A DNA stretch of 64,000 nt from Blastocatellia bacterium (GTDB lineage: Bacteria > Acidobacteriota > Blastocatellia > Pyrinomonadales > Pyrinomonadaceae), in assembly GCA_003168335.1 (NCBI GenBank), contig PMSM01000005.1, positions 310,001-374,000 on the forward strand. The letters run 5' to 3'. Numbering within the stretch: the stretch's first letter is position 1; every line of letters starts with the position of its first letter. A program made the translations under genes and the position numbers. The notes beneath the pieces are model-generated. The model had not been told where the DNA came from. It worked only from the letters and a program-made list of their open reading frames with translations, and searched no databases. Shown piece after piece: positions 1-64,000 of this stretch.

Positions 1-2277
1 TCGTCGAACAATACCATCGGCGGCCCAAGTGCCGGCTCAGGCAACCTCATTGCATTCAATACGGGAGCGGGCGTTTCATTTTTCTCAGGTATCAATAATG
101 CTATTCTCGGAAACTCGATCCACTCCAATTTTCAACTCGGCATTGACCTATTCAGTGGTGCGTTTGGCGTCACGCCGAACGACGACAACGTTGGAGATGT
201 CGATACCGGCCCAAACAATTTACAGAACTTCCCGGTAATCACGTCCGCTGTTTCCAATGGCGGTACAACGACCATCAAAGGCACGCTTGACAGCGCTTTC
301 AGCACGCAATTCAGACTCGAATTCTTCTCGAACACGGCTGCGGACTCATCGGGCTTCGGTGAAGGCCAAACCTTCCTGGGATTTGTGAACTCAGTAACCG
401 ACGCGAGCGGCAAAGCCAGTTTTACTTTCAACGTCCCGACAGCCAATGTCGTGGGAAATTTTTTCAGCGCGACGGCGACCGATCCGAACGGCAACACTTC
501 TGAATTTGCGGCCTCGGCTTCAGGCGTCGCCAACAGCCCTGGCACTCTGCAACTCAGTACCAATTCACAGCTGAAGTTTGAAAACAGCGGGAGCTTTACG
601 ATCAATGTGACGCGCACCAATGGCAGTACCGGCACCGTGACCGTTCACTACGCAACTGCCGATGGCACTGCCAAAGCGCCTTCAGACTACACCGGCACCT
701 CCGGCACTTTGACTTTCAATGACGGTGAAACCAGCAAGCCGATCACAGTCCCGATCATTGACGACAATACGCCCGAAGGGATGGAGTCATTCACGTTGAC
801 CTTGAGCAATCCGACAGGCGGCGCAGTCCTCGGGAGTACCACTTCTGCAAATCTTTTCATTCAGGACAACGAGGACCCCACGCTCTCGATCAGCGATGTC
901 TCGCAAGCCGAGGGCAACAGCGGCACGACTGCTTTCACCTTCACCGTGACATCGTCAAACGCGATCACCAACGATGTGAGTGTAAGTTATGCGACAGGCA
1001 ATGGCACTGCGACGGCCGGCTCTGACTACCAGACGACGAGCGGTTCGTTGACTATTCTCGCGGGTCAGACCTCAAAGACGATCACCGTGCTCGTCAATGG
1101 TGATACCACGAACGAGCCGGACGAAACTTTCTTCGTCAACTTGAGCAACGCCTCCAGCGCCACGATTACGAAATCTCAGGGCGTCGGCACCATCGTCAAC
1201 GATGACGGAGTCGCACCGCCCAGCCTGCAGTTTAGCTCGGCGAACTACTCTGTTCAGGAAGATCTGCAGGCGTTGACGGTCACGGTCACGCGCTCAGGCG
1301 ACACGAGTGGTGCGGCCAGCGTAAGTTACGCAACCGTCGATGGCACGGCGACACAGAAAGGTGATTTCGAATTGGCGGTCGGCACCCTCAACTTCGCTCC
1401 CGGTGACACGAGCAAGACTTTCCAGGTGCTGATCAACGAAGACATGTATGTGGAAGGTAACGAGACGTTCGGGTTGGCGCTCACCAATGCAAGTGGCGCC
1501 TCCATCGGTCAACAGGGCACCGCTACGGTGACCATCAACGACGACGTCCCGGAATCGCTGACCAACCCGATCGATGATCCGCAGAGCTTTGTCTATATGC
1601 AGTATCACGACTTCCTGGGACGCGAGCCGGACGCCACCGGCCTGCAGAACTGGGTCAGCACGCTCGCCGGCTGTCCCAACGGGGGTTTCGGGGAATTCGA
1701 TAATCCCAATTGCGATCGGGTCCACGTCTCGGCCGGCTTCTATCTCTCAGAAGAGTTTCAGGGCCGCGGCTATTGGGCTTATCGCTTCTACCAGACTAGT
1801 CTGGGCCGGGCGCCGCTCTATAAGGAGTTCATCCCGGACATGCTTAAGGTGGGAGGATCGCAGTCGCCGCAACAAGAGGTGGTCAACAAGCAAGCCTTCA
1901 CCGATGAGTGGGTGAATCGACCGGAGTTCAAGGCCAAGTATGATGCGCTCGTCAACCCAGTGGATTACGTTAACGCATTGATGATCACGACGGGGGTGAA
2001 TCTTCCTAACCACGATGCGCTGATCAATGCCCTGCAGAACAACCAGATGACGCGGGCCCAGGTCTTACGTGAGATTGTCGAGAGCAAGGAGGTGGACGAC
2101 AAGTTCTTCGTCCAGGCGTTTGTCTCGATGCAATACTTCGGTTACTTAAGACGTGACCCGGACACCACCGGATACAACAACTGGGTGACCACGCTGACCA
2201 ATGATCCCGGAAACTATCGGCACATGATCTTCGGGTTCATCTACTCGACTGAATATCGCCAGCGTTTCGGTTTCTGA
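1..2277 (+). CDS. Calx-beta / DUF4214 surface protein, 5' truncated by window edge
   Basis: The frame is open from base 1 (before the first ATG at 385) to a TGA at 2275-2277, so the N-terminus lies outside the window. The visible start resembles the end of a right-handed beta-helix (N-L-I-x-F-N and I-x-x-N-S-I-x-x-N patterns). Three Calx-beta-like repeats follow (DNA about 550-870, 880-1210, 1225-1545) with the usual Y-A-T-x-(D/N)-G-T-A, S-D-Y and F-x-x-G-(D/E/Q)-T-S-K motifs and E-x-x-E-x-F in each. The last 230 residues look like DUF4214, with two F-x-x-x-x-(G)-R-x-P-D-x-x-G-x-x-N-W motifs. This architecture is known from secreted or surface adhesin-like proteins; the substrate is unknown. 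Family calls are by eye. A terminator hairpin follows directly. Confidence 0.85.
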   Translation, partial: SSNNTIGGPSAGSGNLIAFNTGAGVSFFSGINNAILGNSIHSNFQLGIDLFSGAFGVTPNDDNVGDVDTGPNNLQNFPVITSAVSNGGTTTIKGTLDSAFSTQFRLEFFSNTAADSSGFGEGQTFLGFVNSVTDASGKASFTFNVPTANVVGNFFSATATDPNGNTSEFAASASGVANSPGTLQLSTNSQLKFENSGSFTINVTRTNGSTGTVTVHYATADGTAKAPSDYTGTSGTLTFNDGETSKPITVPIIDDNTPEGMESFTLTLSNPTGGAVLGSTTSANLFIQDNEDPTLSISDVSQAEGNSGTTAFTFTVTSSNAITNDVSVSYATGNGTATAGSDYQTTSGSLTILAGQTSKTITVLVNGDTTNEPDETFFVNLSNASSATITKSQGVGTIVNDDGVAPPSLQFSSANYSVQEDLQALTVTVTRSGDTSGAASVSYATVDGTATQKGDFELAVGTLNFAPGDTSKTFQVLINEDMYVEGNETFGLALTNASGASIGQQGTATVTINDDVPESLTNPIDDPQSFVYMQYHDFLGREPDATGLQNWVSTLAGCPNGGFGEFDNPNCDRVHVSAGFYLSEEFQGRGYWAYRFYQTSLGRAPLYKEFIPDMLKVGGSQSPQQEVVNKQAFTDEWVNRPEFKAKYDALVNPVDYVNALMITTGVNLPNHDALINALQNNQMTRAQVLREIVESKEVDDKFFVQAFVSMQYFGYLRRDPDTTGYNNWVTTLTNDPGNYRHMIFGFIYSTEYRQRFGF

Positions 2278-2299
2278 GGAACACTAGTCTCGCACAACG

Positions 2300-2329
2300 A
2301 AAACGGCCACCCTGCGGTGGCCGTTTTTC
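2300..2329 (+). terminator. Rho-independent terminator
   Basis: A perfect 9-bp stem (ACGGCCACC at 2303-2311 with GGTGGCCGT at 2316-2324), a 4-base loop CTGC and a run of T follow the stop codon of the Calx-beta/DUF4214 gene by about 25 bases. It should separate that gene from the sigma-factor cluster. Confidence 0.9.
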
Positions 2330-2673
2330 TTGATCATAACTCGATATTTCTCACGACAGAATGTCGTCATCATGGAGACTCAACGAGAATTAACACCAGA
2401 AACCAAGTCATAGGATGGCCCCTGAGGGCTTGGCGGATAGCTGCAAAAGGGAGCGACGGACTGCTGACTGTTGCCTGGCAGCCTCTCTGACCAGGGGACG
2501 ACCCTTCTTTACTTGGTTCGTGGCTAATCGCTATCCGGATCGAGTCAATCGGAAAGTCGAGGTTAATATGACACCCACTTGACGTGAGCTCGAATAACGG
2601 CATATTGATGCTAACCACCAGAAGTCTTATGCTCTCGAACGGCAACAGACATTGGTTTAGGACTGATCAGATA
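2330..2673. other. Intergenic stretch upstream of the sigma factor gene
   Basis: About 340 bases between the terminator and the chosen sigma-factor start. No convincing gene is visible on either strand; the reading frame of the sigma factor extends upstream to a GTG at 2584, but that extension has no recognisable domain. It presumably holds the sigma-factor promoter. I did not find here the bipartite element present at 3295, 7578 and 8364. Confidence 0.5.
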
Positions 2674-3297
2674 ATGAATGAGCCTTCCGTGAAAAAGGTC
2701 GAGCAGAAGAAGAACTGGACTCTTACTCCGCATGCATTTAAGCGGCTACTCGATTGGCTGGATGAAGGCACAAGTCCCGAAGGCGAAAAATACCTCGAGA
2801 TGCGGCGGCGTTTGACAGCTTACTTCGACCGCAAGAACTGCCCGGCGCCGGACGAACTGACGGACGAAACTTTGAACCGCGTGGCTCGCCGCCTGGAAGA
2901 AGAGGGCAATATCGTCAGCGAGACTCCGGCCCGTTATTGTTACATCGTGGCTCGCTTTGTGTTTTTGGAATACTTGCGCGAGCGGAACGATGAAGTACCA
3001 CTCGACGCAATCAACGGTCTCGCCGCCACGAACCAGCCCGCGGTGTCTGGGGCCGAGGATGAAAGCTTCCACCGCGAGCGCCTGCTGGCTTGCCTGGATC
3101 ACTGCACTGAAAAGTTGGATCCGACGCATCGCGAACTCATCGTCCGCTACTATTATGGTGAACAACGAATCAAGATCGACAACCGACTCGCTCTGGCAAA
3201 ACATTTGGGAATAACGGTGAATGCGTTGAGCATCCGCGCGTGTCGCATACGCGATAAGCTTGAGGTCTGCGTCAGAGAGTGTGCTCGTCCGGAATGA
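2674..3297 (+). CDS. ECF-like sigma-70 family RNA polymerase sigma factor
   Basis: A 207-residue protein from ATG 2674. The middle (about residues 60-110, R-Y-C-Y-I-V-A-R-F-V-F-L-E-Y-L-R-E) resembles sigma region 2, and the last 70 residues (L-D-P-T-H-R-E-L-I-V-R-Y-Y-Y-G-E then L-A-K-H-L-G-I-T-x-N-A-L) resemble the region 4 helix-turn-helix. This type is often found in Acidobacteriota beside anti-sigma-like and CHAT/TPR genes, as here. The frame runs upstream to a GTG at 2584 but that extension lacks domain similarity, so ATG 2674 is preferred. It probably drives the three matching promoter elements at 3295, 7578 and 8364; the first overlaps its own stop codon. The exact ECF group is unknown. 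Confidence 0.8.
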   Translation: MNEPSVKKVEQKKNWTLTPHAFKRLLDWLDEGTSPEGEKYLEMRRRLTAYFDRKNCPAPDELTDETLNRVARRLEEEGNIVSETPARYCYIVARFVFLEYLRERNDEVPLDAINGLAATNQPAVSGAEDESFHRERLLACLDHCTEKLDPTHRELIVRYYYGEQRIKIDNRLALAKHLGITVNALSIRACRIRDKLEVCVRECARPE

Positions 3298-3320
3298 AAT
3301 GTTTTTCTCGGTTTGTCTAA
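3295..3320 (+). promoter_or_regulatory. Candidate ECF-sigma promoter, copy 1
   Basis: TGAAAT at 3295-3300, a T-run at 3302-3306 and GTCTAA at 3315-3320. The same two-part element with the same 20-base offset occurs at 7578 and 8364. The upstream half overlaps the sigma gene's stop codon. A transcript from here would begin near 3328, so the TTG at 3313 cannot be the start of the next gene and ATG 3349 is used. The layout (TGAAA, T-tract, GTCT) resembles known ECF promoters such as those of SigW/SigX-type factors. Confidence 0.65.
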
Positions 3321-3348
3321 AAGAGTTGGAAGCAGTGTAAGTTCGAAA

Positions 3349-4350
3349 ATGAGCGAAGCGACCTACAACGAACAAGCAATGGCCGATTACCTGCTCGGCT
3401 GTCTACCCGGCGCGGAAGCTGAGCGATACGATGAATTGAGTGTCGCTGACGATGAGTTTGTGGCCGCCCTCAGCGCCTGCGAGAGGGATCTGGTTGACGC
3501 TTACGTGCAGGGAGAGCTTGCCGGACGGGCGCTGGAGCAGTTCAGGTTACATTATCTCGTTTCGCCGCTTAGGCGCGACAAGGTCGCCTTCGCGAAAGCG
3601 TTGCAGGCCTGTGCGGAACGCGGTGCGGCAGATGTCCGAAGCAAAGATGCAACCGATGGCGCGCTCAGACAAGGATGGTTCGCGGCGTTGAGCACGTTCC
3701 TCGCGCCGAGACCGGCATTGCAATGGGGCCTTGCCGCTGGCGTACTGATCCTGCTCGTTGCTGGCGGCTGGTTTATGATCGACAATCTGCGACTGCGTCA
3801 ACAGATGTCTCAGGCGCAGATCCGGCGAGATGAACTGCAGCAGCGCGAACAAGCATTGCAGCAGCAACTGGAAGCTGAACACGCAGCGAACTCAAGAGCC
3901 GAACAGGAACTGGCGCAAGTGCGCGCGGAGCGCGAGCGTTTGGACCAGGAATTAAAGCAGCAAAATGGGCAGGAACGGACGACGCAGCCGCCATCACTTC
4001 CAGGCCAAACCAGCATCGCTTCCTTCATTCTTACCCCGGGGCTGCGCGGTGTGGGGCAAATCCAGATACTTTCTATTCCGCCTGGCTCCCGTCGCGTGGC
4101 GTTGCAGCTAAACCTCGAACCCAATGATTACCAGGCTTACCGCATGGCCTTGATCGATCAATCCAATCATCAAACCCTTTGGCAAAGTGGCAGACTCAGC
4201 GCCCACTCTGGAGACAGCGGCAAAGCCGTCAGCGTCAATTTTTCCTCTGGTCTGCTCAAGCCTCAAACCTACGTCATACAAGTCTCTGGTGTTTCCGCGA
4301 ACGGCAAGATCGAAGTGATGAGTGACTATCCGTTCAAAGTCGTGAAATAA
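3349..4350 (+). CDS. Membrane anti-sigma-like regulator with coiled coil
   Basis: A 333-residue protein. The N-terminal 90 residues (Y-L-L-G-C-L-P-G-A-E-A-E-R-Y-D-E ... C-E-R-D-L-V-D-A-Y-V-Q-G-E-L) match the cytoplasmic module commonly found next to this sigma type, but lack the H-x3-C-x2-C zinc site of classical ZAS anti-sigmas. One transmembrane helix follows (W-G-L-A-A-G-V-L-I-L-L-V-A-G-G, about residues 125-145), then a Gln/Glu/Arg-rich coiled coil (about 150-210) and a beta-rich exported C-terminal domain (about 225-333). Position directly after the sigma gene and topology suggest it holds the sigma factor at the membrane and senses an envelope signal; that role is inferred. Confidence 0.65.
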   Translation: MSEATYNEQAMADYLLGCLPGAEAERYDELSVADDEFVAALSACERDLVDAYVQGELAGRALEQFRLHYLVSPLRRDKVAFAKALQACAERGAADVRSKDATDGALRQGWFAALSTFLAPRPALQWGLAAGVLILLVAGGWFMIDNLRLRQQMSQAQIRRDELQQREQALQQQLEAEHAANSRAEQELAQVRAERERLDQELKQQNGQERTTQPPSLPGQTSIASFILTPGLRGVGQIQILSIPPGSRRVALQLNLEPNDYQAYRMALIDQSNHQTLWQSGRLSAHSGDSGKAVSVNFSSGLLKPQTYVIQVSGVSANGKIEVMSDYPFKVVK

Positions 4351-4396
4351 TAGCGCCTCAACCCGACAGCCAATCTGGCAAGCACTGGGGCGCCAT

Positions 4397-7300
4397 ATGT
4401 TCAAGCGAATCGTCGATCACCCACAACCAAAGATATCGACCCGCAGAAGTCGGCGGTTTTTCGCGCTGTTCCTGATGACGTGCGGGCTTCAAGTCGCTCA
4501 CCCCACCACCATCAGAGCGCAAGGGCTCGATAGCGGAGCACAAAGTCCACCGGCAGCCACGGCACTTGAGTTGGGCAAGCCGATTGAGAGTGAAATCACC
4601 GGTGGACAGACGCAGAGCTATCAAATTACGCTGGCCAAAGATCAATTCGTCGACGTGACTATTCAACGCCGCGGGATCGCTGTGGTCGAGCAATTGTCCG
4701 CACCGGACGGCAAATCTATTGCGAGATTCGTTTCGGAGTGGCGTCCGGAGGTGACGGAGAGGGTCGCGTTTGTCGCCGAAACAGCCGGCGCGTACCGACT
4801 GGATGTCAGAGCGACCATTAGAGGATCCGTCGGCCGCTATGAGATTCAGATCGCGGAAATCCGCGCGGCGACTGAACATGATCGCTTGCTGCATGAGGCC
4901 CACCGCCTTAGCACCGAAGCCTCCACCCTCGGAACTGCTGGAAAGTATCAAGAGGCGGCTTCATTGGCGGCGCGGGCAGTCGGGTTAGCTGAAAAAGTGC
5001 TGGGGCCGAATGACGGCTTTGTCGGTTATCTACTTAATGATCTGGGAGCCTTCCAACGGAACGGAGGAGAGTATGTGAAGGCTGAAGCGACACTCCAACG
5101 CGCGCTGGAGGTCAATGAGAAAGCGCTGGGCCCGGACCATACGCAGACTGCTGACTCTCGGAACCGGCTTGGCTTGGTCTACCGATCGATGAACGATTAC
5201 CCAAAGGCAGAACGGCTGTTGCGGCAATCACTGGAGATTACCGAGCGAACCCTGGGTCCGGAACATCCGAGAGTGGTGGCGTTTCTGGACAACCTCGAGG
5301 CGGTTGAGTTCGACCTGGGTGATCTGACGCAAGCTGAACATGATCTCGAACGCGCGATAGCCATTGCCGAAAAAATACTCGAGCCCGATAGCGTTGATAA
5401 GGCAAGGCTACTCAACAATCTTGGGAATCTCTATCGCGCCCGAGGCGACTATGCGCGCGCCGAGCCACTGTTACTGCGGGCGCTGGCGATTTATGAAAAG
5501 AAGTTCGGTCTGGAGAACCCCAGGGTCGGTGACACACTGCAAAACCTGGGGATCATCGCGCGACAAAGAAAAGACTACGCGCGGGCCGTGGAGTTGTACC
5601 AACGAGCTTTGGCGATCAGAGAAAAGACGGTCGGACCGGAGCACCCAAATGTCGCGGCCCTGCAGAATAACATCGCCAATATCTATCACGCCCAACACGA
5701 CTATGCGAAAGCCCTCGAGCTGCAACAACGTGCGCTCCGCATCGCTGAAAAAGCCGTCGGCCCGTACCACGGCCTAACCCTGACCTTGCTGGCAAATATT
5801 GCCAGGACTTATATGGCCATGGGCGACATCACCAGCGCCATTCAATTTCAGGCCCGCGCAGAGACGGGCCAGGAAGTTGCCGTCGCTTTGGATTTAGTTG
5901 TTGGTTCTGAACGTCAAAAGCTTGCTTACGTCGACGACCTCGCTGAATCTTCCGCGCGCACCATCTCTTTGAATCTCAGCTTCGCGCCGAATGATCCAGG
6001 GGCAGCTAATCTGGCCACGCTGGTCCTGTTGCAGCGTAAAGGGCTGGTCCTTGACGCGATGTCCGACAGCTTCAATGCGCTGCGCCAACGATCGAATCCC
6101 GAAGATCAGAAACTACTTGACCAGTTGAATTCAACCGTCGCGAGGCTGGCCAAGCTGGCGCTCGACGGGCCGGGAAAGATGGAGCGCGAGGAATATCGGA
6201 AGGAACTCACGTCACAGGAAGAAGAAAAAGAAAAACTTGAAGCCGAAATCAGCGAACGTAGCGCAGAATTTCGCGCCCGGTCACAGACGGTTACGCTGGC
6301 GGCGATCCAGGCCGCCATTCCGACGAGTGCCGCGCTGATTGAATTCGCCACCTATCGCCCGTTCGATCCAAAGGCGGTTAACAATGACGAAGCCTTCGGC
6401 CAACCTCACTATGTTGCTTACGTCTTGCGCCGAGAGGGAGCGGCTCAGGGGAAGGACCTGGGTGACGCAAAAGCGATTGACAATGCGGTTGACGCCTGGC
6501 GCCAGGCGCTGCGCGACCCGCAACGCAAGGATGCACAACAACTCGCACGCGCCGTTGACGAGAAAGTGATGCGACCCGTCCGTGCGCTGCTCGGAGATGC
6601 GACACAACTGATCGTCTCACCCGACGGAGAGTTGAACCTGATTCCGCTGGCGGCCCTGGTTGACGAGCAGGGGCATTATTTGATCGAGCATTACTCTTTG
6701 AGCTATCTGACCAGCGGACGCGATCTTCTGCGCATGCGGGTGGCGCGCGAAAGCAGGAGCAGCCCTTTGGTTGTAGCCAACCCATCGTTTGGTGAGCCCG
6801 CAACCGAGCTGTTCGCAAAGACGAATGCCGGTGTGAAATCGACGACACGAAACAGCCGGCGCCGCAGCATCACGATTGGAAACGATTTGTCCGAAGTTTA
6901 CTTCGCGCCGCTGGACGGCACATCGCTGGAAGCGCAATCAATCCGGGCGCTCTTTCCCGACGCGAGCGTTTTGACCGGTGCTGAAGCGACAGAATCTGCT
7001 GTCAAACAAGTCAAAGCGCCGCGCATTCTGCACCTCGCCACCCATGGCTTCTTCCTGGCGGCACCGGCGACGGCAGCGATCGGATCTCCACCGCCTGGAG
7101 AGCGAAGTATCAACGCCAGCGCTGAGATCGAGAATCCGTTATTACGTTCGGGTCTCGCTTTCTCCGGAGCCAATCTTCGCCACGGCAGCAATAACGATGA
7201 TGGAATTCTTACTGCACTTGAAGCCTCAGGCCTGAATCTGTGGGGTACGAAACTGGTCGTCTTGTCTGCTTGCGATACCGGCGTTGGCGAAGTGCGAAAC

Positions 7301-7564
7301 GGCGAAGGCGTTTATGGTTTGCGCCGCGCTTTCGTTTTGGCCGGCGCCGAATCTCTGGTCATGAGCCTCTGGCCGATCAGCGATTTCACGACCCGCGCAT
7401 TAATGACCAACTATTATCGAAACCTCAAACAAGGCATGGGCCGCGGCGAAGCGCTGCGGCAAGTGCAACTTGGCATGCTCAAGCGAAACCCGAACCTCCA
7501 TCCCTTCTATTGGGCCAACTTCATTCAATCCGGCGACTGGACCAACCTCGATGACAAGCGCTGA
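4397..7564 (+). CDS. Exported TPR-CHAT domain protein (caspase-like peptidase fold)
   Basis: A 1055-residue protein. An arginine-rich start and a hydrophobic segment ending I-R-A-Q-G (about residues 20-42) form a signal peptide. Residues about 60-150 look like a beta-sandwich pre-peptidase-like domain. About seven tetratricopeptide repeats of the 42-residue kinesin-light-chain type (A-L-x-I-x-E-K-x-L-G-P-x-H-P) span about 165-470. A helical linker with a charged coiled coil (about 570-640) leads to a C-terminal CHAT domain with the catalytic pair His883 (H-L-A-T-H-G-F-F) and Cys959 (S-A-C-D-T-G). CHAT proteins are C14-like peptidases, some acting in defence or cell death; an exported one beside a sigma/anti-sigma pair points to an envelope role, not established. 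The start ATG has only a weak GGGG upstream. Confidence 0.85.
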   Translation: MFKRIVDHPQPKISTRRSRRFFALFLMTCGLQVAHPTTIRAQGLDSGAQSPPAATALELGKPIESEITGGQTQSYQITLAKDQFVDVTIQRRGIAVVEQLSAPDGKSIARFVSEWRPEVTERVAFVAETAGAYRLDVRATIRGSVGRYEIQIAEIRAATEHDRLLHEAHRLSTEASTLGTAGKYQEAASLAARAVGLAEKVLGPNDGFVGYLLNDLGAFQRNGGEYVKAEATLQRALEVNEKALGPDHTQTADSRNRLGLVYRSMNDYPKAERLLRQSLEITERTLGPEHPRVVAFLDNLEAVEFDLGDLTQAEHDLERAIAIAEKILEPDSVDKARLLNNLGNLYRARGDYARAEPLLLRALAIYEKKFGLENPRVGDTLQNLGIIARQRKDYARAVELYQRALAIREKTVGPEHPNVAALQNNIANIYHAQHDYAKALELQQRALRIAEKAVGPYHGLTLTLLANIARTYMAMGDITSAIQFQARAETGQEVAVALDLVVGSERQKLAYVDDLAESSARTISLNLSFAPNDPGAANLATLVLLQRKGLVLDAMSDSFNALRQRSNPEDQKLLDQLNSTVARLAKLALDGPGKMEREEYRKELTSQEEEKEKLEAEISERSAEFRARSQTVTLAAIQAAIPTSAALIEFATYRPFDPKAVNNDEAFGQPHYVAYVLRREGAAQGKDLGDAKAIDNAVDAWRQALRDPQRKDAQQLARAVDEKVMRPVRALLGDATQLIVSPDGELNLIPLAALVDEQGHYLIEHYSLSYLTSGRDLLRMRVARESRSSPLVVANPSFGEPATELFAKTNAGVKSTTRNSRRRSITIGNDLSEVYFAPLDGTSLEAQSIRALFPDASVLTGAEATESAVKQVKAPRILHLATHGFFLAAPATAAIGSPPPGERSINASAEIENPLLRSGLAFSGANLRHGSNNDDGILTALEASGLNLWGTKLVVLSACDTGVGEVRNGEGVYGLRRAFVLAGAESLVMSLWPISDFTTRALMTNYYRNLKQGMGRGEALRQVQLGMLKRNPNLHPFYWANFIQSGDWTNLDDKR

Positions 7565-7577
7565 TTCTGTAGTGCGC

Positions 7578-7603
7578 TGAAAGGTTTTTCTCAAACGCTC
7601 TTA
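7578..7603 (+). promoter_or_regulatory. Candidate ECF-sigma promoter, copy 2
   Basis: TGAAAG at 7578-7583, T-run 7585-7589 and CTCTTA at 7598-7603, the same 20-base offset as copies at 3295 and 8364. Transcription would begin close to 7610, making the ATG at 7609 unlikely as a start and favouring ATG 7669, which has its own ribosome site. Confidence 0.6.
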
Positions 7604-7668
7604 CCAACATGAAGAAGCGAGAAACGGAAGTTCTACCCAGAACTGGAAGATCACTCGAGGTGCGATCC

Positions 7669-8298
7669 ATGGCATTGAAGATTGGGGTTCTCTTTTGCGT
7701 TAGTTTGGTTGTCGTGTGCTGCTGCGGCTACCAACTGCCGAACTCTGATTCGCAATTCCAGTTGCCGTCCGCGGCGCCGCTCCAGAACCCGCCGCCGACT
7801 CCCGAACCTACGCCGGCCGAGGACTCTGCACGCTACGTCGCCTGGATGGAGAAGCAAGGAAAACCGCTTACCGATAAACCCCACGAGGTTGTGTCGCTGC
7901 GCCTCGGTGATTGGGGCTTTTTCTATCACGGCGATCGGCCCGTCGGCAGTTGGAGGCCGCTTATGGACAGAACCGCCGTTGATCGTTCGGGCCACGCCGT
8001 GACGGAGACTGAAAATGGCGACTGGTTCGCTTTGCTCAGCACCAGCGGTCTGGACGCCGCCAGCGCTCTCAAACGAGTTGCCTGGCTGTTCAACGCCGAT
8101 GGTCTCGTCCCCACCGCTGAACCCCGAACCGCAAGACGAGACAAGCTTACCGCACCGGCGTTAACCACTAGAGATGGCGCCATCACATTCCAGGGCTGGT
8201 GCGAGGCGCACTCGGACCCGCCGTACGAAATGCGAATCACGATCGTCGCCGCCACCAAGGGAACCAAGCTGGTCGTCGACTCCGCTGGTAAACTGTAA
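7669..8298 (+). CDS. Small exported protein of unknown function, possible lipoprotein
   Basis: A 209-residue protein from ATG 7669, which has GAGG 8 bases upstream (7656-7659). An in-frame ATG at 7609 would sit at the predicted transcription start. Residues 1-20 form a hydrophobic signal segment ending V-V-V-C-C-C-G, reminiscent of but not a perfect lipobox, so lipid anchoring is uncertain. A Pro-rich linker follows (T-P-E-P-T-P) and then a globular region with no family I recognise. It is preceded by the shared ECF-type promoter, so it probably belongs to the same regulon as the anti-sigma-like gene and the next gene. Confidence 0.7.
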   Translation: MALKIGVLFCVSLVVVCCCGYQLPNSDSQFQLPSAAPLQNPPPTPEPTPAEDSARYVAWMEKQGKPLTDKPHEVVSLRLGDWGFFYHGDRPVGSWRPLMDRTAVDRSGHAVTETENGDWFALLSTSGLDAASALKRVAWLFNADGLVPTAEPRTARRDKLTAPALTTRDGAITFQGWCEAHSDPPYEMRITIVAATKGTKLVVDSAGKL

Positions 8299-8363
8299 TC
8301 AGCCGAATCTAAAGTCGGCACATTGTGAGAAGGGCTCTGGGCAGAGTCCTCATCTTCCGCGCG

Positions 8364-8389
8364 TGAAATGTTTTTCCTGAATTGTCTTA
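8364..8389 (+). promoter_or_regulatory. Candidate ECF-sigma promoter, copy 3
   Basis: TGAAAT at 8364-8369, T-run 8371-8375 and GTCTTA at 8384-8389. The block TGAAATGTTTTTC is identical to that at 3295 and the 20-base offset is the same in all three copies. It shows that the ATG at 8368, inside the upstream half-element, is not the start of the following gene. Confidence 0.65.
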
Positions 8390-8409
8390 TCCAGACACAG
8401 GAGGGAAAA

Positions 8410-9666
8410 ATGAGGAAGACTTCATCGTTAACCACTGTGCTGTTCGTTGGTCTGTGGCTCGGCATGCAGACAGCGTCGGCACAACTGCCCATCAAAATAA
8501 AGGTCCCGAAAACCAAATCCGACCCAGCCTCAAGTCAGCCCAAGCAAACCAGTACCGACGATGATCGTTCAGCATCTCGGTCAGATACGGCGGCCACAAC
8601 GGGAACAGCAAAGCCGAATGGATCGGGTGCAGGTCGGATCTACGTCGATCTTCATCCCACGAATAAGCCCTTGTGGGTCAAAGACTCGATTCGGATCAAG
8701 GCCAAAACACATGACGAATACTGGAAATTGCCGAACGAGCGGAAATACTCAAGCTGGGTCCCGACCCTGAGTTTCGATCTCTTCTACGACAACAAAACGG
8801 ATATCAATTACGTCGCGGAGTATTCGAACCCGGATGGATCTTCCTGGTTCACCGAAGAGTTGGACCATAGCACCTACGATCCCGCTCCGGAAACCGGCAC
8901 CACCAACTACCACAGCAAGGACGCGTTCAACAACCTCCAGACAAAGTCCTCCGCGGCAATCGGAACCTATAGCGTAAAGATTAAGAACCACGCCACGGGC
9001 GAAGTCGTCTATCAAGGCAAATTCAAGGTCAACAAATTCCGCTGGGACGACAATCCGCAAGACAAGAACAAATTCGATTTCTTCGTCGAACACGATTGGC
9101 TGCTGCCGATTGGTTACGTCGGCTTTAATGAAAACACCGGCTTTGATTTCGGCGCCAAGCCAATCGACGTGAGCGTCTGGCTCAAAGGCAGCATCGACCG
9201 AGCCGACCTGGAAGCCCGCGTGTTTTTCAAAGGTCAGCAGATCGCTACGACGAATAATGGCGGCATGGCGAATCGCACCGAAGAGATCGGGACCGAACAC
9301 AGCATCTACACCACGGATGTTCACGATTGGAAACTCTGGCATTTCGAGTGGATGAAAACATTCCTCTACGACAACAGCGGCGAGTTTAATCACGCCAACT
9401 ATCCCGATGCCTTTTTTGCCGACAAGAACCCGGGCGACTATATCGTCAAGATTTATCGCAAGGGAATCCAGGTGCGCGAGTTGTCATTCAGTATCGGCCC
9501 TGACAGCCGAATAGCTAGTGGCGGCTATGAAAAGCCGATGACGCTCACTGAATACAAAGTGATGGTGCCCGTTAAGGTGATGGGCGCGGCGGAAAAGTGG
9601 AACCCAACTTCATGGCAGACCGACGCCTTCTACGGCAATCCTTTGACGGGTTTCAGTGTGCCATAG
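8410..9666 (+). CDS. Secreted protein of unknown function
   Basis: A 418-residue protein from ATG 8410, preceded by a strong GGAGGG ribosome site at 8400-8405. A signal peptide (about residues 1-24, ending T-A-S-A-Q) is followed by a Ser/Thr/Gln-rich spacer to about residue 75. The remainder has many aromatic and Asp/Asn residues and probably two beta-sandwich-like halves: each ends in a G-x-Y-x-V-K-I-(K/Y) phrase (at about residues 190 and 355), suggesting an internal duplication. I do not recognise a named family. Its promoter is copy 3 of the shared ECF-type element, linking it to the sigma/anti-sigma/CHAT genes. Confidence 0.7.
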   Translation: MRKTSSLTTVLFVGLWLGMQTASAQLPIKIKVPKTKSDPASSQPKQTSTDDDRSASRSDTAATTGTAKPNGSGAGRIYVDLHPTNKPLWVKDSIRIKAKTHDEYWKLPNERKYSSWVPTLSFDLFYDNKTDINYVAEYSNPDGSSWFTEELDHSTYDPAPETGTTNYHSKDAFNNLQTKSSAAIGTYSVKIKNHATGEVVYQGKFKVNKFRWDDNPQDKNKFDFFVEHDWLLPIGYVGFNENTGFDFGAKPIDVSVWLKGSIDRADLEARVFFKGQQIATTNNGGMANRTEEIGTEHSIYTTDVHDWKLWHFEWMKTFLYDNSGEFNHANYPDAFFADKNPGDYIVKIYRKGIQVRELSFSIGPDSRIASGGYEKPMTLTEYKVMVPVKVMGAAEKWNPTSWQTDAFYGNPLTGFSVP

Positions 9667-9723
9667 CGCTCTTGTGATCTGTGGCAGCGATGTTAACGAG
9701 CTTAGGCTGATCGAGGGGACACG

Positions 9724-12700
9724 ATGAAATTCCGCCAGTCAAGGGTGTCGTCAAGCAACCCTCTCGCAAGGTCGAAGGGGCTAGCCCTCATACTGGTTTC
9801 GATCCTCTCAATGCCATCCACGGTGTTTGTGCTCCCAACCATCGCGGCCTCTCGTGCGGTCGTGATTTCGAAACGCAGCACGTCGATCTTTGTTGAGCCG
9901 GCGCACCAATCGGAGAAAAGCCAACCCGCCGCGGTAGCAGGCGCCACGATCGTAGTTACGGATCTCACCCAGAAGATTAGCAGCAGCGGAGGCTGTTCGT
10001 TGCCGGAGGCGATCTACTCCGCGAATTTCGATCGCAACATCGCCATTGACTCAACCAGCCCCGATCACTTCATCACCACAAACTGCGCCGCGGGTAACGG
10101 GGATGACACCATTGTCCTGCCAGCGGGCGCGGTATTTCAGATGAGCGGTATCATCGCTGATGCGTACAATCCGTTCGGACCCACCGCCACGCCCCTGATC
10201 TTTTCGAATATCGATATCGAGGCCAACGGCTCAACATTGCAGCGAGTGTCGACCACGGAAACCTATCGCGCATTCGCAGTCGGCACTGCTTCCATTAATC
10301 TTCCGAACCTCGGCGGAACAGCCACGACTGTCTCCGGAACTGGTGAACTGAGGATCTCAAACGCCTACATCAAGAACTTCAAAGCCAAGGGTGGCAACGG
10401 TGCCGGTGGCGGCGGTGGCGGCATGGGCGCGGGCGGTGCCATCTATCTTCAGAGCGGCGAACTGACACTCGTCAACAGCACGTTCGAGGGCAACGCTGCG
10501 CTTGGCGGCAATGGCAGTGATGAGGTCACATCGTTTCCCGAGCCCGGCGGCGGCGGTGGTGGCCTGTCGGGAAATGGCGGCGCGGCCGTGAGTAGTGGCA
10601 GCGGGGCCGAGGGCGGCGGCGGCGGCGGCGGCGGATCGAGAGGCAATGGTGAAGCGAATGGTGACGGCTATGGCGGTGGTGGCGGCGGGACATACGTGGA
10701 TGGGCTTGGCGAAAATGGTGGTTTTCGATGTGGGGGCACCGGCGGCCACTTCAAAGTTGGATTTCCCGGAAATGTGGATGCCACCGATGGTTCTTGCGCA
10801 GGTGGCGGCGGCGGCGCCGGCGCTGCACCTCTGATTGGACAAGGTTTGCCCTTTCCGCTCGGCGGCGACGGAGCGAACGGAAATTATGGCGGCGGCGGCG
10901 GCGGTGGCGGCGTTCTGGGTCCCGACATCGGCGAAGCTGGAGGCAATGGTGGCTACGGCGGCGGCGGCGGTGCTGGAGCTCATGACGGCGACGGCGGCAA
11001 TGGCGGCTTCGGTGGTGGTGGCGCCGGCGGACATCATTCCGGGAACGGCGGATTGTTCGCAGCAAATGGCACTGCGGACAACGGACACGGAGCGAACGGC
11101 GGCGGCGGCGCCGGCCTTGGCGGCGCTATCTTTAACGAGAGCGGTACGCTCATGATCTTCAACAGCACATTCACTGCGAATACAGCGTTCGGCGGAGCGG
11201 GCGGAGACAGTGCAACCAGTGTGACTGCCTCCAGCGGCGACGGCCAGGGCAACGCGATCTTTTCGAGAAACGGAAGTACTGTCATAACGCACGCTACGGT
11301 TAACAATAACGGGGGCGGCATTGACGTTAACGATCCGGTGGATGTCGCGATTCTCGGTGACGGTGCGAATGCATCATTGAGTCTCAACAATACAATTCTC
11401 AGAAATAGCCTTGGGGCCGCCCCGAATGGGGAATTCTTCACCAACAATGGTGGCTCCGTCACGCAAAATAATTTCGGAAATCTGATCGGGCACAATGGCG
11501 CGAGCAACGGCACCGGGAAGTTCACTGGCGTCGTTACTTCTATTAACCCGCAACTGTCATCAACACTCGCACTAAACTTTCCCGGAAACACTCCGACATT
11601 TGCTATTCCAATCGATACCAGCTCGGCTTACAACTCGGCTGAGAAGTTGAGATGCCTGCCCACCGATCAGCGCGGCATTCCGCGTAAGTCCGGTGGCTGC
11701 GATATCGGCGCGTATGAGCGTAATGACGTCGCCCAGAGTGGATCGACTCTGCAGGTCAACACCACCGCCGATCATGATGATGGAAGCTGTGGTTTGGTTG
11801 ACTGTACACTGCGCGAAGCTATCTCGCGTGCGAACGCGAACTCCGGCACTGACACGATCACCTTCGCAAGTAATGTCACCGGAACGATCACCTTAAGTAG
11901 CGCTCTCGGAACCCTGACTGTTCTCGATTCTGTGGTAATTGCGGGACCAGGCGCCAGTGTCTTGAATGTCAGCGGCAATTCAAGCATCCGGGTGTTCAGA
12001 TTCGGCAGCGGAATCAGCACGATGTCAGGGCTTAGGATCCGCGACGGCGTTCCTCCTAACAATACGGGCAACACGATCGGCGGGGGTATCCTTAACCAGG
12101 CGACGCTGACTCTGAATGATTGTGAACTCATCTTAAACGACGTGCATGCTGCCAATGGCGCCTCCGCCGGAACCGATGGCCTGGCGGCCCAGGGTGGCGC
12201 CATCTTCAATAGCGGAGTGCTGACCCTAAACCGTTGCCGGATCAGCGGCAACCTGGCACAGGGCGGCGACGGTGCCGCGAACACGGGTGTATCCCACGGA
12301 GGCAACGGCGGTGTAGCCCAGGGAGGGGCCCTCTATAACAACGCCGGCGCAATCTTGAGTGTCAACAATTGCACGTTCTCATCCAATGGCACTCTGGGCG
12401 GGTCGGGTGGTTCAAATGCATTCTTTGGCGGCGGCAATGGCGCCAACGGCAGCGGCGGCGCGATTGCCAACGCTGGCACGATGACTATGACCGCCGGCAC
12501 AATAAGTGACAACACTGACTTCGGTGGCAATGCCGGACTGGGAAATAACTCGTTCAATAACGGCACGGCAGGAAGCGGCGGTGGCAGCCTTGCATCTCTG
12601 GGTGCCGGTGTAAGCACAGTGGGTAACACCATTATTGCCGGCAACAACCGCAATCGTGGAGTGGGTCCAGACGTCGCTGGGACGTTTGCTTCAGCAGGTT

Positions 12701-13554
12701 ACAATCTAATCGGTATTGGCGACGGCAGCACCGGGTTTCCCGTCACGGGCGACCAGGTAGGCACAACGAGCGCGCCGCTGGATCCAAATCTCGGACTGCT
12801 TCAAAACAACGGCGGCCCCACTGCGACGATGGCCCTGCTTTCCGGAAGCCCCGCCATTGATAAGGGGAAGAGGTTTGGACTGCCGACCGATCAGCGTGGT
12901 TTCGCGCGCACCTCAAATGATCCATCAGTTACCGACGCGACCGGCGGAGACGGCACGGATATCGGCGCCTTCGAGGTGCAAGTAGCCGCGCCAACACCAA
13001 CACCAACACCAACGCCGACACCGACGCCAACACCAACACCGACACCGACGCCCACACCAACGCCAACACCGACGCCAACGCCAACACCGACGCCTACACC
13101 CACACCTACACCCACACCTACGCCCACACCTACGCCCACACCTACGCCGACACCGTCAGCGTCCCCAATTCAACTTCTTCTGGACACGTCGGATCCAGCA
13201 ATTGACCAGGCCGCTGCATTGGACTCATTGCTATTTCTAAGAGATCCTTTCCCCGTTGTTAATGACGCAGATTTGCTCAATCTGGGAGTTGACAGAAACA
13301 CCCGAGTGATTATTTTCTTAACAAACCTTCAACTAGCGCAAGGCGAAACTTCTTCCTCAATTGTGGTTAATCTATTCGATAGTAATAACCAAAGCTACGA
13401 CGTAGCAGCGGAAGACGTGCGGTCGGTCCCTGGCTTCGACTTTACGCAGGTGATTTTCAGATTGCCGGACAATCTGCCCGCTGGAGCCTGTGTCATCCGC
13501 GTCAGAGCACATGGCCAAGTCACGAATCCGGGCACTCTTAGAATCCGGCTTTAG
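9724..13554 (+). CDS. Large secreted beta-helix protein with Gly-rich and Pro-Thr repeats (CSLREA type)
   Basis: A 1276-residue protein with GAGGGGA 5 bases before the ATG. Order: signal segment (about 15-45); first CSLREA-like motif (G-G-C-S-L-P-E-A-I, about 92); beta-helix with a glycine-dominated insert (DNA about 10387-11140); a second CSLREA motif ([15 protein letters not shown] about 11800); a second helix with repeated G-G-A-I-x-N and A-G-T-M-T-(M) rungs, each half closing with T-D-Q-R-G-(I/F)-x-R and D-I-G-A-(Y/F)-E; a long Thr-Pro repeat; and a C-terminal Ig-like domain (13180-13554) resembling the TIGR03437-type domain frequent in Acidobacteriota. It is most likely a cell-surface or extracellular adhesin-like protein; the ligand is unknown. 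Confidence 0.8.
10387..11140 (+). repeat. Glycine-rich low-complexity coding segment
   Basis: Inside the beta-helix gene, dense GGC/GGT codons encode runs of four to eight glycines spaced by Asn, Ala and Asp (G-G-N-G, G-A-N-G). Hydrophobic strand phrases such as [16 protein letters not shown] appear at its borders, so it looks like expanded loops of beta-helix rungs. The minus strand carries long unstopped shadow frames because of the base composition. Confidence 0.75.
12988..13158 (+). repeat. Thr-Pro tandem repeat (ACA/ACG/ACC-CC hexamers)
   Basis: About 28 head-to-tail six-base units of the form ACNCCN encode an uninterrupted (Thr-Pro)n stretch between the beta-helix and the C-terminal Ig-like domain. 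It is probably an extended wall- or envelope-spanning linker. Tracts like this are prone to slippage, so its length may vary between strains. Confidence 0.9.
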
Positions 13555-13703
13555 AAAAGATTTCCTGGGTCATTCAACTTACAGGTTTTGAACGTGAACC
13601 TCGCCTACTTTCCCGCAATACAATTCGCATAGGTTCGGCTTTGACTTCTACTGGAGTGTGCGAGGACTCCAATACTCTGGTTAGCGACGTCACAAGTCTG
13701 TCA

Positions 13704-13738
13704 CAAAAGAAAAGCGGCAGGCTCTTCAACCTGCCGCA
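13704..13738 (-). terminator. Rho-independent terminator downstream of the tRNA-Lys fragment
   Basis: An 8-bp stem GCGGCAGG (13714-13721) with CCTGCCGC (13730-13737). On the minus strand the hairpin is followed by TTTTCTTTTG. It lies 16 bases beyond the 3' end of the minus-strand tRNA-Lys fragment, where a tRNA terminator would be expected, showing that this side is the original downstream flank of the tRNA. Confidence 0.8.
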
Positions 13739-13753
13739 AGTCTTTGAAAATAA

Positions 13754-13801
13754 TGGTGAGCCGAGCAGGGCTCGAACCTGCGACCCGCTGATTAAGAGTC
13801 T
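13754..13801 (-). tRNA. 3' fragment of tRNA-Lys (anticodon CUU), integration scar
   Basis: Read on the minus strand, this is the anticodon loop (C-T-C-T-T-A-A, anticodon CTT), 3' anticodon stem, variable loop, intact T arm (GGTTCGAGCC core) and acceptor strand ending GGCTCACCA. The 5' half (acceptor strand and D arm) is absent: beyond 13801 the bases cannot form a tRNA. A 3' tRNA fragment of this kind is the usual distal attachment site left by a tRNA-targeting integrase, and the integrase remnant starts about 220 bases away. It is not a functional tRNA. Confidence 0.85.
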
Positions 13802-14020
13802 AATTTTTTGGGGTTCATATGCCTGCTGATAAAAGCGAATGCGTTCACATTACGTGTAATACGCGGTGTTACAGAGTGTAGATGAGTGCAGATGGATGAA
13901 GGTGAGTTGTGAAGAATCCAGATAGGTGATCCACCATAGTGCCACCTCGGCAACTGAAATCTGATTAGTCCCGCGCCACTTCAAAGCCGCATGCTTCCTC
14001 GGCTCTGTCAGCAGATCTCC

Positions 14021-14556
14021 TTACGTCTTATCCTTGTATGGAATCGTTCCAAAGAGTAGGGCGCCAATCCGATCAGCAGCGTCTTTGCGCATTGCAGGGA
14101 GCACGTGGTGGTAGGTATCGAGAGTGAATGCAACGCTTGAGTGACCAGCAGCGCGGCTTACGCTTTTCACGTCGGCGCCAGATAGGAGGGCTAAGGTTAC
14201 AAACCAATGTCGTAGGCGGTAGAGGTTTACTTGTCCATCTATTCTCGCGCTCTTCGTGATCGACGCGAGATGTCTCAAGGTGAGATTTCGAAAGTTGAGC
14301 AGAGTCCCGATCTTTGATGCAAATACAAAGTTGTTATCCTCGTACTCTTTGCCAAGCCGGAAACGTCTTGCCAGCTGTGCTCGTCGGTGATCCCTTAGGG
14401 CGCGAGCGAGGACTGAATTGAAGTTGATGGTCCTCAGACTGGACTGAGTCTTTACTTCTCTGATCTTCCAACCACCACCCGTTGGCCACCAGATCGACTG
14501 ATGAATAGTAACTTCGCACTTCTCGATGTCTCCGTCAGCGGCCCGGCGACCGATGG
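14021..14556 (-). pseudogene. Tyrosine recombinase (integrase), N-terminally truncated
   Basis: The C-terminal catalytic part of a phage-type integrase reads without interruption from about 14556 down to 14021. Visible are T-Q-S-S-L-R-T-I-N-F, the R-L-R-H-W-F box with catalytic Arg and His, A-G-H-S-S-V-A-F-T-L and the catalytic Tyr in D-T-Y-H-H-V. The N-terminal half, including core- and arm-binding domains and the first catalytic Arg, is missing because an IS6-family fragment begins at about 14555. Transcription points toward the tRNA-Lys fragment, the usual arrangement for a tRNA-integrating element. It should be inactive. Confidence 0.85.
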
Positions 14557-15112
14557 CACCTTGACGAAGTGTTCCTCAAGATCAACGGACGCCTCCATTA
14601 CCTCTGGCGTGCAGTAGATCAGGATGGCGACGTATTGGACATTCTGGTCCAGAGCCGCAGAGATAAGAAAGCCGCCAAGAAGTTCTTCCGCAAGTTATTA
14701 AAGGGGTTGCCGTATGTCCCACGTGTGATCATCACAGACAAGCTGAAGAGCTACAGCGCGGCGAAGGCCGAAGTGTTGCCGAGTGTCGAGCATTGCCAGG
14801 GCGTGGCAGAACAATCGCGCCGAGAATTCACATCAGCCGACCAGATTACGAGAGAAGGTTATGAGGAGGTTTAAGTCAGCAGGACACGCTCAACGCTTTC
14901 TCTCCGTCTTCGGGATCATCACGTCATTCTTTCGAGTGGGGAGACATCTGTACAGAGCTAGCGGTTACCGAGACGTGATGAAATCGAGATTCACCGCGTG
15001 GAAAGAGGTAACTGCCACTCAAGCAAATCCTTAATTGACAGATGACAAGGTGTGGATTCATCTTGTCTGAGTTTGATGATTCTGTCTCTTCAGAAGTTAA
15101 GTTGACAATGCC
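14554..15112 (+). mobile_element. Truncated IS6-family element
   Basis: About 560 bases nearly identical over long stretches to the 3' two-thirds of the intact copy at 32417-33280, starting in the transposase codons for H-L-D-E-V-F and ending at the right terminal repeat (GTTAAGTTGACAATGCC, 15096-15112). The left end and first third are gone, and the break coincides with the loss of the integrase N-terminus. A deletion between an IS insertion and the integrase would explain both. Confidence 0.85.
14557..15034 (+). pseudogene. IS6-family transposase fragment with frameshift
   Basis: The frame reads D-E-V-F-L-K-I-N-G-R-L-H-Y-L-W-R and continues through I-T-D-K-L-K-S-Y, matching the DDE transposase at 32479-33186. 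At about 14785-14800 the sequence differs from the intact copy and the frame changes, the rest (R-A-E-N-S-H-Q, then F-G-I-I-T-S-F-F-R-V-G) continuing in another frame to 15034. The N-terminal third is missing. Confidence 0.85.
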
Positions 15113-15113
15113 G

Positions 15114-15536
15114 GGTAGAGTCCAACCGACGTCGCCGCCCGGGCCGCCCATGTCCATTTGCGCTCGTGCGCGAGCAGCTCGCGCACGAAACTCCCCAACC
15201 GCGCCTGCCCTCGAAGCTCAGTGCCGCGCCGCCGGAGAAACTGTGCCGACGGCCGGTCCCAGCATTACCGCCACTCCAAATCCAGTGGTGGTTTCAAACG
15301 GCCAAGCCTCCGGTACGACGACCATCACGTGGAAGTCGGCTCCCGCCTACACCTACAGCGAAATTTATCTCTCCGTTGACAACGGAGAGTGGACGGAGTT
15401 CGCCAGAGGCAGCGACAGCGCCAAGTCGACGACGATCAAACTCGGCAGTAGCTACACCTTCAGCATGATGGTGTATGAGGGACAAGCGGGCCCGCCGAAA
15501 ATCATCACAACTCTCACCCTCACCGCCAAACATTAA
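15114..15536 (+). pseudogene. Fragment of a secreted Ig-like domain protein next to the IS end
   Basis: The open frame here runs out of the IS terminal repeat and therefore has no natural N-terminus. From about residue 70 it shows I-T-A-T-P-N-P-V-V-V then T-T-T-I-T-W-K-S, followed by alternating beta strands, a pattern seen in Ig-like domains at the C-termini of secreted proteins. The preceding part is Pro/Ala/Arg-rich and may be out of frame with the original gene. I take it as the 3' remnant of a gene cut by the IS or by the flanking deletion. Confidence 0.5.
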
Positions 15537-16078
15537 GGGGGAAGTTGATGAAATACGCAAGCATGAAATGTACACGATAGCGCTTGCTACGAACTTGTCA
15601 GTACCGCCTGCGGTTAGCAGGTGGGTAATTGAGCGCAAGAACCCGCTCGTTTCCGCAGGTGGTACTGGCCGAATAGACAAATCGTCATATGGATGGGAAT
15701 TACATGAAGAAATTTGAGATCGGTTTCCTTCTGCTAGATGCCTACGCTCCGGTCCAGCGAGGTCATCCTATCTGGAGAGTTTGCGGAAGAAGAATGCGTC
15801 AGTTCAGAAAGACGTAAGTGGTCGTGAGCAGACTTAGCTTTCGGTTCGTATTCAATTCAAGCGTCCGCGTTTTTGGAAACATCTGCTCAACCGACCAACA
15901 ATTCCGAAGGCGGCACAGGCATAAGAACATCGCCCGAAGGATCAGTTAACTCAATTCATGCGCTGATGCTGGTTGACGTTTTGAGCGTCCATTTTCATGC
16001 TCATCTAAAGCAAGCACGTCGCTGGATCCATCGGTTGAAACAACGGATTCGTAAGGCGACCCTACCGCGCGTCATTTA
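15537..16078. other. Gene-free stretch with a REP-like palindrome
   Basis: About 540 bases between the Ig-like fragment and the minus-strand HEAT-repeat gene. The only clear structure is the inverted repeat at 15599-15667. Short open frames here show no domain and no ribosome site worth calling. Confidence 0.5.
15599..15667. repeat. REP-like inverted repeat
   Basis: CAGTACCGCCTGCGG (15599-15613) pairs with CCGCAGGTGGTACTG (15653-15667) with one mismatch, and an inner AGCAGGTGGGT / ACCCGCT pair adds a second, imperfect stem. I recall similar palindromes dispersed in Blastocatellia genomes, but no second copy of this type is in the window, so membership of a repeat family is unproven. Confidence 0.55.
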
Positions 16079-18079
16079 CTAAAATCGCTGGGGATTCATC
16101 GAAATGATATCTGTCGCGGCCTTGCGCACCTCCTGAGAAGCATCTTTGGTAACAGCGTCTCTTACCAGTTTGCCGGCCGCGGGAAAGGCTTGATGCACCT
16201 TCCAAAGATTGCTCAAGAGCGCCAGCCGAACCTTGTCATTCTTGTCTTGTAGAAACGCCCGCTTTTGCGCCTCAAAGGTGCGGCCCGTCATTTGTCGAAA
16301 TCCCAAAGCTACTGCCGCTTCCAATCTGACGGCGCCTTCCGGATCAGAAGTCAGAACTCTGGTCAATTCTGCATCGACTCGCTCCGAAGCGACCCAGCGC
16401 AGCGCTAATGCAGCAGCCGCTCGCAGCGCAGGCGAAGGATCGGACATGAATCGGATGATCGTTGAATATGCATTGAACGATCCCGCGTTACCCAGCGCCA
16501 GAAGCGCTTGCCTGGTTGCGTCAACCGAAAGCGACGACTCGATTTGCTTTATGAATAACTCTACGATCTTCGTCGCGCGTTCCGGAGAGGTTCCAGCGAG
16601 GTTGCGCGCCATCGTACCCAGCGTAAGCTGGGCAGTAAAAGCAACGTCGGCATTGGCGGACCGAAGGGCTAAATCCCGCACGGTGTCTTCAGCAAGTTGT
16701 GACGGTGAACTTGGTTCGTTCAGCGCCGGAACGAGCATGGAAAGCGCCGGCCAGTCCGTGGAGCGGGCGCTAATAGCACTTACCAGAGCTGCCTGCGCTT
16801 CTTGATGGCCTACTGCGCCCAGTGCGCCTGCCAACACTCGCATGGTCAACCCCTTCGCGGGCGCCGTCTCGAGGATCTTTCCAAGCGGCGCGCTCGATTC
16901 CGGGTGCAGGTAAATCAGCGCTTTGAACTTGAGATAAAGCGGCGTCTCGTCCCTTTCGCCAGACGACGACTCCAAGTTTGAGAGGTCAGCGAGTAGACTT
17001 TGTAAAGTTGCGCCTCCCAACTCAGTGCGTTCTATGCTCAGCTCGCTATCTTCTTTGGATGTCGTAACGGATAACGGAACGGCCGCCACAAGCTTTGACC
17101 GTTGTGAACTGGCCTCTCGCATCGCGGCCAGTTTGGCCGGGTCTAAAATCTCCCTGCCTACGTAATCTAATCGAACAGCATTTTGAGCCCGTCCGACGGT
17201 CTTACCACCCATCTCAATCGTCTCGGATTCCGTTCCGCTCAAATTAAGGACACGGCCGGCTCGCAGATCGAAGTTTGCCGTCAATTCTCCCTTTGGCGTA
17301 ATAACAGTTGCCAGGTTGAATTCGTCCGGCCCAGGTTTTTCGATCGCCGGAAGATAGCGAGTCTTGACCTTTCGGAAGGTCCTTAGACTTGGCTGAGCCG
17401 CCCTGTGCCTGTTTGAACTCGGCTCGGCTTGTTGATAGCGCGCGATGTACTGTCCGTTCGGATCGTCTTCCTGCGTTTCCCATTGGCTGCGGTTGGATGA
17501 AGGAGGGCTAGGAAAAACAAATTGCGTGACCGCGATCAGGGCTCGCGCGAAGTTCTGTGAAAGGGTGTTTGCGGCGGGATCGCACCGAACCGAAAGCACT
17601 TTGCCCTGGCGACTGACGAGCGCGAACACATCCCTGCCCAGATCCTTCTTAATCGTCTCGGCCTCAGCCTGAGCGGCTTGTCCATTGGCGATTAACCGTA
17701 CCGCAGAATTGCGCAGACTGTAGGCGACGAGAACGTTATCGCTAAATAGATCGAGGACGCTGACCGTAAACTCGGCCTGGACAGTTGTCTTGAAAGATTG
17801 CGCGAGACCCAAGGGACCTGGCTGCGCCTTTTGATCCCCTGCGCCTAAGAGTGGCCCGAAGTTTGACTCAGACGCGCTTGTGTAATTGAGCCGGTAAATA
17901 ATGCGCTCGGCCATTGTGAAGTGATAGACGGCTGGATCAAGTGAAACTGACGCGGCAGATGAAAGTGCAGCTTTCGGGAGCGATTGAGCCTCGCAACTCG
18001 CGATCCTTGAAAGCTGCAACACGACCGCTAATACACAAAGGACTGCCGCCGGCACGCGCACGTTGATTATTCCAACCAA
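16079..18079 (-). CDS. Exported HEAT-repeat protein with vitellogenin-like (lipid-transfer) layout
   Basis: About 666 residues. The frame is open upstream to 18379, but that part is out of frame with, and inside, the next gene, so I place the start at TTG 18079 (AGGCGG just upstream; GTG 18061 is an alternative). A hydrophobic export signal (V-P-A-A-V-L-C-V-L-A-V-V-L, ending S-C-E-A-Q) is followed by a beta-rich N-domain (about 45-350) and a helical repeat array (about 370-660) with L-L-A-L-G-N-A-G-S-F-N-A-Y and L-R-A-A-A-A-L-A-L-R-W. The order beta barrel, then helical superhelix with A-L-G-N-A-G, resembles eukaryotic vitellogenin/MTP lipid-transfer proteins. That resemblance is by eye. It follows the minus-strand neighbour by 37 bases and is probably co-transcribed. 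Confidence 0.65.
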   Translation of the reverse strand: MVGIINVRVPAAVLCVLAVVLQLSRIASCEAQSLPKAALSSAASVSLDPAVYHFTMAERIIYRLNYTSASESNFGPLLGAGDQKAQPGPLGLAQSFKTTVQAEFTVSVLDLFSDNVLVAYSLRNSAVRLIANGQAAQAEAETIKKDLGRDVFALVSRQGKVLSVRCDPAANTLSQNFARALIAVTQFVFPSPPSSNRSQWETQEDDPNGQYIARYQQAEPSSNRHRAAQPSLRTFRKVKTRYLPAIEKPGPDEFNLATVITPKGELTANFDLRAGRVLNLSGTESETIEMGGKTVGRAQNAVRLDYVGREILDPAKLAAMREASSQRSKLVAAVPLSVTTSKEDSELSIERTELGGATLQSLLADLSNLESSSGERDETPLYLKFKALIYLHPESSAPLGKILETAPAKGLTMRVLAGALGAVGHQEAQAALVSAISARSTDWPALSMLVPALNEPSSPSQLAEDTVRDLALRSANADVAFTAQLTLGTMARNLAGTSPERATKIVELFIKQIESSLSVDATRQALLALGNAGSFNAYSTIIRFMSDPSPALRAAAALALRWVASERVDAELTRVLTSDPEGAVRLEAAVALGFRQMTGRTFEAQKRAFLQDKNDKVRLALLSNLWKVHQAFPAAGKLVRDAVTKDASQEVRKAATDIISMNPQRF

Positions 18080-18116
18080 GTAGCCGCCTTGTGTGGCCCA
18101 CTGCCGCGATGGGAAT

Positions 18117-19481
18117 TCATTGCTTAAGCACTGGCTGGGCGTAAAGCGACAAAGTCTTTGAGTCGTTGAACACAACGCCGCCAGACTTAAAACCGGTCCA
18201 GCTAAAAATGTTCCAGTCGTACTCCTGTTTACACCAAGGCGGAATGTCCCAACATGGAACGTAGACATAGGCGTAGACGTACAGGTTTCCGTCCAGCATG
18301 TCGAGGTTTTGGCTGTACGAGTCAGTGTATTTGAAATTCGCTCTGCCGATGGAGTCAGACTCGATAGAAACCGCTCCACTCAGGTTCCCGTCAAGATTCA
18401 GGAGCGTCAGGTTCGCTCCAGCGCCGGCTCCTGCAACCACAATATCAACTCCAACCTGAGCGTATGCCTTAGTGTGAACGAACGGTCCGACGTAGGCGCT
18501 CGCCTTGACGGGCGCTACTGCTACGCTATAGGAGATCCCCGCCGTCCCTTGTGCGCCGATCTTCGCGGTCATCGGAATCGGACCCAGCGAGAAGTGTATA
18601 GTAACACTCTTGTCGAGAGTCTTTGAGATAGAATCAGACTTGGACCATGACGTTGTTACGTTCTGGTTAAGGTTATAAACGCTGTTGCCGAGTACGGAAG
18701 CCCCGAGAGTAACATTCATTGTTCCGGTCCTCGGCGCGTTCAAGTTACCGGTGACTCGGAGAAGCTCGAAGCTCTGACTGAACAGTGAACCGCCGGCGTC
18801 CACCTCGCCATTGACCGACGTGGCGTTGTTAGTTCCATTCAATTCGATCTTTCCGTTGATGTACCCTGAAATAACGCTCGGATCTCCCAAATTGTAGTTC
18901 CAGTTTTTCACCCAGTGCACTGTTTGAGAAGTCGGCGTCGCAATGGCCTTTAATAACGCTGGATTTATCATCATGAACTGCCTGTGCGTTTGTTCGACTT
19001 CCGCAAGGTTCAAAGCTCGGAACTGTGTATTGGCCAGGTGCGCCGCCCGAAGTGCCTGCGCTTGCTTTTGGAGTGTCGCCAAAGGAACCGGGGTCGTTTG
19101 CAGCTCGAACTTCGATAGAGGAGCAGGTTTGACTTCGTTGGCCGGTTTCAGCGTCCGCCCCTGCCCGTTGAGTTGGCGTTCCAGTTTATTGAGCTCGTCG
19201 TAATATTGCCCTGCGGTAAGCCTTTTCCCGTTTGGTAGTTCAGGGAGCATGGTGTCGCGGGAAATGGGCTTCCGGTTAGTAGGATCCAATATGTCAAACG
19301 CTTTGAACTGTAATGGCGCCGTCTTCTTGACGATAATCTGATCAGACCTGACTTGAGCCGGAACCGTCGGGCCTTTAACCTCTGCCTGAGGATTCTGTGC
19401 GAAAGTGGGCATGGCAACTACCGCGACCAAAACAAGAACAGGCGGTAGAATTGTAATGAGCTTCTGAGCCAAATGTTTCAC
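18117..19481 (-). CDS. Secreted beta-rich protein of unknown function
   Basis: 454 residues from GTG 19481, with AGGCAGGA about 9 bases upstream. Signal peptide about 1-28 (L-V-L-V-A-V-V-A-M-P-T-F-A-Q). A helical, charged segment (about 80-165) is followed by a C-terminal beta-rich domain (about 200-454) with repeated alternating Ser/Thr/Gly strands (T-G-T-M-N-V-T-L-G-A-S, G-T-A-G-I-S-Y-S-V-A-V-A-P) and four cysteines near the end (C-W-D-I-P-P-W-C-K). No family recognised. It precedes the HEAT/vitellogenin-like gene in the same direction, so the two may act together outside the cytoplasm; that is inference from position. Confidence 0.7.
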   Translation of the reverse strand: MKHLAQKLITILPPVLVLVAVVAMPTFAQNPQAEVKGPTVPAQVRSDQIIVKKTAPLQFKAFDILDPTNRKPISRDTMLPELPNGKRLTAGQYYDELNKLERQLNGQGRTLKPANEVKPAPLSKFELQTTPVPLATLQKQAQALRAAHLANTQFRALNLAEVEQTHRQFMMINPALLKAIATPTSQTVHWVKNWNYNLGDPSVISGYINGKIELNGTNNATSVNGEVDAGGSLFSQSFELLRVTGNLNAPRTGTMNVTLGASVLGNSVYNLNQNVTTSWSKSDSISKTLDKSVTIHFSLGPIPMTAKIGAQGTAGISYSVAVAPVKASAYVGPFVHTKAYAQVGVDIVVAGAGAGANLTLLNLDGNLSGAVSIESDSIGRANFKYTDSYSQNLDMLDGNLYVYAYVYVPCWDIPPWCKQEYDWNIFSWTGFKSGGVVFNDSKTLSLYAQPVLKQ

Positions 19482-19700
19482 GAATTGGGTCCTGCCTTTC
19501 TGATAGGGGATGTTATGAGTTTCGCGCGGACTGCTGCAACCGGCAAATTCATGCTCTTCGGCGGCAAGGCGGCTTCCAACCGCATGCCGAAGCGCCTATG
19601 ACGCAAGCTGCTACCAAGCAATAGATTCAGTTTGGATTTTATCACCCTTGTTCCGCACGTAGAATAAACCGTTGTGCTTTATTTAATCAACCCCTTCATG

Positions 19701-20030
19701 TCATTTCTTGAAACTATTCGGGTTATCCTTTTGAACCTTTTCTCCCTGAGGACTCAGATCCGCGGCTTCTTTACCAAGCCGGTCGGCCTGCTCAGTGGCG
19801 GCGTTGGCCCTTCTTATGAAGCTGGATCGACTCTGGCTATCAATCAAGGCAATCAAGGCCTGTGGAATACCATTAGCCGCCTCAATTAATTCCGCGCGCT
19901 TGTTGAATTCCCTTACTTTGGGGGCCAGGTATTTCTTGTATGGGTGGCTAAGCTTCAGCTTAATGGCTTCCTCAGACTTCCCGGCCGCTTCTGCATTGAT
20001 CAGAAAGGTCAAAGCGTTATCATCGGAAAA
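19701..20030 (-). pseudogene. Coding-like fragment, unknown family
   Basis: A frame of about 110 residues rich in Ala, Glu and Lys (A-E-A-A-G-K-S-E-E-A-I-K-L-K, A-N-A-A-T-E-Q-A-D-R-L-G-K-E-A) that looks helical. Its apparent beginning overlaps codons of the plus-strand receiver remnant, so the true 5' end was probably lost at a junction near 20030. No family assigned. Confidence 0.35.
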
Positions 20031-20031
20031 A

Positions 20032-20199
20032 GGCGGAGATATTCCGGCCATAGCATTAACCGGATACGTTAGAGTTGAAGAAAGGATACGCGCGATCGAG
20101 GCGGGTTATCAGATGTTCGTGCTGAAACCTGTGGAAGTAGGCGAACTCGCGACAATAATTACCACTCTTATTGGACGAATGGAAAAGTCAGAAGTCGGG
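20032..20199 (+). pseudogene. C-terminal remnant of a response-regulator receiver domain
   Basis: About 56 residues read D-I-P-A-I-A-L-T-G-Y, then I-R-A-I-E-A-G-Y-Q-M-F-V-L-K-P-V-E-V-G-E-L. This is the end of a receiver domain with the conserved Thr and the Lys-Pro pair. The phospho-acceptor half is absent and nothing upstream in frame is related. It may derive from a hybrid kinase destroyed in this decayed region. Confidence 0.7.
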
Positions 20200-20759
20200 G
20201 CAGCTTTTCAGAACTACCGATTAAGATTGTTCTGCGTTAGAAAGAAGTCTGAGGAACGCGCTAGTTGGCGGGTTTCTTTCGTAAGGAACCTGCTTCTCGA
20301 TGGCGCGACAATGGCGCGATTGTGTACTCTGACGTAATAAGATATAGCTGACTTTGACGGCGCGAATTCAATAAATTGGGTTACGTCTTGTGTTGTCTCT
20401 CTCGGTTGATACCCTTCCGCGGGTGGCTCAAGTGTTAATCGCCTTCCGCGCGGCCACGCGCAGCTAACTACAAAAGAAACTCGATGGGCTACATAGTGCT
20501 TCGATCGGAGACCAGGAGAGTTTCGACCCGTCCCTTATTATATTCGCAGGATATCCGATGTGTTTCGAGCGGAGAACGTGGGAGTTTTGCTCCCAAGTAC
20601 TTGCGAGATTTGAACACCCAAGCTGAAAAAGCCCTTATTTTCGTCTTTATTCTGTCGAGGATCGAGGCCGGAAGTGAAAAAGTTTACAACAAAACTGCGC
20701 TAGTCTAGCTCTCTCAATGTTTCTAGCCGGCTGTAACTAATTGAAAAGAAGGGAGAAAT

Positions 20760-20816
20760 TGGTAGCGCGGGCGGGATCGAACCGCCGACCTTGGGGTTAT
20801 GAATCCCACCTCGCTC
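20760..20816 (-). tRNA. 3' fragment of a tRNA with CAU anticodon (tRNA-Met), integration scar
   Basis: On the minus strand the sequence begins GAGCGAGG, continues through an anticodon loop T-T-C-A-T-A-A (anticodon CAT), variable loop, a T arm with GGTTCGATCC and ends GCGCTACCA. The acceptor 5' strand and most of the D arm are missing; beyond 20816 no tRNA fold is possible. The fragment is on the same strand and in the same relation as the tRNA-Lys fragment at 13754, suggesting a second tRNA-targeted insertion extending to higher coordinates. Whether it is elongator Met or a lysidine-modified Ile tRNA cannot be settled from the fragment. Confidence 0.75.
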
Positions 20817-21553
20817 AAATTCGTAAGTCAAACAAAACTAAGGGTTGCAGCCATAGCGGTTTTTCAGAGGTTTTATGTGCTTCTATACGGACCCGCTCGC
20901 AGTACCAATGCCATCATAGGAATTCCCGTCACAATAGCGTCACAAGTAATCTGTCAGTTACTGAGCAGATTCTGGCCAAAAACCAAAGACTGGCTTTGGC
21001 GAAATGTTGATTGCCTGGGAGGGCTCAGTATGTGCGGAACTACGTCTTTTGCCGTTTCTTGATTTCCGCCAATGCCTGTTCAACGGTACTGTGCGGTTTC
21101 TCTTTGAGTCCGGGTATCGAACGAGTTCTTGTTCTCATACTTCTTCTCGCGATACTCGTCGTTGCCGCCTTCTTTCCTTGGCTTCGCTAAAGTTAGAACT
21201 GACCCACTACCAACTGTTAGCAAAATCTGACCAGTGTTCATAATCGCCGCGCCCGGTGAAGTCTAGCGTTGAGCCGTTCCTGCGGCGTAATGCCTCGATC
21301 TAGACCACTCAGTGACAAATTTTGGCAGCTTTTGTTCTGGCGATCGGCGATCGCAATCGAATTGTGAGAATCGGCTGAAAATTATTCTTGACCTCAACTC
21401 ACGCCATGAATGAAACTGTCTTAGAGGCTGATGTTGCCTCGATGCGGTAAGGACCCCCTGCCCCTCTATCGTTTTTTCCCCCGCTCCCGAAATTAGTACC
21501 GAAACCACCGAGACGACATCTCCCGGATACGCGCGCATCACTAGAGACCCCAA

Positions 21554-24262
21554 GTGACTTTGACCAAAAGAACATTTCCGTCTTCCGCCGGCGACATTAT
21601 CACTCGCTTGGTGCTCATAGCCGTTGCTTCTGTCAGCATCGCTGTGATTGTCGGTTGGCATCTGCACGTGCGGGTTCTGGTTCAGATCCCGCGGGGGATT
21701 ATTCCCATGCAGTACAACACGGCGCTGTGCTTCATCGTGCTAGGGGTGAGTGGGTTGCTTTTGGTAACGCGGCGAGGCCATCGTTTTTTGCCTGTCGTCG
21801 GTGGAGCCTTCTTGATCGCAATGGGCGCTCTGGTCATCTACGAATACGCAACAGGAATTTCACTTGGTATCGATACGCTGCTCTTCTATCCCTGGGACTT
21901 AACACTCTTAAAGTATCCCGGCCGCATGGCCCTCACGAGCGGAGTCAGCTTCGTTAGTTCGGGGATCGCGCTGATTTGGCTTTCGTTTCGGCGTCAGTCA
22001 TTGGCTCCTTTCGCGATCTTGCACACGTTGCCTTTGAGTCTTGGCTTGACCTCGACGCTCGGGTATGTGGCAGGGATAACCTTCGTTCTTCCATTTCAAC
22101 TCGGCAGTCAGATGGCGATCCATACTGCGATCGCTTTCTTCGCCTATGGCGTGGTCATGTTGCTTTACGCCTGGCGAGCGGCGACGCACACGGAACAGGG
22201 AATTCCAAAATGGGCCCCGGCGATCGGCGTTCTAATGGTGCCCATTCTATTCGTTGGCATCGGCATTACGGTACAGCGCAATTCAACTCTTGGTTGGGCC
22301 GTGCCGTTTTTCGTGGGTCTCCTCGTCGCGATATGTTTCGCGGTGGCGGCGTATAAGCTCACCCACTCCCGGATTAATCAAAAAGGTCTGATCCTTATCT
22401 CGGTCCCACTCATGTCTCTGCTCATCTTTGTTGTCCTCGTAACCCAGATGAGCCGCAAGAGTGAGCAGGCACAAGCGTGGTACTTACACTCCAAAGAAGT
22501 GATTTTATCGACCGAGAACATCTTCAATGATCTAGTCGACGCGGAAGGCAGTGTGCGCGGCTATGTGCTTACCGGCGATTCGGCATTCGCGGAGCCCTAT
22601 CAACGCGTAACCCAGGAAATTCCCAAAGAAATCGAGACGCTTCACGATCTGGTGAAAGACAATCCAGCCCAACAAGCTCGGGCTGCGAAGCTGGGTGCAA
22701 CAGCGGCGAACAAAATGTCTTTCCTTGCTAATGTCGAACAGTTGATGCGCACCGGCGCGAGGGACCTGGCAGTTGAAAAGGTCAAGTCCGGCGAAGGCCT
22801 GCAAATAATAAGTGAATTTCGCCGGGCGAGAGAAGACTTTCTAAAAGAGGAAGAACGTCTGGGCCTGGAGCGCCACGCCGCCGTTCAGAACGCGTGGCAA
22901 CGCTTTAACTGGATGTTAGTCGCCGGCGGTGCAGTCGATCTTTTCCTCGCCGTGGTTCTGGCTGTTCTGTTCAGCGGTGGTATTAGCAAACGCATAGTCG
23001 CGTTGACGGAAAACGCAAAGACACTCGCCGACGGTTCTCCTCTTCTTAGCCAACCTATGACTGGCACGGATGAGATTGCTCATCTGGATCACGTCTTCCG
23101 CGACATGGCTGAAGCTCTGCAGGAAGCTGCGCGGAAAGAGCGCGCCATCTTCGACGATGCGTTGGATCTCGTATGTTCCTTCGATGCTGAAGGCAGATTT
23201 CTGAAGGTCAGTCCTTCGAGTTTTAAGGTCTTGGCCTATCGTCCCGAAGAATTGATCGGCAGACTGTACACAGAGTTTTTGGTCCCGGAGGAAGCCCAGA
23301 AATCCGAACAAGCGGTGCAAGAGATTCTTGCGGGTAAAGCCCTGACCGATTTTGAGAATCGGTATCGCAGGAAAGATGGCTCGGTCGTCGATATGCAGTG
23401 GTCGGCCTGGTGGTCTGAGACCGAGAATGTGATGTTCGCCATGGCACGCGATATCACCGAACGCAAGCTTGCAGAAAATGCCATCAAGGAACTCAACGCG
23501 AACCTCGAAAAACGAACGGTGCAACTCGAAGAAACCAACAAAGAGTTGGAAGCGTTCTCCTATTCCGTCTCCCACGATCTGCGCACACCGCTCCGGGCCA
23601 TCGACGGCTTTTCGCGCATCCTCCTGGAGGATCATTCCGAAAAACTCGACGCCGACGGCGCCCGTGTATTAAACGTGATCCGAAGCAACACGCAGAACAT
23701 GAGCCGGCTGATAGATGATCTTCTCGCCTTCTCACGACTCGGTCGCAAGCAAGTCGATCGGTCGTCAATCAACATGAAGGAGCTGGCAGCGGACGTGTCC
23801 AGGCAGCTCAATCTTGCCACCACAGAAAAGACGATTCGTTTTAATTTAGGCTCGCTGCCGCCGGCGTATGGCGACCCGGCATTAATCCGGCAGGTGTTCG
23901 TCAACCTTCTGTCGAACGCCGCCAAGTATTCAAAGACGAAAGACGCGCCGGTGATTGATGTAGGTGCATGCCGCGAAAATGGCGAACAGGTTTACTACGT
24001 CAAAGACAATGGAATCGGCTTTGATATGAGCCATGCGAATAAGTTGTTCGGCGTTTTTCAGCGATTGCACAGCGCAGAAGAGTTTGAAGGCACAGGCGTA
24101 GGACTGGCCATTGTCCAGCGGATAATTCACCGCCATGGCGGTCGTGTTTGGGCGGACGGAAGAGTCAACGAAGGAGCGACCTTCTATTTTTCGTTGCCCA
24201 GGGAGAATAAAACAGGAGGCGTGCATAACACGAATGAAGCCCTTCTGGAGGTTAGGCCGTAG
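21554..24262 (+). CDS. Membrane sensor histidine kinase (7-8 TM, CHASE3-like, HAMP, PAS, HisKA, HATPase)
   Basis: 902 residues from GTG 21554. About eight hydrophobic helices occupy residues 10-300. A helical extracytoplasmic CHASE3-like segment follows (about 305-450, with V-D-A-E-G-S-V-R-G-Y-V-L-T-G), then one transmembrane helix, HAMP, a PAS domain (about 530-640; D-L-V-C-S-F-D-A-E-G-R-F, ending M-A-R-D-I-T-E-R), HisKA with phospho-acceptor His674 ([14 protein letters not shown]) and HATPase (N box L-L-S-N-A-A-K-Y, G1 D-N-G-I-G-F, G2 E-G-T-G-V-G-L-A). The kinase core is nearly the same as that of the next gene. Input signal unknown; phosphate probably passes to the receiver at 26157. Confidence 0.9.
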   Translation: MTLTKRTFPSSAGDIITRLVLIAVASVSIAVIVGWHLHVRVLVQIPRGIIPMQYNTALCFIVLGVSGLLLVTRRGHRFLPVVGGAFLIAMGALVIYEYATGISLGIDTLLFYPWDLTLLKYPGRMALTSGVSFVSSGIALIWLSFRRQSLAPFAILHTLPLSLGLTSTLGYVAGITFVLPFQLGSQMAIHTAIAFFAYGVVMLLYAWRAATHTEQGIPKWAPAIGVLMVPILFVGIGITVQRNSTLGWAVPFFVGLLVAICFAVAAYKLTHSRINQKGLILISVPLMSLLIFVVLVTQMSRKSEQAQAWYLHSKEVILSTENIFNDLVDAEGSVRGYVLTGDSAFAEPYQRVTQEIPKEIETLHDLVKDNPAQQARAAKLGATAANKMSFLANVEQLMRTGARDLAVEKVKSGEGLQIISEFRRAREDFLKEEERLGLERHAAVQNAWQRFNWMLVAGGAVDLFLAVVLAVLFSGGISKRIVALTENAKTLADGSPLLSQPMTGTDEIAHLDHVFRDMAEALQEAARKERAIFDDALDLVCSFDAEGRFLKVSPSSFKVLAYRPEELIGRLYTEFLVPEEAQKSEQAVQEILAGKALTDFENRYRRKDGSVVDMQWSAWWSETENVMFAMARDITERKLAENAIKELNANLEKRTVQLEETNKELEAFSYSVSHDLRTPLRAIDGFSRILLEDHSEKLDADGARVLNVIRSNTQNMSRLIDDLLAFSRLGRKQVDRSSINMKELAADVSRQLNLATTEKTIRFNLGSLPPAYGDPALIRQVFVNLLSNAAKYSKTKDAPVIDVGACRENGEQVYYVKDNGIGFDMSHANKLFGVFQRLHSAEEFEGTGVGLAIVQRIIHRHGGRVWADGRVNEGATFYFSLPRENKTGGVHNTNEALLEVRP

Positions 24263-24304
24263 ATAACGCTCATCACAAAAAGCAAATCTGAAAGAGAGTT
24301 ACTT

Positions 24305-26182
24305 ATGACGAAGACTGAATTGCAGGAGCCAAAGAAAAGGAAAGCGCCGACTGAACGACGTGCCCGAACCCGTCTTTTCTTCTTGCCGAACTTGTCGATA
24401 AGACATCGTCTGCCACTGTTGATGGCCACACTGCTATTCGGCGCGATCGTCGCGTCCACCTGGGCATCCTATCGCGGAGTAAAGGAATCGGGCCTGGAAG
24501 TCGGACGCGGGCGGTTGCTCCATCTTACTCAGCAGTTCGCGAGTCTGTTTCAGCAGTCCTCGGTGAAGTTGAATGATAAGACTTTCACGGTGGCAAACGA
24601 TCCGGCGGTTCGCTCTTTTCTTCGTTCTGCCTCTCCGGCCACGCGAACCGGTGCGGTTGACGCGCTAAAACAATTTGCCAGCCCGCAAGATCAGAATAAC
24701 TTGCAAGTTGAATTGTGGAAGACCGATCACTCGCTTGCGCTCACGTTCCCCGAAAACTTAGAGCCGGAGCCGTCCGACCTCAATGCCGAGCTCAAGCAAT
24801 GCGCTTCCGATCCATTCAAGTCGGCGGGAGCAATTCGCGTGGTCAAAGACGTTATTGCTTACCCTTCCGTAGCCGCGGTGAAAGACGATGCTGGAAAGCC
24901 ACTCGGCTATTTGGTCAGGTGGCGAAAGCTTTCGAGTACTCCTGAAGCGCGAAAACAACTCACAGACATGCTCGGCAGCGAAGCGACTCTGTACTTCGGC
25001 AACAGCCGAGGAGATGTTTGGACCGACCTTGAAAAGATCGTCGCGAAACCTCAAGTGAGTTTGAGTTCAACTGTTGAAATTACAACCTACAAGCGAGACG
25101 GCGATTCCGTCATGGCTTTGGGACGTCCAATCAGCGGCACGCCCTGGTTCGTGATGGTCGAAATCCCGGAGCGGACGTTGGTAGCACCTGCCGGCCGCTT
25201 TTTGCGGCGCATGATTCTCATGGGTTTGGTTCTATTTGCCATTGGCGTTGCCGGCGCTTTTGCGTTGAGCCGGGGCATCACTCGACCACTAGGTTTGTTG
25301 ACAAAAGCGGCGTCGGCCATAAGTGGAGGAGATTACTCGCAGGTCGTCGACATCCGGAGCAATGATGAACTGGGTACGCTCGCCAATGCATTCAACACGA
25401 TGACCGCGCAAGTGCAAGAGTCGCAACGCAATCTGGAGCAAAGGATCTCGGCGCGAACCGCGGAACTTGAAACCTCGAACAAAGAGCTTGAATCGTTCTC
25501 TTATTCCGTGTCCCACGACCTGCGGGCGCCTCTCCGTGCGATTGACGGATTTTCACGCATTCTATTCGAGGAGCATTCCAACAAGCTCGATGCTGACGCC
25601 CTGCGCGTACTCGAGGTCATCCGGACTAACACTAAACAGATGGGACGCTTGATTGACGATTTGCTTACCTTTTCGCGTTTGGGACGAAAATCAGTTGAAC
25701 GATCACGGATCAATATGGAAGCACTTGCGCGCGACGTTTCCGCGCAGATTGGTTCTGCCGATTCTGAGTCAGCGCCGCGCTTTGAAGTGGGACAATTGCA
25801 CCCCGCGCACGGCGACACCGCCATGCTTCGACAGGTCTTCGTGAATCTTCTGACCAATGCCGCAAAGTACTCAAAAGGAAAGGATGCGCCGCTGGTCCAG
25901 GTGAGCTGTGACAGTAAGAACGGTGAGAACGTCTACTGCGTGAAAGACAATGGCGTTGGCTTTGACATGAACTACGCCAACAAGCTGTTCGGCGTTTTTC
26001 AGCGATTGCACAGCGCCGACGAATTTGAAGGCACGGGCGTCGGACTGGCCATTGTCCAGCGCATAATTCATCGGCACGCTGGCCGGGTTTGGGCAGAAGG
26101 AAAAGTCAACGAAGGCGCGACATTCTATTTCACGCTCCCAAGGGAGGAAGGGACAAATGGAAAACCATCAAAACATGAATGA
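24305..26182 (+). CDS. Membrane sensor histidine kinase (extracytoplasmic sensor, HAMP, HisKA, HATPase)
   Basis: 625 residues. A transmembrane helix (about 38-58) and a second (about 300-322) frame an extracytoplasmic sensor of about 240 residues, possibly Cache-like. HAMP (about 325-375), a coiled coil, HisKA with His404 ([14 protein letters not shown]) and HATPase ([22 protein letters not shown]) complete it. From the HisKA domain onward it matches the preceding kinase almost residue for residue, so the two arose by tandem duplication with sensor exchange. Its end overlaps the following receiver gene by 26 bases, implying translational coupling. Confidence 0.9.
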
Positions 26183-26609
26183 AGTCGAGGTTCTGCTAGT
26201 CGAGGACAATCCGAGCGATGCCGAGCTTACGATGAGGGCGCTAAAAAAGAAGAATCTCGCCAACAAGCTGTTCCATGTGAAAGATGGAGCCGAGGCAATT
26301 GATTTTCTCTTTGCGCAAGGCAAGTTTGCCAGTCGAAGAGTCGAGAGCGGTCCGAAGGTCGTGTTGCTGGATTTGAAGCTGCCCAAGGTGGACGGCATCG
26401 AAGTCCTTCGCCGGATCAAGTCTGATGATCGGACAAAGATAATTCCCGTCGTCGTAATGACATCGTCTCGGGAAGACCGTGATCTCGTGGATTGTTACAA
26501 CCTGGGCGTGAACGGTTATGTCGTCAAGCCGGTAGAGTTTGAGGACTTCGCGCGCGCAGTTTCCGAGCTCGGATGTTACTGGTTATTGATCAATGAAACT
26601 CCGCGGTAG
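26157..26609 (+). CDS. Single-domain response regulator (Rcp1-like)
   Basis: 150 residues, a receiver domain alone. [12 protein letters not shown] gives the acidic pair, Asp72 in L-L-D-L-K-L-P is the phospho-acceptor, V-M-T-S-S is the Thr/Ser switch and Y-V-V-K-P-V carries the conserved Lys. The I-D-F-L-F insert is typical of Rcp1-like partners of phytochrome-type kinases. The ATG at 26157 has GGAGG and AAGGGA within 15 bases; ATG 26175 is an alternative. Overlap with the upstream kinase makes these cognate partners. No output domain, so it probably relays phosphate. Confidence 0.9.
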
Positions 26610-26690
26610 CTGCAAGCAGGCCAAGCGGACTCAAAAGCAACCAATCAATCTTCTTGCCACAATACGCGATTCAAGAAATGGAAGGCTCCC

Positions 26691-28268
26691 ATGGATAGAG
26701 ACACTCGCATACTCATCCTCGAAGACGTTGCCACCGATGCCAAGCTGATCGAGCGTGAATTACGTAAAGCAAACGTTGCATTCACATCACAGCGCGTGGA
26801 AACGAAGGAAGGCTTCAGCAAAGCTCTGGTGGAATTTGAGCCGGATATTATTCTCTCTGACTATAGATTACCTCAGTTCAGCGGGCTGGAAGCCCTTCAG
26901 TTGCTCAAGGAAAAAGAGATTCCTGTTCCCTTCATCCTAATTACCGGCACGTTAACTGAAGAAATTGCTGTCCTATGCCTGAAAGAAGGCGTGACAGATT
27001 ACATCTTGAAATCCAACCTCACGCGTCTTCCCTCGGCGGTGGAGAGTGCACTGAAGAGGGGTGAGACGGAAAAGGAGAAGGCAGAAGCGCTTGAGGCTTT
27101 GCGGCAAAGTCAGGAGCAGCTTTTGCAGTCGCAAAAGCTCGAAGCAGTGGGCCAGTTGGCGGGTGGGGTGGCTCACGACTTCAACAATCTCTTGACGGCG
27201 ATTATAGGATTTAGCCAGCTTGGGCTTGATCAGTTAGCAGAGAACGATCCACTGCGACGAAATCTCGACGAGATCAAAAACGCCAGCGAACGGGCTGCTT
27301 CACTTACGCGCCAACTCCTTGCTTTCAGTCGCAAGCAGGTTATGCAACCACAGGTTCTCGATCTTAATTCTGTGGTCCCGGACATGGAACAAATGCTGAG
27401 GCGAATGATCGGCGAAGATATCGAGCTGAGAACTGCACTACAACCGGATCTGGGAAATGTAAAAGCCGATCCGAGCCAGATGGAACAGGTAATCATGAAC
27501 CTCGTGATCAACGCGCGCGATGCGATGCCCTCTGGCGGCAAATTGACCATCGAAACTGTGAATACTGATCTTGACGAGACTTACGCGCGGCATCACGTGG
27601 CCGTGGTCTCGGGGGCCTACGTCATGCTAGCGGTGAGCGACACGGGAATTGGAATGGATGAGGAGACGCAAAACCATATCTTCGAGCCGTTCTTTACTAC
27701 CAAGGAACTGGGCAAAGGAACCGGGCTGGGCCTGTCAACGGTCTACGGAATCGTTAAGCAATCGGGAGGCACTATCTGGGTTTACAGCGAAGTCGGCAAA
27801 GGGACGACGTTCAAAATCTATCTTCCACGAGTGGATGAGCGCGCTGAAGAATACAAGAATCCGGTCGCAGCAGCTCAACTACCGAAGGGAAATGAGACCA
27901 TTCTGTTGGTTGAAGACGCTGACTTAGTTCGCCGCTTGGCGAAGGAAGTATTGGAAAACAACGGATATCGAGTGCAAGAGGCGGCTACTGGAACAGATGC
28001 GCTGCGGATTGGTGAACAGACCCAGGAGCCGATAGACCTTTTGCTGACCGATGTGGTCATGTCTGAGATGAGCGGACGTGAACTCGCCAATCGGTTGACA
28101 TCCTTGCGGCCGGAAATGCGTGTGCTCTACATGTCGGGCTATACCGACGACGCGATTGTGCATCACGGGGTGCTTGACGAGGGAATAAACTTCATCCAGA
28201 AACCCTTCAGCCCGTATGGGTTGGCGCTGAAGGTGCGAGAAGTGCTGAGTGACCATAGAGCGCGGTAG
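26691..28268 (+). CDS. Hybrid histidine kinase REC-HisKA-HATPase-REC
   Basis: 525 residues, no membrane segment. REC1 (Asp57 in [10 protein letters not shown]) is followed by a coiled linker, HisKA with His162 ([14 protein letters not shown]), HATPase ([25 protein letters not shown]) and REC2 ([15 protein letters not shown]). The HisKA type (A-H-D-F-N-N) is that of NtrB-like and soluble hybrid kinases. REC1 and about 30 bases of leader are duplicated in the gene at 30168. The phosphorelay input is likely the upstream receiver or kinases; the final target is unclear. Confidence 0.9.
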
Positions 28269-28273
28269 TTCAC

Positions 28274-29581
28274 ATGCCGATAACGGAGGCGAACTTGTAC
28301 GATCAACTCTCAGAACAAAGCAAGAGCCGCATTCTCATCGTAGATGACGAAGAAGCGGTGCGCAAGGTTTTTGCCGCGCGTCTTGAGAAACACTACGAAT
28401 GCGTGCCAGCGGCGAATGCTCAGGAAGCTCTGACTCTTCTTGCCCGGCAGCAATTTGCTCTTGCGCTTCTGGACGTGCAAATGCCCGGGCTGAGCGGCAT
28501 CGAACTGTTGCGGAAGATGATCAAAGATTTTCCCGATGTCGCGGTCATCATAGTGTCTGGAATTGGCCGCGGCCAACGTGTGATCGATGCTTTGCGGATT
28601 GGGGCCTTCGACTATCTGATTAAGCCTTGCGACCTGGACGTGCTGCAGTTGAGCGTCGAGCGAGCGCTGGAGCGCCGAGCACTGCTGCGAGACGGCAAAC
28701 GTTACAAACAAGACCTGGAGAAACGCAACGAAGAACTGGCGTCGCAGAAAGCAGAACTCGAACGCTTGCAGGCTCAGCTCGTGCAGAATGAAAAAATGGT
28801 ATCGCTTGGTCAGTTGGCCGGCGGTGTTGCTCACGAACTTAATAACCCCGCCGGTTTTCTCTACAGCAACATGGAGAGTTTGGGTGAATATGCTTCAGGG
28901 ATTGAGCGTCTTCTGGCCATCCACGATCGGATGCCACTTTCTACCGAACTAGCCGCCGAGGCAAACGCAGTCAAACAAGAGCTTCATTATGAAAGACTTC
29001 GCGCTGAGCTTCCTTCGATCATTGCCGACTGTCAGGAAGGCGCGCGGCGCATTCGCGACATTGTAATGAACTTGCGCACGTTCTCGCGGCTGGACGAAGC
29101 GGAAGTCAAGAAGGTCGATATTCACGCTGGAATTGATGCGAGCATTCGTCTGCTGTCGCAGTACTACAACTCGAGCCATATCACTCTCAGGCGCGATTAT
29201 GGCGACTTGCCCTTAGTAGAGTGTTTCGCAGGACAACTCAATCAGGTTTGGGTGAACTTACTAACAAACGCCGCGCAAGCGATTGGTCAAGGGCCGGGCC
29301 AGGTTCGAATTGAAACCGGTTTGGATGATGGCGCAGTCGCAGTCAAAATCAGCGATACCGGAAAAGGTATTGAGCCGCAGGATTTGAAAAGGATTTTTGA
29401 CCCATTCTTTACGACAAAACCTACCGGTGAAGGAACGGGACTGGGATTGTCCATAAGCTACGGCATCATAGAGAGTCACGGTGGCGTTATCAAAGTTGAA
29501 AGCACCCCCGGTAAGGGCACGACATTCACTACGCTGATTCCTGCTAGCGCGCAACGGTGCAAAGCGGGGCAGCCAAACTAG
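28274..29581 (+). CDS. Receiver-histidine kinase (REC-HisKA-HATPase)
   Basis: 435 residues, starting 5 bases after the previous stop. REC (Asp67 in L-L-D-V-Q-M-P-G-L-S-G; K-P-C), a coiled coil (about 145-175), HisKA with His187 (G-G-V-A-H-E-L-N-N-P-A-G-F) and HATPase (N-L-L-T-N-A-A-Q-A-I, D-T-G-K-G-I, G-E-G-T-G-L-G-L-S). Soluble. The A-H-E-L-N-N-P variant of HisKA is common in kinases that sit behind a receiver. Co-transcription with the neighbours is very likely. Confidence 0.9.
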   Translation: MPITEANLYDQLSEQSKSRILIVDDEEAVRKVFAARLEKHYECVPAANAQEALTLLARQQFALALLDVQMPGLSGIELLRKMIKDFPDVAVIIVSGIGRGQRVIDALRIGAFDYLIKPCDLDVLQLSVERALERRALLRDGKRYKQDLEKRNEELASQKAELERLQAQLVQNEKMVSLGQLAGGVAHELNNPAGFLYSNMESLGEYASGIERLLAIHDRMPLSTELAAEANAVKQELHYERLRAELPSIIADCQEGARRIRDIVMNLRTFSRLDEAEVKKVDIHAGIDASIRLLSQYYNSSHITLRRDYGDLPLVECFAGQLNQVWVNLLTNAAQAIGQGPGQVRIETGLDDGAVAVKISDTGKGIEPQDLKRIFDPFFTTKPTGEGTGLGLSISYGIIESHGGVIKVESTPGKGTTFTTLIPASAQRCKAGQPN

Positions 29582-29606
29582 GCGAGGTCACTCAAGGAGG
29601 TTTTCG

Positions 29607-30062
29607 ATGTCTTATAAGATTCTGATCGTCGACGACGAGTCTGCCAACCTGCGGGCGCTGGAAAGACTATTCCGCGAAGATTACGAAGTTCTCACGGCTG
29701 GCTCGGGCGCCGACGCCCTCGAGTTGCTGCGGCAGCACGATGTCGCGCTGCTTATTACGGACCAGCGAATGCCCGGAATGACGGGAATTGAACTGTTGAA
29801 AAATACGGCGTCGCTTCGTCCGCGGATGGTTCGCATCATCCTCACGGGTTACACCGACGTCGAGGCCCTGGTTGAGGCCATAAATTGCGGGCAGGTCTAC
29901 AAGTACGTGACGAAACCGTGGAACAATGGAGAGGTGCGCCTCACGGTCAGCCGCGCGCTCGAACACTATGAGACAATTAAAGCGCGCCACGATCTGGAGA
30001 TGACGACGCAACGGCTGAAAGCACGCCTCACCGAAATACAAGAATTGGCCGCAATCAACTAG
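29607..30062 (+). CDS. Response regulator receiver protein, RpfG-type receiver without output domain
   Basis: 151 residues with AAGGAGG 8 bases before the ATG. Receiver with D-D-E-S-A-N-L-R, Asp52 in I-T-D-Q-R-M-P-G-M-T-G, I-L-T-G-Y-T-D and Y-K-Y-V-T-K-P-W. The Q-R-M-P-G-M-(T/S)-G and Y-V-(T)-K-P-W pattern is that of receivers normally fused to HD-GYP phosphodiesterases, but only a 25-residue coiled tail follows here. Likely phosphorylated by the REC-kinase just upstream. Confidence 0.9.
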   Translation: MSYKILIVDDESANLRALERLFREDYEVLTAGSGADALELLRQHDVALLITDQRMPGMTGIELLKNTASLRPRMVRIILTGYTDVEALVEAINCGQVYKYVTKPWNNGEVRLTVSRALEHYETIKARHDLEMTTQRLKARLTEIQELAAIN

Positions 30063-30167
30063 GACCGCGCTTAATCCGCAGCTCGATTGCTGAGATTCTG
30101 AGCGGACTCAAACGGCCAGCCAATAAATCTTTCCTTCAAGCTACTCTTCAAGAAACGGAAGGCTCCC

Positions 30168-32363
30168 ATGGATACAGACACACGCATACTTTTCCTCGAA
30201 GACGCTGCCACCGATGCCGAGCTGATTGAGCGTGAGCTACGCAAGGCCAACATCGCTTTCACCTCACACCGCGTGGAAACGAAAGCAGACTTCCTGAAGG
30301 CGCTCACTGAATTCCGACCGGATATCATTCTCTCTGACTATAGCTTGCCTCAGTTCAGTGGACTTGAAGCCATTCGCTTGCTCAAGGAAAAAGAGATTCA
30401 TGTCCCCGTCATTCTGATTACGGGCTCGTTAACCGAAGAGATTGCTGTGCTGTGCATGAAAGAGGGCGCTGACGATTACATCCTGAAGGCAAGCTTGAAA
30501 CGCCTTCCCTCGGCGGTTCTAAACGCGCTGAAGAAGAAAGAAGCTGAAAGAGACAAAGAAAGAGCCGTGGCGGCCCTGCGTCAGAGTCAAGAGCGGTTCC
30601 AACTCGTGGCTCGCGCGACGAATGATGCGATATGGGACTGGGACATCCTGGCGGACGAGGTGTGGTGGAATGAAGGCATCCAAACCCTCTTCGGTTACGG
30701 GAAAGATGAAGTGGGAACTGATCGCGACTGGTGGTATGAACACATACATCCTGAGGATAGGAGTCGGATCGCCGCGGGTGTTCAGGCCTTTATCGATGCA
30801 CATGCGAAGTTCTGGTCAGATGAATACCGTTATCGCCGCGCGGATGGTTCCTATGCGCTGGTGGTCGATCGTGGGTTTATTTTGCGAGATGATCAGAACA
30901 ACGCAGTGCGCATGATTAGCTCGATGATGGACGTTACCGAGCGCAGGCAGGCGGAAGAAAAAATAAACTATTTGTCATACTACGACTCTCTCACCGGACT
31001 GCCGAACCGAACCCTGTTCGAAGATCGACTGCCTCAGGCATTGAGTCTTGCACAACGCAATGAGCAAATGGTGGCGGTGCTGTTTCTCGACCTGGATCGT
31101 TTCAAGAACGTCAACGACACCTTAGGTCATGCGGTGGGAGATAAATTGATATGTGGAGTAGCCGAACGACTGAGGACTTGTCTGCGAGGCAGTGACACAG
31201 TTGCGCGTTTTTCAGGTGACGGATTTGCTTTACTGCTTACTCAAATCAGCCGCACCGAAGACGCCGCCAGGATTGCTAAACGTGCAGAAAACAGTGCGGT
31301 CGAAATCGCTCAAAACATTCTCGATGCCCTCAAATCACCATTCGATTTTGATGGACAGGAATTGTATGTCACAGCCAGTCTGGGCATTGGCCTCTATCCT
31401 CACGATGGTAAAGATTCGCAAGCTCTGCTTCAAAACGCGGGCGCGGCTCTCAGTTACGTCAAGGAGCAGGGCGGAAACGGCTATCGGTTCTACGCTGAAG
31501 ACATGAATGCCAAAGCACTTCAGCAGTTGACTCTGGAAAACGACTTGCGACGAGCGATTGAGCGCGAGGAATTTGTACTCTACTACCAACCACAAGTAGA
31601 CATTAACTCCGGACGAATTCTGGCGGTTGAAGCATTGATACGCTGGCAACATCCGGAGCTGGGATTCGTTTCTCCGGTGGATTTCATTCCCCTGGCAGAG
31701 AGCAATGGATTGATAGTACTGATAGGAGAATGGACTCTGCGGACCGCTTGTGCGCAAGCCAAACGCTGGCAAGAAGAAGGTCTGCCTCCTTTGCGAATGT
31801 CGGTGAACCTTTCGGCGCGACAGTTCGAGCAGCCTGACTTACTAGACACGGTCGCTCGGACACTTAGGGAGACTGAACTCGACCCAACTTTTCTTGAGTT
31901 CGAAATAACCGAAGGCGCAGTTATGAAGAATGCTGAGCGCGCGATTGACATAATGCATCGCTTAAGAGAAATGCAGATCCAGATCGCTATTGATGACTTT
32001 GGCTCGGGCTACTCTTCGCTTTCATACCTGAAACGCTTTCCGATCGACAGGTTGAAGATCGATCAGTCTTTCGTGCGCGAAGCTACAACCGATTCCACGG
32101 ACGCGGCAATAATCATGGCCATCATTACACTGGCCCAAAATCTGAAATTGAAAGTCATCGCGGAGGGAGTGGAGACAGAGGAACAATTGAGATTACTACA
32201 TTCGCTCAACTGCGATGAAATACAGGGTTATTTGTTTAGCAAACCACTCCCGGCCGATGCCTTGAAGCGGTTGCTACTCGATGCGCCATCGCGCCCCGCC
32301 CTGGGACCGGGCTCCATACCGGACGTGCGTTTGAATACAGTCAGTCTCGCCCTACGGAGCTGA
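30168..32363 (+). CDS. REC-PAS-GGDEF-EAL protein, probably a c-di-GMP phosphodiesterase
   Basis: 731 residues. REC (Asp57) is a close copy of REC1 of the hybrid kinase at 26691. PAS with PAC (about 145-265; D-W-D-I, ending M-M-D-V-T-E-R-R) follows. The GGDEF domain (about 275-450; Y-Y-D-S-L-T-G-L-P-N-R) has S-G-D-G-F in place of G-G-D-E-F, losing the metal/catalytic Glu, so cyclase activity is unlikely. The EAL domain (about 470-715) keeps E-A-L-I-R-W, the D-D-F-G-S-G-Y-S-S-L loop and K-I-D-(Q)-S-F-V. Expected to degrade c-di-GMP under REC/PAS control, and the only evident output of this signalling array. Confidence 0.9.
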   Translation: MDTDTRILFLEDAATDAELIERELRKANIAFTSHRVETKADFLKALTEFRPDIILSDYSLPQFSGLEAIRLLKEKEIHVPVILITGSLTEEIAVLCMKEGADDYILKASLKRLPSAVLNALKKKEAERDKERAVAALRQSQERFQLVARATNDAIWDWDILADEVWWNEGIQTLFGYGKDEVGTDRDWWYEHIHPEDRSRIAAGVQAFIDAHAKFWSDEYRYRRADGSYALVVDRGFILRDDQNNAVRMISSMMDVTERRQAEEKINYLSYYDSLTGLPNRTLFEDRLPQALSLAQRNEQMVAVLFLDLDRFKNVNDTLGHAVGDKLICGVAERLRTCLRGSDTVARFSGDGFALLLTQISRTEDAARIAKRAENSAVEIAQNILDALKSPFDFDGQELYVTASLGIGLYPHDGKDSQALLQNAGAALSYVKEQGGNGYRFYAEDMNAKALQQLTLENDLRRAIEREEFVLYYQPQVDINSGRILAVEALIRWQHPELGFVSPVDFIPLAESNGLIVLIGEWTLRTACAQAKRWQEEGLPPLRMSVNLSARQFEQPDLLDTVARTLRETELDPTFLEFEITEGAVMKNAERAIDIMHRLREMQIQIAIDDFGSGYSSLSYLKRFPIDRLKIDQSFVREATTDSTDAAIIMAIITLAQNLKLKVIAEGVETEEQLRLLHSLNCDEIQGYLFSKPLPADALKRLLLDAPSRPALGPGSIPDVRLNTVSLALRS

Positions 32364-32416
32364 TCGCCATTGTAATCACCTCCTCAGTTCCTTCCATCGC
32401 TGGTCTAGATGTCAAA

Positions 32417-33280
32417 GGGCATTGTCAGGTTAACAGGCTGAAGATGAAATATGACTGCTCATCCTGCATAATCCGCCGATGCGCACCTACGCATCTCTTT
32501 ACCGCCGTCACCGTTTTCCCGCCGAGATCATCAGTCATTGCGTTTGGTTATATTTTCGCTTCGCCCTGAGCTTCCGCGATGTCGAAGAGATGTTAGCGAT
32601 GCGCGGGGTCTCCCTCAGCTATGAGACTGTCAGAGAATGGTGCCTCAAGTTTGGTCAGACTTACGCCAACGGCTTACGCCACAAGTCTCCTCGGCCCGGA
32701 GACATGTGGCACCTTGATGAGGTGTTCCTCAAGATCAACGGACGCCTCCATTACCTCTGGCGTGCGGTGGATCAGGATGGCGACGTATTGGATATTCTGG
32801 TCCAGAGCCGAAGAGATAAGAAAGCCGCCAAGAAGTTCTTTCGCAAGCTATTAAAAGGATTGGGATATGTGCCGCGGATGATCATCACAGACAAGCTGAA
32901 GAGCTACAGCGCGGCGAGAGCTGAAGTGATGGCGAGTGTCAAACACCTTCAGAAGTATCAGAACAACCGTGCTGAGAATTCGCATCAGCCAACCAGGTTG
33001 CGGGAACGTGTGATGAGACGGTTCAAGTCACCGGGCCACGCGCAACGTTTCCTTTCGGCTTTCGGAATCATTACTTCACACTTCCGAGTGGGGAGACATC
33101 TGTACAGAGCTAGCGGTTACAGGGAAGTGATGAAGTCGAGGTTCGTCACCTGGGAAGAGATTATTGGCGTTGAGGCAGCAGCTTAATTTGAAATGGATAA
33201 TCGATCAGATGACCAGAAGTGGATTCAGCTTGTCTGAGTTTGAAGTTTTGCTCCTTCATGAAGTTAAGTTGACAATACCC
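32417..33280 (+). mobile_element. Complete IS6-family insertion sequence, 864 bp
   Basis: The left end GGGCATTGTCAGGTTAAC (32417) and right end, read inward, GGGTATTGTCAACTTAAC (33280) form 18-bp terminal inverted repeats with three mismatches. One transposase fills the element. The flanking 8-mers (ATGTCAAA and TCGTGAGT) are not direct repeats, so the original target duplication has been lost, for instance by recombination between copies; a decayed copy lies at 14554-15112. Confidence 0.85.
32479..33186 (+). CDS. IS6-family DDE transposase
   Basis: 235 residues. An N-terminal helix-turn-helix (S-F-R-D-V-E-E-M-L-A-M-R-G-V-S-L-S-Y-E-T-V) precedes the D-D-E core: Asp in H-L-D-E-V-F-L-K, Asp in I-I-T-D-K-L-K-S-Y and Glu in N-N-R-A-E-N-S-H-Q. 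The N-R-A-E-N-S-H motif is diagnostic for the IS6/IS26 type. Full length for the family and all catalytic residues present, so it may be active by copy-in cointegrate formation. Confidence 0.92.
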   Translation: MRTYASLYRRHRFPAEIISHCVWLYFRFALSFRDVEEMLAMRGVSLSYETVREWCLKFGQTYANGLRHKSPRPGDMWHLDEVFLKINGRLHYLWRAVDQDGDVLDILVQSRRDKKAAKKFFRKLLKGLGYVPRMIITDKLKSYSAARAEVMASVKHLQKYQNNRAENSHQPTRLRERVMRRFKSPGHAQRFLSAFGIITSHFRVGRHLYRASGYREVMKSRFVTWEEIIGVEAAA

Positions 33281-33412
33281 TCGTGAGTGTTGGGTGATAT
33301 AGGTGTTGAAATGAGAAAATATGTTCGTATTGATGCGAATGCGAATCGAGTGCAGATTAAGTTAAGGGATTCGAGGTAGGCTTTTCAGCGCGAGGATTGG
33401 AAAGAGGTTCTT

Positions 33413-33787
33413 ATGATCCACTTGAAGAGGGCATACGAAAACCCTAACAAGGCAGACGGTGAGCGAATACTTGTCGATCGACTTTGGCCGCGCGGTCTTA
33501 CCAAGCAGGAAGCGAGGATAGACCTATGGCTGAAAGAAATCGCGCCGAGTACAGAACTAAGAAAATGGTTTGGGCACGATCCATCCAAGTGGAAGCGGTT
33601 TCGTGGCCGCTACGAAACAGAGCTTAGGGATAATGATGATCTGATCAAATTGCTAAAGCGAAAAGCGAAAGAGGGCACGATCACCCTTATCTATGCAGCG
33701 CAAGATGAGGAACATAATGAAGCGATTGTTTTGAAACAGTTTCTCGAGAAGGCTTCGAGACCGCCGCATCGGACGACCTCTGGATGA
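33413..33787 (+). CDS. DUF488 family protein (YeaO-like)
   Basis: 124 residues with AAAGAGG 6 bases upstream of the ATG. Signature phrases I-L-V-D-R-L-W-P-R-G, W-F-G-H-D-P-x-K-W and T-L-I-Y-A-A-Q-D-E-E-H-N-E-A match DUF488. The family is widespread, small and cytosolic; no activity is established. Single gene after the IS element, with no apparent link to its neighbours. Confidence 0.9.
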   Translation: MIHLKRAYENPNKADGERILVDRLWPRGLTKQEARIDLWLKEIAPSTELRKWFGHDPSKWKRFRGRYETELRDNDDLIKLLKRKAKEGTITLIYAAQDEEHNEAIVLKQFLEKASRPPHRTTSG

Positions 33788-33831
33788 ACGATCGATAGAC
33801 ATGTTAGGCACCACAGAAAGGGGGGTTCGGA

Positions 33832-34167
33832 ATGAGGCGAGTCGACGTTCACGCTCACTACTTCCCGAGCGGGTATCTAGATGGCCTCCAGGCGACCGGT
33901 AGCAATTTCACGGATGTGGCGCGGAACTTGAGGGCCGGAAATGATGCGGTGATATCGAGGGCCGGGTGCGCGTGATGGACGACGCAGGTGTCGACATGCA
34001 GATCGCCGAGCACGGTCTCACCTGGATCGTGGGTGCTCCGTTCGAGGACGCGATCGGTGTCTTGCATCTGCTCCGTACCGGCGTTCACCGTTCGGTACCC
34101 CAACATCAAGTTCATCGCGGCGGACTGTTGCCATTCCTCATACAGCACATGGATGACAATTTGACTA
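33832..34167 (+). pseudogene. Amidohydrolase (ACMSD-type, amidohydrolase 2) remnant
   Basis: The first frame reads V-D-V-H-A-H-Y-F-P, the metal-binding H-x-H of the amidohydrolase 2 family, and stops at 33975. A second frame continues from about 33960 with V-M-D-D-A-G-V-D-M-Q, jumps to W-I-V-G-A-P-F-E-D-A-I-G-V-L-H-L-L and ends L-P-F-L-I-Q-H-M-D-D-N, with a local shift around R-Y-P-N-I-K-F-I-A. A normal protein has about 300 residues, so most of the middle is deleted. The bases are richer in G and C than in the flanking genes, suggesting acquisition. Confidence 0.7.
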
Positions 34168-34188
34168 CAAAGGATGAGGGTAACGACG

Positions 34189-34650
34189 ATGGATCAGCGC
34201 ATCAATTACAGCGAGGTCGCGCCCGAGGGGGTGCGGACGCTGAGGGGGCTTGAGGCTTACGTGCGGAGCGCCGGACTTGAGCCGGGCCTCCTCGAGCTGG
34301 TCAAGACCCGGGCGTCTCAACTAAACCAGTGCGCCTATTGCATCGACATGCACACAAAAGACGCCCGGGCGGGCGGCGAGGCCGAGCAACGGCTCTACGC
34401 CCTGTCCGCTTGGCGCGAGACCCCGTTCTTCACGGATCGGGAGCGAGCCGCACTCGCCTGGACGGAGGCGGTAACGCACATCAGCCATGGGTCCGTCCCA
34501 GACGCGCTGTACCAGGAAGCCCGGCGCCACTTCTCGGAGAAGGAGCTCGTGGACCTAACACTCGCGCTGATCGCTATCAACGGGTGGAACCGGCTGAGCA
34601 TCTCGTTCTGCACCGTGCCGGGGACCTACGCGAGCGGTGACATACGTTGA
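34189..34650 (+). CDS. Carboxymuconolactone decarboxylase / AhpD-like protein
   Basis: 153 residues from ATG 34189, with AGGATGAGGG 8 bases upstream. The AhpD-like core carries Cys48 and Cys51 in N-Q-C-A-Y-C-I-D-M-H, the peroxidatic/thiol-disulfide pair of AhpD-type alkylhydroperoxidases, and W-x-x-A-V-T-H-I downstream. Likely protects against peroxides. Codon use is strongly GC-biased like the adjacent amidohydrolase remnant, so both may have arrived together. Confidence 0.9.
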   Translation: MDQRINYSEVAPEGVRTLRGLEAYVRSAGLEPGLLELVKTRASQLNQCAYCIDMHTKDARAGGEAEQRLYALSAWRETPFFTDRERAALAWTEAVTHISHGSVPDALYQEARRHFSEKELVDLTLALIAINGWNRLSISFCTVPGTYASGDIR

Positions 34651-34898
34651 ACAATCACGCCAACCAGCTGAGGCGATCGAGAGCATCATGGCCGATAATA
34701 AACCTTCTCTACTCGGGTTGGGATGACAGTGTGGTGACAGGGCCTGATTAGTACGCAACCGGCCGTTCCGCCCAAAGTCATCCGCCCAATTGCTGCGTAA
34801 CCAAACGCTGCACCTGACCGGTGGGGCACCTGGGATTTCTAAGGTTCAAGGCTCCCCGTGCTCCGCCGGCATGTGAGCTTTATCGTTCAGGAGCACGT
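34651..34898. other. Intergenic stretch
   Basis: About 250 bases between the AhpD-like gene and the cytochrome b561-molybdopterin gene. The frame of the latter extends back to 34821 but without protein similarity. No repeat, hairpin or recognised site was found. Confidence 0.4.
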
Positions 34899-36566
34899 AT
34901 GATCTCGTTCGACGAAGCCCATAAAGCTGTTCATTATCCGCCAGACCGGCGATTTCGGATTTGGATTAGGCCCTCGTTTGTAGCGGGAGTCGTCGCGTTA
35001 ATAGTCTTGCCGCTCCTGTTTGCCTGGGGGCAGGCAGCTATTTTCGGTTTGCCTTATATTCCACCGGTACCTCAATTTATCGAAGCGGCCAAAATTGGAC
35101 CACACGGCTTTCCGGTGTGGATCCGCTATGCACACTTCTTTAATTTTCTCTTTCTGATGATGCTCATGCGCAGTGGTCTTTCAATTCTCATGGACCATCC
35201 GCGGCTTTATTTTAATGACGACTGCACCCCGGGCACCGAGTGGATTCGATTCACGCCTTTGACAGTTCCGCGCGATCGGGTGTGGACGGCGAAGGACGAT
35301 GCGCGCTACATCTCGCCCGTGTTCGCCCTGCCGGGCTATCGCCATACCGTAGGGGTGGCGCGCTCGTGGCATTTCATCGATGTCTATGGGTTCATTATCA
35401 CGGGGTTGATTTTTGTGACGTTGCTTTTCGCAACGGAGCAATGGCGAAGGATTGTGCCCACCTCGGGGATTGTGCTGACGCAAGCCTGGAATACGTTCGT
35501 GCTTTATGCGAACTTCCATCTGCCGCCGGAACCGAACGGTTTTTACGGATATAACGCGCTTCAGCAGTTCGCCTATTTCGCCGTAGTCTTGGTTTTCGGA
35601 CCACTTTCGATTTTGACCGGCATCGCGATGTCGCCTGCGTTGGCAAATCGCTTTCCGCTGTACCCTCGATTGTTTGGTGGTCGGCAGGCGGCGCGCTCCC
35701 TCCACTTTCTTCTTCTGCTCGGCTATCTCGCGTTCCTCGCCGTGCACGTCACGCTGGTGGTCTTGACCGGATTTGCGCGAAATATGAATCACATCGTCCT
35801 CGGAACAGATGATCAGAAACCGCTCGGGATGATTCTCGGCTTCGTCGGTATTGCGGTGGTGATTGTTTCCTGGATCGTCGCTCATTACACTTCGTGGAAG
35901 TTTCCACGTCTACTGCAACACATTCAGAAAGCGGTTTCTCAGCCGCTACGCCTCGCGACGCTGAATCAATTCTCTCCAAGTGAGCGGTATACAAAACAGC
36001 AAATCTCTCCATTCTTCTGGCCTAATGGCAAGAGGCCGGAAAGCGAGGATTGGAAACGCCTGGCGGCAAACAGCTTCCGCGATTACAAGCTCAAGGTCAG
36101 CGGCCTGGTGGATCGACCGGTGGAGTTATCGCTATCAGAATTGGAAGCGCTGGGAAAAGCCGAGCACATTACCATGCACCATTGCATCCAGGGTTGGTCT
36201 GGCATTGCGCAGTGGGGAGGAGTGCCGATGAAAGCGCTTGTCGACCTGGTGAAACCGAAGCCGTCGGCGAAGACAGTGGCTTTCTTCTCTTTTGGCGAAG
36301 GACTGTATGGCGGGGTGTATTACAACACTCAAAGCCTGGACAATGTCCTTAAGGCAGAGTGCCTGCTTGCGTATGAGATGAATGGCGCGCCGCTAGGGGA
36401 GGAGTATGGCGCTCCGCTACGGCTGCGCGTGGAGAATCAACTGGGATACAAAATGGTCAAGTGGATTGAACGTATTGAATTCGTTGAATCCGAAAAGCAG
36501 ATTGGCAAAGGCGAAGGTGGGACGAACGAAGACGACGAGTACTTCGATCTGCTACCGAATATCTGA
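34899..36566 (+). CDS. Cytochrome b561 domain fused to sulfite-oxidase-type molybdopterin domain
   Basis: 555 residues from ATG 34899 (GGAGCACGT upstream). The N-terminal half has five or so transmembrane helices with paired histidines (Y-A-H-F-F-N-F, R-S-W-H-F-I-D-V, L-H-F-L-L-L, A-V-H-V-T-L) typical of a cytochrome b561 di-haem core. The C-terminal 190 residues form a SUOX-type Moco domain with the ligand Cys429 in H-H-C-I-Q-G-W-S and G-L-Y-G-G-V-Y-Y; there is no obvious dimerisation domain. The fusion suggests quinone-linked oxidation or reduction of a small oxyanion or oxide at the membrane; the substrate is unknown. It lies 65 bases before sdhC on the same strand. Confidence 0.85.
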   Translation: MISFDEAHKAVHYPPDRRFRIWIRPSFVAGVVALIVLPLLFAWGQAAIFGLPYIPPVPQFIEAAKIGPHGFPVWIRYAHFFNFLFLMMLMRSGLSILMDHPRLYFNDDCTPGTEWIRFTPLTVPRDRVWTAKDDARYISPVFALPGYRHTVGVARSWHFIDVYGFIITGLIFVTLLFATEQWRRIVPTSGIVLTQAWNTFVLYANFHLPPEPNGFYGYNALQQFAYFAVVLVFGPLSILTGIAMSPALANRFPLYPRLFGGRQAARSLHFLLLLGYLAFLAVHVTLVVLTGFARNMNHIVLGTDDQKPLGMILGFVGIAVVIVSWIVAHYTSWKFPRLLQHIQKAVSQPLRLATLNQFSPSERYTKQQISPFFWPNGKRPESEDWKRLAANSFRDYKLKVSGLVDRPVELSLSELEALGKAEHITMHHCIQGWSGIAQWGGVPMKALVDLVKPKPSAKTVAFFSFGEGLYGGVYYNTQSLDNVLKAECLLAYEMNGAPLGEEYGAPLRLRVENQLGYKMVKWIERIEFVESEKQIGKGEGGTNEDDEYFDLLPNI

Positions 36567-36631
36567 TGCGAAGATAACGTAGGCTCGGCTTGCATACAGC
36601 CTTAGACGATCTCTGAAGGCCTTCCTGAACA

Positions 36632-37327
36632 ATGTCAGTAGATGAATTTTCAATGTCTGCAGAGAAGAGATCTCACTGGCTTTTGTCATTCTGGAGATCT
36701 ACGGTCGGAAAGAAAGTCGTGATGGCCCTAACGGGCGCCATCGGAGTGGGCTATGTCGTAGCGCACATGTTGGGCAATCTGCAGGTGTTTGAGGGTGCTG
36801 AAAAGATTAACGCTTACGCGGCGCTGTTGAAATCGAACCTTGGTCTCTTATGGACGGCGCGGAGCATATTGATCGCTGCTGTGGGTTTACACATTGTTGC
36901 CGCTTACCAGTTGGCGCGCACCAGCCAAAAGAGCCGGCCTGTTGGTTATAAACGCTGGCGCTCTGTCGGCTCTGATTTTGCATCTCGCACGATGCGCTGG
37001 ACCGGCCCGCTCCTTGGCCTCTTCATTGTCTACCATCTGTTGCATCTGACGACAGGCGCCGTCCATCCCGATTTCGTTGAAGCGGATGTCTACCAGAACG
37101 TCATCAGTGGGTTTCGAGTATGGTATGTGTCGGTCATCTACATCGTCGCTATGCTGATGCTCGCGCTTCACCTTTATCACGGCGCGTGGAGCATGTTTGA
37201 GTCTCTGGGCGTCAATCATCCTAAATACAATCGCTTGATCCGCGCGCTGGCGACCATCTTGACAGCAATCGTGGTGGCAGGGTTCATCGCGATCCCAGCA
37301 GCAGTGCTGCTGGGTTTCATTTCTTAG
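36632..37327 (+). CDS. sdhC: Succinate dehydrogenase cytochrome b558 subunit
   Basis: 231 residues, five transmembrane helices. [10 protein letters not shown] and A-H-M-L-G-N-L-Q, then [15 protein letters not shown] and [11 protein letters not shown] are the hallmarks of the b558 family, whose four histidines bind two b haems. This is the single-anchor, menaquinone-linked type of complex II. ATG 36632 is used; ATG 36653 is a possible alternative. It is the first gene of sdhCAB, with 14 bases to sdhA. Confidence 0.93.
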
Positions 37328-37341
37328 AGGACTCTTCGGCA

Positions 37342-39255
37342 ATGGAGCTGAATCCTAAGATACCTTCTGGCCCGATCGAACAAAGCTGGGATCGCCATCG
37401 CTCCGAGATGAAGTTGGTCAATCCGGCCAACAAGCGCAAGCACACCATTATTATGGTCGGCTCGGGCTTGGCAGGCGCGTCGGCCGCGGCTTCGCTCGCG
37501 GAATTGGGCTATCAGGTCCTGTGCTTCTGTTATCAGGACAGCCCGCGGCGAGCCCACAGCATAGCTGCCCAGGGGGGTATCAACGCAGCGAAAAATTATC
37601 GTAATGATGGCGACAGTGTCTACCGTCTTTTTTATGACACGGTCAAGGGTGGCGACTTTCGCTCACGCGAAGCTAACGTCTATCGGTTGGCCCAGCTCAG
37701 CGTGAACATAATCGATCAATGCGCGGCTCAGGGCGTGCCGTTCGCACGCGAGTACAGCGGACTATTGGATAACCGATCGTTTGGCGGCGCACAGGTATCG
37801 CGGACGTTCTACGCACGGGGACAAACGGGCCAGCAACTGTTGCTGGGTGCATACCAAGCTCTGGAACGCCAAATACATGCGGGCCAGGTCAAGATGTATC
37901 CACGCACCGAGATGCTTGATCTGGTCATCATCGATCACTGCGCACGAGGAATTGTGGCGCGCAATCTGCTGACCGGCAAAATCGAGTCCTACGTAGCGGA
38001 TGCTGTTGTCCTAGCAACGGGTGGCTATGCCAACGTGTTCTATCTTTCGACCAATGCTAAGAACAGCAACGCAACCGCGATCTGGCGTGCCTACAAACGA
38101 GGCGCGGCGTTTGCAAATCCGTGCTTCACGCAAATCCATCCGACTTGTATCCCCGTTAGCGGTCATTACCAATCGAAACTTACCTTGATGAGTGAGTCAC
38201 TTCGAAACGACGGACGTATCTGGGTCCCAAAGCAGAAGGACGACAAGCGTCCGGCGATTCAGATTCTCATGCCTGAGCGTGATTACTATCTTGAGCGCCG
38301 TTACCCGAGTTTCGGTAATCTTGTGCCCCGCGATGTTGCCTCGCGCGCCGCCAAGGAAGTCTGCGATGAGGGCCGTGGCGTCGGTGCACATGGTCTTGGC
38401 GTCTACCTTGATTTTGCGGAGGCGATCAAAGCATCAGGTGTCGCAGTGATTCGTGAGAAGTACGGCAACCTCTTCGAGATGTATGAGCGCATAACAGCCG
38501 AGAATCCCTATGAGGTACCCATGCGCATCTACCCGGCGGTGCATTACACGATGGGAGGCTTATGGGTTGACTACAACCTGATGAGTACGATCACGGGCCT
38601 ATTCGTGATCGGTGAAGCGAACTTCTCTGATCACGGGGCGAACCGCCTCGGAGCGAGCGCGCTGATGCAGGGATTAGCCGACGGCTATTTCATTCTGCCG
38701 TATACGCTCAGCGACTATCTGGCTACTGCGAAACTTGATAAGGCGCCCCTAGATCACCCAGCCTTTCACGAGAGCGAAGGTCAGGTTGCCGGTCGAGTGA
38801 AAAAGCTTCTCTCAATCAAGGGCAAGCGCACGGCTGATTCAATCCATCAGGAACTCGGCAAGCTGCTGTGGAACAACTGCGGCATGGTTCGCACCAAGCG
38901 CGACTTACAGCACGCGCTCGAAAAGATTCCAGAGATCCGCGAAGAATTCTGGCGGAACGTCAATGTCCTTGGTGTGGATGATGAAATAAATCAGGCGCTC
39001 GAGAAAGCGGGGCGCGTCGCCGATTTTCTTGAGTTAGCGGAGGTGATGTGCCTTGACGCACTTGAGCGAGCAGAGTCTTGCGGGTGCCATTTTCGGGAGG
39101 AGTTCCAAACACCCGACGGTGAAGCCCAACGTGACGATGAACACTTCTGCCACGTCTCGGCGTGGGAGTATGCAGGCGAGCAGGGCAAGCCGGTAATGCA
39201 CAAAGAACTTCTCGAGTTTGAGTACGTGACACCGAGCCAAAGGAGTTACAAGTAA
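37342..39255 (+). CDS. sdhA: Succinate dehydrogenase / fumarate reductase flavoprotein
   Basis: 637 residues, normal for the b558-linked type. N-terminal FAD fold [10 protein letters not shown]; His72 in [12 protein letters not shown] is the covalent FAD attachment site; substrate-site motifs are H-P-T-C-I-P and [16 protein letters not shown]; the FAD tail is [17 protein letters not shown]. Catalyses succinate oxidation (or fumarate reduction) on the cytoplasmic side of complex II. Its stop and the next start overlap (TAATG). Confidence 0.95.
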
Positions 39256-40010
39256 TGCACCTGACGCTTAATGTGTGGCGACAAAAGAATGCAAGCGTGA
39301 AAGGAAAGCTGGTTCGCTACGAAGCAGACGACATTAATCCGGACATGTCTTTTCTAGAGATGCTGGATGTTGTCAATTGGCAGCTGATCGGAAAGGGTGA
39401 AGAGCCAATCGCTTTCGAGCATGATTGCCGCGAGGGCATCTGTGGTTCGTGTGGCATGATGATTAATGGCGTTGCTCACGGACCGCGTCCGGCGACCGCG
39501 ACCTGCCAGTTGCACATGCGCCATTTCAAGGACGGCGACACCATCTACATCGAACCCTGGCGCTCAAGAGCCTTTCCTGTGCTCAAAGATCTGGTTGTGG
39601 ATCGCAGTGCTTTTGATCGAATCATTCAGGCCGGCGGTTACATCTCTGTTTCCACTGGCAGCGCTCCGGAAGCCAACTCCGTTCTGGTCACCAAACAAAA
39701 CTCGGATCTGGCCATGGACGCCGCGGCGTGCATCGGCTGCGGCGCGTGCGTTGCTGCGTGTCCGAACGGATCAGCATCCCTGTTCACGAGTGCGAAGATT
39801 TCCCATCTTGCCCTGCTGCCACAGGGTCAACCCGAGCGCGAAGGTCGCGTCATAAAGATGGTCGAGGCGATGGACCGCGAAGGATTTGGCAACTGCACGA
39901 TGCATCGCGAATGCGAAGCCGTGTGTCCGAAGGCAATCAGCGTAAACTTCATTGCTCGCATGAATCGCGAATATCTGCGCTCGCTCCTCAAAGGGGAGGG
40001 GTTACCTTAA
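39255..40010 (+). CDS. sdhB: Succinate dehydrogenase iron-sulfur subunit
   Basis: 251 residues. [2Fe-2S] ligands in [10 protein letters not shown] with the fourth in T-A-T-C-Q; [4Fe-4S] in [12 protein letters not shown]; [3Fe-4S] in [12 protein letters not shown]. Transfers electrons from SdhA to the quinone anchor. It overlaps sdhA by one base. The last codons and stop fall in a perfect 19-bp tandem duplication (39990-40027). Confidence 0.95.
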
Positions 40011-40027
40011 AGGGGAGGGGTTACCTT
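39990..40027 (+). repeat. 19-bp tandem duplication across the sdhB stop codon
   Basis: AAAGGGGAGGGGTTACCTT occurs at 39990-40008 and again, immediately, at 40009-40027. The first copy encodes the last residues (K-G-E-G-L-P) and the stop begins at its end. A recent slippage or duplication, with no effect on the protein. Confidence 0.95.
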
Positions 40028-40063
40028 GATGTCTCCGCGGTGACGGGTCTATTGGTCTCGATC

Positions 40064-40486
40064 CTATGACTCCTGCTTATCTCCGTGCGGCCAGGAAATC
40101 GAAAGCAGGAAGGCACTGTCCTCGACGGCCCTGACATCATGCGGTAAACATTTTTCGAGCACCAGTAAGTCTCCCACGGAGAGCTCGACTGTCTTCTCCG
40201 GCAATTGGACCATCAGTCGTCCGCTGAGGCCGTGAATCGAGATTCTGGCATCGGCTTTGTGCTCCTGCATCAGCGTTCCGGCCTTCATCAAGATCAGAAC
40301 GATTCTGAAATCCGGATATTTCACCAGAGTCGCTGAGATCCGCCCATCCTTCAGCCAGTGTCCTTCCCGGCGCAATCGTTCCATTTCGGCCGTCAGGTTA
40401 AATGTGAGCAGCGGCGCTGTAAGGGCTGCCAACTCCTGTTCCTTTGCAGTGAGTTCCTCGGATGTTTTCGGTTGAGCTTCGGTCAT
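40064..40486 (-). CDS. Cupin domain protein
   Basis: 140 residues on the minus strand, converging with sdhB. The C-terminal half is a small beta-barrel cupin: L-M-K-A-G-T-L-M-Q-E-H-K, G-L-S-G-R-L-M-V-Q-L, V-G-D-L-L-V-L-E and L-P-H-D-V-R-A. The motif-1 ligands are partly replaced (only E-H-K remains), so metal binding is uncertain. The N-terminal 60 residues are helical. Function unknown. Confidence 0.8.
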   Translation of the reverse strand: MTEAQPKTSEELTAKEQELAALTAPLLTFNLTAEMERLRREGHWLKDGRISATLVKYPDFRIVLILMKAGTLMQEHKADARISIHGLSGRLMVQLPEKTVELSVGDLLVLEKCLPHDVRAVEDSAFLLSISWPHGDKQES

Positions 40487-40597
40487 TACTCTTCACCTCC
40501 TCTTGAAGTATCACATGGATTGGAGACCATGGCTATCGTGTGATTGTCTTTAGCTTGAATCGCTCCGTTCGCGCTCGACGCGCCTCCTCATCAATAT

Positions 40598-40884
40598 TCA
40601 TAAGGAGGAAATGCTGGATGACGTCAAGCAGCGCTACCCGGCCCGCCATTACGTCATGATCGATGACAAGCTGCGGATCCTGACGGCGATGAAAAAGACT
40701 TGGGGGGAGCCGACTCACAACCATCTTCCCGCGCCAGGGACACTATGCGCTCGACCCCAAGAACATCGCCGCCTATCCTTCGGCTGATCTGACGATCGAG
40801 TGTGTTGGCGACCTTGTTGACTATGATCTGCCCGCCTTACTCCGAACCGCCGCAGGGGACCGTGGGAGATTAGAGGAACCGTGA
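40598..40884 (+). pseudogene. HAD-family hydrolase, C-terminal remnant with frameshift
   Basis: The frame reads H-K-E-E-M-L-D-D-V-K-Q-R-Y-P-A-R-H-Y-V-M-I-D-D-K, typical of the last third of a HAD-type hydrolase (the D-D-K loop near motif IV). At a run of six G (about 40702-40707) the frame must shift to continue S-R-L-T-T-I-F-P-R-Q-G-H-Y and C-V-G-D-L. The catalytic N-terminus is missing, so the gene is dead. Confidence 0.65.
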
Positions 40885-40933
40885 AGCCTACTTAACAACC
40901 GCATGACCCGGTCAAACCTGTTTGGATTGATAA

Positions 40934-41218
40934 AATATTCAAGCGCAAACTGCTGAAGCTTGCCAGCGTAGCGCGGCGCGTGTTTGGCGACCGGACGAGC
41001 GTGATGAGTTGGTGCGTGATGAAGATCTAACAGATGCAGAATGGCGTGTAGCGGAAGCCGTAGCTCGCGGCCTCAGCAACAAAGAAATCGCCGGCGAGCT
41101 TAACCTTAGCTTGAGAACTGTTGAAGGCCACATCAGCCGTATTCTCGACAAGAAGAATCTTAGTAACCGCGTTGAACTCGCACTCCACGTACGGCAGCAC
41201 AAACAAGCCAACAGCTGA
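40934..41218 (+). pseudogene. LuxR-type helix-turn-helix remnant
   Basis: About 94 residues reading L-T-D-A-E-W-R-V-A-E-A-V-A-R-G-L-S-N-K-E-I-A then L-S-L-R-T-V-E-G-H-I, a complete GerE/LuxR DNA-binding domain. Upstream the frame closes at a TAA (40931), and no start with a ribosome site is evident except TTG 41009. It looks like the last part of a longer regulator whose sensory half was lost. A free-standing HTH product is possible but unlikely. Confidence 0.6.
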
Positions 41219-41636
41219 GACTAAGACAGAAGAGCGAGTCATGTCACAAGAGTGCCGTGAGGCAAGTCTTCCTAGAGGCTTCGGCTCTCGTGCATTCTCG
41301 GGCTTCAAACAATTCGCCAAGGTTGGGGCATGCAGCGCCCACCTTCAAACCGTTTCTACCAACCAATCGCAACAGGCTCGCGCGACACTCAGAGCATTAT
41401 TGCCCCGACCATCTCACCATCAGTAACAAACTACATCCACTGTCAGGTAACAGGTGTTAATACGGGGGAATGCTAGGTGTTAGCACGCTATCCGCTCCCC
41501 CTCTTGGCGGGCTAAGGTACTCATGATCACTGACGGCGATAATTTTAGACGCTGAGCGACCGGAAAGAGTCTTGATCCGGTTAACGCTCTTGGAGTTGTC
41601 GCGGCAGCGGTCAACGGACTCTAAGAGAGGTCACCA
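41219..41636. other. Gene-free stretch
   Basis: About 420 bases between the LuxR remnant and the zinc-ribbon gene. No supported coding sequence; GGTGTTA occurs twice near 41453 and 41475 without larger structure. The promoter of the next gene presumably lies at the right end. Confidence 0.4.
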
Positions 41637-41942
41637 TTGCGAGAAGAAAGCGTTCAGGAGCCGGAAGTCAAATTGGATTCTGACATCATGGAGTCCGAGG
41701 TAGGCAACACTCTAAAGATGGAGAGGGCGAGGCCGTCGCTGAACAACGACAGCTGGCTTGGCATGCTGCGTCGATGGCTCGTGCCATGTCCTCGTTGCAG
41801 GGAGATAAGTTTCGTTGTCGGGATACGCGAAGGAGATCAACATGTATGCAAGGCTTGCGGTCACCGCTTTTCCGCCACCCTGATGCGCGTTTATGAAGAC
41901 CGCGATCTCATTCCTCGCGCGACCGCGCCGGATCGTCTGTAA
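41637..41942 (+). CDS. Small zinc-ribbon protein
   Basis: 101 residues from TTG 41637, with AGAGAGG about 7 bases upstream. C-P-R-C and C-K-A-C-G-H-R-F, about 20 residues apart, form a four-cysteine zinc ribbon in the C-terminal half, after an unstructured acidic N-terminus. Lies 23 bases before the next gene, so the two are probably co-transcribed. Function unknown. Confidence 0.6.
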   Translation: MREESVQEPEVKLDSDIMESEVGNTLKMERARPSLNNDSWLGMLRRWLVPCPRCREISFVVGIREGDQHVCKACGHRFSATLMRVYEDRDLIPRATAPDRL

Positions 41943-41965
41943 CGGATCCGTGGGAGAGAAGAGTC

Positions 41966-42481
41966 ATGTCATATCCGGCGCCGATAATAATCAACGAACC
42001 GAACTTGCGGTGGCCCATCTATCTTGTGGCCGCCACTATCACCAGTCTGCTAGTGGCGTTAGCCGCCGGCGTAATGCATTTTTCCGCGACTCGTCCACAC
42101 AAGAATATTGACGAGGCGCAGCGCCTCGAAAATGCAATCCGGCCCGGCGTGCCAGAGTTTGATCGATTTGGCGAACAAATCATTCTCGAGAACTTTCTGG
42201 CTGAGCAGACAGTTCACCCTTCCGATGATCTGACAATCGACATGACCGCAGTCATCAGGAACTCCACGGGACGAACCATTAGCGGCCTGGAAATACGCGG
42301 AGCGGTACTCGACGCCGAAAAGCAACCATCACGGGAGCGGACTGTTGTAGTGGTTCCGTTGCGGCGGACAGCACTTGAGCCCAATGAAGTGATCAGGGTG
42401 CGCATTGTGTTGCCAGGAGTTGGGCGCGACGAGGAACGCTCGGAGGTAATGATGGAACTGGCGGCAGTCCGTTTTGACTAA
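41966..42481 (+). CDS. Membrane-anchored protein with a beta-sandwich (DUF2393/FxLYD-like) domain
   Basis: 171 residues with AGAGAAGAG upstream. One transmembrane helix (about 17-40) anchors an extracytoplasmic domain with T-A-V-I-R-N-S-T-G-R-T-I-S-G-L-E-I-R-G-A-V, a pattern found in FxLYD and DUF2393-type domains. Many such proteins occur beside zinc-ribbon genes in Acidobacteriota, by recollection. Function unknown. Confidence 0.65.
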   Translation: MSYPAPIIINEPNLRWPIYLVAATITSLLVALAAGVMHFSATRPHKNIDEAQRLENAIRPGVPEFDRFGEQIILENFLAEQTVHPSDDLTIDMTAVIRNSTGRTISGLEIRGAVLDAEKQPSRERTVVVVPLRRTALEPNEVIRVRIVLPGVGRDEERSEVMMELAAVRFD

Positions 42482-42880
42482 TAGGACCAGGGATCAGATC
42501 AACTTGGAATCGTTTTGTTGGGAATAGCAGGGAGATTGATTGGGGGGTTAGCGAGGAGTGGAAGTAGCTGTTGCGCACAGTCCAAGAATGTCATGGCCCG
42601 ATGCGGAAGGTGCCGTTGCTAGTGCAGTGGGGCTCTTAAATCGCGTATTTGGATGGTAGTGTTTACGAGATAGTCGCGAACCGAGCCCACCGCTCTGTGA
42701 GAATCATCAGCAGTCGCGACCGGTCCACCAACGGTGAATTGCCGCGAGGCTCAAACCGGTCGAGGCAGAATGTTCCTGCGGAGTACAGGTCTGAAGAAGA
42801 CATTCGATGGAGGAAAGTTGCTTAAACCGGCCTTTCCTGTAGAGACGCGGTCTATGCCCGAGAATCGAGGAGTGCACATC
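42482..42880. other. Gene-free stretch
   Basis: About 400 bases. Frames are short and without domain similarity; the frame of the Rnk/GreA-like fragment extends back to 42734 but has no conserved features there. No hairpin or repeat noted. Confidence 0.4.
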
Positions 42881-43084
42881 ATGAAAAAGACTACGAATAA
42901 TCTCGCGACCATTTACATCACCAGTATTGATCAGGAGCACCTTGGCAGCTTAATTGAAATTTCTCGCGAGCGCGACGGCGAAATGAACCGCAAGTATTTA
43001 GATGAATTGGAGAGCGAGTTACCGCGATTGCGCCGTGAACTGTACTTTCCGCATTTGGGTTCCTGCAAACTACTTTCACTATGA
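42881..43084 (+). pseudogene. Rnk/GreA-type N-terminal fragment
   Basis: The frame from ATG 42881 reads I-Y-I-T-S-I-D-Q-E-H-L-G-S-L-I-E, then Y-L-D-E-L-E-S-E-L-P-R-L, the start of the nucleoside diphosphate kinase regulator (Rnk) family related to GreA. A normal protein has about 135 residues with a C-terminal FKBP-like domain; here the frame ends after 67 residues. The 3' end overlaps the convergent decarboxylase-like gene by 6 bases. Probably broken. Confidence 0.6.
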
Positions 43085-43399
43085 TCGCGGTTTGGTAGCG
43101 TCGTCTATCCAGGAAAGGCCTCGCATAGCTGCAGGCAATCCCAGCGTAGTGATGCTCAGGACGGCTACGTGCCTCATTTCATCGACCGTCACTCCGGCAG
43201 CCTTTGCGTTGCGGACCGCAGAGTGTGCTCCGCCTTCGAGACCGGCGCCGATCGCCAATGCGATCTTCACCAACCGCCGCGTTTTCTCATCGAGCGGCCC
43301 AGCTTTGTGGCACTGATCGCCTAATTGCATGAAAGCGTCCCATACTGCGGGGTAGCTGTCTTCAAATTTCTCAATCGATTCTGGAAGCTTAGTGCTCAT
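43079..43399 (-). CDS. Carboxymuconolactone decarboxylase family protein
   Basis: 106 residues on the minus strand. K-T-R-R-L-V-K-I-A-L-A-I-G-A-G-L-E-G-G and H-S-A-V-R-N-A-K-A-A-G-V match the single-domain CMD family. The AhpD-type C-x-x-C is absent (G-G-A-H-S-A-V in its place), so peroxidase activity is unlikely and the enzyme role is open. Convergent with the Rnk-like remnant. Confidence 0.9.
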   Translation of the reverse strand: MSTKLPESIEKFEDSYPAVWDAFMQLGDQCHKAGPLDEKTRRLVKIALAIGAGLEGGAHSAVRNAKAAGVTVDEMRHVAVLSITTLGLPAAMRGLSWIDDATKPRS

Positions 43400-43720
43400 C
43401 GCTTTATCCTTTATACAATTTGTTTATGCGGGACTGTAGCGCGCACATTAGCATATTGAGCAATGGATTCTAAGTAGGCTTCGTTCCGGTTTCGCTCTTA
43501 ATCCGCTCCAATCTCAAGTTCAGCACCCGCGGGGAAGTCCTCCAACTGTTTCTGGCTGCGAAATTCTGCGCAGGCCATCAGCCAGAATGCGAAGGATTCC
43601 TCTTTGCCAAACATAGAAAGGGGCTTATTCCTGTGAAGGCACACACTTTGCTCGCGTGATACGTTCGGTTTGGTGCGCCCATCTGGCGATGAGTTTCAAA
43701 GGACACATTGGAGGCAAACG
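43400..43720. other. Intergenic stretch before ric, with a possible 38-codon ORF
   Basis: About 320 bases between divergent genes. On the minus strand 43498-43614 could encode 38 residues beginning M-F-G-K-E-E-S-F and containing F-W-L-M-A-C-A-E-F, without a convincing ribosome site; I do not call it as a gene. The promoter and any operator of ric must lie here, but no known motif stands out. Confidence 0.35.
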
Positions 43721-44440
43721 ATGACGATTAGCTCGACCATGAAAGTGCGGGATGTAGTACTCGAACTGCCGCAGGCAACGAGAGTATTCGAGAAACTGAA
43801 CATTGATTACTGCTGCGGAGGCGACAAACCTTTAGGCGAAGCTTGCGCCATCGCCGGGGTAGAGGTCGCAAATCTGGAGCGAATGCTGGAAGAGGTTCGA
43901 CAGGCCCCGGGAAACGGCTCACTCGATTTTGCGAAAGCCACACTAGGCGAACTTGTCGGCCACATCCTCGATAAGCACCACGTCTATACGAAGGATGAGA
44001 TGGCAAGACTTGAACCCCTGATGGTAAAGGTGATCGAGGCCCATGGCGCAAACCATCCGGAATTACAGGGGATGGGCGGACTCTTCCAACAGCTCTGCGC
44101 GGATCTGAAGCCACACATGTTCAAGGAAGAACAGATCCTCTTTCCTTACATCGTCGAAATGGAAACATCAGCTCTCCAGAATAGGCCTGCGCCCTTCGCA
44201 CCTTTCGGCACGGTCAAGAATCCCGTGCGCATGATGATGATGGAGCACGAGACAGTCGGAGACCTCTTGCGGGAGTTGCGAGCGTTAAGCTCGAACTACA
44301 CAGTGCCTCCGGATGGCTGTATCAGCTACCAGACTCTCTATCGGGCGCTTGAAGCATTCGAGCAAGATTTGCATCAACACATTCACCTTGAGAACAATAT
44401 TCTGTTTCCGAGAGCGATTGAGATGGAAGGGAGTCGTTGA
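43721..44440 (+). CDS. ric: Iron-sulfur cluster repair di-iron protein (RIC/ScdA/YtfE)
   Basis: 239 residues from ATG 43721, with GGAGG 5 bases upstream; an earlier in-frame start (43670) has none. The N-terminal ScdA domain holds F-E-K-L-N-I-D-Y-C-C-G-G, and the hemerythrin-like domain supplies di-iron ligands in H-I-L-D-K-H-H, H-M-F-K-E-E-Q-I-L-F-P, M-M-E-H-E and H-I-H-L-E-N-N-I-L-F-P. RIC repairs Fe-S clusters damaged by NO or peroxide. Its stop overlaps the next start (TGATG), giving a translationally coupled pair, and it opens the nitrogen-oxide block. Confidence 0.95.
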   Translation: MTISSTMKVRDVVLELPQATRVFEKLNIDYCCGGDKPLGEACAIAGVEVANLERMLEEVRQAPGNGSLDFAKATLGELVGHILDKHHVYTKDEMARLEPLMVKVIEAHGANHPELQGMGGLFQQLCADLKPHMFKEEQILFPYIVEMETSALQNRPAPFAPFGTVKNPVRMMMMEHETVGDLLRELRALSSNYTVPPDGCISYQTLYRALEAFEQDLHQHIHLENNILFPRAIEMEGSR

Positions 44441-45009
44441 TGCCCATCGCGATTGGACAAAAACTGGAGAGCGATTTTCGCAATCCGTTGGGCCTGCTCA
44501 GCGACTGTCATCGCCGCATCGAACGTTTCCTGGATGGGTTAATCGCCATCTCGGAAGAAGCCCAGGGAAACAAACTTAGTGATGTGCAGCGCCAGCAATT
44601 CGAAGTGGGTCTGCGTTATTTCCGCGAGGCTGCTCCGAAGCATACGCTCGACGAAGAAGAATCGCTTTTTCCTCGGCTACGGCTGCACAAGGATGGTGAG
44701 AGCTTGACTGCCTTCGCTCTACTCGATGGTTTGCACGCTGATCACACGGAGGCAGAGATAAAGCACCAAAGGGTGGATGACCTGGGACGCGCGTGGCTCG
44801 CAGATGAACGGCTCTCGCCCGACAATGCCCGGATTTTCATCAGCCTACTTAAAGAGCTGCGGGCAACCTACGAAAAGCACATCGCAGTTGAAGACAACGA
44901 GCTGTTTCCGCTCGCGGGGAGAATTCTGGATCGGGCGGAGTTGGAAGCTATCTCCCAGGAGATGGGGGCCCGGCGCGGCCTCGTGGTTGGTAAGAGCACG
45001 TCGCAGTGA
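44440..45009 (+). CDS. Hemerythrin-like domain protein
   Basis: 189 residues, coupled to ric by a TGATG overlap, with GGAAGGGA upstream. H-R-R-I-E-R-F, H-T-L-D-E-E-E-S-L-F-P, H-A-D-H-T-E-A and H-I-A-V-E-D-N-E-L-F-P supply the metal-binding pattern of the hemerythrin HHE family. It may bind O2 or NO, or support RIC in cluster repair; the location, not the sequence, suggests the NO link. Confidence 0.9.
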   Translation: MPIAIGQKLESDFRNPLGLLSDCHRRIERFLDGLIAISEEAQGNKLSDVQRQQFEVGLRYFREAAPKHTLDEEESLFPRLRLHKDGESLTAFALLDGLHADHTEAEIKHQRVDDLGRAWLADERLSPDNARIFISLLKELRATYEKHIAVEDNELFPLAGRILDRAELEAISQEMGARRGLVVGKSTSQ

Positions 45010-45123
45010 TGAAGAGCCTCGGCGATCTATTCGTGTGGCACAGCGCGCTCGATAAATTGAGGTGAAGAACCGTCGAAGCAGACAACGCTGATTCTTAGTC
45101 GGGTTGAGGAGGTAAAGAAGTTT

Positions 45124-45462
45124 ATGGTCCGGAGTGTCGAACAAGCCCCGGTCGGAGCGCAACCGGCGCGGATAGCTGACTTAGTCGCCTACCAGGATGG
45201 AGCTGTTGTCAGCCGAGAGGTTCTCAGAAAGAACACCGGGACCGTCACGGTATTCGCTTTCGACGAGGGGCAGGGACTCAGTGAGCATACCGCGCCATTC
45301 GATGCTTTGGCCCAGACGATCGAGGGAGAATTAGAGATCGGGATTTCAGGTGTGCCACTGCGTCTGAAAGAAGGAGAAATGGTGGTCATGCCCGCGCATG
45401 AACCTCATTCACTGAAAGCGATAGCAAAATCCAAAATGCTTTTGACCATGATCAGATCCTGA
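45124..45462 (+). CDS. Cupin domain protein
   Basis: 112 residues, GAGGAGG about 11 bases upstream. Cupin motif 1 is partly kept (E-H-T-A-P-F-D-A-L-A-Q-T-I-E-G-E) and motif 2 reads M-P-A-H-E-P-H-S-L. Small cupins of this kind often sit in nitrosative- and oxidative-stress clusters; the activity is unknown. Confidence 0.9.
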   Translation: MVRSVEQAPVGAQPARIADLVAYQDGAVVSREVLRKNTGTVTVFAFDEGQGLSEHTAPFDALAQTIEGELEIGISGVPLRLKEGEMVVMPAHEPHSLKAIAKSKMLLTMIRS

Positions 45463-45516
45463 GTTGAAGGCTCTCTTCCCTGAGATCAGCCTGGGATCAG
45501 ATTGAGAGTAACTACC

Positions 45517-46104
45517 ATGACACATAGACGCATCGTCCACTCGCTGACAGTGTTGTCTGTTCTATTGGCAATTCTGCTTTTTGGGTCGGACAGAGCTCTT
45601 GCGCATTGCGACACGATGGACGGCCCTGTAGTCAAAGCCGCACAGAGAGCCCTGGCAACCAGAAACATAAACCTGGTTCTGATTTGGGTGCAAAAGAAGG
45701 ATGAGCCCGAAATCAAGGAACGCTTTCGTCAAACACTCGCCGTGCGGAGGCTGAGCCGCGAAGCGAGAAAGCTTGCCGACAACTATTTCTTCGAGACGCT
45801 AGTTCGTTTGCATCGGGCTGGAGAAGGAGAACCTTACACGGGCATACAGCCGGCCGGAACTGATCTGGGGCCGGTCATTCCGGTTGCGGACAAGGCGCTA
45901 CAAGATGGCTCAGTAGAAGCGCTGCTGAAACTTTTTCCATCCACTGCGAGCGCAGATATTCAAACACGTTTCAGAAATGCCATTGCCAGGAAGAGCTTCA
46001 ATGAAAATGATGTTGAGGCAGGACGCGAGTACGTCAAAGAATACGTCTCGTTGATGCATTACCTTGAGCACCTCTACGAAGAAAAACGGAGCGCATCAGA
46101 GTGA
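45517..46104 (+). CDS. DUF6448-like exported protein
   Basis: 195 residues from ATG 45517. Signal peptide (about 1-28, ending A-L-A-H-C). Mature start H-C-D-T-M-D-G-P-V-V, followed by I-N-L-V-L-I-W-V-Q-K-K-D-E and R-L-H-R-A-G-E-G-E-P-Y-T-G-I, phrases I associate with DUF6448, often found near respiratory and hemerythrin genes. The H-C-D motif could bind metal. Its stop overlaps the following start (TGATG). Confidence 0.8.
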   Translation: MTHRRIVHSLTVLSVLLAILLFGSDRALAHCDTMDGPVVKAAQRALATRNINLVLIWVQKKDEPEIKERFRQTLAVRRLSREARKLADNYFFETLVRLHRAGEGEPYTGIQPAGTDLGPVIPVADKALQDGSVEALLKLFPSTASADIQTRFRNAIARKSFNENDVEAGREYVKEYVSLMHYLEHLYEEKRSASE

Positions 46105-46587
46105 TGAAGAGCTTCAACGAACTGCTGGAAATCCATAAGCGGCTTGATGAGCTATTCCTCGAGCATCAGCGCTGGTTGTTGCGTTTAGATCTTAAAGGAG
46201 GCGGCCGCAGCCCTGGGGTTTTACACGATAGGGCTCTTCGCCCACATGCAGGACGAGGAGGAATGGATGATTCCAATGTATCGCGAGCGGGCCGAAGTTC
46301 CCGTTGGCGGCGCGGCTGAGATCTTTCTTGGCGAGCACGACAAGATGCGCCAGTACCTGCTTTTATTCAAAGAGGAATTGACGAAGATGGCGGAAGCCCA
46401 CGATCTCGAACGCGCCGTGATCTTTCTCCTGGACTCGCAGCACATCTTCAAGCGACTACTGGTGCATCACGACACACGCGAACGAAAAATGCTGTACCCG
46501 CTGCTTGACGAGGTCACGACCGAGCAGGAAAGGGAAGGACTATTCACAAAGTTGAAAGCGTCGCCGTTCGTGATGATGCAAACGTGA
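46104..46587 (+). pseudogene. Hemerythrin-like gene interrupted by a single-base frameshift
   Basis: Frame 1 starts at ATG 46104 (S-F-N-E-L-L-E-I-H-K-R-L-D-E-L-F-L-E-H-Q-R-W) and frame 2 continues from about 46190 (L-G-F-Y-T-I-G-L-F-A-H-M-Q-D-E-E-E-W) to 46587 with H-D-K-M, H-I-F-K-R-L-L-V-H-H-D-T-R-E and L-Y-P-L-L-D. Together they make a full hemerythrin domain. Removing one A from AAAGGAGG at 46194-46201 restores R-L-D-L-K-E-A-A-A. A true mutation, a sequencing error, or +1 frameshifting at an SD-like AGGAGG are all possible. Confidence 0.75.
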
Positions 46588-46681
46588 GCGGGCTTTCGGA
46601 TGTGCCGTTTGATGTGTGGAAGGTTTTTTGTCTTCTTGCTTAAAACTGAACGCGCGAACTTAGGAATTCAGATTAATCATC

Positions 46682-48520
46682 ATGAACGAGGCTGAGAAGA
46701 TTACCGCTGAAATGTTCTTACCTGAGATGGTCCAGCGTTATCCGGCAACGCGAGCTGTGCTCGATCTCTACGGATTGCACGGTTGTGGCGGCCCGCAGGG
46801 ACCTCGCGAACAGTTGGGCTGGTTCGCGCGTTTGCATGATGTACCAATTGAAAAGCTGCTGCGCGAATTGAACGAATCCGCATCGCAAGCACCGTCGGAC
46901 GTTCCCGAGTTCGCGCCTTCAATCGGAGACACGATCTATCGTCCGTTCTTTCTCGCGGGTATCGCGACAGTTTTGACGCTCGGTTGCATGTGGGGAGCGA
47001 TCAACCTGCTGACGATTGGACTAAAGCAAAGCTTTACGGCCGTGAATTACTCCTGGGTGCTGGCCCATGCGCATGCGATGGTCTTCGGCTTTGTCGGCTT
47101 CTTCATTATGGGTTTTGCCTATCAAGCCTTTCCAAGATTCAAGCATACGAGCCTGTGGCGACCGAAATTGGCGTTTACTGCGCTGCCGTTGATGATTGCG
47201 GGAATCTTGCTGCAGACGGTCGCGCACCTGCTGTCCCCTTCGTCTCTACAGTTGGAAATTGCGGCCGCGACAATCCAAACCATATCGGTAATCATCTTCG
47301 CGTCGACGATTGTGATGACCGCGCGCCAGGCGAAGAAACCCGAGGTATACGATCGATTTGTTTACGCAGCATTGGGATGGTTTCTGCTTGCGGCAGTAGG
47401 CAATCCGGTAGTCTTCAAGCTGTTCGAGCTGGCGGGCAGTCGCGAGCAACTGCTTTTCAATCTGGCGACCTTCAACATTCCTTATCGCGATGTGCAGTTA
47501 CTGGGAATTGCGGTTGTCATGATCCTTGGTGTGTCGCTCCGGCTCCTGCCGCATGCATACGGACTGCGCGAGCCGTCTCGCGCATGGCAAGGCTTTCTCT
47601 TCTGGGGCGTCAACGGATCGATTCTCGCCGGCGTCGTTCTCTTCATCGCGGGCATGAGCTCGGGTAATCACTGGTTGTTGATAGTCCAGTGGCTGACGAC
47701 TTTCGTCTTGCTGGCCGTGGCGATCGGGACACCACGGCAGTATCGGCTGTTTGGACCAGTGCCTGAGAACGAACGCGACCGTGGCTTGAAATTCATTCGG
47801 GCCGCTTATGTCTGGTTCATCATTGCGACGGCAATGCTGGTCTTTACGCCAATTTACAACTTCGCTATTTATATGCCGATCACGGGATCGCACGTGCCTT
47901 TCTCGCACGCGTTCTTCGGCGCGTATCGGCACGCACTCACCGTCGGGTTCATCATGATGATGATCGTGGGCGTGTCGAGCAAAGTCGTGCCCACGCTCTC
48001 TGGCGTTGATGTGCGACGCGCAAACTCGCTTTGGCCGACGTTCCTGCTATTGAACCTCGGCAACCTGACGCGAGTCTCCAGTCAGATTGCTACCGACTTT
48101 TTCCCGTCAGCATATTCGGTGATGGGTTTCTCAGGCTTTATCGAGGTCGTAGGACTGACGCTTTGGGGATATGAGCTGTTTGCAAATATGCGCGCCGGCA
48201 AGAAACTTGAAAGGGAGACTTCAGTCCACGAACAAAATGGCAACGGAAGATTTCGAATTACGCCTCAAACCAAAGTCGCAGATGTGCTCACGCATTACCC
48301 GCAGTTGCTTCAGGTCTTCCTGCGTCATGGTTTTGGACCGGTAGCCAATCCGGTGTTGCGAAAGACCATGGCGCGCGTGGTCACGATAGAGCAGGCTTGC
48401 CGACGTGAAGGCGTGGATCTGACTGAATTACTCGCTGAACTTCAAAATGTCGAGATTTCGGATCAGCCGGCGAACTCAGAACCCGTCGTTCCGATCACTC
48501 GTATCGCAACCATCCAGTGA
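46682..48520 (+). CDS. NnrS-like membrane protein flanked by DUF1858-type domains
   Basis: 612 residues. The N-terminal 70 residues (M-V-Q-R-Y-P-A-T-R-A-V-L-D-L-Y-G-L-H-G-C-G-G-P) and the C-terminal 70 (V-L-T-H-Y-P-Q-L-L-Q-V-F-L-R-H-G-F-G-P-V-A-N-P-V) both fit the DUF1858/ScdA-N fold. Between them are about 12 transmembrane helices with R-P-F-F-L-A-G and A-H-A-H-A-M-V-F-G-F-V-G-F-F-I-M-G-F, as in NnrS haem-copper proteins. NnrS relieves NO toxicity in denitrifiers. The double DUF1858 arrangement is unusual. Divergent from the PAS-LuxR gene; expression is expected under low-oxygen or NO control. Confidence 0.8.
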   Translation: MNEAEKITAEMFLPEMVQRYPATRAVLDLYGLHGCGGPQGPREQLGWFARLHDVPIEKLLRELNESASQAPSDVPEFAPSIGDTIYRPFFLAGIATVLTLGCMWGAINLLTIGLKQSFTAVNYSWVLAHAHAMVFGFVGFFIMGFAYQAFPRFKHTSLWRPKLAFTALPLMIAGILLQTVAHLLSPSSLQLEIAAATIQTISVIIFASTIVMTARQAKKPEVYDRFVYAALGWFLLAAVGNPVVFKLFELAGSREQLLFNLATFNIPYRDVQLLGIAVVMILGVSLRLLPHAYGLREPSRAWQGFLFWGVNGSILAGVVLFIAGMSSGNHWLLIVQWLTTFVLLAVAIGTPRQYRLFGPVPENERDRGLKFIRAAYVWFIIATAMLVFTPIYNFAIYMPITGSHVPFSHAFFGAYRHALTVGFIMMMIVGVSSKVVPTLSGVDVRRANSLWPTFLLLNLGNLTRVSSQIATDFFPSAYSVMGFSGFIEVVGLTLWGYELFANMRAGKKLERETSVHEQNGNGRFRITPQTKVADVLTHYPQLLQVFLRHGFGPVANPVLRKTMARVVTIEQACRREGVDLTELLAELQNVEISDQPANSEPVVPITRIATIQ

Positions 48521-48530
48521 TTTTGGAAAG

Positions 48531-49193
48531 CTAAATCAGCCCCGCGTGTTCGGCGCGGCGAATCGCTTCCAGGCGGGTGTGTGAGTCGAGCTTGCGCAGG
48601 ATGTGCTGGACATGATTGTTCACGGTACGGCGGCTGACGTGAAGTTGCGCGGCGATGCTCGGCGTTGTACCACCTTTTCCCAACAGGCGAAGAATCTCAA
48701 GTTCACGACCCGTTAACTCTGCTTCTCGTGCAGCCACACGGGTAGAAGAGATCAGTGCGACTGCTTCCTCGGGCGGGACATTCGTGTTGCTGACCACAAA
48801 GTCTCGCACCAGAATCTCCAGTCGTTTGCGCAAGTCAACCGGCCGAATGATATGGACCGCGAAGGGATTGGCTGCAGAGCCGTTCTCAGCTACCAGAACT
48901 GAGGCGTTGCACCATTGCCTGCCGGTCGCGGTATTCATGAGCAGATCGAAATTACTGATCGGGTGGCGCTTCTCAATTGCCTGACGCACTGTGCAAGCCT
49001 GAGAGCAGACCGGCCCACATTCATCAGCTCCCTCCACGATCTCTCCGCAGGGCCGGCCCATTGCCTCGCTGGCCGGAAGTGCAAACAAAGCTTCCGCTGC
49101 CTGGTTCCACGCCACAACTAAGCCCTGGCCATCGACAGCAAAGGCCGCGTCCGACGTGCTCGCAACCATTCTCTTGATGTCTTCGGATCTCAT
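48531..49193 (-). CDS. PAS-LuxR transcriptional regulator
   Basis: 220 residues from ATG 49193 (AAGGAG 6 bases upstream; a GTG at 49199 is too close to it). PAS domain (about 10-120; A-A-F-A-V-D-G-Q-G-L-V-V-A-W-N-Q-A-A-E) with a cysteine cluster C-G-P-V-C-S-Q-A-C just after the core helix, then a LuxR DNA-binding domain (L-T-G-R-E-L-E-I-L-R-L-L, V-S-R-R-T-V-N-N-H-V). The three clustered cysteines suggest a redox-, metal- or NO-sensitive switch. It faces the Rrf2 gene across a 104-base gap and probably controls the flanking NO/nitrate genes. Confidence 0.85.
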   Translation of the reverse strand: MRSEDIKRMVASTSDAAFAVDGQGLVVAWNQAAEALFALPASEAMGRPCGEIVEGADECGPVCSQACTVRQAIEKRHPISNFDLLMNTATGRQWCNASVLVAENGSAANPFAVHIIRPVDLRKRLEILVRDFVVSNTNVPPEEAVALISSTRVAAREAELTGRELEILRLLGKGGTTPSIAAQLHVSRRTVNNHVQHILRKLDSHTRLEAIRRAEHAGLI

Positions 49194-49243
49194 TTGCACT
49201 CCTTACTCGGATAAATGATGCGAAGTGACTATTGTCGGCGCTC

Positions 49244-49256
49244 TGATTAGCAATCA
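49244..49256. promoter_or_regulatory. Short dyad between divergent regulators, possible operator
   Basis: TGATT-AGC-AATCA is a perfect 5-bp dyad in the 104-base gap between the PAS-LuxR and Rrf2 genes. GATTA..ATCATCAT also occurs just before the NnrS-like start (46671-46683). It is not an FNR site (spacing differs). It may be an operator for either regulator; support is thin. Confidence 0.3.
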
Positions 49257-49297
49257 TCATACCGGACAAAAAGGTACGTTAGTTTTCTTGGCACAAA

Positions 49298-49804
49298 ATG
49301 ATCTTCTCGAAGGCCACGGGTTACGGAATAAGGGCAATGGCTTACATGGCGAGCCAGCCCGAGCACGGCTTGTTTGGGCTACAGGAGATTGCCAAGCACG
49401 AAGACATCCCACCGGCTTATCTCCGAAAGGTCCTGGGCGAGCTTCGTCGTCACCGGTTCCTGCGTTCCGTTAAGGGAATTCACGGCGGATACGAGCTGGG
49501 GCGCGCTCCTGAAGCGATAACGCTGTGGGAAGTCTTCAGTTTGCTTGAGGCCGACCCTTATATGGACATGTGCATCCTCGGTAATAAGGTTTGCGGCCCC
49601 GAAACTTCCTGCGCTTTTCATGAGGACTGGCAAAGGGTTCGGAAAGAGCTGGTTGATCTCCTCCAAAACAGGACGATTGCGGAGGCGGCAGCCGAGATCT
49701 TGAAGCCCAGGGAATTGGGGAATAGTTCGCAACCCGGGGATGAATCTGGGGGATATGACGAGGCGAGGAAGGACGAGGAACATGCGAATTGGAATTCCGC
49801 ATAG
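49298..49804 (+). CDS. Rrf2-family regulator (NsrR-like)
   Basis: 168 residues. Winged-helix N-terminus ([15 protein letters not shown]) with P-P-A-Y-L-R-K-V-L and [10 protein letters not shown]. Three cysteines, [14 protein letters not shown], are in the place where NsrR/IscR/RsrR bind an Fe-S cluster. Most likely senses NO, iron or redox state. Its 3' end overlaps narC by 23 bases, so it is the first gene of the nitrate reductase operon and probably autoregulates it. Confidence 0.9.
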
Positions 49805-50656
49805 CCTCTCAAGCGCGTTGATACGAATCGCCATGATGGTGGGCGTTCTCTTCGCGATTGTTAGCGCCGCACAAGCCCAATCAGTTGCTGAGGGGCAAGC
49901 CCTGTTCGGGAGCAAGTGTTATAGCTGTCACAACATTGGCAGCGGCGACAAGCAGGGTCCGGATCTTAAAGGCGTCACTACGCGTCGAACAAAAGACTGG
50001 CTACACGAATTCATCAACGGGCCGGCGACCGCCAACTCGAAAGGCGATCCTGTCGCGACTCAACTATTCAAGAAGTTCTCTCCCACGGTGATGCCGGATC
50101 AGGCGCTGACGCCGGATCAGATTGATTCCATCCTCGCGATGATTACTGACCTGACAAACAAGAATCAAGTCTACGTGCCGGCGGGCGCGAAGTTGAGCAG
50201 GGCGATCGTTCCTGTAGATGTAAACGGTGGCTGGCAATTTTTCACCGGAAGGGCGCGGCTACAGAACGGGGGGACGGCCTGCATCTCCTGCCATTCGATC
50301 AAAGGGGTAGGGATGTTTGGTGGCGGCACGCTGGGGCCTGACCTGACGGGAGTGAACATCAAGTATCGCGATCCCGAATTGATCTCAATTCTTCAGAATC
50401 CAAATTTCCCGACGATGTCGACAGTGTTTGGCACGCACCATCTAAACGACGAAGAGATCGTCCAACTATTCGCTCTCTTTCAAAGCGCAAGACTAGCGAA
50501 TCCGATGCCGCCGAACCAGGCGGGGATCACGACCTTGGATCCCAGGTTCTTTGTGATTGGCGTCGCGTCGATGTTGCTCGTGCTGGCGCTGCTGAATCTG
50601 GCCTGGAGAAATCGTCTACGTGGCGTGCGCGAAGAACTGGTGAGGAGGGCAACGCA

Positions 50657-50660
<4 letters not shown>
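49782..50660 (+). CDS. narC: Di-haem cytochrome c, NarC-like
   Basis: 292 residues from ATG 49782 (GAGGAAC upstream), inside the 3' end of the Rrf2 gene. Signal peptide (about 13-33, ending A-A-Q-A-Q). Two haem-binding sites, C-Y-S-C-H (residue about 47) and C-I-S-C-H (about 165), in two class I cytochrome c domains, then a C-terminal transmembrane helix (about 255-277). In Thermus, narC lies first in the nitrate reductase operon and encodes a di-haem cytochrome c that attaches to the NarGHI complex. Same position and haem count here. Its stop overlaps the GTG start of narG. Confidence 0.88.
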
Positions 50661-54328
<3,668 letters not shown>

Positions 54329-54374
54329 GGATGAAGTGCGCGCATGAAGAACGCTGACGACTAAGGACAAATCA

Positions 54375-55868
<1,494 letters not shown>

Positions 55869-55910
55869 GAAAGACAGGAAGCAGAAGGCAGGAAGACGTG
55901 AAGCCCTGAA

Positions 55911-56023
55911 GACCAATGAGCGCCGAAGGCGCGGAATGTGTTAGTCAGGGGGCAAGCGAGCGAGCGAAGCGAGCGTCGCCCCTGGTAGACGTACCCCAAA
56001 TGAACCAGAGCCCTGAAGGGGCA
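55911..56023. repeat. REP-like palindrome cluster in the narH-narJ gap
   Basis: Three hairpins in a row: GCGCC-GAA-GGCGC (55920-55932, perfect); CAGGGG (55946-55951) with CCCCTG (55979-55984) around a GCGAGC-rich loop; and GCCC with GGGC around TGAA (56010-56022). The frame of narJ can be read back through it, but the resulting Ala/Gly/Arg-rich text is not protein-like. Probably a dispersed intergenic repeat that may attenuate or stabilise the mRNA. Confidence 0.6.
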
Positions 56024-56062
56024 ACAGAAAAACCGATGACCGAAGCAATCGAAAGGATAGCC

Positions 56063-56656
56063 ATGAAATCGATCTACGGGAGTCTCGCTGACTTACTCGA
56101 CTACCCTGGCGCGAATTGGTGCTCGTTAGTCGAATCGTGCGGTGATCTCGCTGCCCACGAAAAACCCGAAAGCTCCGACGCTTTCACTAACTTCCGCAAA
56201 GGCGTCGTAACGCTTTCGCTTTCTGAACTTCAGGAGGTCTACACGCGCACTTTTGATCTGAGCCCCGTATGCGCGCTCGACATTGGCTATCACCTGTTTG
56301 GCGAAAACTATAAACGCGGTGTTTTTCTGGCAAATCTTCGTGAGACTGAAGCGCCATTCGATTTAGGCCAGGAGCATCAACTGCCGGATTACCTGCCGGT
56401 GTTGTTGCGCCTGTTGACTAAGCTCGATGACGAAGAACTGCGGAGCGCGTTAATTGTGGACTGCATGATTCCGGCGCTGGAAAAGATGTTGAAAACGTTG
56501 AGCGAAGGCGAGAACCCATACAGACATCTGATCGCCGCAGTCAATACCAAACTGAAGTCAGAGGCTGGCGCTTATCCAGCAACTATTCAGCGGGCGCATT
56601 TACCGATTCTTCAAGCGGCTGCGTTCAGCGCTGAAACGAATACTGATCTTTTTTGA
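56063..56656 (+). CDS. narJ: Nitrate reductase maturation chaperone
   Basis: 197 residues from ATG 56063 (GAAAGGA upstream); earlier in-frame ATGs at 55916, 56000 and 56036 run through or close to the repeat. An all-helical TorD/NarJ protein with L-A-D-L-L-D-Y-P-G, Y-T-R-T-F-D-L-S-P-V-C-A-L, a variant of the family Y-(V/T)-x-T-F-D motif, and P-D-Y-L-P-V-L-L-R-L-L. Inserts the Mo cofactor into NarG before membrane docking; not part of the final complex. Confidence 0.9.
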   Translation: MKSIYGSLADLLDYPGANWCSLVESCGDLAAHEKPESSDAFTNFRKGVVTLSLSELQEVYTRTFDLSPVCALDIGYHLFGENYKRGVFLANLRETEAPFDLGQEHQLPDYLPVLLRLLTKLDDEELRSALIVDCMIPALEKMLKTLSEGENPYRHLIAAVNTKLKSEAGAYPATIQRAHLPILQAAAFSAETNTDLF

Positions 56657-56666
56657 GGTCATGATT

Positions 56667-57440
56667 ATGCTCGACAATCTCTTTTACATCATCCTTCCCT
56701 ATGCGGCCGTAACACTCGCTATCGTGATCACAGTGCAGCGTTATCTCAAACGCGGCTTTACATACTCCAGCCTGTCGTCACAGTTTCTCGAAAGCGATGA
56801 ACTCTTCTACGGTTCAGTCCCGTGGCACATCGGCATCCTCGTAGTTCTTCTGGGCCACGTCATTGGCTTTGCGATTCCACGGCAAGTGCTCTGGTTCAAT
56901 GGAGTGCCGGCGCGTCTCTACATTCTTGAGACGACGGGGCTCTTGTTTGGTCTCCTGGCCCTGGTCGGAATTGTCAGTCTGATTGTTCGACGTTTCACTT
57001 CCGCTCGGATTCGCGCGGTCACATCGTGGATGGACGTGGTCGTGCTGCTCGTGTTGTTGGTTCAGGTAATCCTGGGCGTCTACACCGCACTATTTTATCG
57101 CTGGGGCTCGTCGTGGTATGCCACATCGGCAGTGCCGTATCTGCGTTCGTTGTTCACCCTGCAACCAGATTTGAAAATGATCGCGCCGCTGCCGATGGCG
57201 GTAAAGGCACACATTCTTAACGCCTTCATCTTCCTGGCGATCTTCCCGTTCTCGCGTCTGGTCCACATGCTGGTGGTTCCCATTCACTACTTGTGGCGTC
57301 CCTATCAACTTGTGATCTGGAATGGGGACCGGCGCAAGATTATCGGACAGGCACCGCGGCCCAGGCCGAAAACTGTTGAGGCGACAGTCCCGGTAACGGG
57401 TGACACGGTGGCGGCCAGCCGGCCAGTGGTTACGGGATGA
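56667..57440 (+). CDS. narI: Respiratory nitrate reductase, cytochrome b subunit
   Basis: 257 residues from ATG 56667, with GAGG 8 bases upstream (ATG 56661 is too near). Five transmembrane helices. Haem-ligand histidines in P-W-H-I-G-I-L, L-L-G-H-V-I-G, K-A-H-I-L-N-A and L-V-H-M-L-V-V-P-I. Takes electrons from menaquinol (or the NarC/ACIII branch) to NarH. A Pro/Thr/Val-rich tail of about 30 residues follows. actA starts 4 bases after the stop. Confidence 0.96.
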   Translation: MLDNLFYIILPYAAVTLAIVITVQRYLKRGFTYSSLSSQFLESDELFYGSVPWHIGILVVLLGHVIGFAIPRQVLWFNGVPARLYILETTGLLFGLLALVGIVSLIVRRFTSARIRAVTSWMDVVVLLVLLVQVILGVYTALFYRWGSSWYATSAVPYLRSLFTLQPDLKMIAPLPMAVKAHILNAFIFLAIFPFSRLVHMLVVPIHYLWRPYQLVIWNGDRRKIIGQAPRPRPKTVEATVPVTGDTVAASRPVVTG

Positions 57441-57444
57441 AACG

Positions 57445-58032
57445 ATGAGTTTGCGCACGGCACAAATCATTTCGTTACTGGTCACGCTGATCGGCGTGGC
57501 CGTCGTCTGGCAAGGCTCGAATTTTCGCGGCCTGGGAAATCAGCAGGGCTATCAACCAGCACAGCCGATTAACTTTTCGCACAAGGTTCACGCGGGCGAT
57601 AACCAGATTCAGTGTTTGTACTGTCACTCGTCAGCGGACAAGTCGAATGTGGCCGGCATCCCCGCCGCGAGTACCTGCATGAATTGCCACACGAAGATAC
57701 TGAAAGACTCGCCGGAGATACAAAAGATCGTGGCGGCGTTGGCGCAGAACAAACCTGTCGAATGGGTGAAAGTAAATGATCTCCCCGACCACGTCGCCTT
57801 CAATCATAGTCGTCATGTCACGGCTGGAGTGAAGTGCCAGCTCTGTCATGGTCCGGTGGAAACGATGGATCGGGTTGAGCAATTCGACGCGCTATCGATG
57901 GGTTTTTGCGTTGCCTGTCATCGCACGCACCGCGAAGTGACGCTGGATGAAAACGGGCGACCGACTGTCACCAAGGAAGCTACTCCTAAGAGACTAATGG
58001 CGTCGACGGATTGCTCTGTGTGCCATCACTGA
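57445..58032 (+). CDS. actA: Alternative complex III penta-haem cytochrome c (ActA)
   Basis: 195 residues from ATG 57445. Signal/anchor helix (about 6-24). Five C-x-x-C-H sites: C-L-Y-C-H, C-M-N-C-H, C-Q-L-C-H, C-V-A-C-H and C-S-V-C-H at the very end. H-K-V-H and H-S-R-H supply sixth ligands. ActA is the periplasmic electron outlet of alternative complex III. Only 4 bases separate it from narI, so it is almost certainly on the nar transcript. Confidence 0.93.
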   Translation: MSLRTAQIISLLVTLIGVAVVWQGSNFRGLGNQQGYQPAQPINFSHKVHAGDNQIQCLYCHSSADKSNVAGIPAASTCMNCHTKILKDSPEIQKIVAALAQNKPVEWVKVNDLPDHVAFNHSRHVTAGVKCQLCHGPVETMDRVEQFDALSMGFCVACHRTHREVTLDENGRPTVTKEATPKRLMASTDCSVCHH

Positions 58033-58054
58033 GAACGATGAAGAGTAATGAGTG

Positions 58055-61003
58055 ATGAGTAACGGACAGAAACTTTGGCAGATATTTCGGGAGCAGGACG
58101 GCAAGCCGGTTGATCTGTCGGCAAAGAGCCCCGTTGCCGGAGTGTCGCGACGCACATTTCTTGAGGTGCTGGGCTATTCGACAGCCGCGCTGACGCTGAG
58201 TGGTTGTCGCGCGCCTCAGCAGAAGATCATTCCGTATCTCAAGCAGCCGGTCGAATTTACTCCCGGAGTATCGAGTTGGTTTGCTTCCGTTTGTGGCGGC
58301 TGCAGCGCATCGTGTGGCGTGCTCGTGAAAGTGCGTGATGGCCGGCCGATCAAGCTAGAAGGCAATCCTGATCATCCACTCTCCAGCGGCGGTCTATGCG
58401 CGTTGGCCCACGGCATGGTCTTCGGTCTGTACGACCCTGAACGCCTGCGGCAACCGTTGATCGGATCGCGGCCCGCAACATGGGAACAGATCGACCAAGA
58501 GATTACTCAGAAGCTGGCGGCAATCAAACAGTCTGGCGGCAAGGTGCGTCTGCTGACCGGGCCAACTACCGGGCCAACATCGCTCGAGACAATCCAGAAA
58601 TTCCTGTCCCAGTTCAGCGACGCCAAACACATTACTTACCAGCCGGTTTCAACGGACGCGATTCGACAGGCGCATCTGCGCTCGCATGGCACGAACGCCA
58701 TTCCTTCTTATCGATTCGACAAAGCGCGTCTGGTTATCAGCTTTAGCGCAGACTTTCTGGGGACATGGATTTCGCCCGTGCAGTTCACGCGTGGTTATGC
58801 AAAGGCACGCAGTCTGCAGAACGGCGAGCGCGAGATGTTGAGGCATGTGCAGTTTGAATCGCGCATGTCTTTAACCGGCAGTAACGCCGACACGCGCGTC
58901 AAAGTTTCACCTGCGGAAGAAACGCAAGCGCTGATCTATCTGGCCAAGCTTGTGGCGACGTCGAACGAGGCGAATGGGGCGGGCGGCACATCCGCGTTGC
59001 CGGTAGCTGAGCAACTAGCAACGTTCGAGCCCGCGCGGTTGAATCAAAAGACACGTACCGCAGTCGAGCGAATAGCCAAAGACCTGATGAAACCTCAGGG
59101 CGACGGGCTCATTGTCAGCGGCTCCGCCGACGCGGACGTGCAATACCTCGTGAACTTCATCAACTCAGCGGCGGGCAATTATGGTAACACCGTTGACCTG
59201 GCCGCATCTTCTGCAAGTAACCACAGCAGCGATCAGGACATCGTCGAACTCGTGCGCCAGATGAACGCGGGAGAGATCGCGGCGTTGATAGTGTCTGGGG
59301 TGAATCCGGCCTACGACTATTTCGACAGCCAGTCGTTCATCCACGGCACGCAGAAGGTGCCGCTGAAGGTTTCGCTCAATTCCACTCTCGACGAAACATC
59401 CTCCCTCGCAGACTATGTTTGTCCGCAAAGTCACTTCCTCGAAGCGTGGGACGACGTCGAACCAGCACGCGGCACTTTCAGCGTGAACCAGCCAACCATC
59501 GCGCCGCTGTTTCAGACGCGAGCCTTTCAGGAGAGTCTGCTGCGTTGGGGCGGTGACGGTCGGACTTTCTACGAGGTGCTCAGACAGTCGTGGCGCGAAA
59601 AGCTTTTCCCACGGCAAAAGCAGTACACGAACTTTGATGAGTTCTGGGATCAAACGCTACAGAAAGGTGTATTCACGCCAGAGTCATCGGCAATCGATAC
59701 GCCGGCGTTCAAATCAGATGGCCTTGAGCAAACGATCGCCCGACTAATCTCGATCTCGGGCGACACGCCGGACGGGTTAGGGCTGGTGCTTTATCAGAAA
59801 GTTTCGCTCCGCGACGGGCAATATGCCAACAACCCGTGGCTGCAAGAGCTGCCCGATCCCATCACCAAGATCACCTGGGACAATTATGCGAGCGTCTCGC
59901 CGCGTTATGCCGCAACGACTGGTTTAGAAGAGGGTCGCGTCGTTCGCATTTCAAAAGGACCGGCCTGGATTGAGGTGCCAGTACACATTCAGCCAGGTCA
60001 GCATGACGACGTGGTGGCGATCGCGCTTGGTTACGGACGGACGAAGGCGGGTAAGGCCGGCAACAACGTCGGCGCCAACGCTTATGCCTTCGTAGCTTTC
60101 ACTGAAGGGACTTTTCGCTACCAAACTGCGGGAATCAAACTCGAAAAGACCTCGAACAGAATCGAGTTTGCCCAAAGTCAGACCAAGGACTCGATGGAGG
60201 ATCGTCCGCTGGTCCGGGAACTCGCGCTTGCCGATTACACCAAGGGCAAAGGCGAAACTGAAGAGGAGTATGGCAGTTTGTGGTCGCCGCACGACTATCC
60301 CGAGCACAAATGGGGCATGGCCGTTGACCTCAGCGCCTGTGTTGGCTGCGCGGCCTGTGTTGTGAGCTGTCAGGCCGAGAACAACGTGCCGGTCGTCGGC
60401 AAAGATGAAGTGCGCCGGCGTCGCGAAATGCATTGGATCAGAATCGATCGCTACTTTGAAGGCGACCGTGAAGATCCAAAAGTCTTCTACCAGCCCGTGA
60501 TGTGCCAACAGTGTGACAACGCGTCGTGCGAAAGCGTGTGTCCGGTGCTGGCTACGGTGCACAGCAGCGAGGGCCTGAATATGCAGGTCTACAACCGCTG
60601 CGTCGGCACGCGCTATTGCGAGAACAACTGTCCGTACAAGGTGCGGCGATTCAACTGGTTTGAATACCCGCACAGCGATCCAATCGCCAATCTGGCGCTC
60701 AATCCCGATGTGACTGTGCGCAGTCGCGGCGTGATGGAGAAATGTACTTTCTGCGTGCAGCGCATTGAAGAAGTGAAGATTCGCGCGCGCAACGAAGGCC
60801 GCGCGATTAATGACAACGAAATTCAGCCGGCCTGTCAGCAGAGCTGTCCAGCGAACGCAATCATCTTTGGCGATTTGACTGATGTGAAGAGCCGCGTGGC
60901 TCAACTAAAAAAGAGCGGGCGCAATTACACGTTGCTGGATGAACTGAATGAGCGCCCGCCAACGAGCTATCTGGCAAAGGTGCGCAACAGCGAGGAGGTT
61001 TGA
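58055..61003 (+). CDS. actB: Alternative complex III molybdopterin-like/Fe-S subunit (ActB)
   Basis: 982 residues. Twin-arginine-like [10 protein letters not shown] and a hydrophobic segment ending L-S-G-C (residues about 30-53), so exported and possibly lipid-anchored. The N-terminal two-thirds resemble molybdopterin oxidoreductases (C-G-G-C-S-A-S-C-G near 90), though ACIII ActB is known to lack Mo cofactor. The C-terminal 250 residues carry Fe-S clusters: [31 protein letters not shown] and C-T-F-C-V. Central electron relay of the complex. Confidence 0.95.
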
Positions 61004-61035
61004 GAGGGGCACTCTAAAAACCTCGAGATAAGAAC

Positions 61036-62452
<1,417 letters not shown>

Positions 62453-62466
<14 letters not shown>

Positions 62467-62989
62467 GAGCGCGAAAAGATTCACCGCTGCCTTCTTCGAA
62501 CGAGAAGAAGATTTGATTGCTGGGGCCGCTGAAGCGCGGCTGGCGGGCTTTGAAGTTTACGACGTATATACGCCTTACCCGGTTCATGGCATGGACCGAG
62601 CAGTGGCGTTGCCGCCGTCGCGTCTGACTTGGATCGCCTTACTCGCCGGTGCGCTGGGCTTGGTTTTTGGCTTGACGTTGCAAGTTTGGACCTCGGCCTA
62701 CGACTGGCCGTTGAATGTTGGCGGCAAGCCATTCAATTCGTTTCCGCTATTCATTCCCGTGACCTTCGAGTTGACCGTCTTGTTCTCGGGATTGATTGCG
62801 ATCGGGGTGCTGTTTGCGCGTAACCGCATGTGGCTGTTCAGTAAGCGGAGAGTTTTCGAGCGAGTGACCGACGATCGCTTCGTGCTGGTGCTGAAACAAT
62901 CCGACGCGTCATTCGATATCGACAAAGCCCAGCGCCTGTTTTCCCGTCACCACGCGATCGATGTAGTCGAAGGAGACCAGTTCGTATGA
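62453..62989 (+). CDS. actD: Alternative complex III subunit D (DUF3341)
   Basis: 178 residues. D-L-I-A-G-A-A-E-A-R-L-A-G-F-E-V-Y-D-V-Y-T-P-Y-P-V-H-G-M-D is the DUF3341 start, followed by two transmembrane helices (about 57-80 and 95-120). Structural membrane subunit of ACIII without cofactor. Overlaps both neighbours (14 and 4 bases). Confidence 0.95.
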
Positions 62990-63546
62990 GGAGGACGCTC
63001 ACATGGGTCACGGTGATCCTGCTGCCGGTGGTTGTGATCGGCGGCGTGCGCTTGATGAACCGCGATGTTGGTGTCCGAAACCGTGAGTGGCCCACGCAGA
63101 TGCAGTACTCGCCTGCTTATCGTTCACAGACTGCGAATTCGGTGTTGCCATATCAGATGACTGAACAACCGCCGGTGCCAGGGACAGTGCCGCGAGGTTT
63201 CCAACCGTTTCACTATGGACCTGATCAGGCAGAAGCAGATCGCGCAGGTCGCGAGCTGAAAAATCCGTTTCAGCCCACCACGGAAAATCTTGCGCGTGGG
63301 CAATACATATTCACAAACAATTGTGCCGTCTGTCATGGCGCCACGGGTGCTGGTGATGGTCCAATCATTCCGAAGTATCCGAATCCGCCTTCATACCAGA
63401 CTGAGAAATCAAAGAGCCTGCCCGATGGGACGATGTTTCATGTGATTACGATGGGCCGAAATAATATGCCTTCACATGCGGCGCAAGTTTCGGCGGACGA
63501 TCGCTGGAAGGCGATCATTTACATTCGGAAGTTGCAAGGGAAGTAG
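62986..63546 (+). CDS. actE: Alternative complex III mono-haem cytochrome c (ActE)
   Basis: 186 residues. An N-terminal hydrophobic helix (about 5-22) anchors it; no lipobox Cys is present, unlike many ActE proteins. One C-A-V-C-H haem site (about residue 109) in N-C-A-V-C-H-G-A-T-G-A-G-D-G and the distal Met in M-G-R-N-N-M-P-S. Delivers electrons from ACIII to a soluble carrier or oxidase. Four-base overlap with actD. Confidence 0.93.
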   Translation: MRRTLTWVTVILLPVVVIGGVRLMNRDVGVRNREWPTQMQYSPAYRSQTANSVLPYQMTEQPPVPGTVPRGFQPFHYGPDQAEADRAGRELKNPFQPTTENLARGQYIFTNNCAVCHGATGAGDGPIIPKYPNPPSYQTEKSKSLPDGTMFHVITMGRNNMPSHAAQVSADDRWKAIIYIRKLQGK

Positions 63547-63552
63547 GAACTT

Positions 63553-63580
63553 TCACCACAGAGGACACAGAGGAAACGCA
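63553..63580 (+). repeat. ACAGAG-type intergenic repeat
   Basis: CACCACAGAGGACACAGAGG followed by AAACGCAGAG: three near-repeats of CACAGAGG. Similar strings are scattered between genes in many bacteria. It fills most of the 52-base actE-actF gap. Confidence 0.5.
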
Positions 63581-63598
63581 GAGATTGCACACGGAGTT

Positions 63599-64000
63599 AT
63601 GTCAGACAAAAAGTTCATCACTGGCCGCGAACAGAAACTCCTCTTTGTCATGCTTGGCATCGGCGTGATTGGGTTCGCCGCAGGCCTCTACACGAACGAC
63701 CCGCGATTGTGGCCGAGTTTTCTGCTTAACGCATTCTTCTTTCTGACACTAGCGCTCGGGGCTACTGTCTTTACCAGTATCAACCGTGTCGCGAACGCTG
63801 GCTGGGACACAGCTATCCGTCGCGTGCCTGAAGCGATGATGAGTTACTTGCCGCTTGGCTCGCTGGCGATGCTCGCGCTCGTCTTTGGTCGAAACACCTT
63901 GTATGAAGGTTTGCGTACATTCTTCGGCTATGCAGGCAAGCCGATGGTGTTCAAGAACGCCTGGCTCAGCACGCCATTCTTCTTCTCGCGCATGGCGGTA
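63599..64000 (+). CDS. actF: Alternative complex III membrane subunit (ActF), cut by window end
   Basis: The frame starts at ATG 63599 (CGGAG just upstream) and is open for 134 codons to the last base. M-S-D-K-K-F-I-T-G-R-E-Q-K-L-L, then helices F-V-M-L-G-I-G-V-I-G-F-A-A-G, F-L-L-N-A-F-F-F-L-T-L-A-L-G and Y-L-P-L-G-S-L-A-M-L-A-L, with W-L-S-T-P-F-F-F-S-R at the end. This is the start of ActF, the second large membrane subunit. Cytochrome c oxidase genes often follow in ACIII loci. Confidence 0.9.
   Translation, partial: MSDKKFITGREQKLLFVMLGIGVIGFAAGLYTNDPRLWPSFLLNAFFFLTLALGATVFTSINRVANAGWDTAIRRVPEAMMSYLPLGSLAMLALVFGRNTLYEGLRTFFGYAGKPMVFKNAWLSTPFFFSRMAV

Follow-up and report, generated by a model that had tools for sequence, protein, structure and literature searches.

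The window analysed here, a stretch of DNA of 64 kb, carries on its forward strand a 207-aa ECF-like sigma factor gene (2674-3297) that opens with the ATG at 2674 and closes with a TGA stop at 3295-3297. Its product matched the NCBIfam models TIGR02989 (E 3.6e-9) and TIGR02937 (E 1.4e-6), the latter being the sigma70-ECF model, which was covered over positions 28-163 of 165. Since both matches fall below the curated cut-offs and no Pfam match was obtained at E 0.001, we regard the protein as a divergent ECF member; as a small protein predicted to contain sigma2 and sigma4 only, it would belong to group IV. Sequence comparison with solved structures returned no relative at E 0.01.

The next gene (3349-4350, + strand) encodes a 333-aa protein that is anti-sigma-like in its position beside the sigma gene, also in relatives. 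Its AlphaFold2 model (mean pLDDT 82, pTM 0.36) predicts a helical N-terminus (helices within residues 8-104, mostly at high confidence), one long helix that takes in a hydrophobic, presumed membrane segment as well as a coiled coil, and, at the C-terminus, a beta domain of the Ig/FN3-like kind. The best structural match of this beta domain (Z 8.6 over 87 residues, rmsd 2.8) may reflect a common arrangement only, and it is this domain that fills the fold lists, so that a missing anti-sigma fold in them carries no meaning. No Pfam family reached its cut-off, and sequence matches of the 333-aa protein to solved structures were weak only, the best (E 0.0087) being to the long helix. Being adjacent to the sigma gene and conserved with it, the protein is a candidate membrane anti-sigma factor. 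It is followed at 4397-7564 (+ strand) by the gene for a 1055-aa TPR-CHAT (caspase-like) protease, as judged from PF12770 (E 6e-83), TPR families and a predicted catalytic dyad, His883/Cys959, which is kept in all 24 aligned CHAT sequences (the source protein included). A signal-like N-terminal segment was seen by eye in this protein and in most of the 24, and the protease is thus probably exported. The source genome holds three CHAT matches in total. Two further genes lie downstream on the same strand: one for a 209-aa exported-protein candidate with a hydrophobic N-terminus (7669-8298; homologues in genomes G034, 85%, and G001, 56%), and one for a 418-aa exported protein with a predicted signal peptide, a QLPIKIKVPK segment, a linker and a beta-rich domain (8410-9666; structural model of low confidence, pLDDT 54).

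Three exact copies of the motif TGAAAKGTTTTT-N8-STCTWA, which written in full is TGAAA(T/G)-GTTTTT-N8-(G/C)TCT(A/T)A, occur in the 64 kb, all on the + strand, at 3295-3320, 7578-7603 and 8364-8389. These copies had been the subject of the original prediction; we found them exact, with none in 100 shuffles of the window, and the predicted 20-base offset between the starts of the two blocks holds for all three. When any letter was allowed at the sixth base and at the start of the -10, the 5.16-Mb genome contained four copies, and the same relaxed pattern read backwards gave none. With up to two mismatches there were 21 sites genome-wide (reversed control, 8), of which six had no or one mismatch: the three window sites, C12:282529, C14:973611 and C14:974944. 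The remaining 15, with two mismatches, are comparable to the 8 of the reversed control.

We also built a profile from 43 aligned sites of relatives, none of them from the source genome (31.9 bits over 26 columns). It returned six sites in the source genome, all at E ≤ 0.0022 and no other below 0.01: three in the window, one on contig C12 and two on contig C14. The 43 aligned sites show two conserved blocks at fixed spacing, although at least five of the 64 profile sites, all five in relatives, have a 21-base offset. The blocks read GAAAT (-35) and GTC (-10) where an early rule for ECF promoters had AAC and CGT, a rule that later classifications, as described in PMC8103513, dropped as a requirement. 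The first window site, hereafter the junction promoter (3295-3320), combines TGAAAT, a T run and GTCTAA and scored 26.5 bits with the profile; the second (7578-7603) has TGAAAG, a T run and CTCTTA (20.5 bits), and the third (8364-8389) TGAAAT, a T run and GTCTTA (29.5 bits). Because three further sites lie on other contigs, a regulon confined to the window was rejected. Other features considered were an RNA element, with no Rfam family at the gathering score within the window, and sigma-70 type promoters, of which 4 were counted in 2200-9800 against 3.4 in shuffles.

The profile sites lie where promoters would be expected. Counted with a crude gene caller over 17 genomes (E ≤ 0.01), 45 of 64 lay between genes and had a gene start on their own strand no more than 250 nt away. 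For the opposite strand the figure was 2 of 64, and for random positions 1109 of 20,000, which bears out the proposed enrichment upstream of genes; 19 of the 64 fail the intergenic criterion. From the -10 block to the chosen start codon the six source-genome sites measure 28, 65, 20, 115, 87 and 109 nt. The original prediction had held that the geometry fixes the three start codons of the window, and it fits for the ATG at 3349 (28 nt past the -10) and the ATG at 8410, which is accompanied by AGGAGG. For the second gene, the first ATG, at 7609, would fall nearly on the transcript start, and we prefer 7669 because only the equivalent of this ATG, and not that of 7609, opens the long frame in G034; the slightly longer frame from 7609 had no Pfam family at E 0.001. 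The neighbours of the sites had been named as an anti-sigma-like gene, an ECF-like sigma gene and two small exported products, a description that holds except that the product behind the third site, with 418 aa, is not small.

Close homologues of the sigma factor (51-67% identity) were present in 16 other genomes, giving 17 with the source genome. Named loci with a close sigma numbered 19 (51-72% identity), all from metagenome assemblies; 8 are labelled Pyrinomonadaceae and one Chthoniobacterales (Verrucomicrobiota), and the rest have acidobacterial labels. In all 17 genomes a CHAT gene lies behind the sigma gene with an anti-sigma-like gene in between (in G013 identified by position and not by BLAST). 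The frame of the anti-sigma-like gene is broken in G029. Over 31 loci of related sigmas, a CHAT homologue was found in the flanks examined of 30 and an anti-sigma-like homologue was detected at 26; at the 12 with more distant sigmas (35-44% identity), CHAT immediately precedes the sigma gene in 7. The cassette order is sigma, promoter, anti-sigma-like membrane protein and exported TPR-CHAT protease, followed by further promoters.

The motif and the close sigma gene tend to occur in the same genomes. Of 119 family genomes, 15 have a close sigma; the strict motif was found in 8 of these, being absent from the other 7, and in 2 of the 104 without the sigma (Fisher p 3e-7). The reversed strict pattern had a single match in the same 119 genomes. 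As to the two exceptions, the motif of G007 lies on a 3.2-kb contig and is directly preceded by a CHAT homologue (50%), and that of G028 looks like a chance match. A looser pattern gave 22 sites in 8 sigma genomes as compared with 4 sites in 52 genomes without the sigma (60 relatives in all), and 5 matches when reversed. With the profile at E ≤ 0.01, all 17 sigma genomes had a site and none of 17 chosen genomes without the sigma did (best 0.0395); six genera hold both kinds of genome, and the comparison is partly circular because 16 of the 17 sigma genomes had supplied profile sites. Three parts of the evidence are independent of profile building: the source genome, sites away from the loci that supplied the profile, and four additional loci (L153, L163, L168 and L171), which were left out of the profile and all matched it. 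The idea of a sigma regulon is supported by co-occurrence across genomes, and what had to be given up is that it is only local.

The placement of the junction promoter bears on the sign of the feedback. It sits between the sigma stop codon and the anti-sigma-like start, and in 9 of the 17 genomes the -35 block (TGAAAT or TGAAAC) begins with the very TGA that stops the sigma gene. If a strong match is one that at most 1 of 200 shuffles equals, 14 of the 17 genomes have a strong junction promoter; the match is weak in G001 and G132, and G120 has none. G001 is among the nine overlaps in spite of its weak match. Outside the 17-genome set, L153 has the same overlap of stop codon and -35, and L163 and L171 keep GTCTTA at the sigma stop with a different -35 and fit the consensus poorly. 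Upstream of the sigma gene, up to 300 nt, nothing under 5 mismatches to the motif was present in the 16 testable genomes, and on this ground positive autoregulation of the sigma gene through the motif was rejected. With a promoter downstream of the sigma gene and none found upstream, we expect the sigma to drive its presumed inhibitor and probably the protease, and not itself. The loop should accordingly be negative, with the sigma expected to transcribe the gene of its own inhibitor, whereas ECF genes are, as summarized in PMC8103513, usually positively autoregulated along with their anti-sigma. The interpretation we started from was in this way amended twice, the regulon reaching beyond the window and the promoter of the anti-sigma-like gene leaving out the sigma gene.

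In the source genome, the five targets besides the anti-sigma-like gene all have hydrophobic, signal-like N-termini according to a heuristic, and in three of the five the signal peptide is followed by a short stretch of similar sequence: QLPIKIKVPK, QIRIGGITVPNP and QINIRGISIPKP. Over all genomes, 32 of 49 distinct downstream proteins looked exported by a simple heuristic, compared with 43% of 342 neighbouring genes (p 0.002), which suggests a modest excess of export among the targets. Homologues of the 418-aa protein (E ≤ 1e-8) occur in 49 of 119 family genomes, 10 with the sigma and 39 without; the family is thus common where the sigma is missing and was rejected as a marker of the regulon. 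In relatives the target types include VgrG (directly behind a site in G120, and in G077 after an intervening TPR gene), peptidoglycan-binding proteins and TPR proteins. In G056 the target encodes a 60-aa peptide, followed by genes for an MvdD-type ATP-grasp protein, a PPIase and a C39 peptidase transporter; we read the start of the peptide as leader-like and the cluster as graspetide-like. The cassette is constant and the targets vary.

The motif, its conservation, its placement and its co-occurrence with the sigma gene are best explained if the neighbouring ECF-like sigma uses the three sites as promoters, within a regulon that numbers six or more sites and is subject to negative feedback by the anti-sigma-like protein, and we hold this to be highly probable. 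Two other readings deserve weight, each of them improbable. The motif could be read by one or more different sigma paralogues, with the neighbouring sigma as just one reader. A second related sigma (38% identity) is indeed encoded on contig C13 of the source genome, and the distant sigma genes at L047 and L049 also end in TGAAAT followed by T. Furthermore, G003, which lacks the close sigma, has a weak profile match (16.2 bits, at C14:17085) just upstream of a gene of the 418-aa target family, whose homology starts at 17332. Against this, none of the 12 loci with sigmas at 35-44% identity had a profile match at E ≤ 0.5, and most of the 17 genomes without the close sigma that had no match at E ≤ 0.01 do have such paralogues.

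An equally small chance goes to the possibility that the motif is an operator for another regulator, encoded elsewhere, that controls the sigma cassette and the targets alike. In the target consensus the spacer (CCCGAA) is conserved, and so is a TGAA close to where transcripts should begin, which is more than a two-block ECF promoter needs. However, the two-block layout with its T run and a -10-like GTCTWA shortly before gene starts speaks for a promoter, and both blocks are retained in the 21-base variants; moreover, the motif abuts the sigma stop codon and tracks the presence of the close sigma within genera. That the three copies are similar by chance or through a repeat is scarcely credible: short A/T-rich blocks match easily and chance sites do emerge at two mismatches, but shuffles contained no copy, the same places are conserved in G034 and the junction site in other genera, and by eye the flanks of the three copies differ.

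Under the preferred reading, in which the neighbouring sigma reads the sites, the sigma gene itself would be transcribed from a promoter elsewhere. We infer that the sigma recognizes the motif. Free sigma would then activate the junction promoter, and with it the anti-sigma-like gene and probably also the TPR-CHAT gene by co-transcription, while from the other promoters it would activate genes for exported-looking products. If the neighbouring membrane protein does inhibit the sigma, inhibitor output would be proportional to sigma activity and the response would be shut down. In relatives, too, the sigma seems to activate the genes for its inhibitor, for a caspase-like protease and for exported proteins of various kinds. 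The CHAT protease would be the natural candidate for releasing the sigma, and it would act outside the inner membrane; by analogy with Craspase and CASP-sigma, it may do so by cleaving the anti-sigma.

A further-reaching version, which we put forward tentatively and consider rather doubtful, is that the cassette represents a CRISPR-free, envelope-located counterpart of Craspase. On sensing a signal beyond the inner membrane, the exported TPR-CHAT protein would cut the membrane anti-sigma in its outer domain. The sigma so released would re-induce inhibitor and protease, together with a changeable set of weapons or defences, which in relatives might include VgrG spikes, peptidoglycan-binding cargo and the graspetide-like peptide cluster. 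The whole would be a portable module, in which a promoter with the sigma stop codon inside its -35 gains lineage-specific targets.

The analysis provides a defined sigma factor, a probable promoter code and targets in the Acidobacteriota, a phylum in which, to our knowledge, few regulons have been worked out so far. Since a CHAT homologue flanks 30 of the 31 sigma loci, the recurring linkage of sigma, membrane inhibitor candidate and exported CHAT protein raises the prospect that sigma factors are under caspase-like control more widely than in the CRISPR example. The VgrG and peptide-cluster targets hint at contests between bacteria. In the titles and abstract openings of a literature collection with few subscription journals, and without the ECF classification of 2021, we found no description of the cassette.

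Several known systems resemble it in part. The SigH-RshA pair of Corynebacterium glutamicum, as presented in PMC3489674, has a SigH-dependent promoter within the sigma coding region that drives only the anti-sigma, an arrangement proposed there to give fast shut-down. It belongs to another lineage, however, housekeeping promoters there also yield joint transcripts of sigma and anti-sigma, and the portion of that source considered here mentions no CHAT protease. ECF54 genes lie near genes for CHAT-domain proteins (PMC8999054), but the group, exemplified there by Geodermatophilus, is listed among sigmas without an anti-sigma, whereas an anti-sigma-like gene follows the cassette sigma. In the RpoE-RseA-DegS system of E. 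coli, proteolytic removal of the anti-sigma would be the analogous step, although as outlined in PMC10028731 and PMC8103513 its promoter is autoregulated in a positive loop, and those passages do not call DegS caspase-like. In CalpL/CalpT/CalpS, an anti-sigma cut by a protease likewise frees an ECF sigma, but the protease is of the Lon type and activated by cyclic tetra-adenylate (PMC11417357). A comparison can also be made with the Craspase locus of type III-E CRISPR (Csx29, Csx30 and CASP-sigma), in which, as described in PMC10028731, a TPR-CHAT protease lies beside an ECF sigma and its inhibitor, copies of the sigma motif occur inside the locus, and Csx29 cleaves Csx30, which is thought to relieve CASP-sigma. 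PADLOC gave a generic TPR and a MukB-like match to the cassette proteins and none named Csx29 or Csx30, a negative that counts only if PADLOC has models for these two. The two systems differ in that the Craspase protease works with the RNA-guided Cas7-11 (PMC10028731), whereas the cassette has a CHAT protein with a signal-like N-terminus and, as its inhibitor candidate, a membrane protein with an outer beta domain.

Beyond the -10 element of the shared promoter motif, the site alignment retained a weaker conserved stretch, a T followed by TGAA, which amounts to 7.3 bits in total (alignment columns 27-40; window 3321-3334, 7604-7617 and 8390-8403 for the three copies) and is positioned around the expected transcript start. 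Downstream of the cassette and its targets, window 9724-13554 encodes a protein of 1276 aa in which choice-of-anchor Q and CSLREA domains are combined with an extended TPTPTP repeat. Its gene begins 57 nt past the last target gene without a motif of its own, and possibly shares a transcript with that gene. On the other side of the cassette, a GC-rich hairpin followed by T was noted by eye at window 2302-2325, 3' of the upstream Calx-beta/DUF4214 gene; it is terminator-like and absent from the computed list. Given this hairpin, the sigma gene may have its own promoter within window 2330-2674.

The sigma protein carries six cysteines (residues 89, 140, 144, 190, 199 and 203) that are invariant among 16 aligned sequences, a pattern that would possibly correspond to a metal or redox site. 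In two other loci whose sigmas show 53-55% identity, the junctions between sigma and anti-sigma-like genes (L163:1054-1080 and L171:10502-10528) still overlap the stop codon and have an unaltered GTCTTA, but their -35 is TGAC and the offset is 21 bases; a change of promoter code is a possible reading of these sequences. More distant sigma genes (L047 and L049, 38-41% identity) end in TGAAAT, as the window's sigma gene does, with T-rich sequence after it and a different -10. Locus L168 (10001-10826) encodes only the N-terminal 91 residues of a sigma (72% identical), and the 3' portion of a CHAT gene begins some 20 bases further on at most; the arrangement reflects either a deletion or an assembly chimera.

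Among the targets, the exported protein behind the C14:973611 site of the window's own genome has its reading frame interrupted by a frameshift in the assembly at hand (L074:8101-8524, i.e., contig C14 at about 973100-973523), and its orthologues in relatives G001 and G139 are unbroken single frames of 444-445 aa. In G003, a relative without a close sigma, a weak profile match of 16.2 bits (C14:17085-17118) lies directly 5' of a gene of the 418-aa exported target family. Finally, in G056 a motif site precedes a graspetide-like peptide cluster (L079:11223-17063), comprising a 60-aa leader-like peptide, an MvdD-type ATP-grasp, a PPIase and a C39 transporter.
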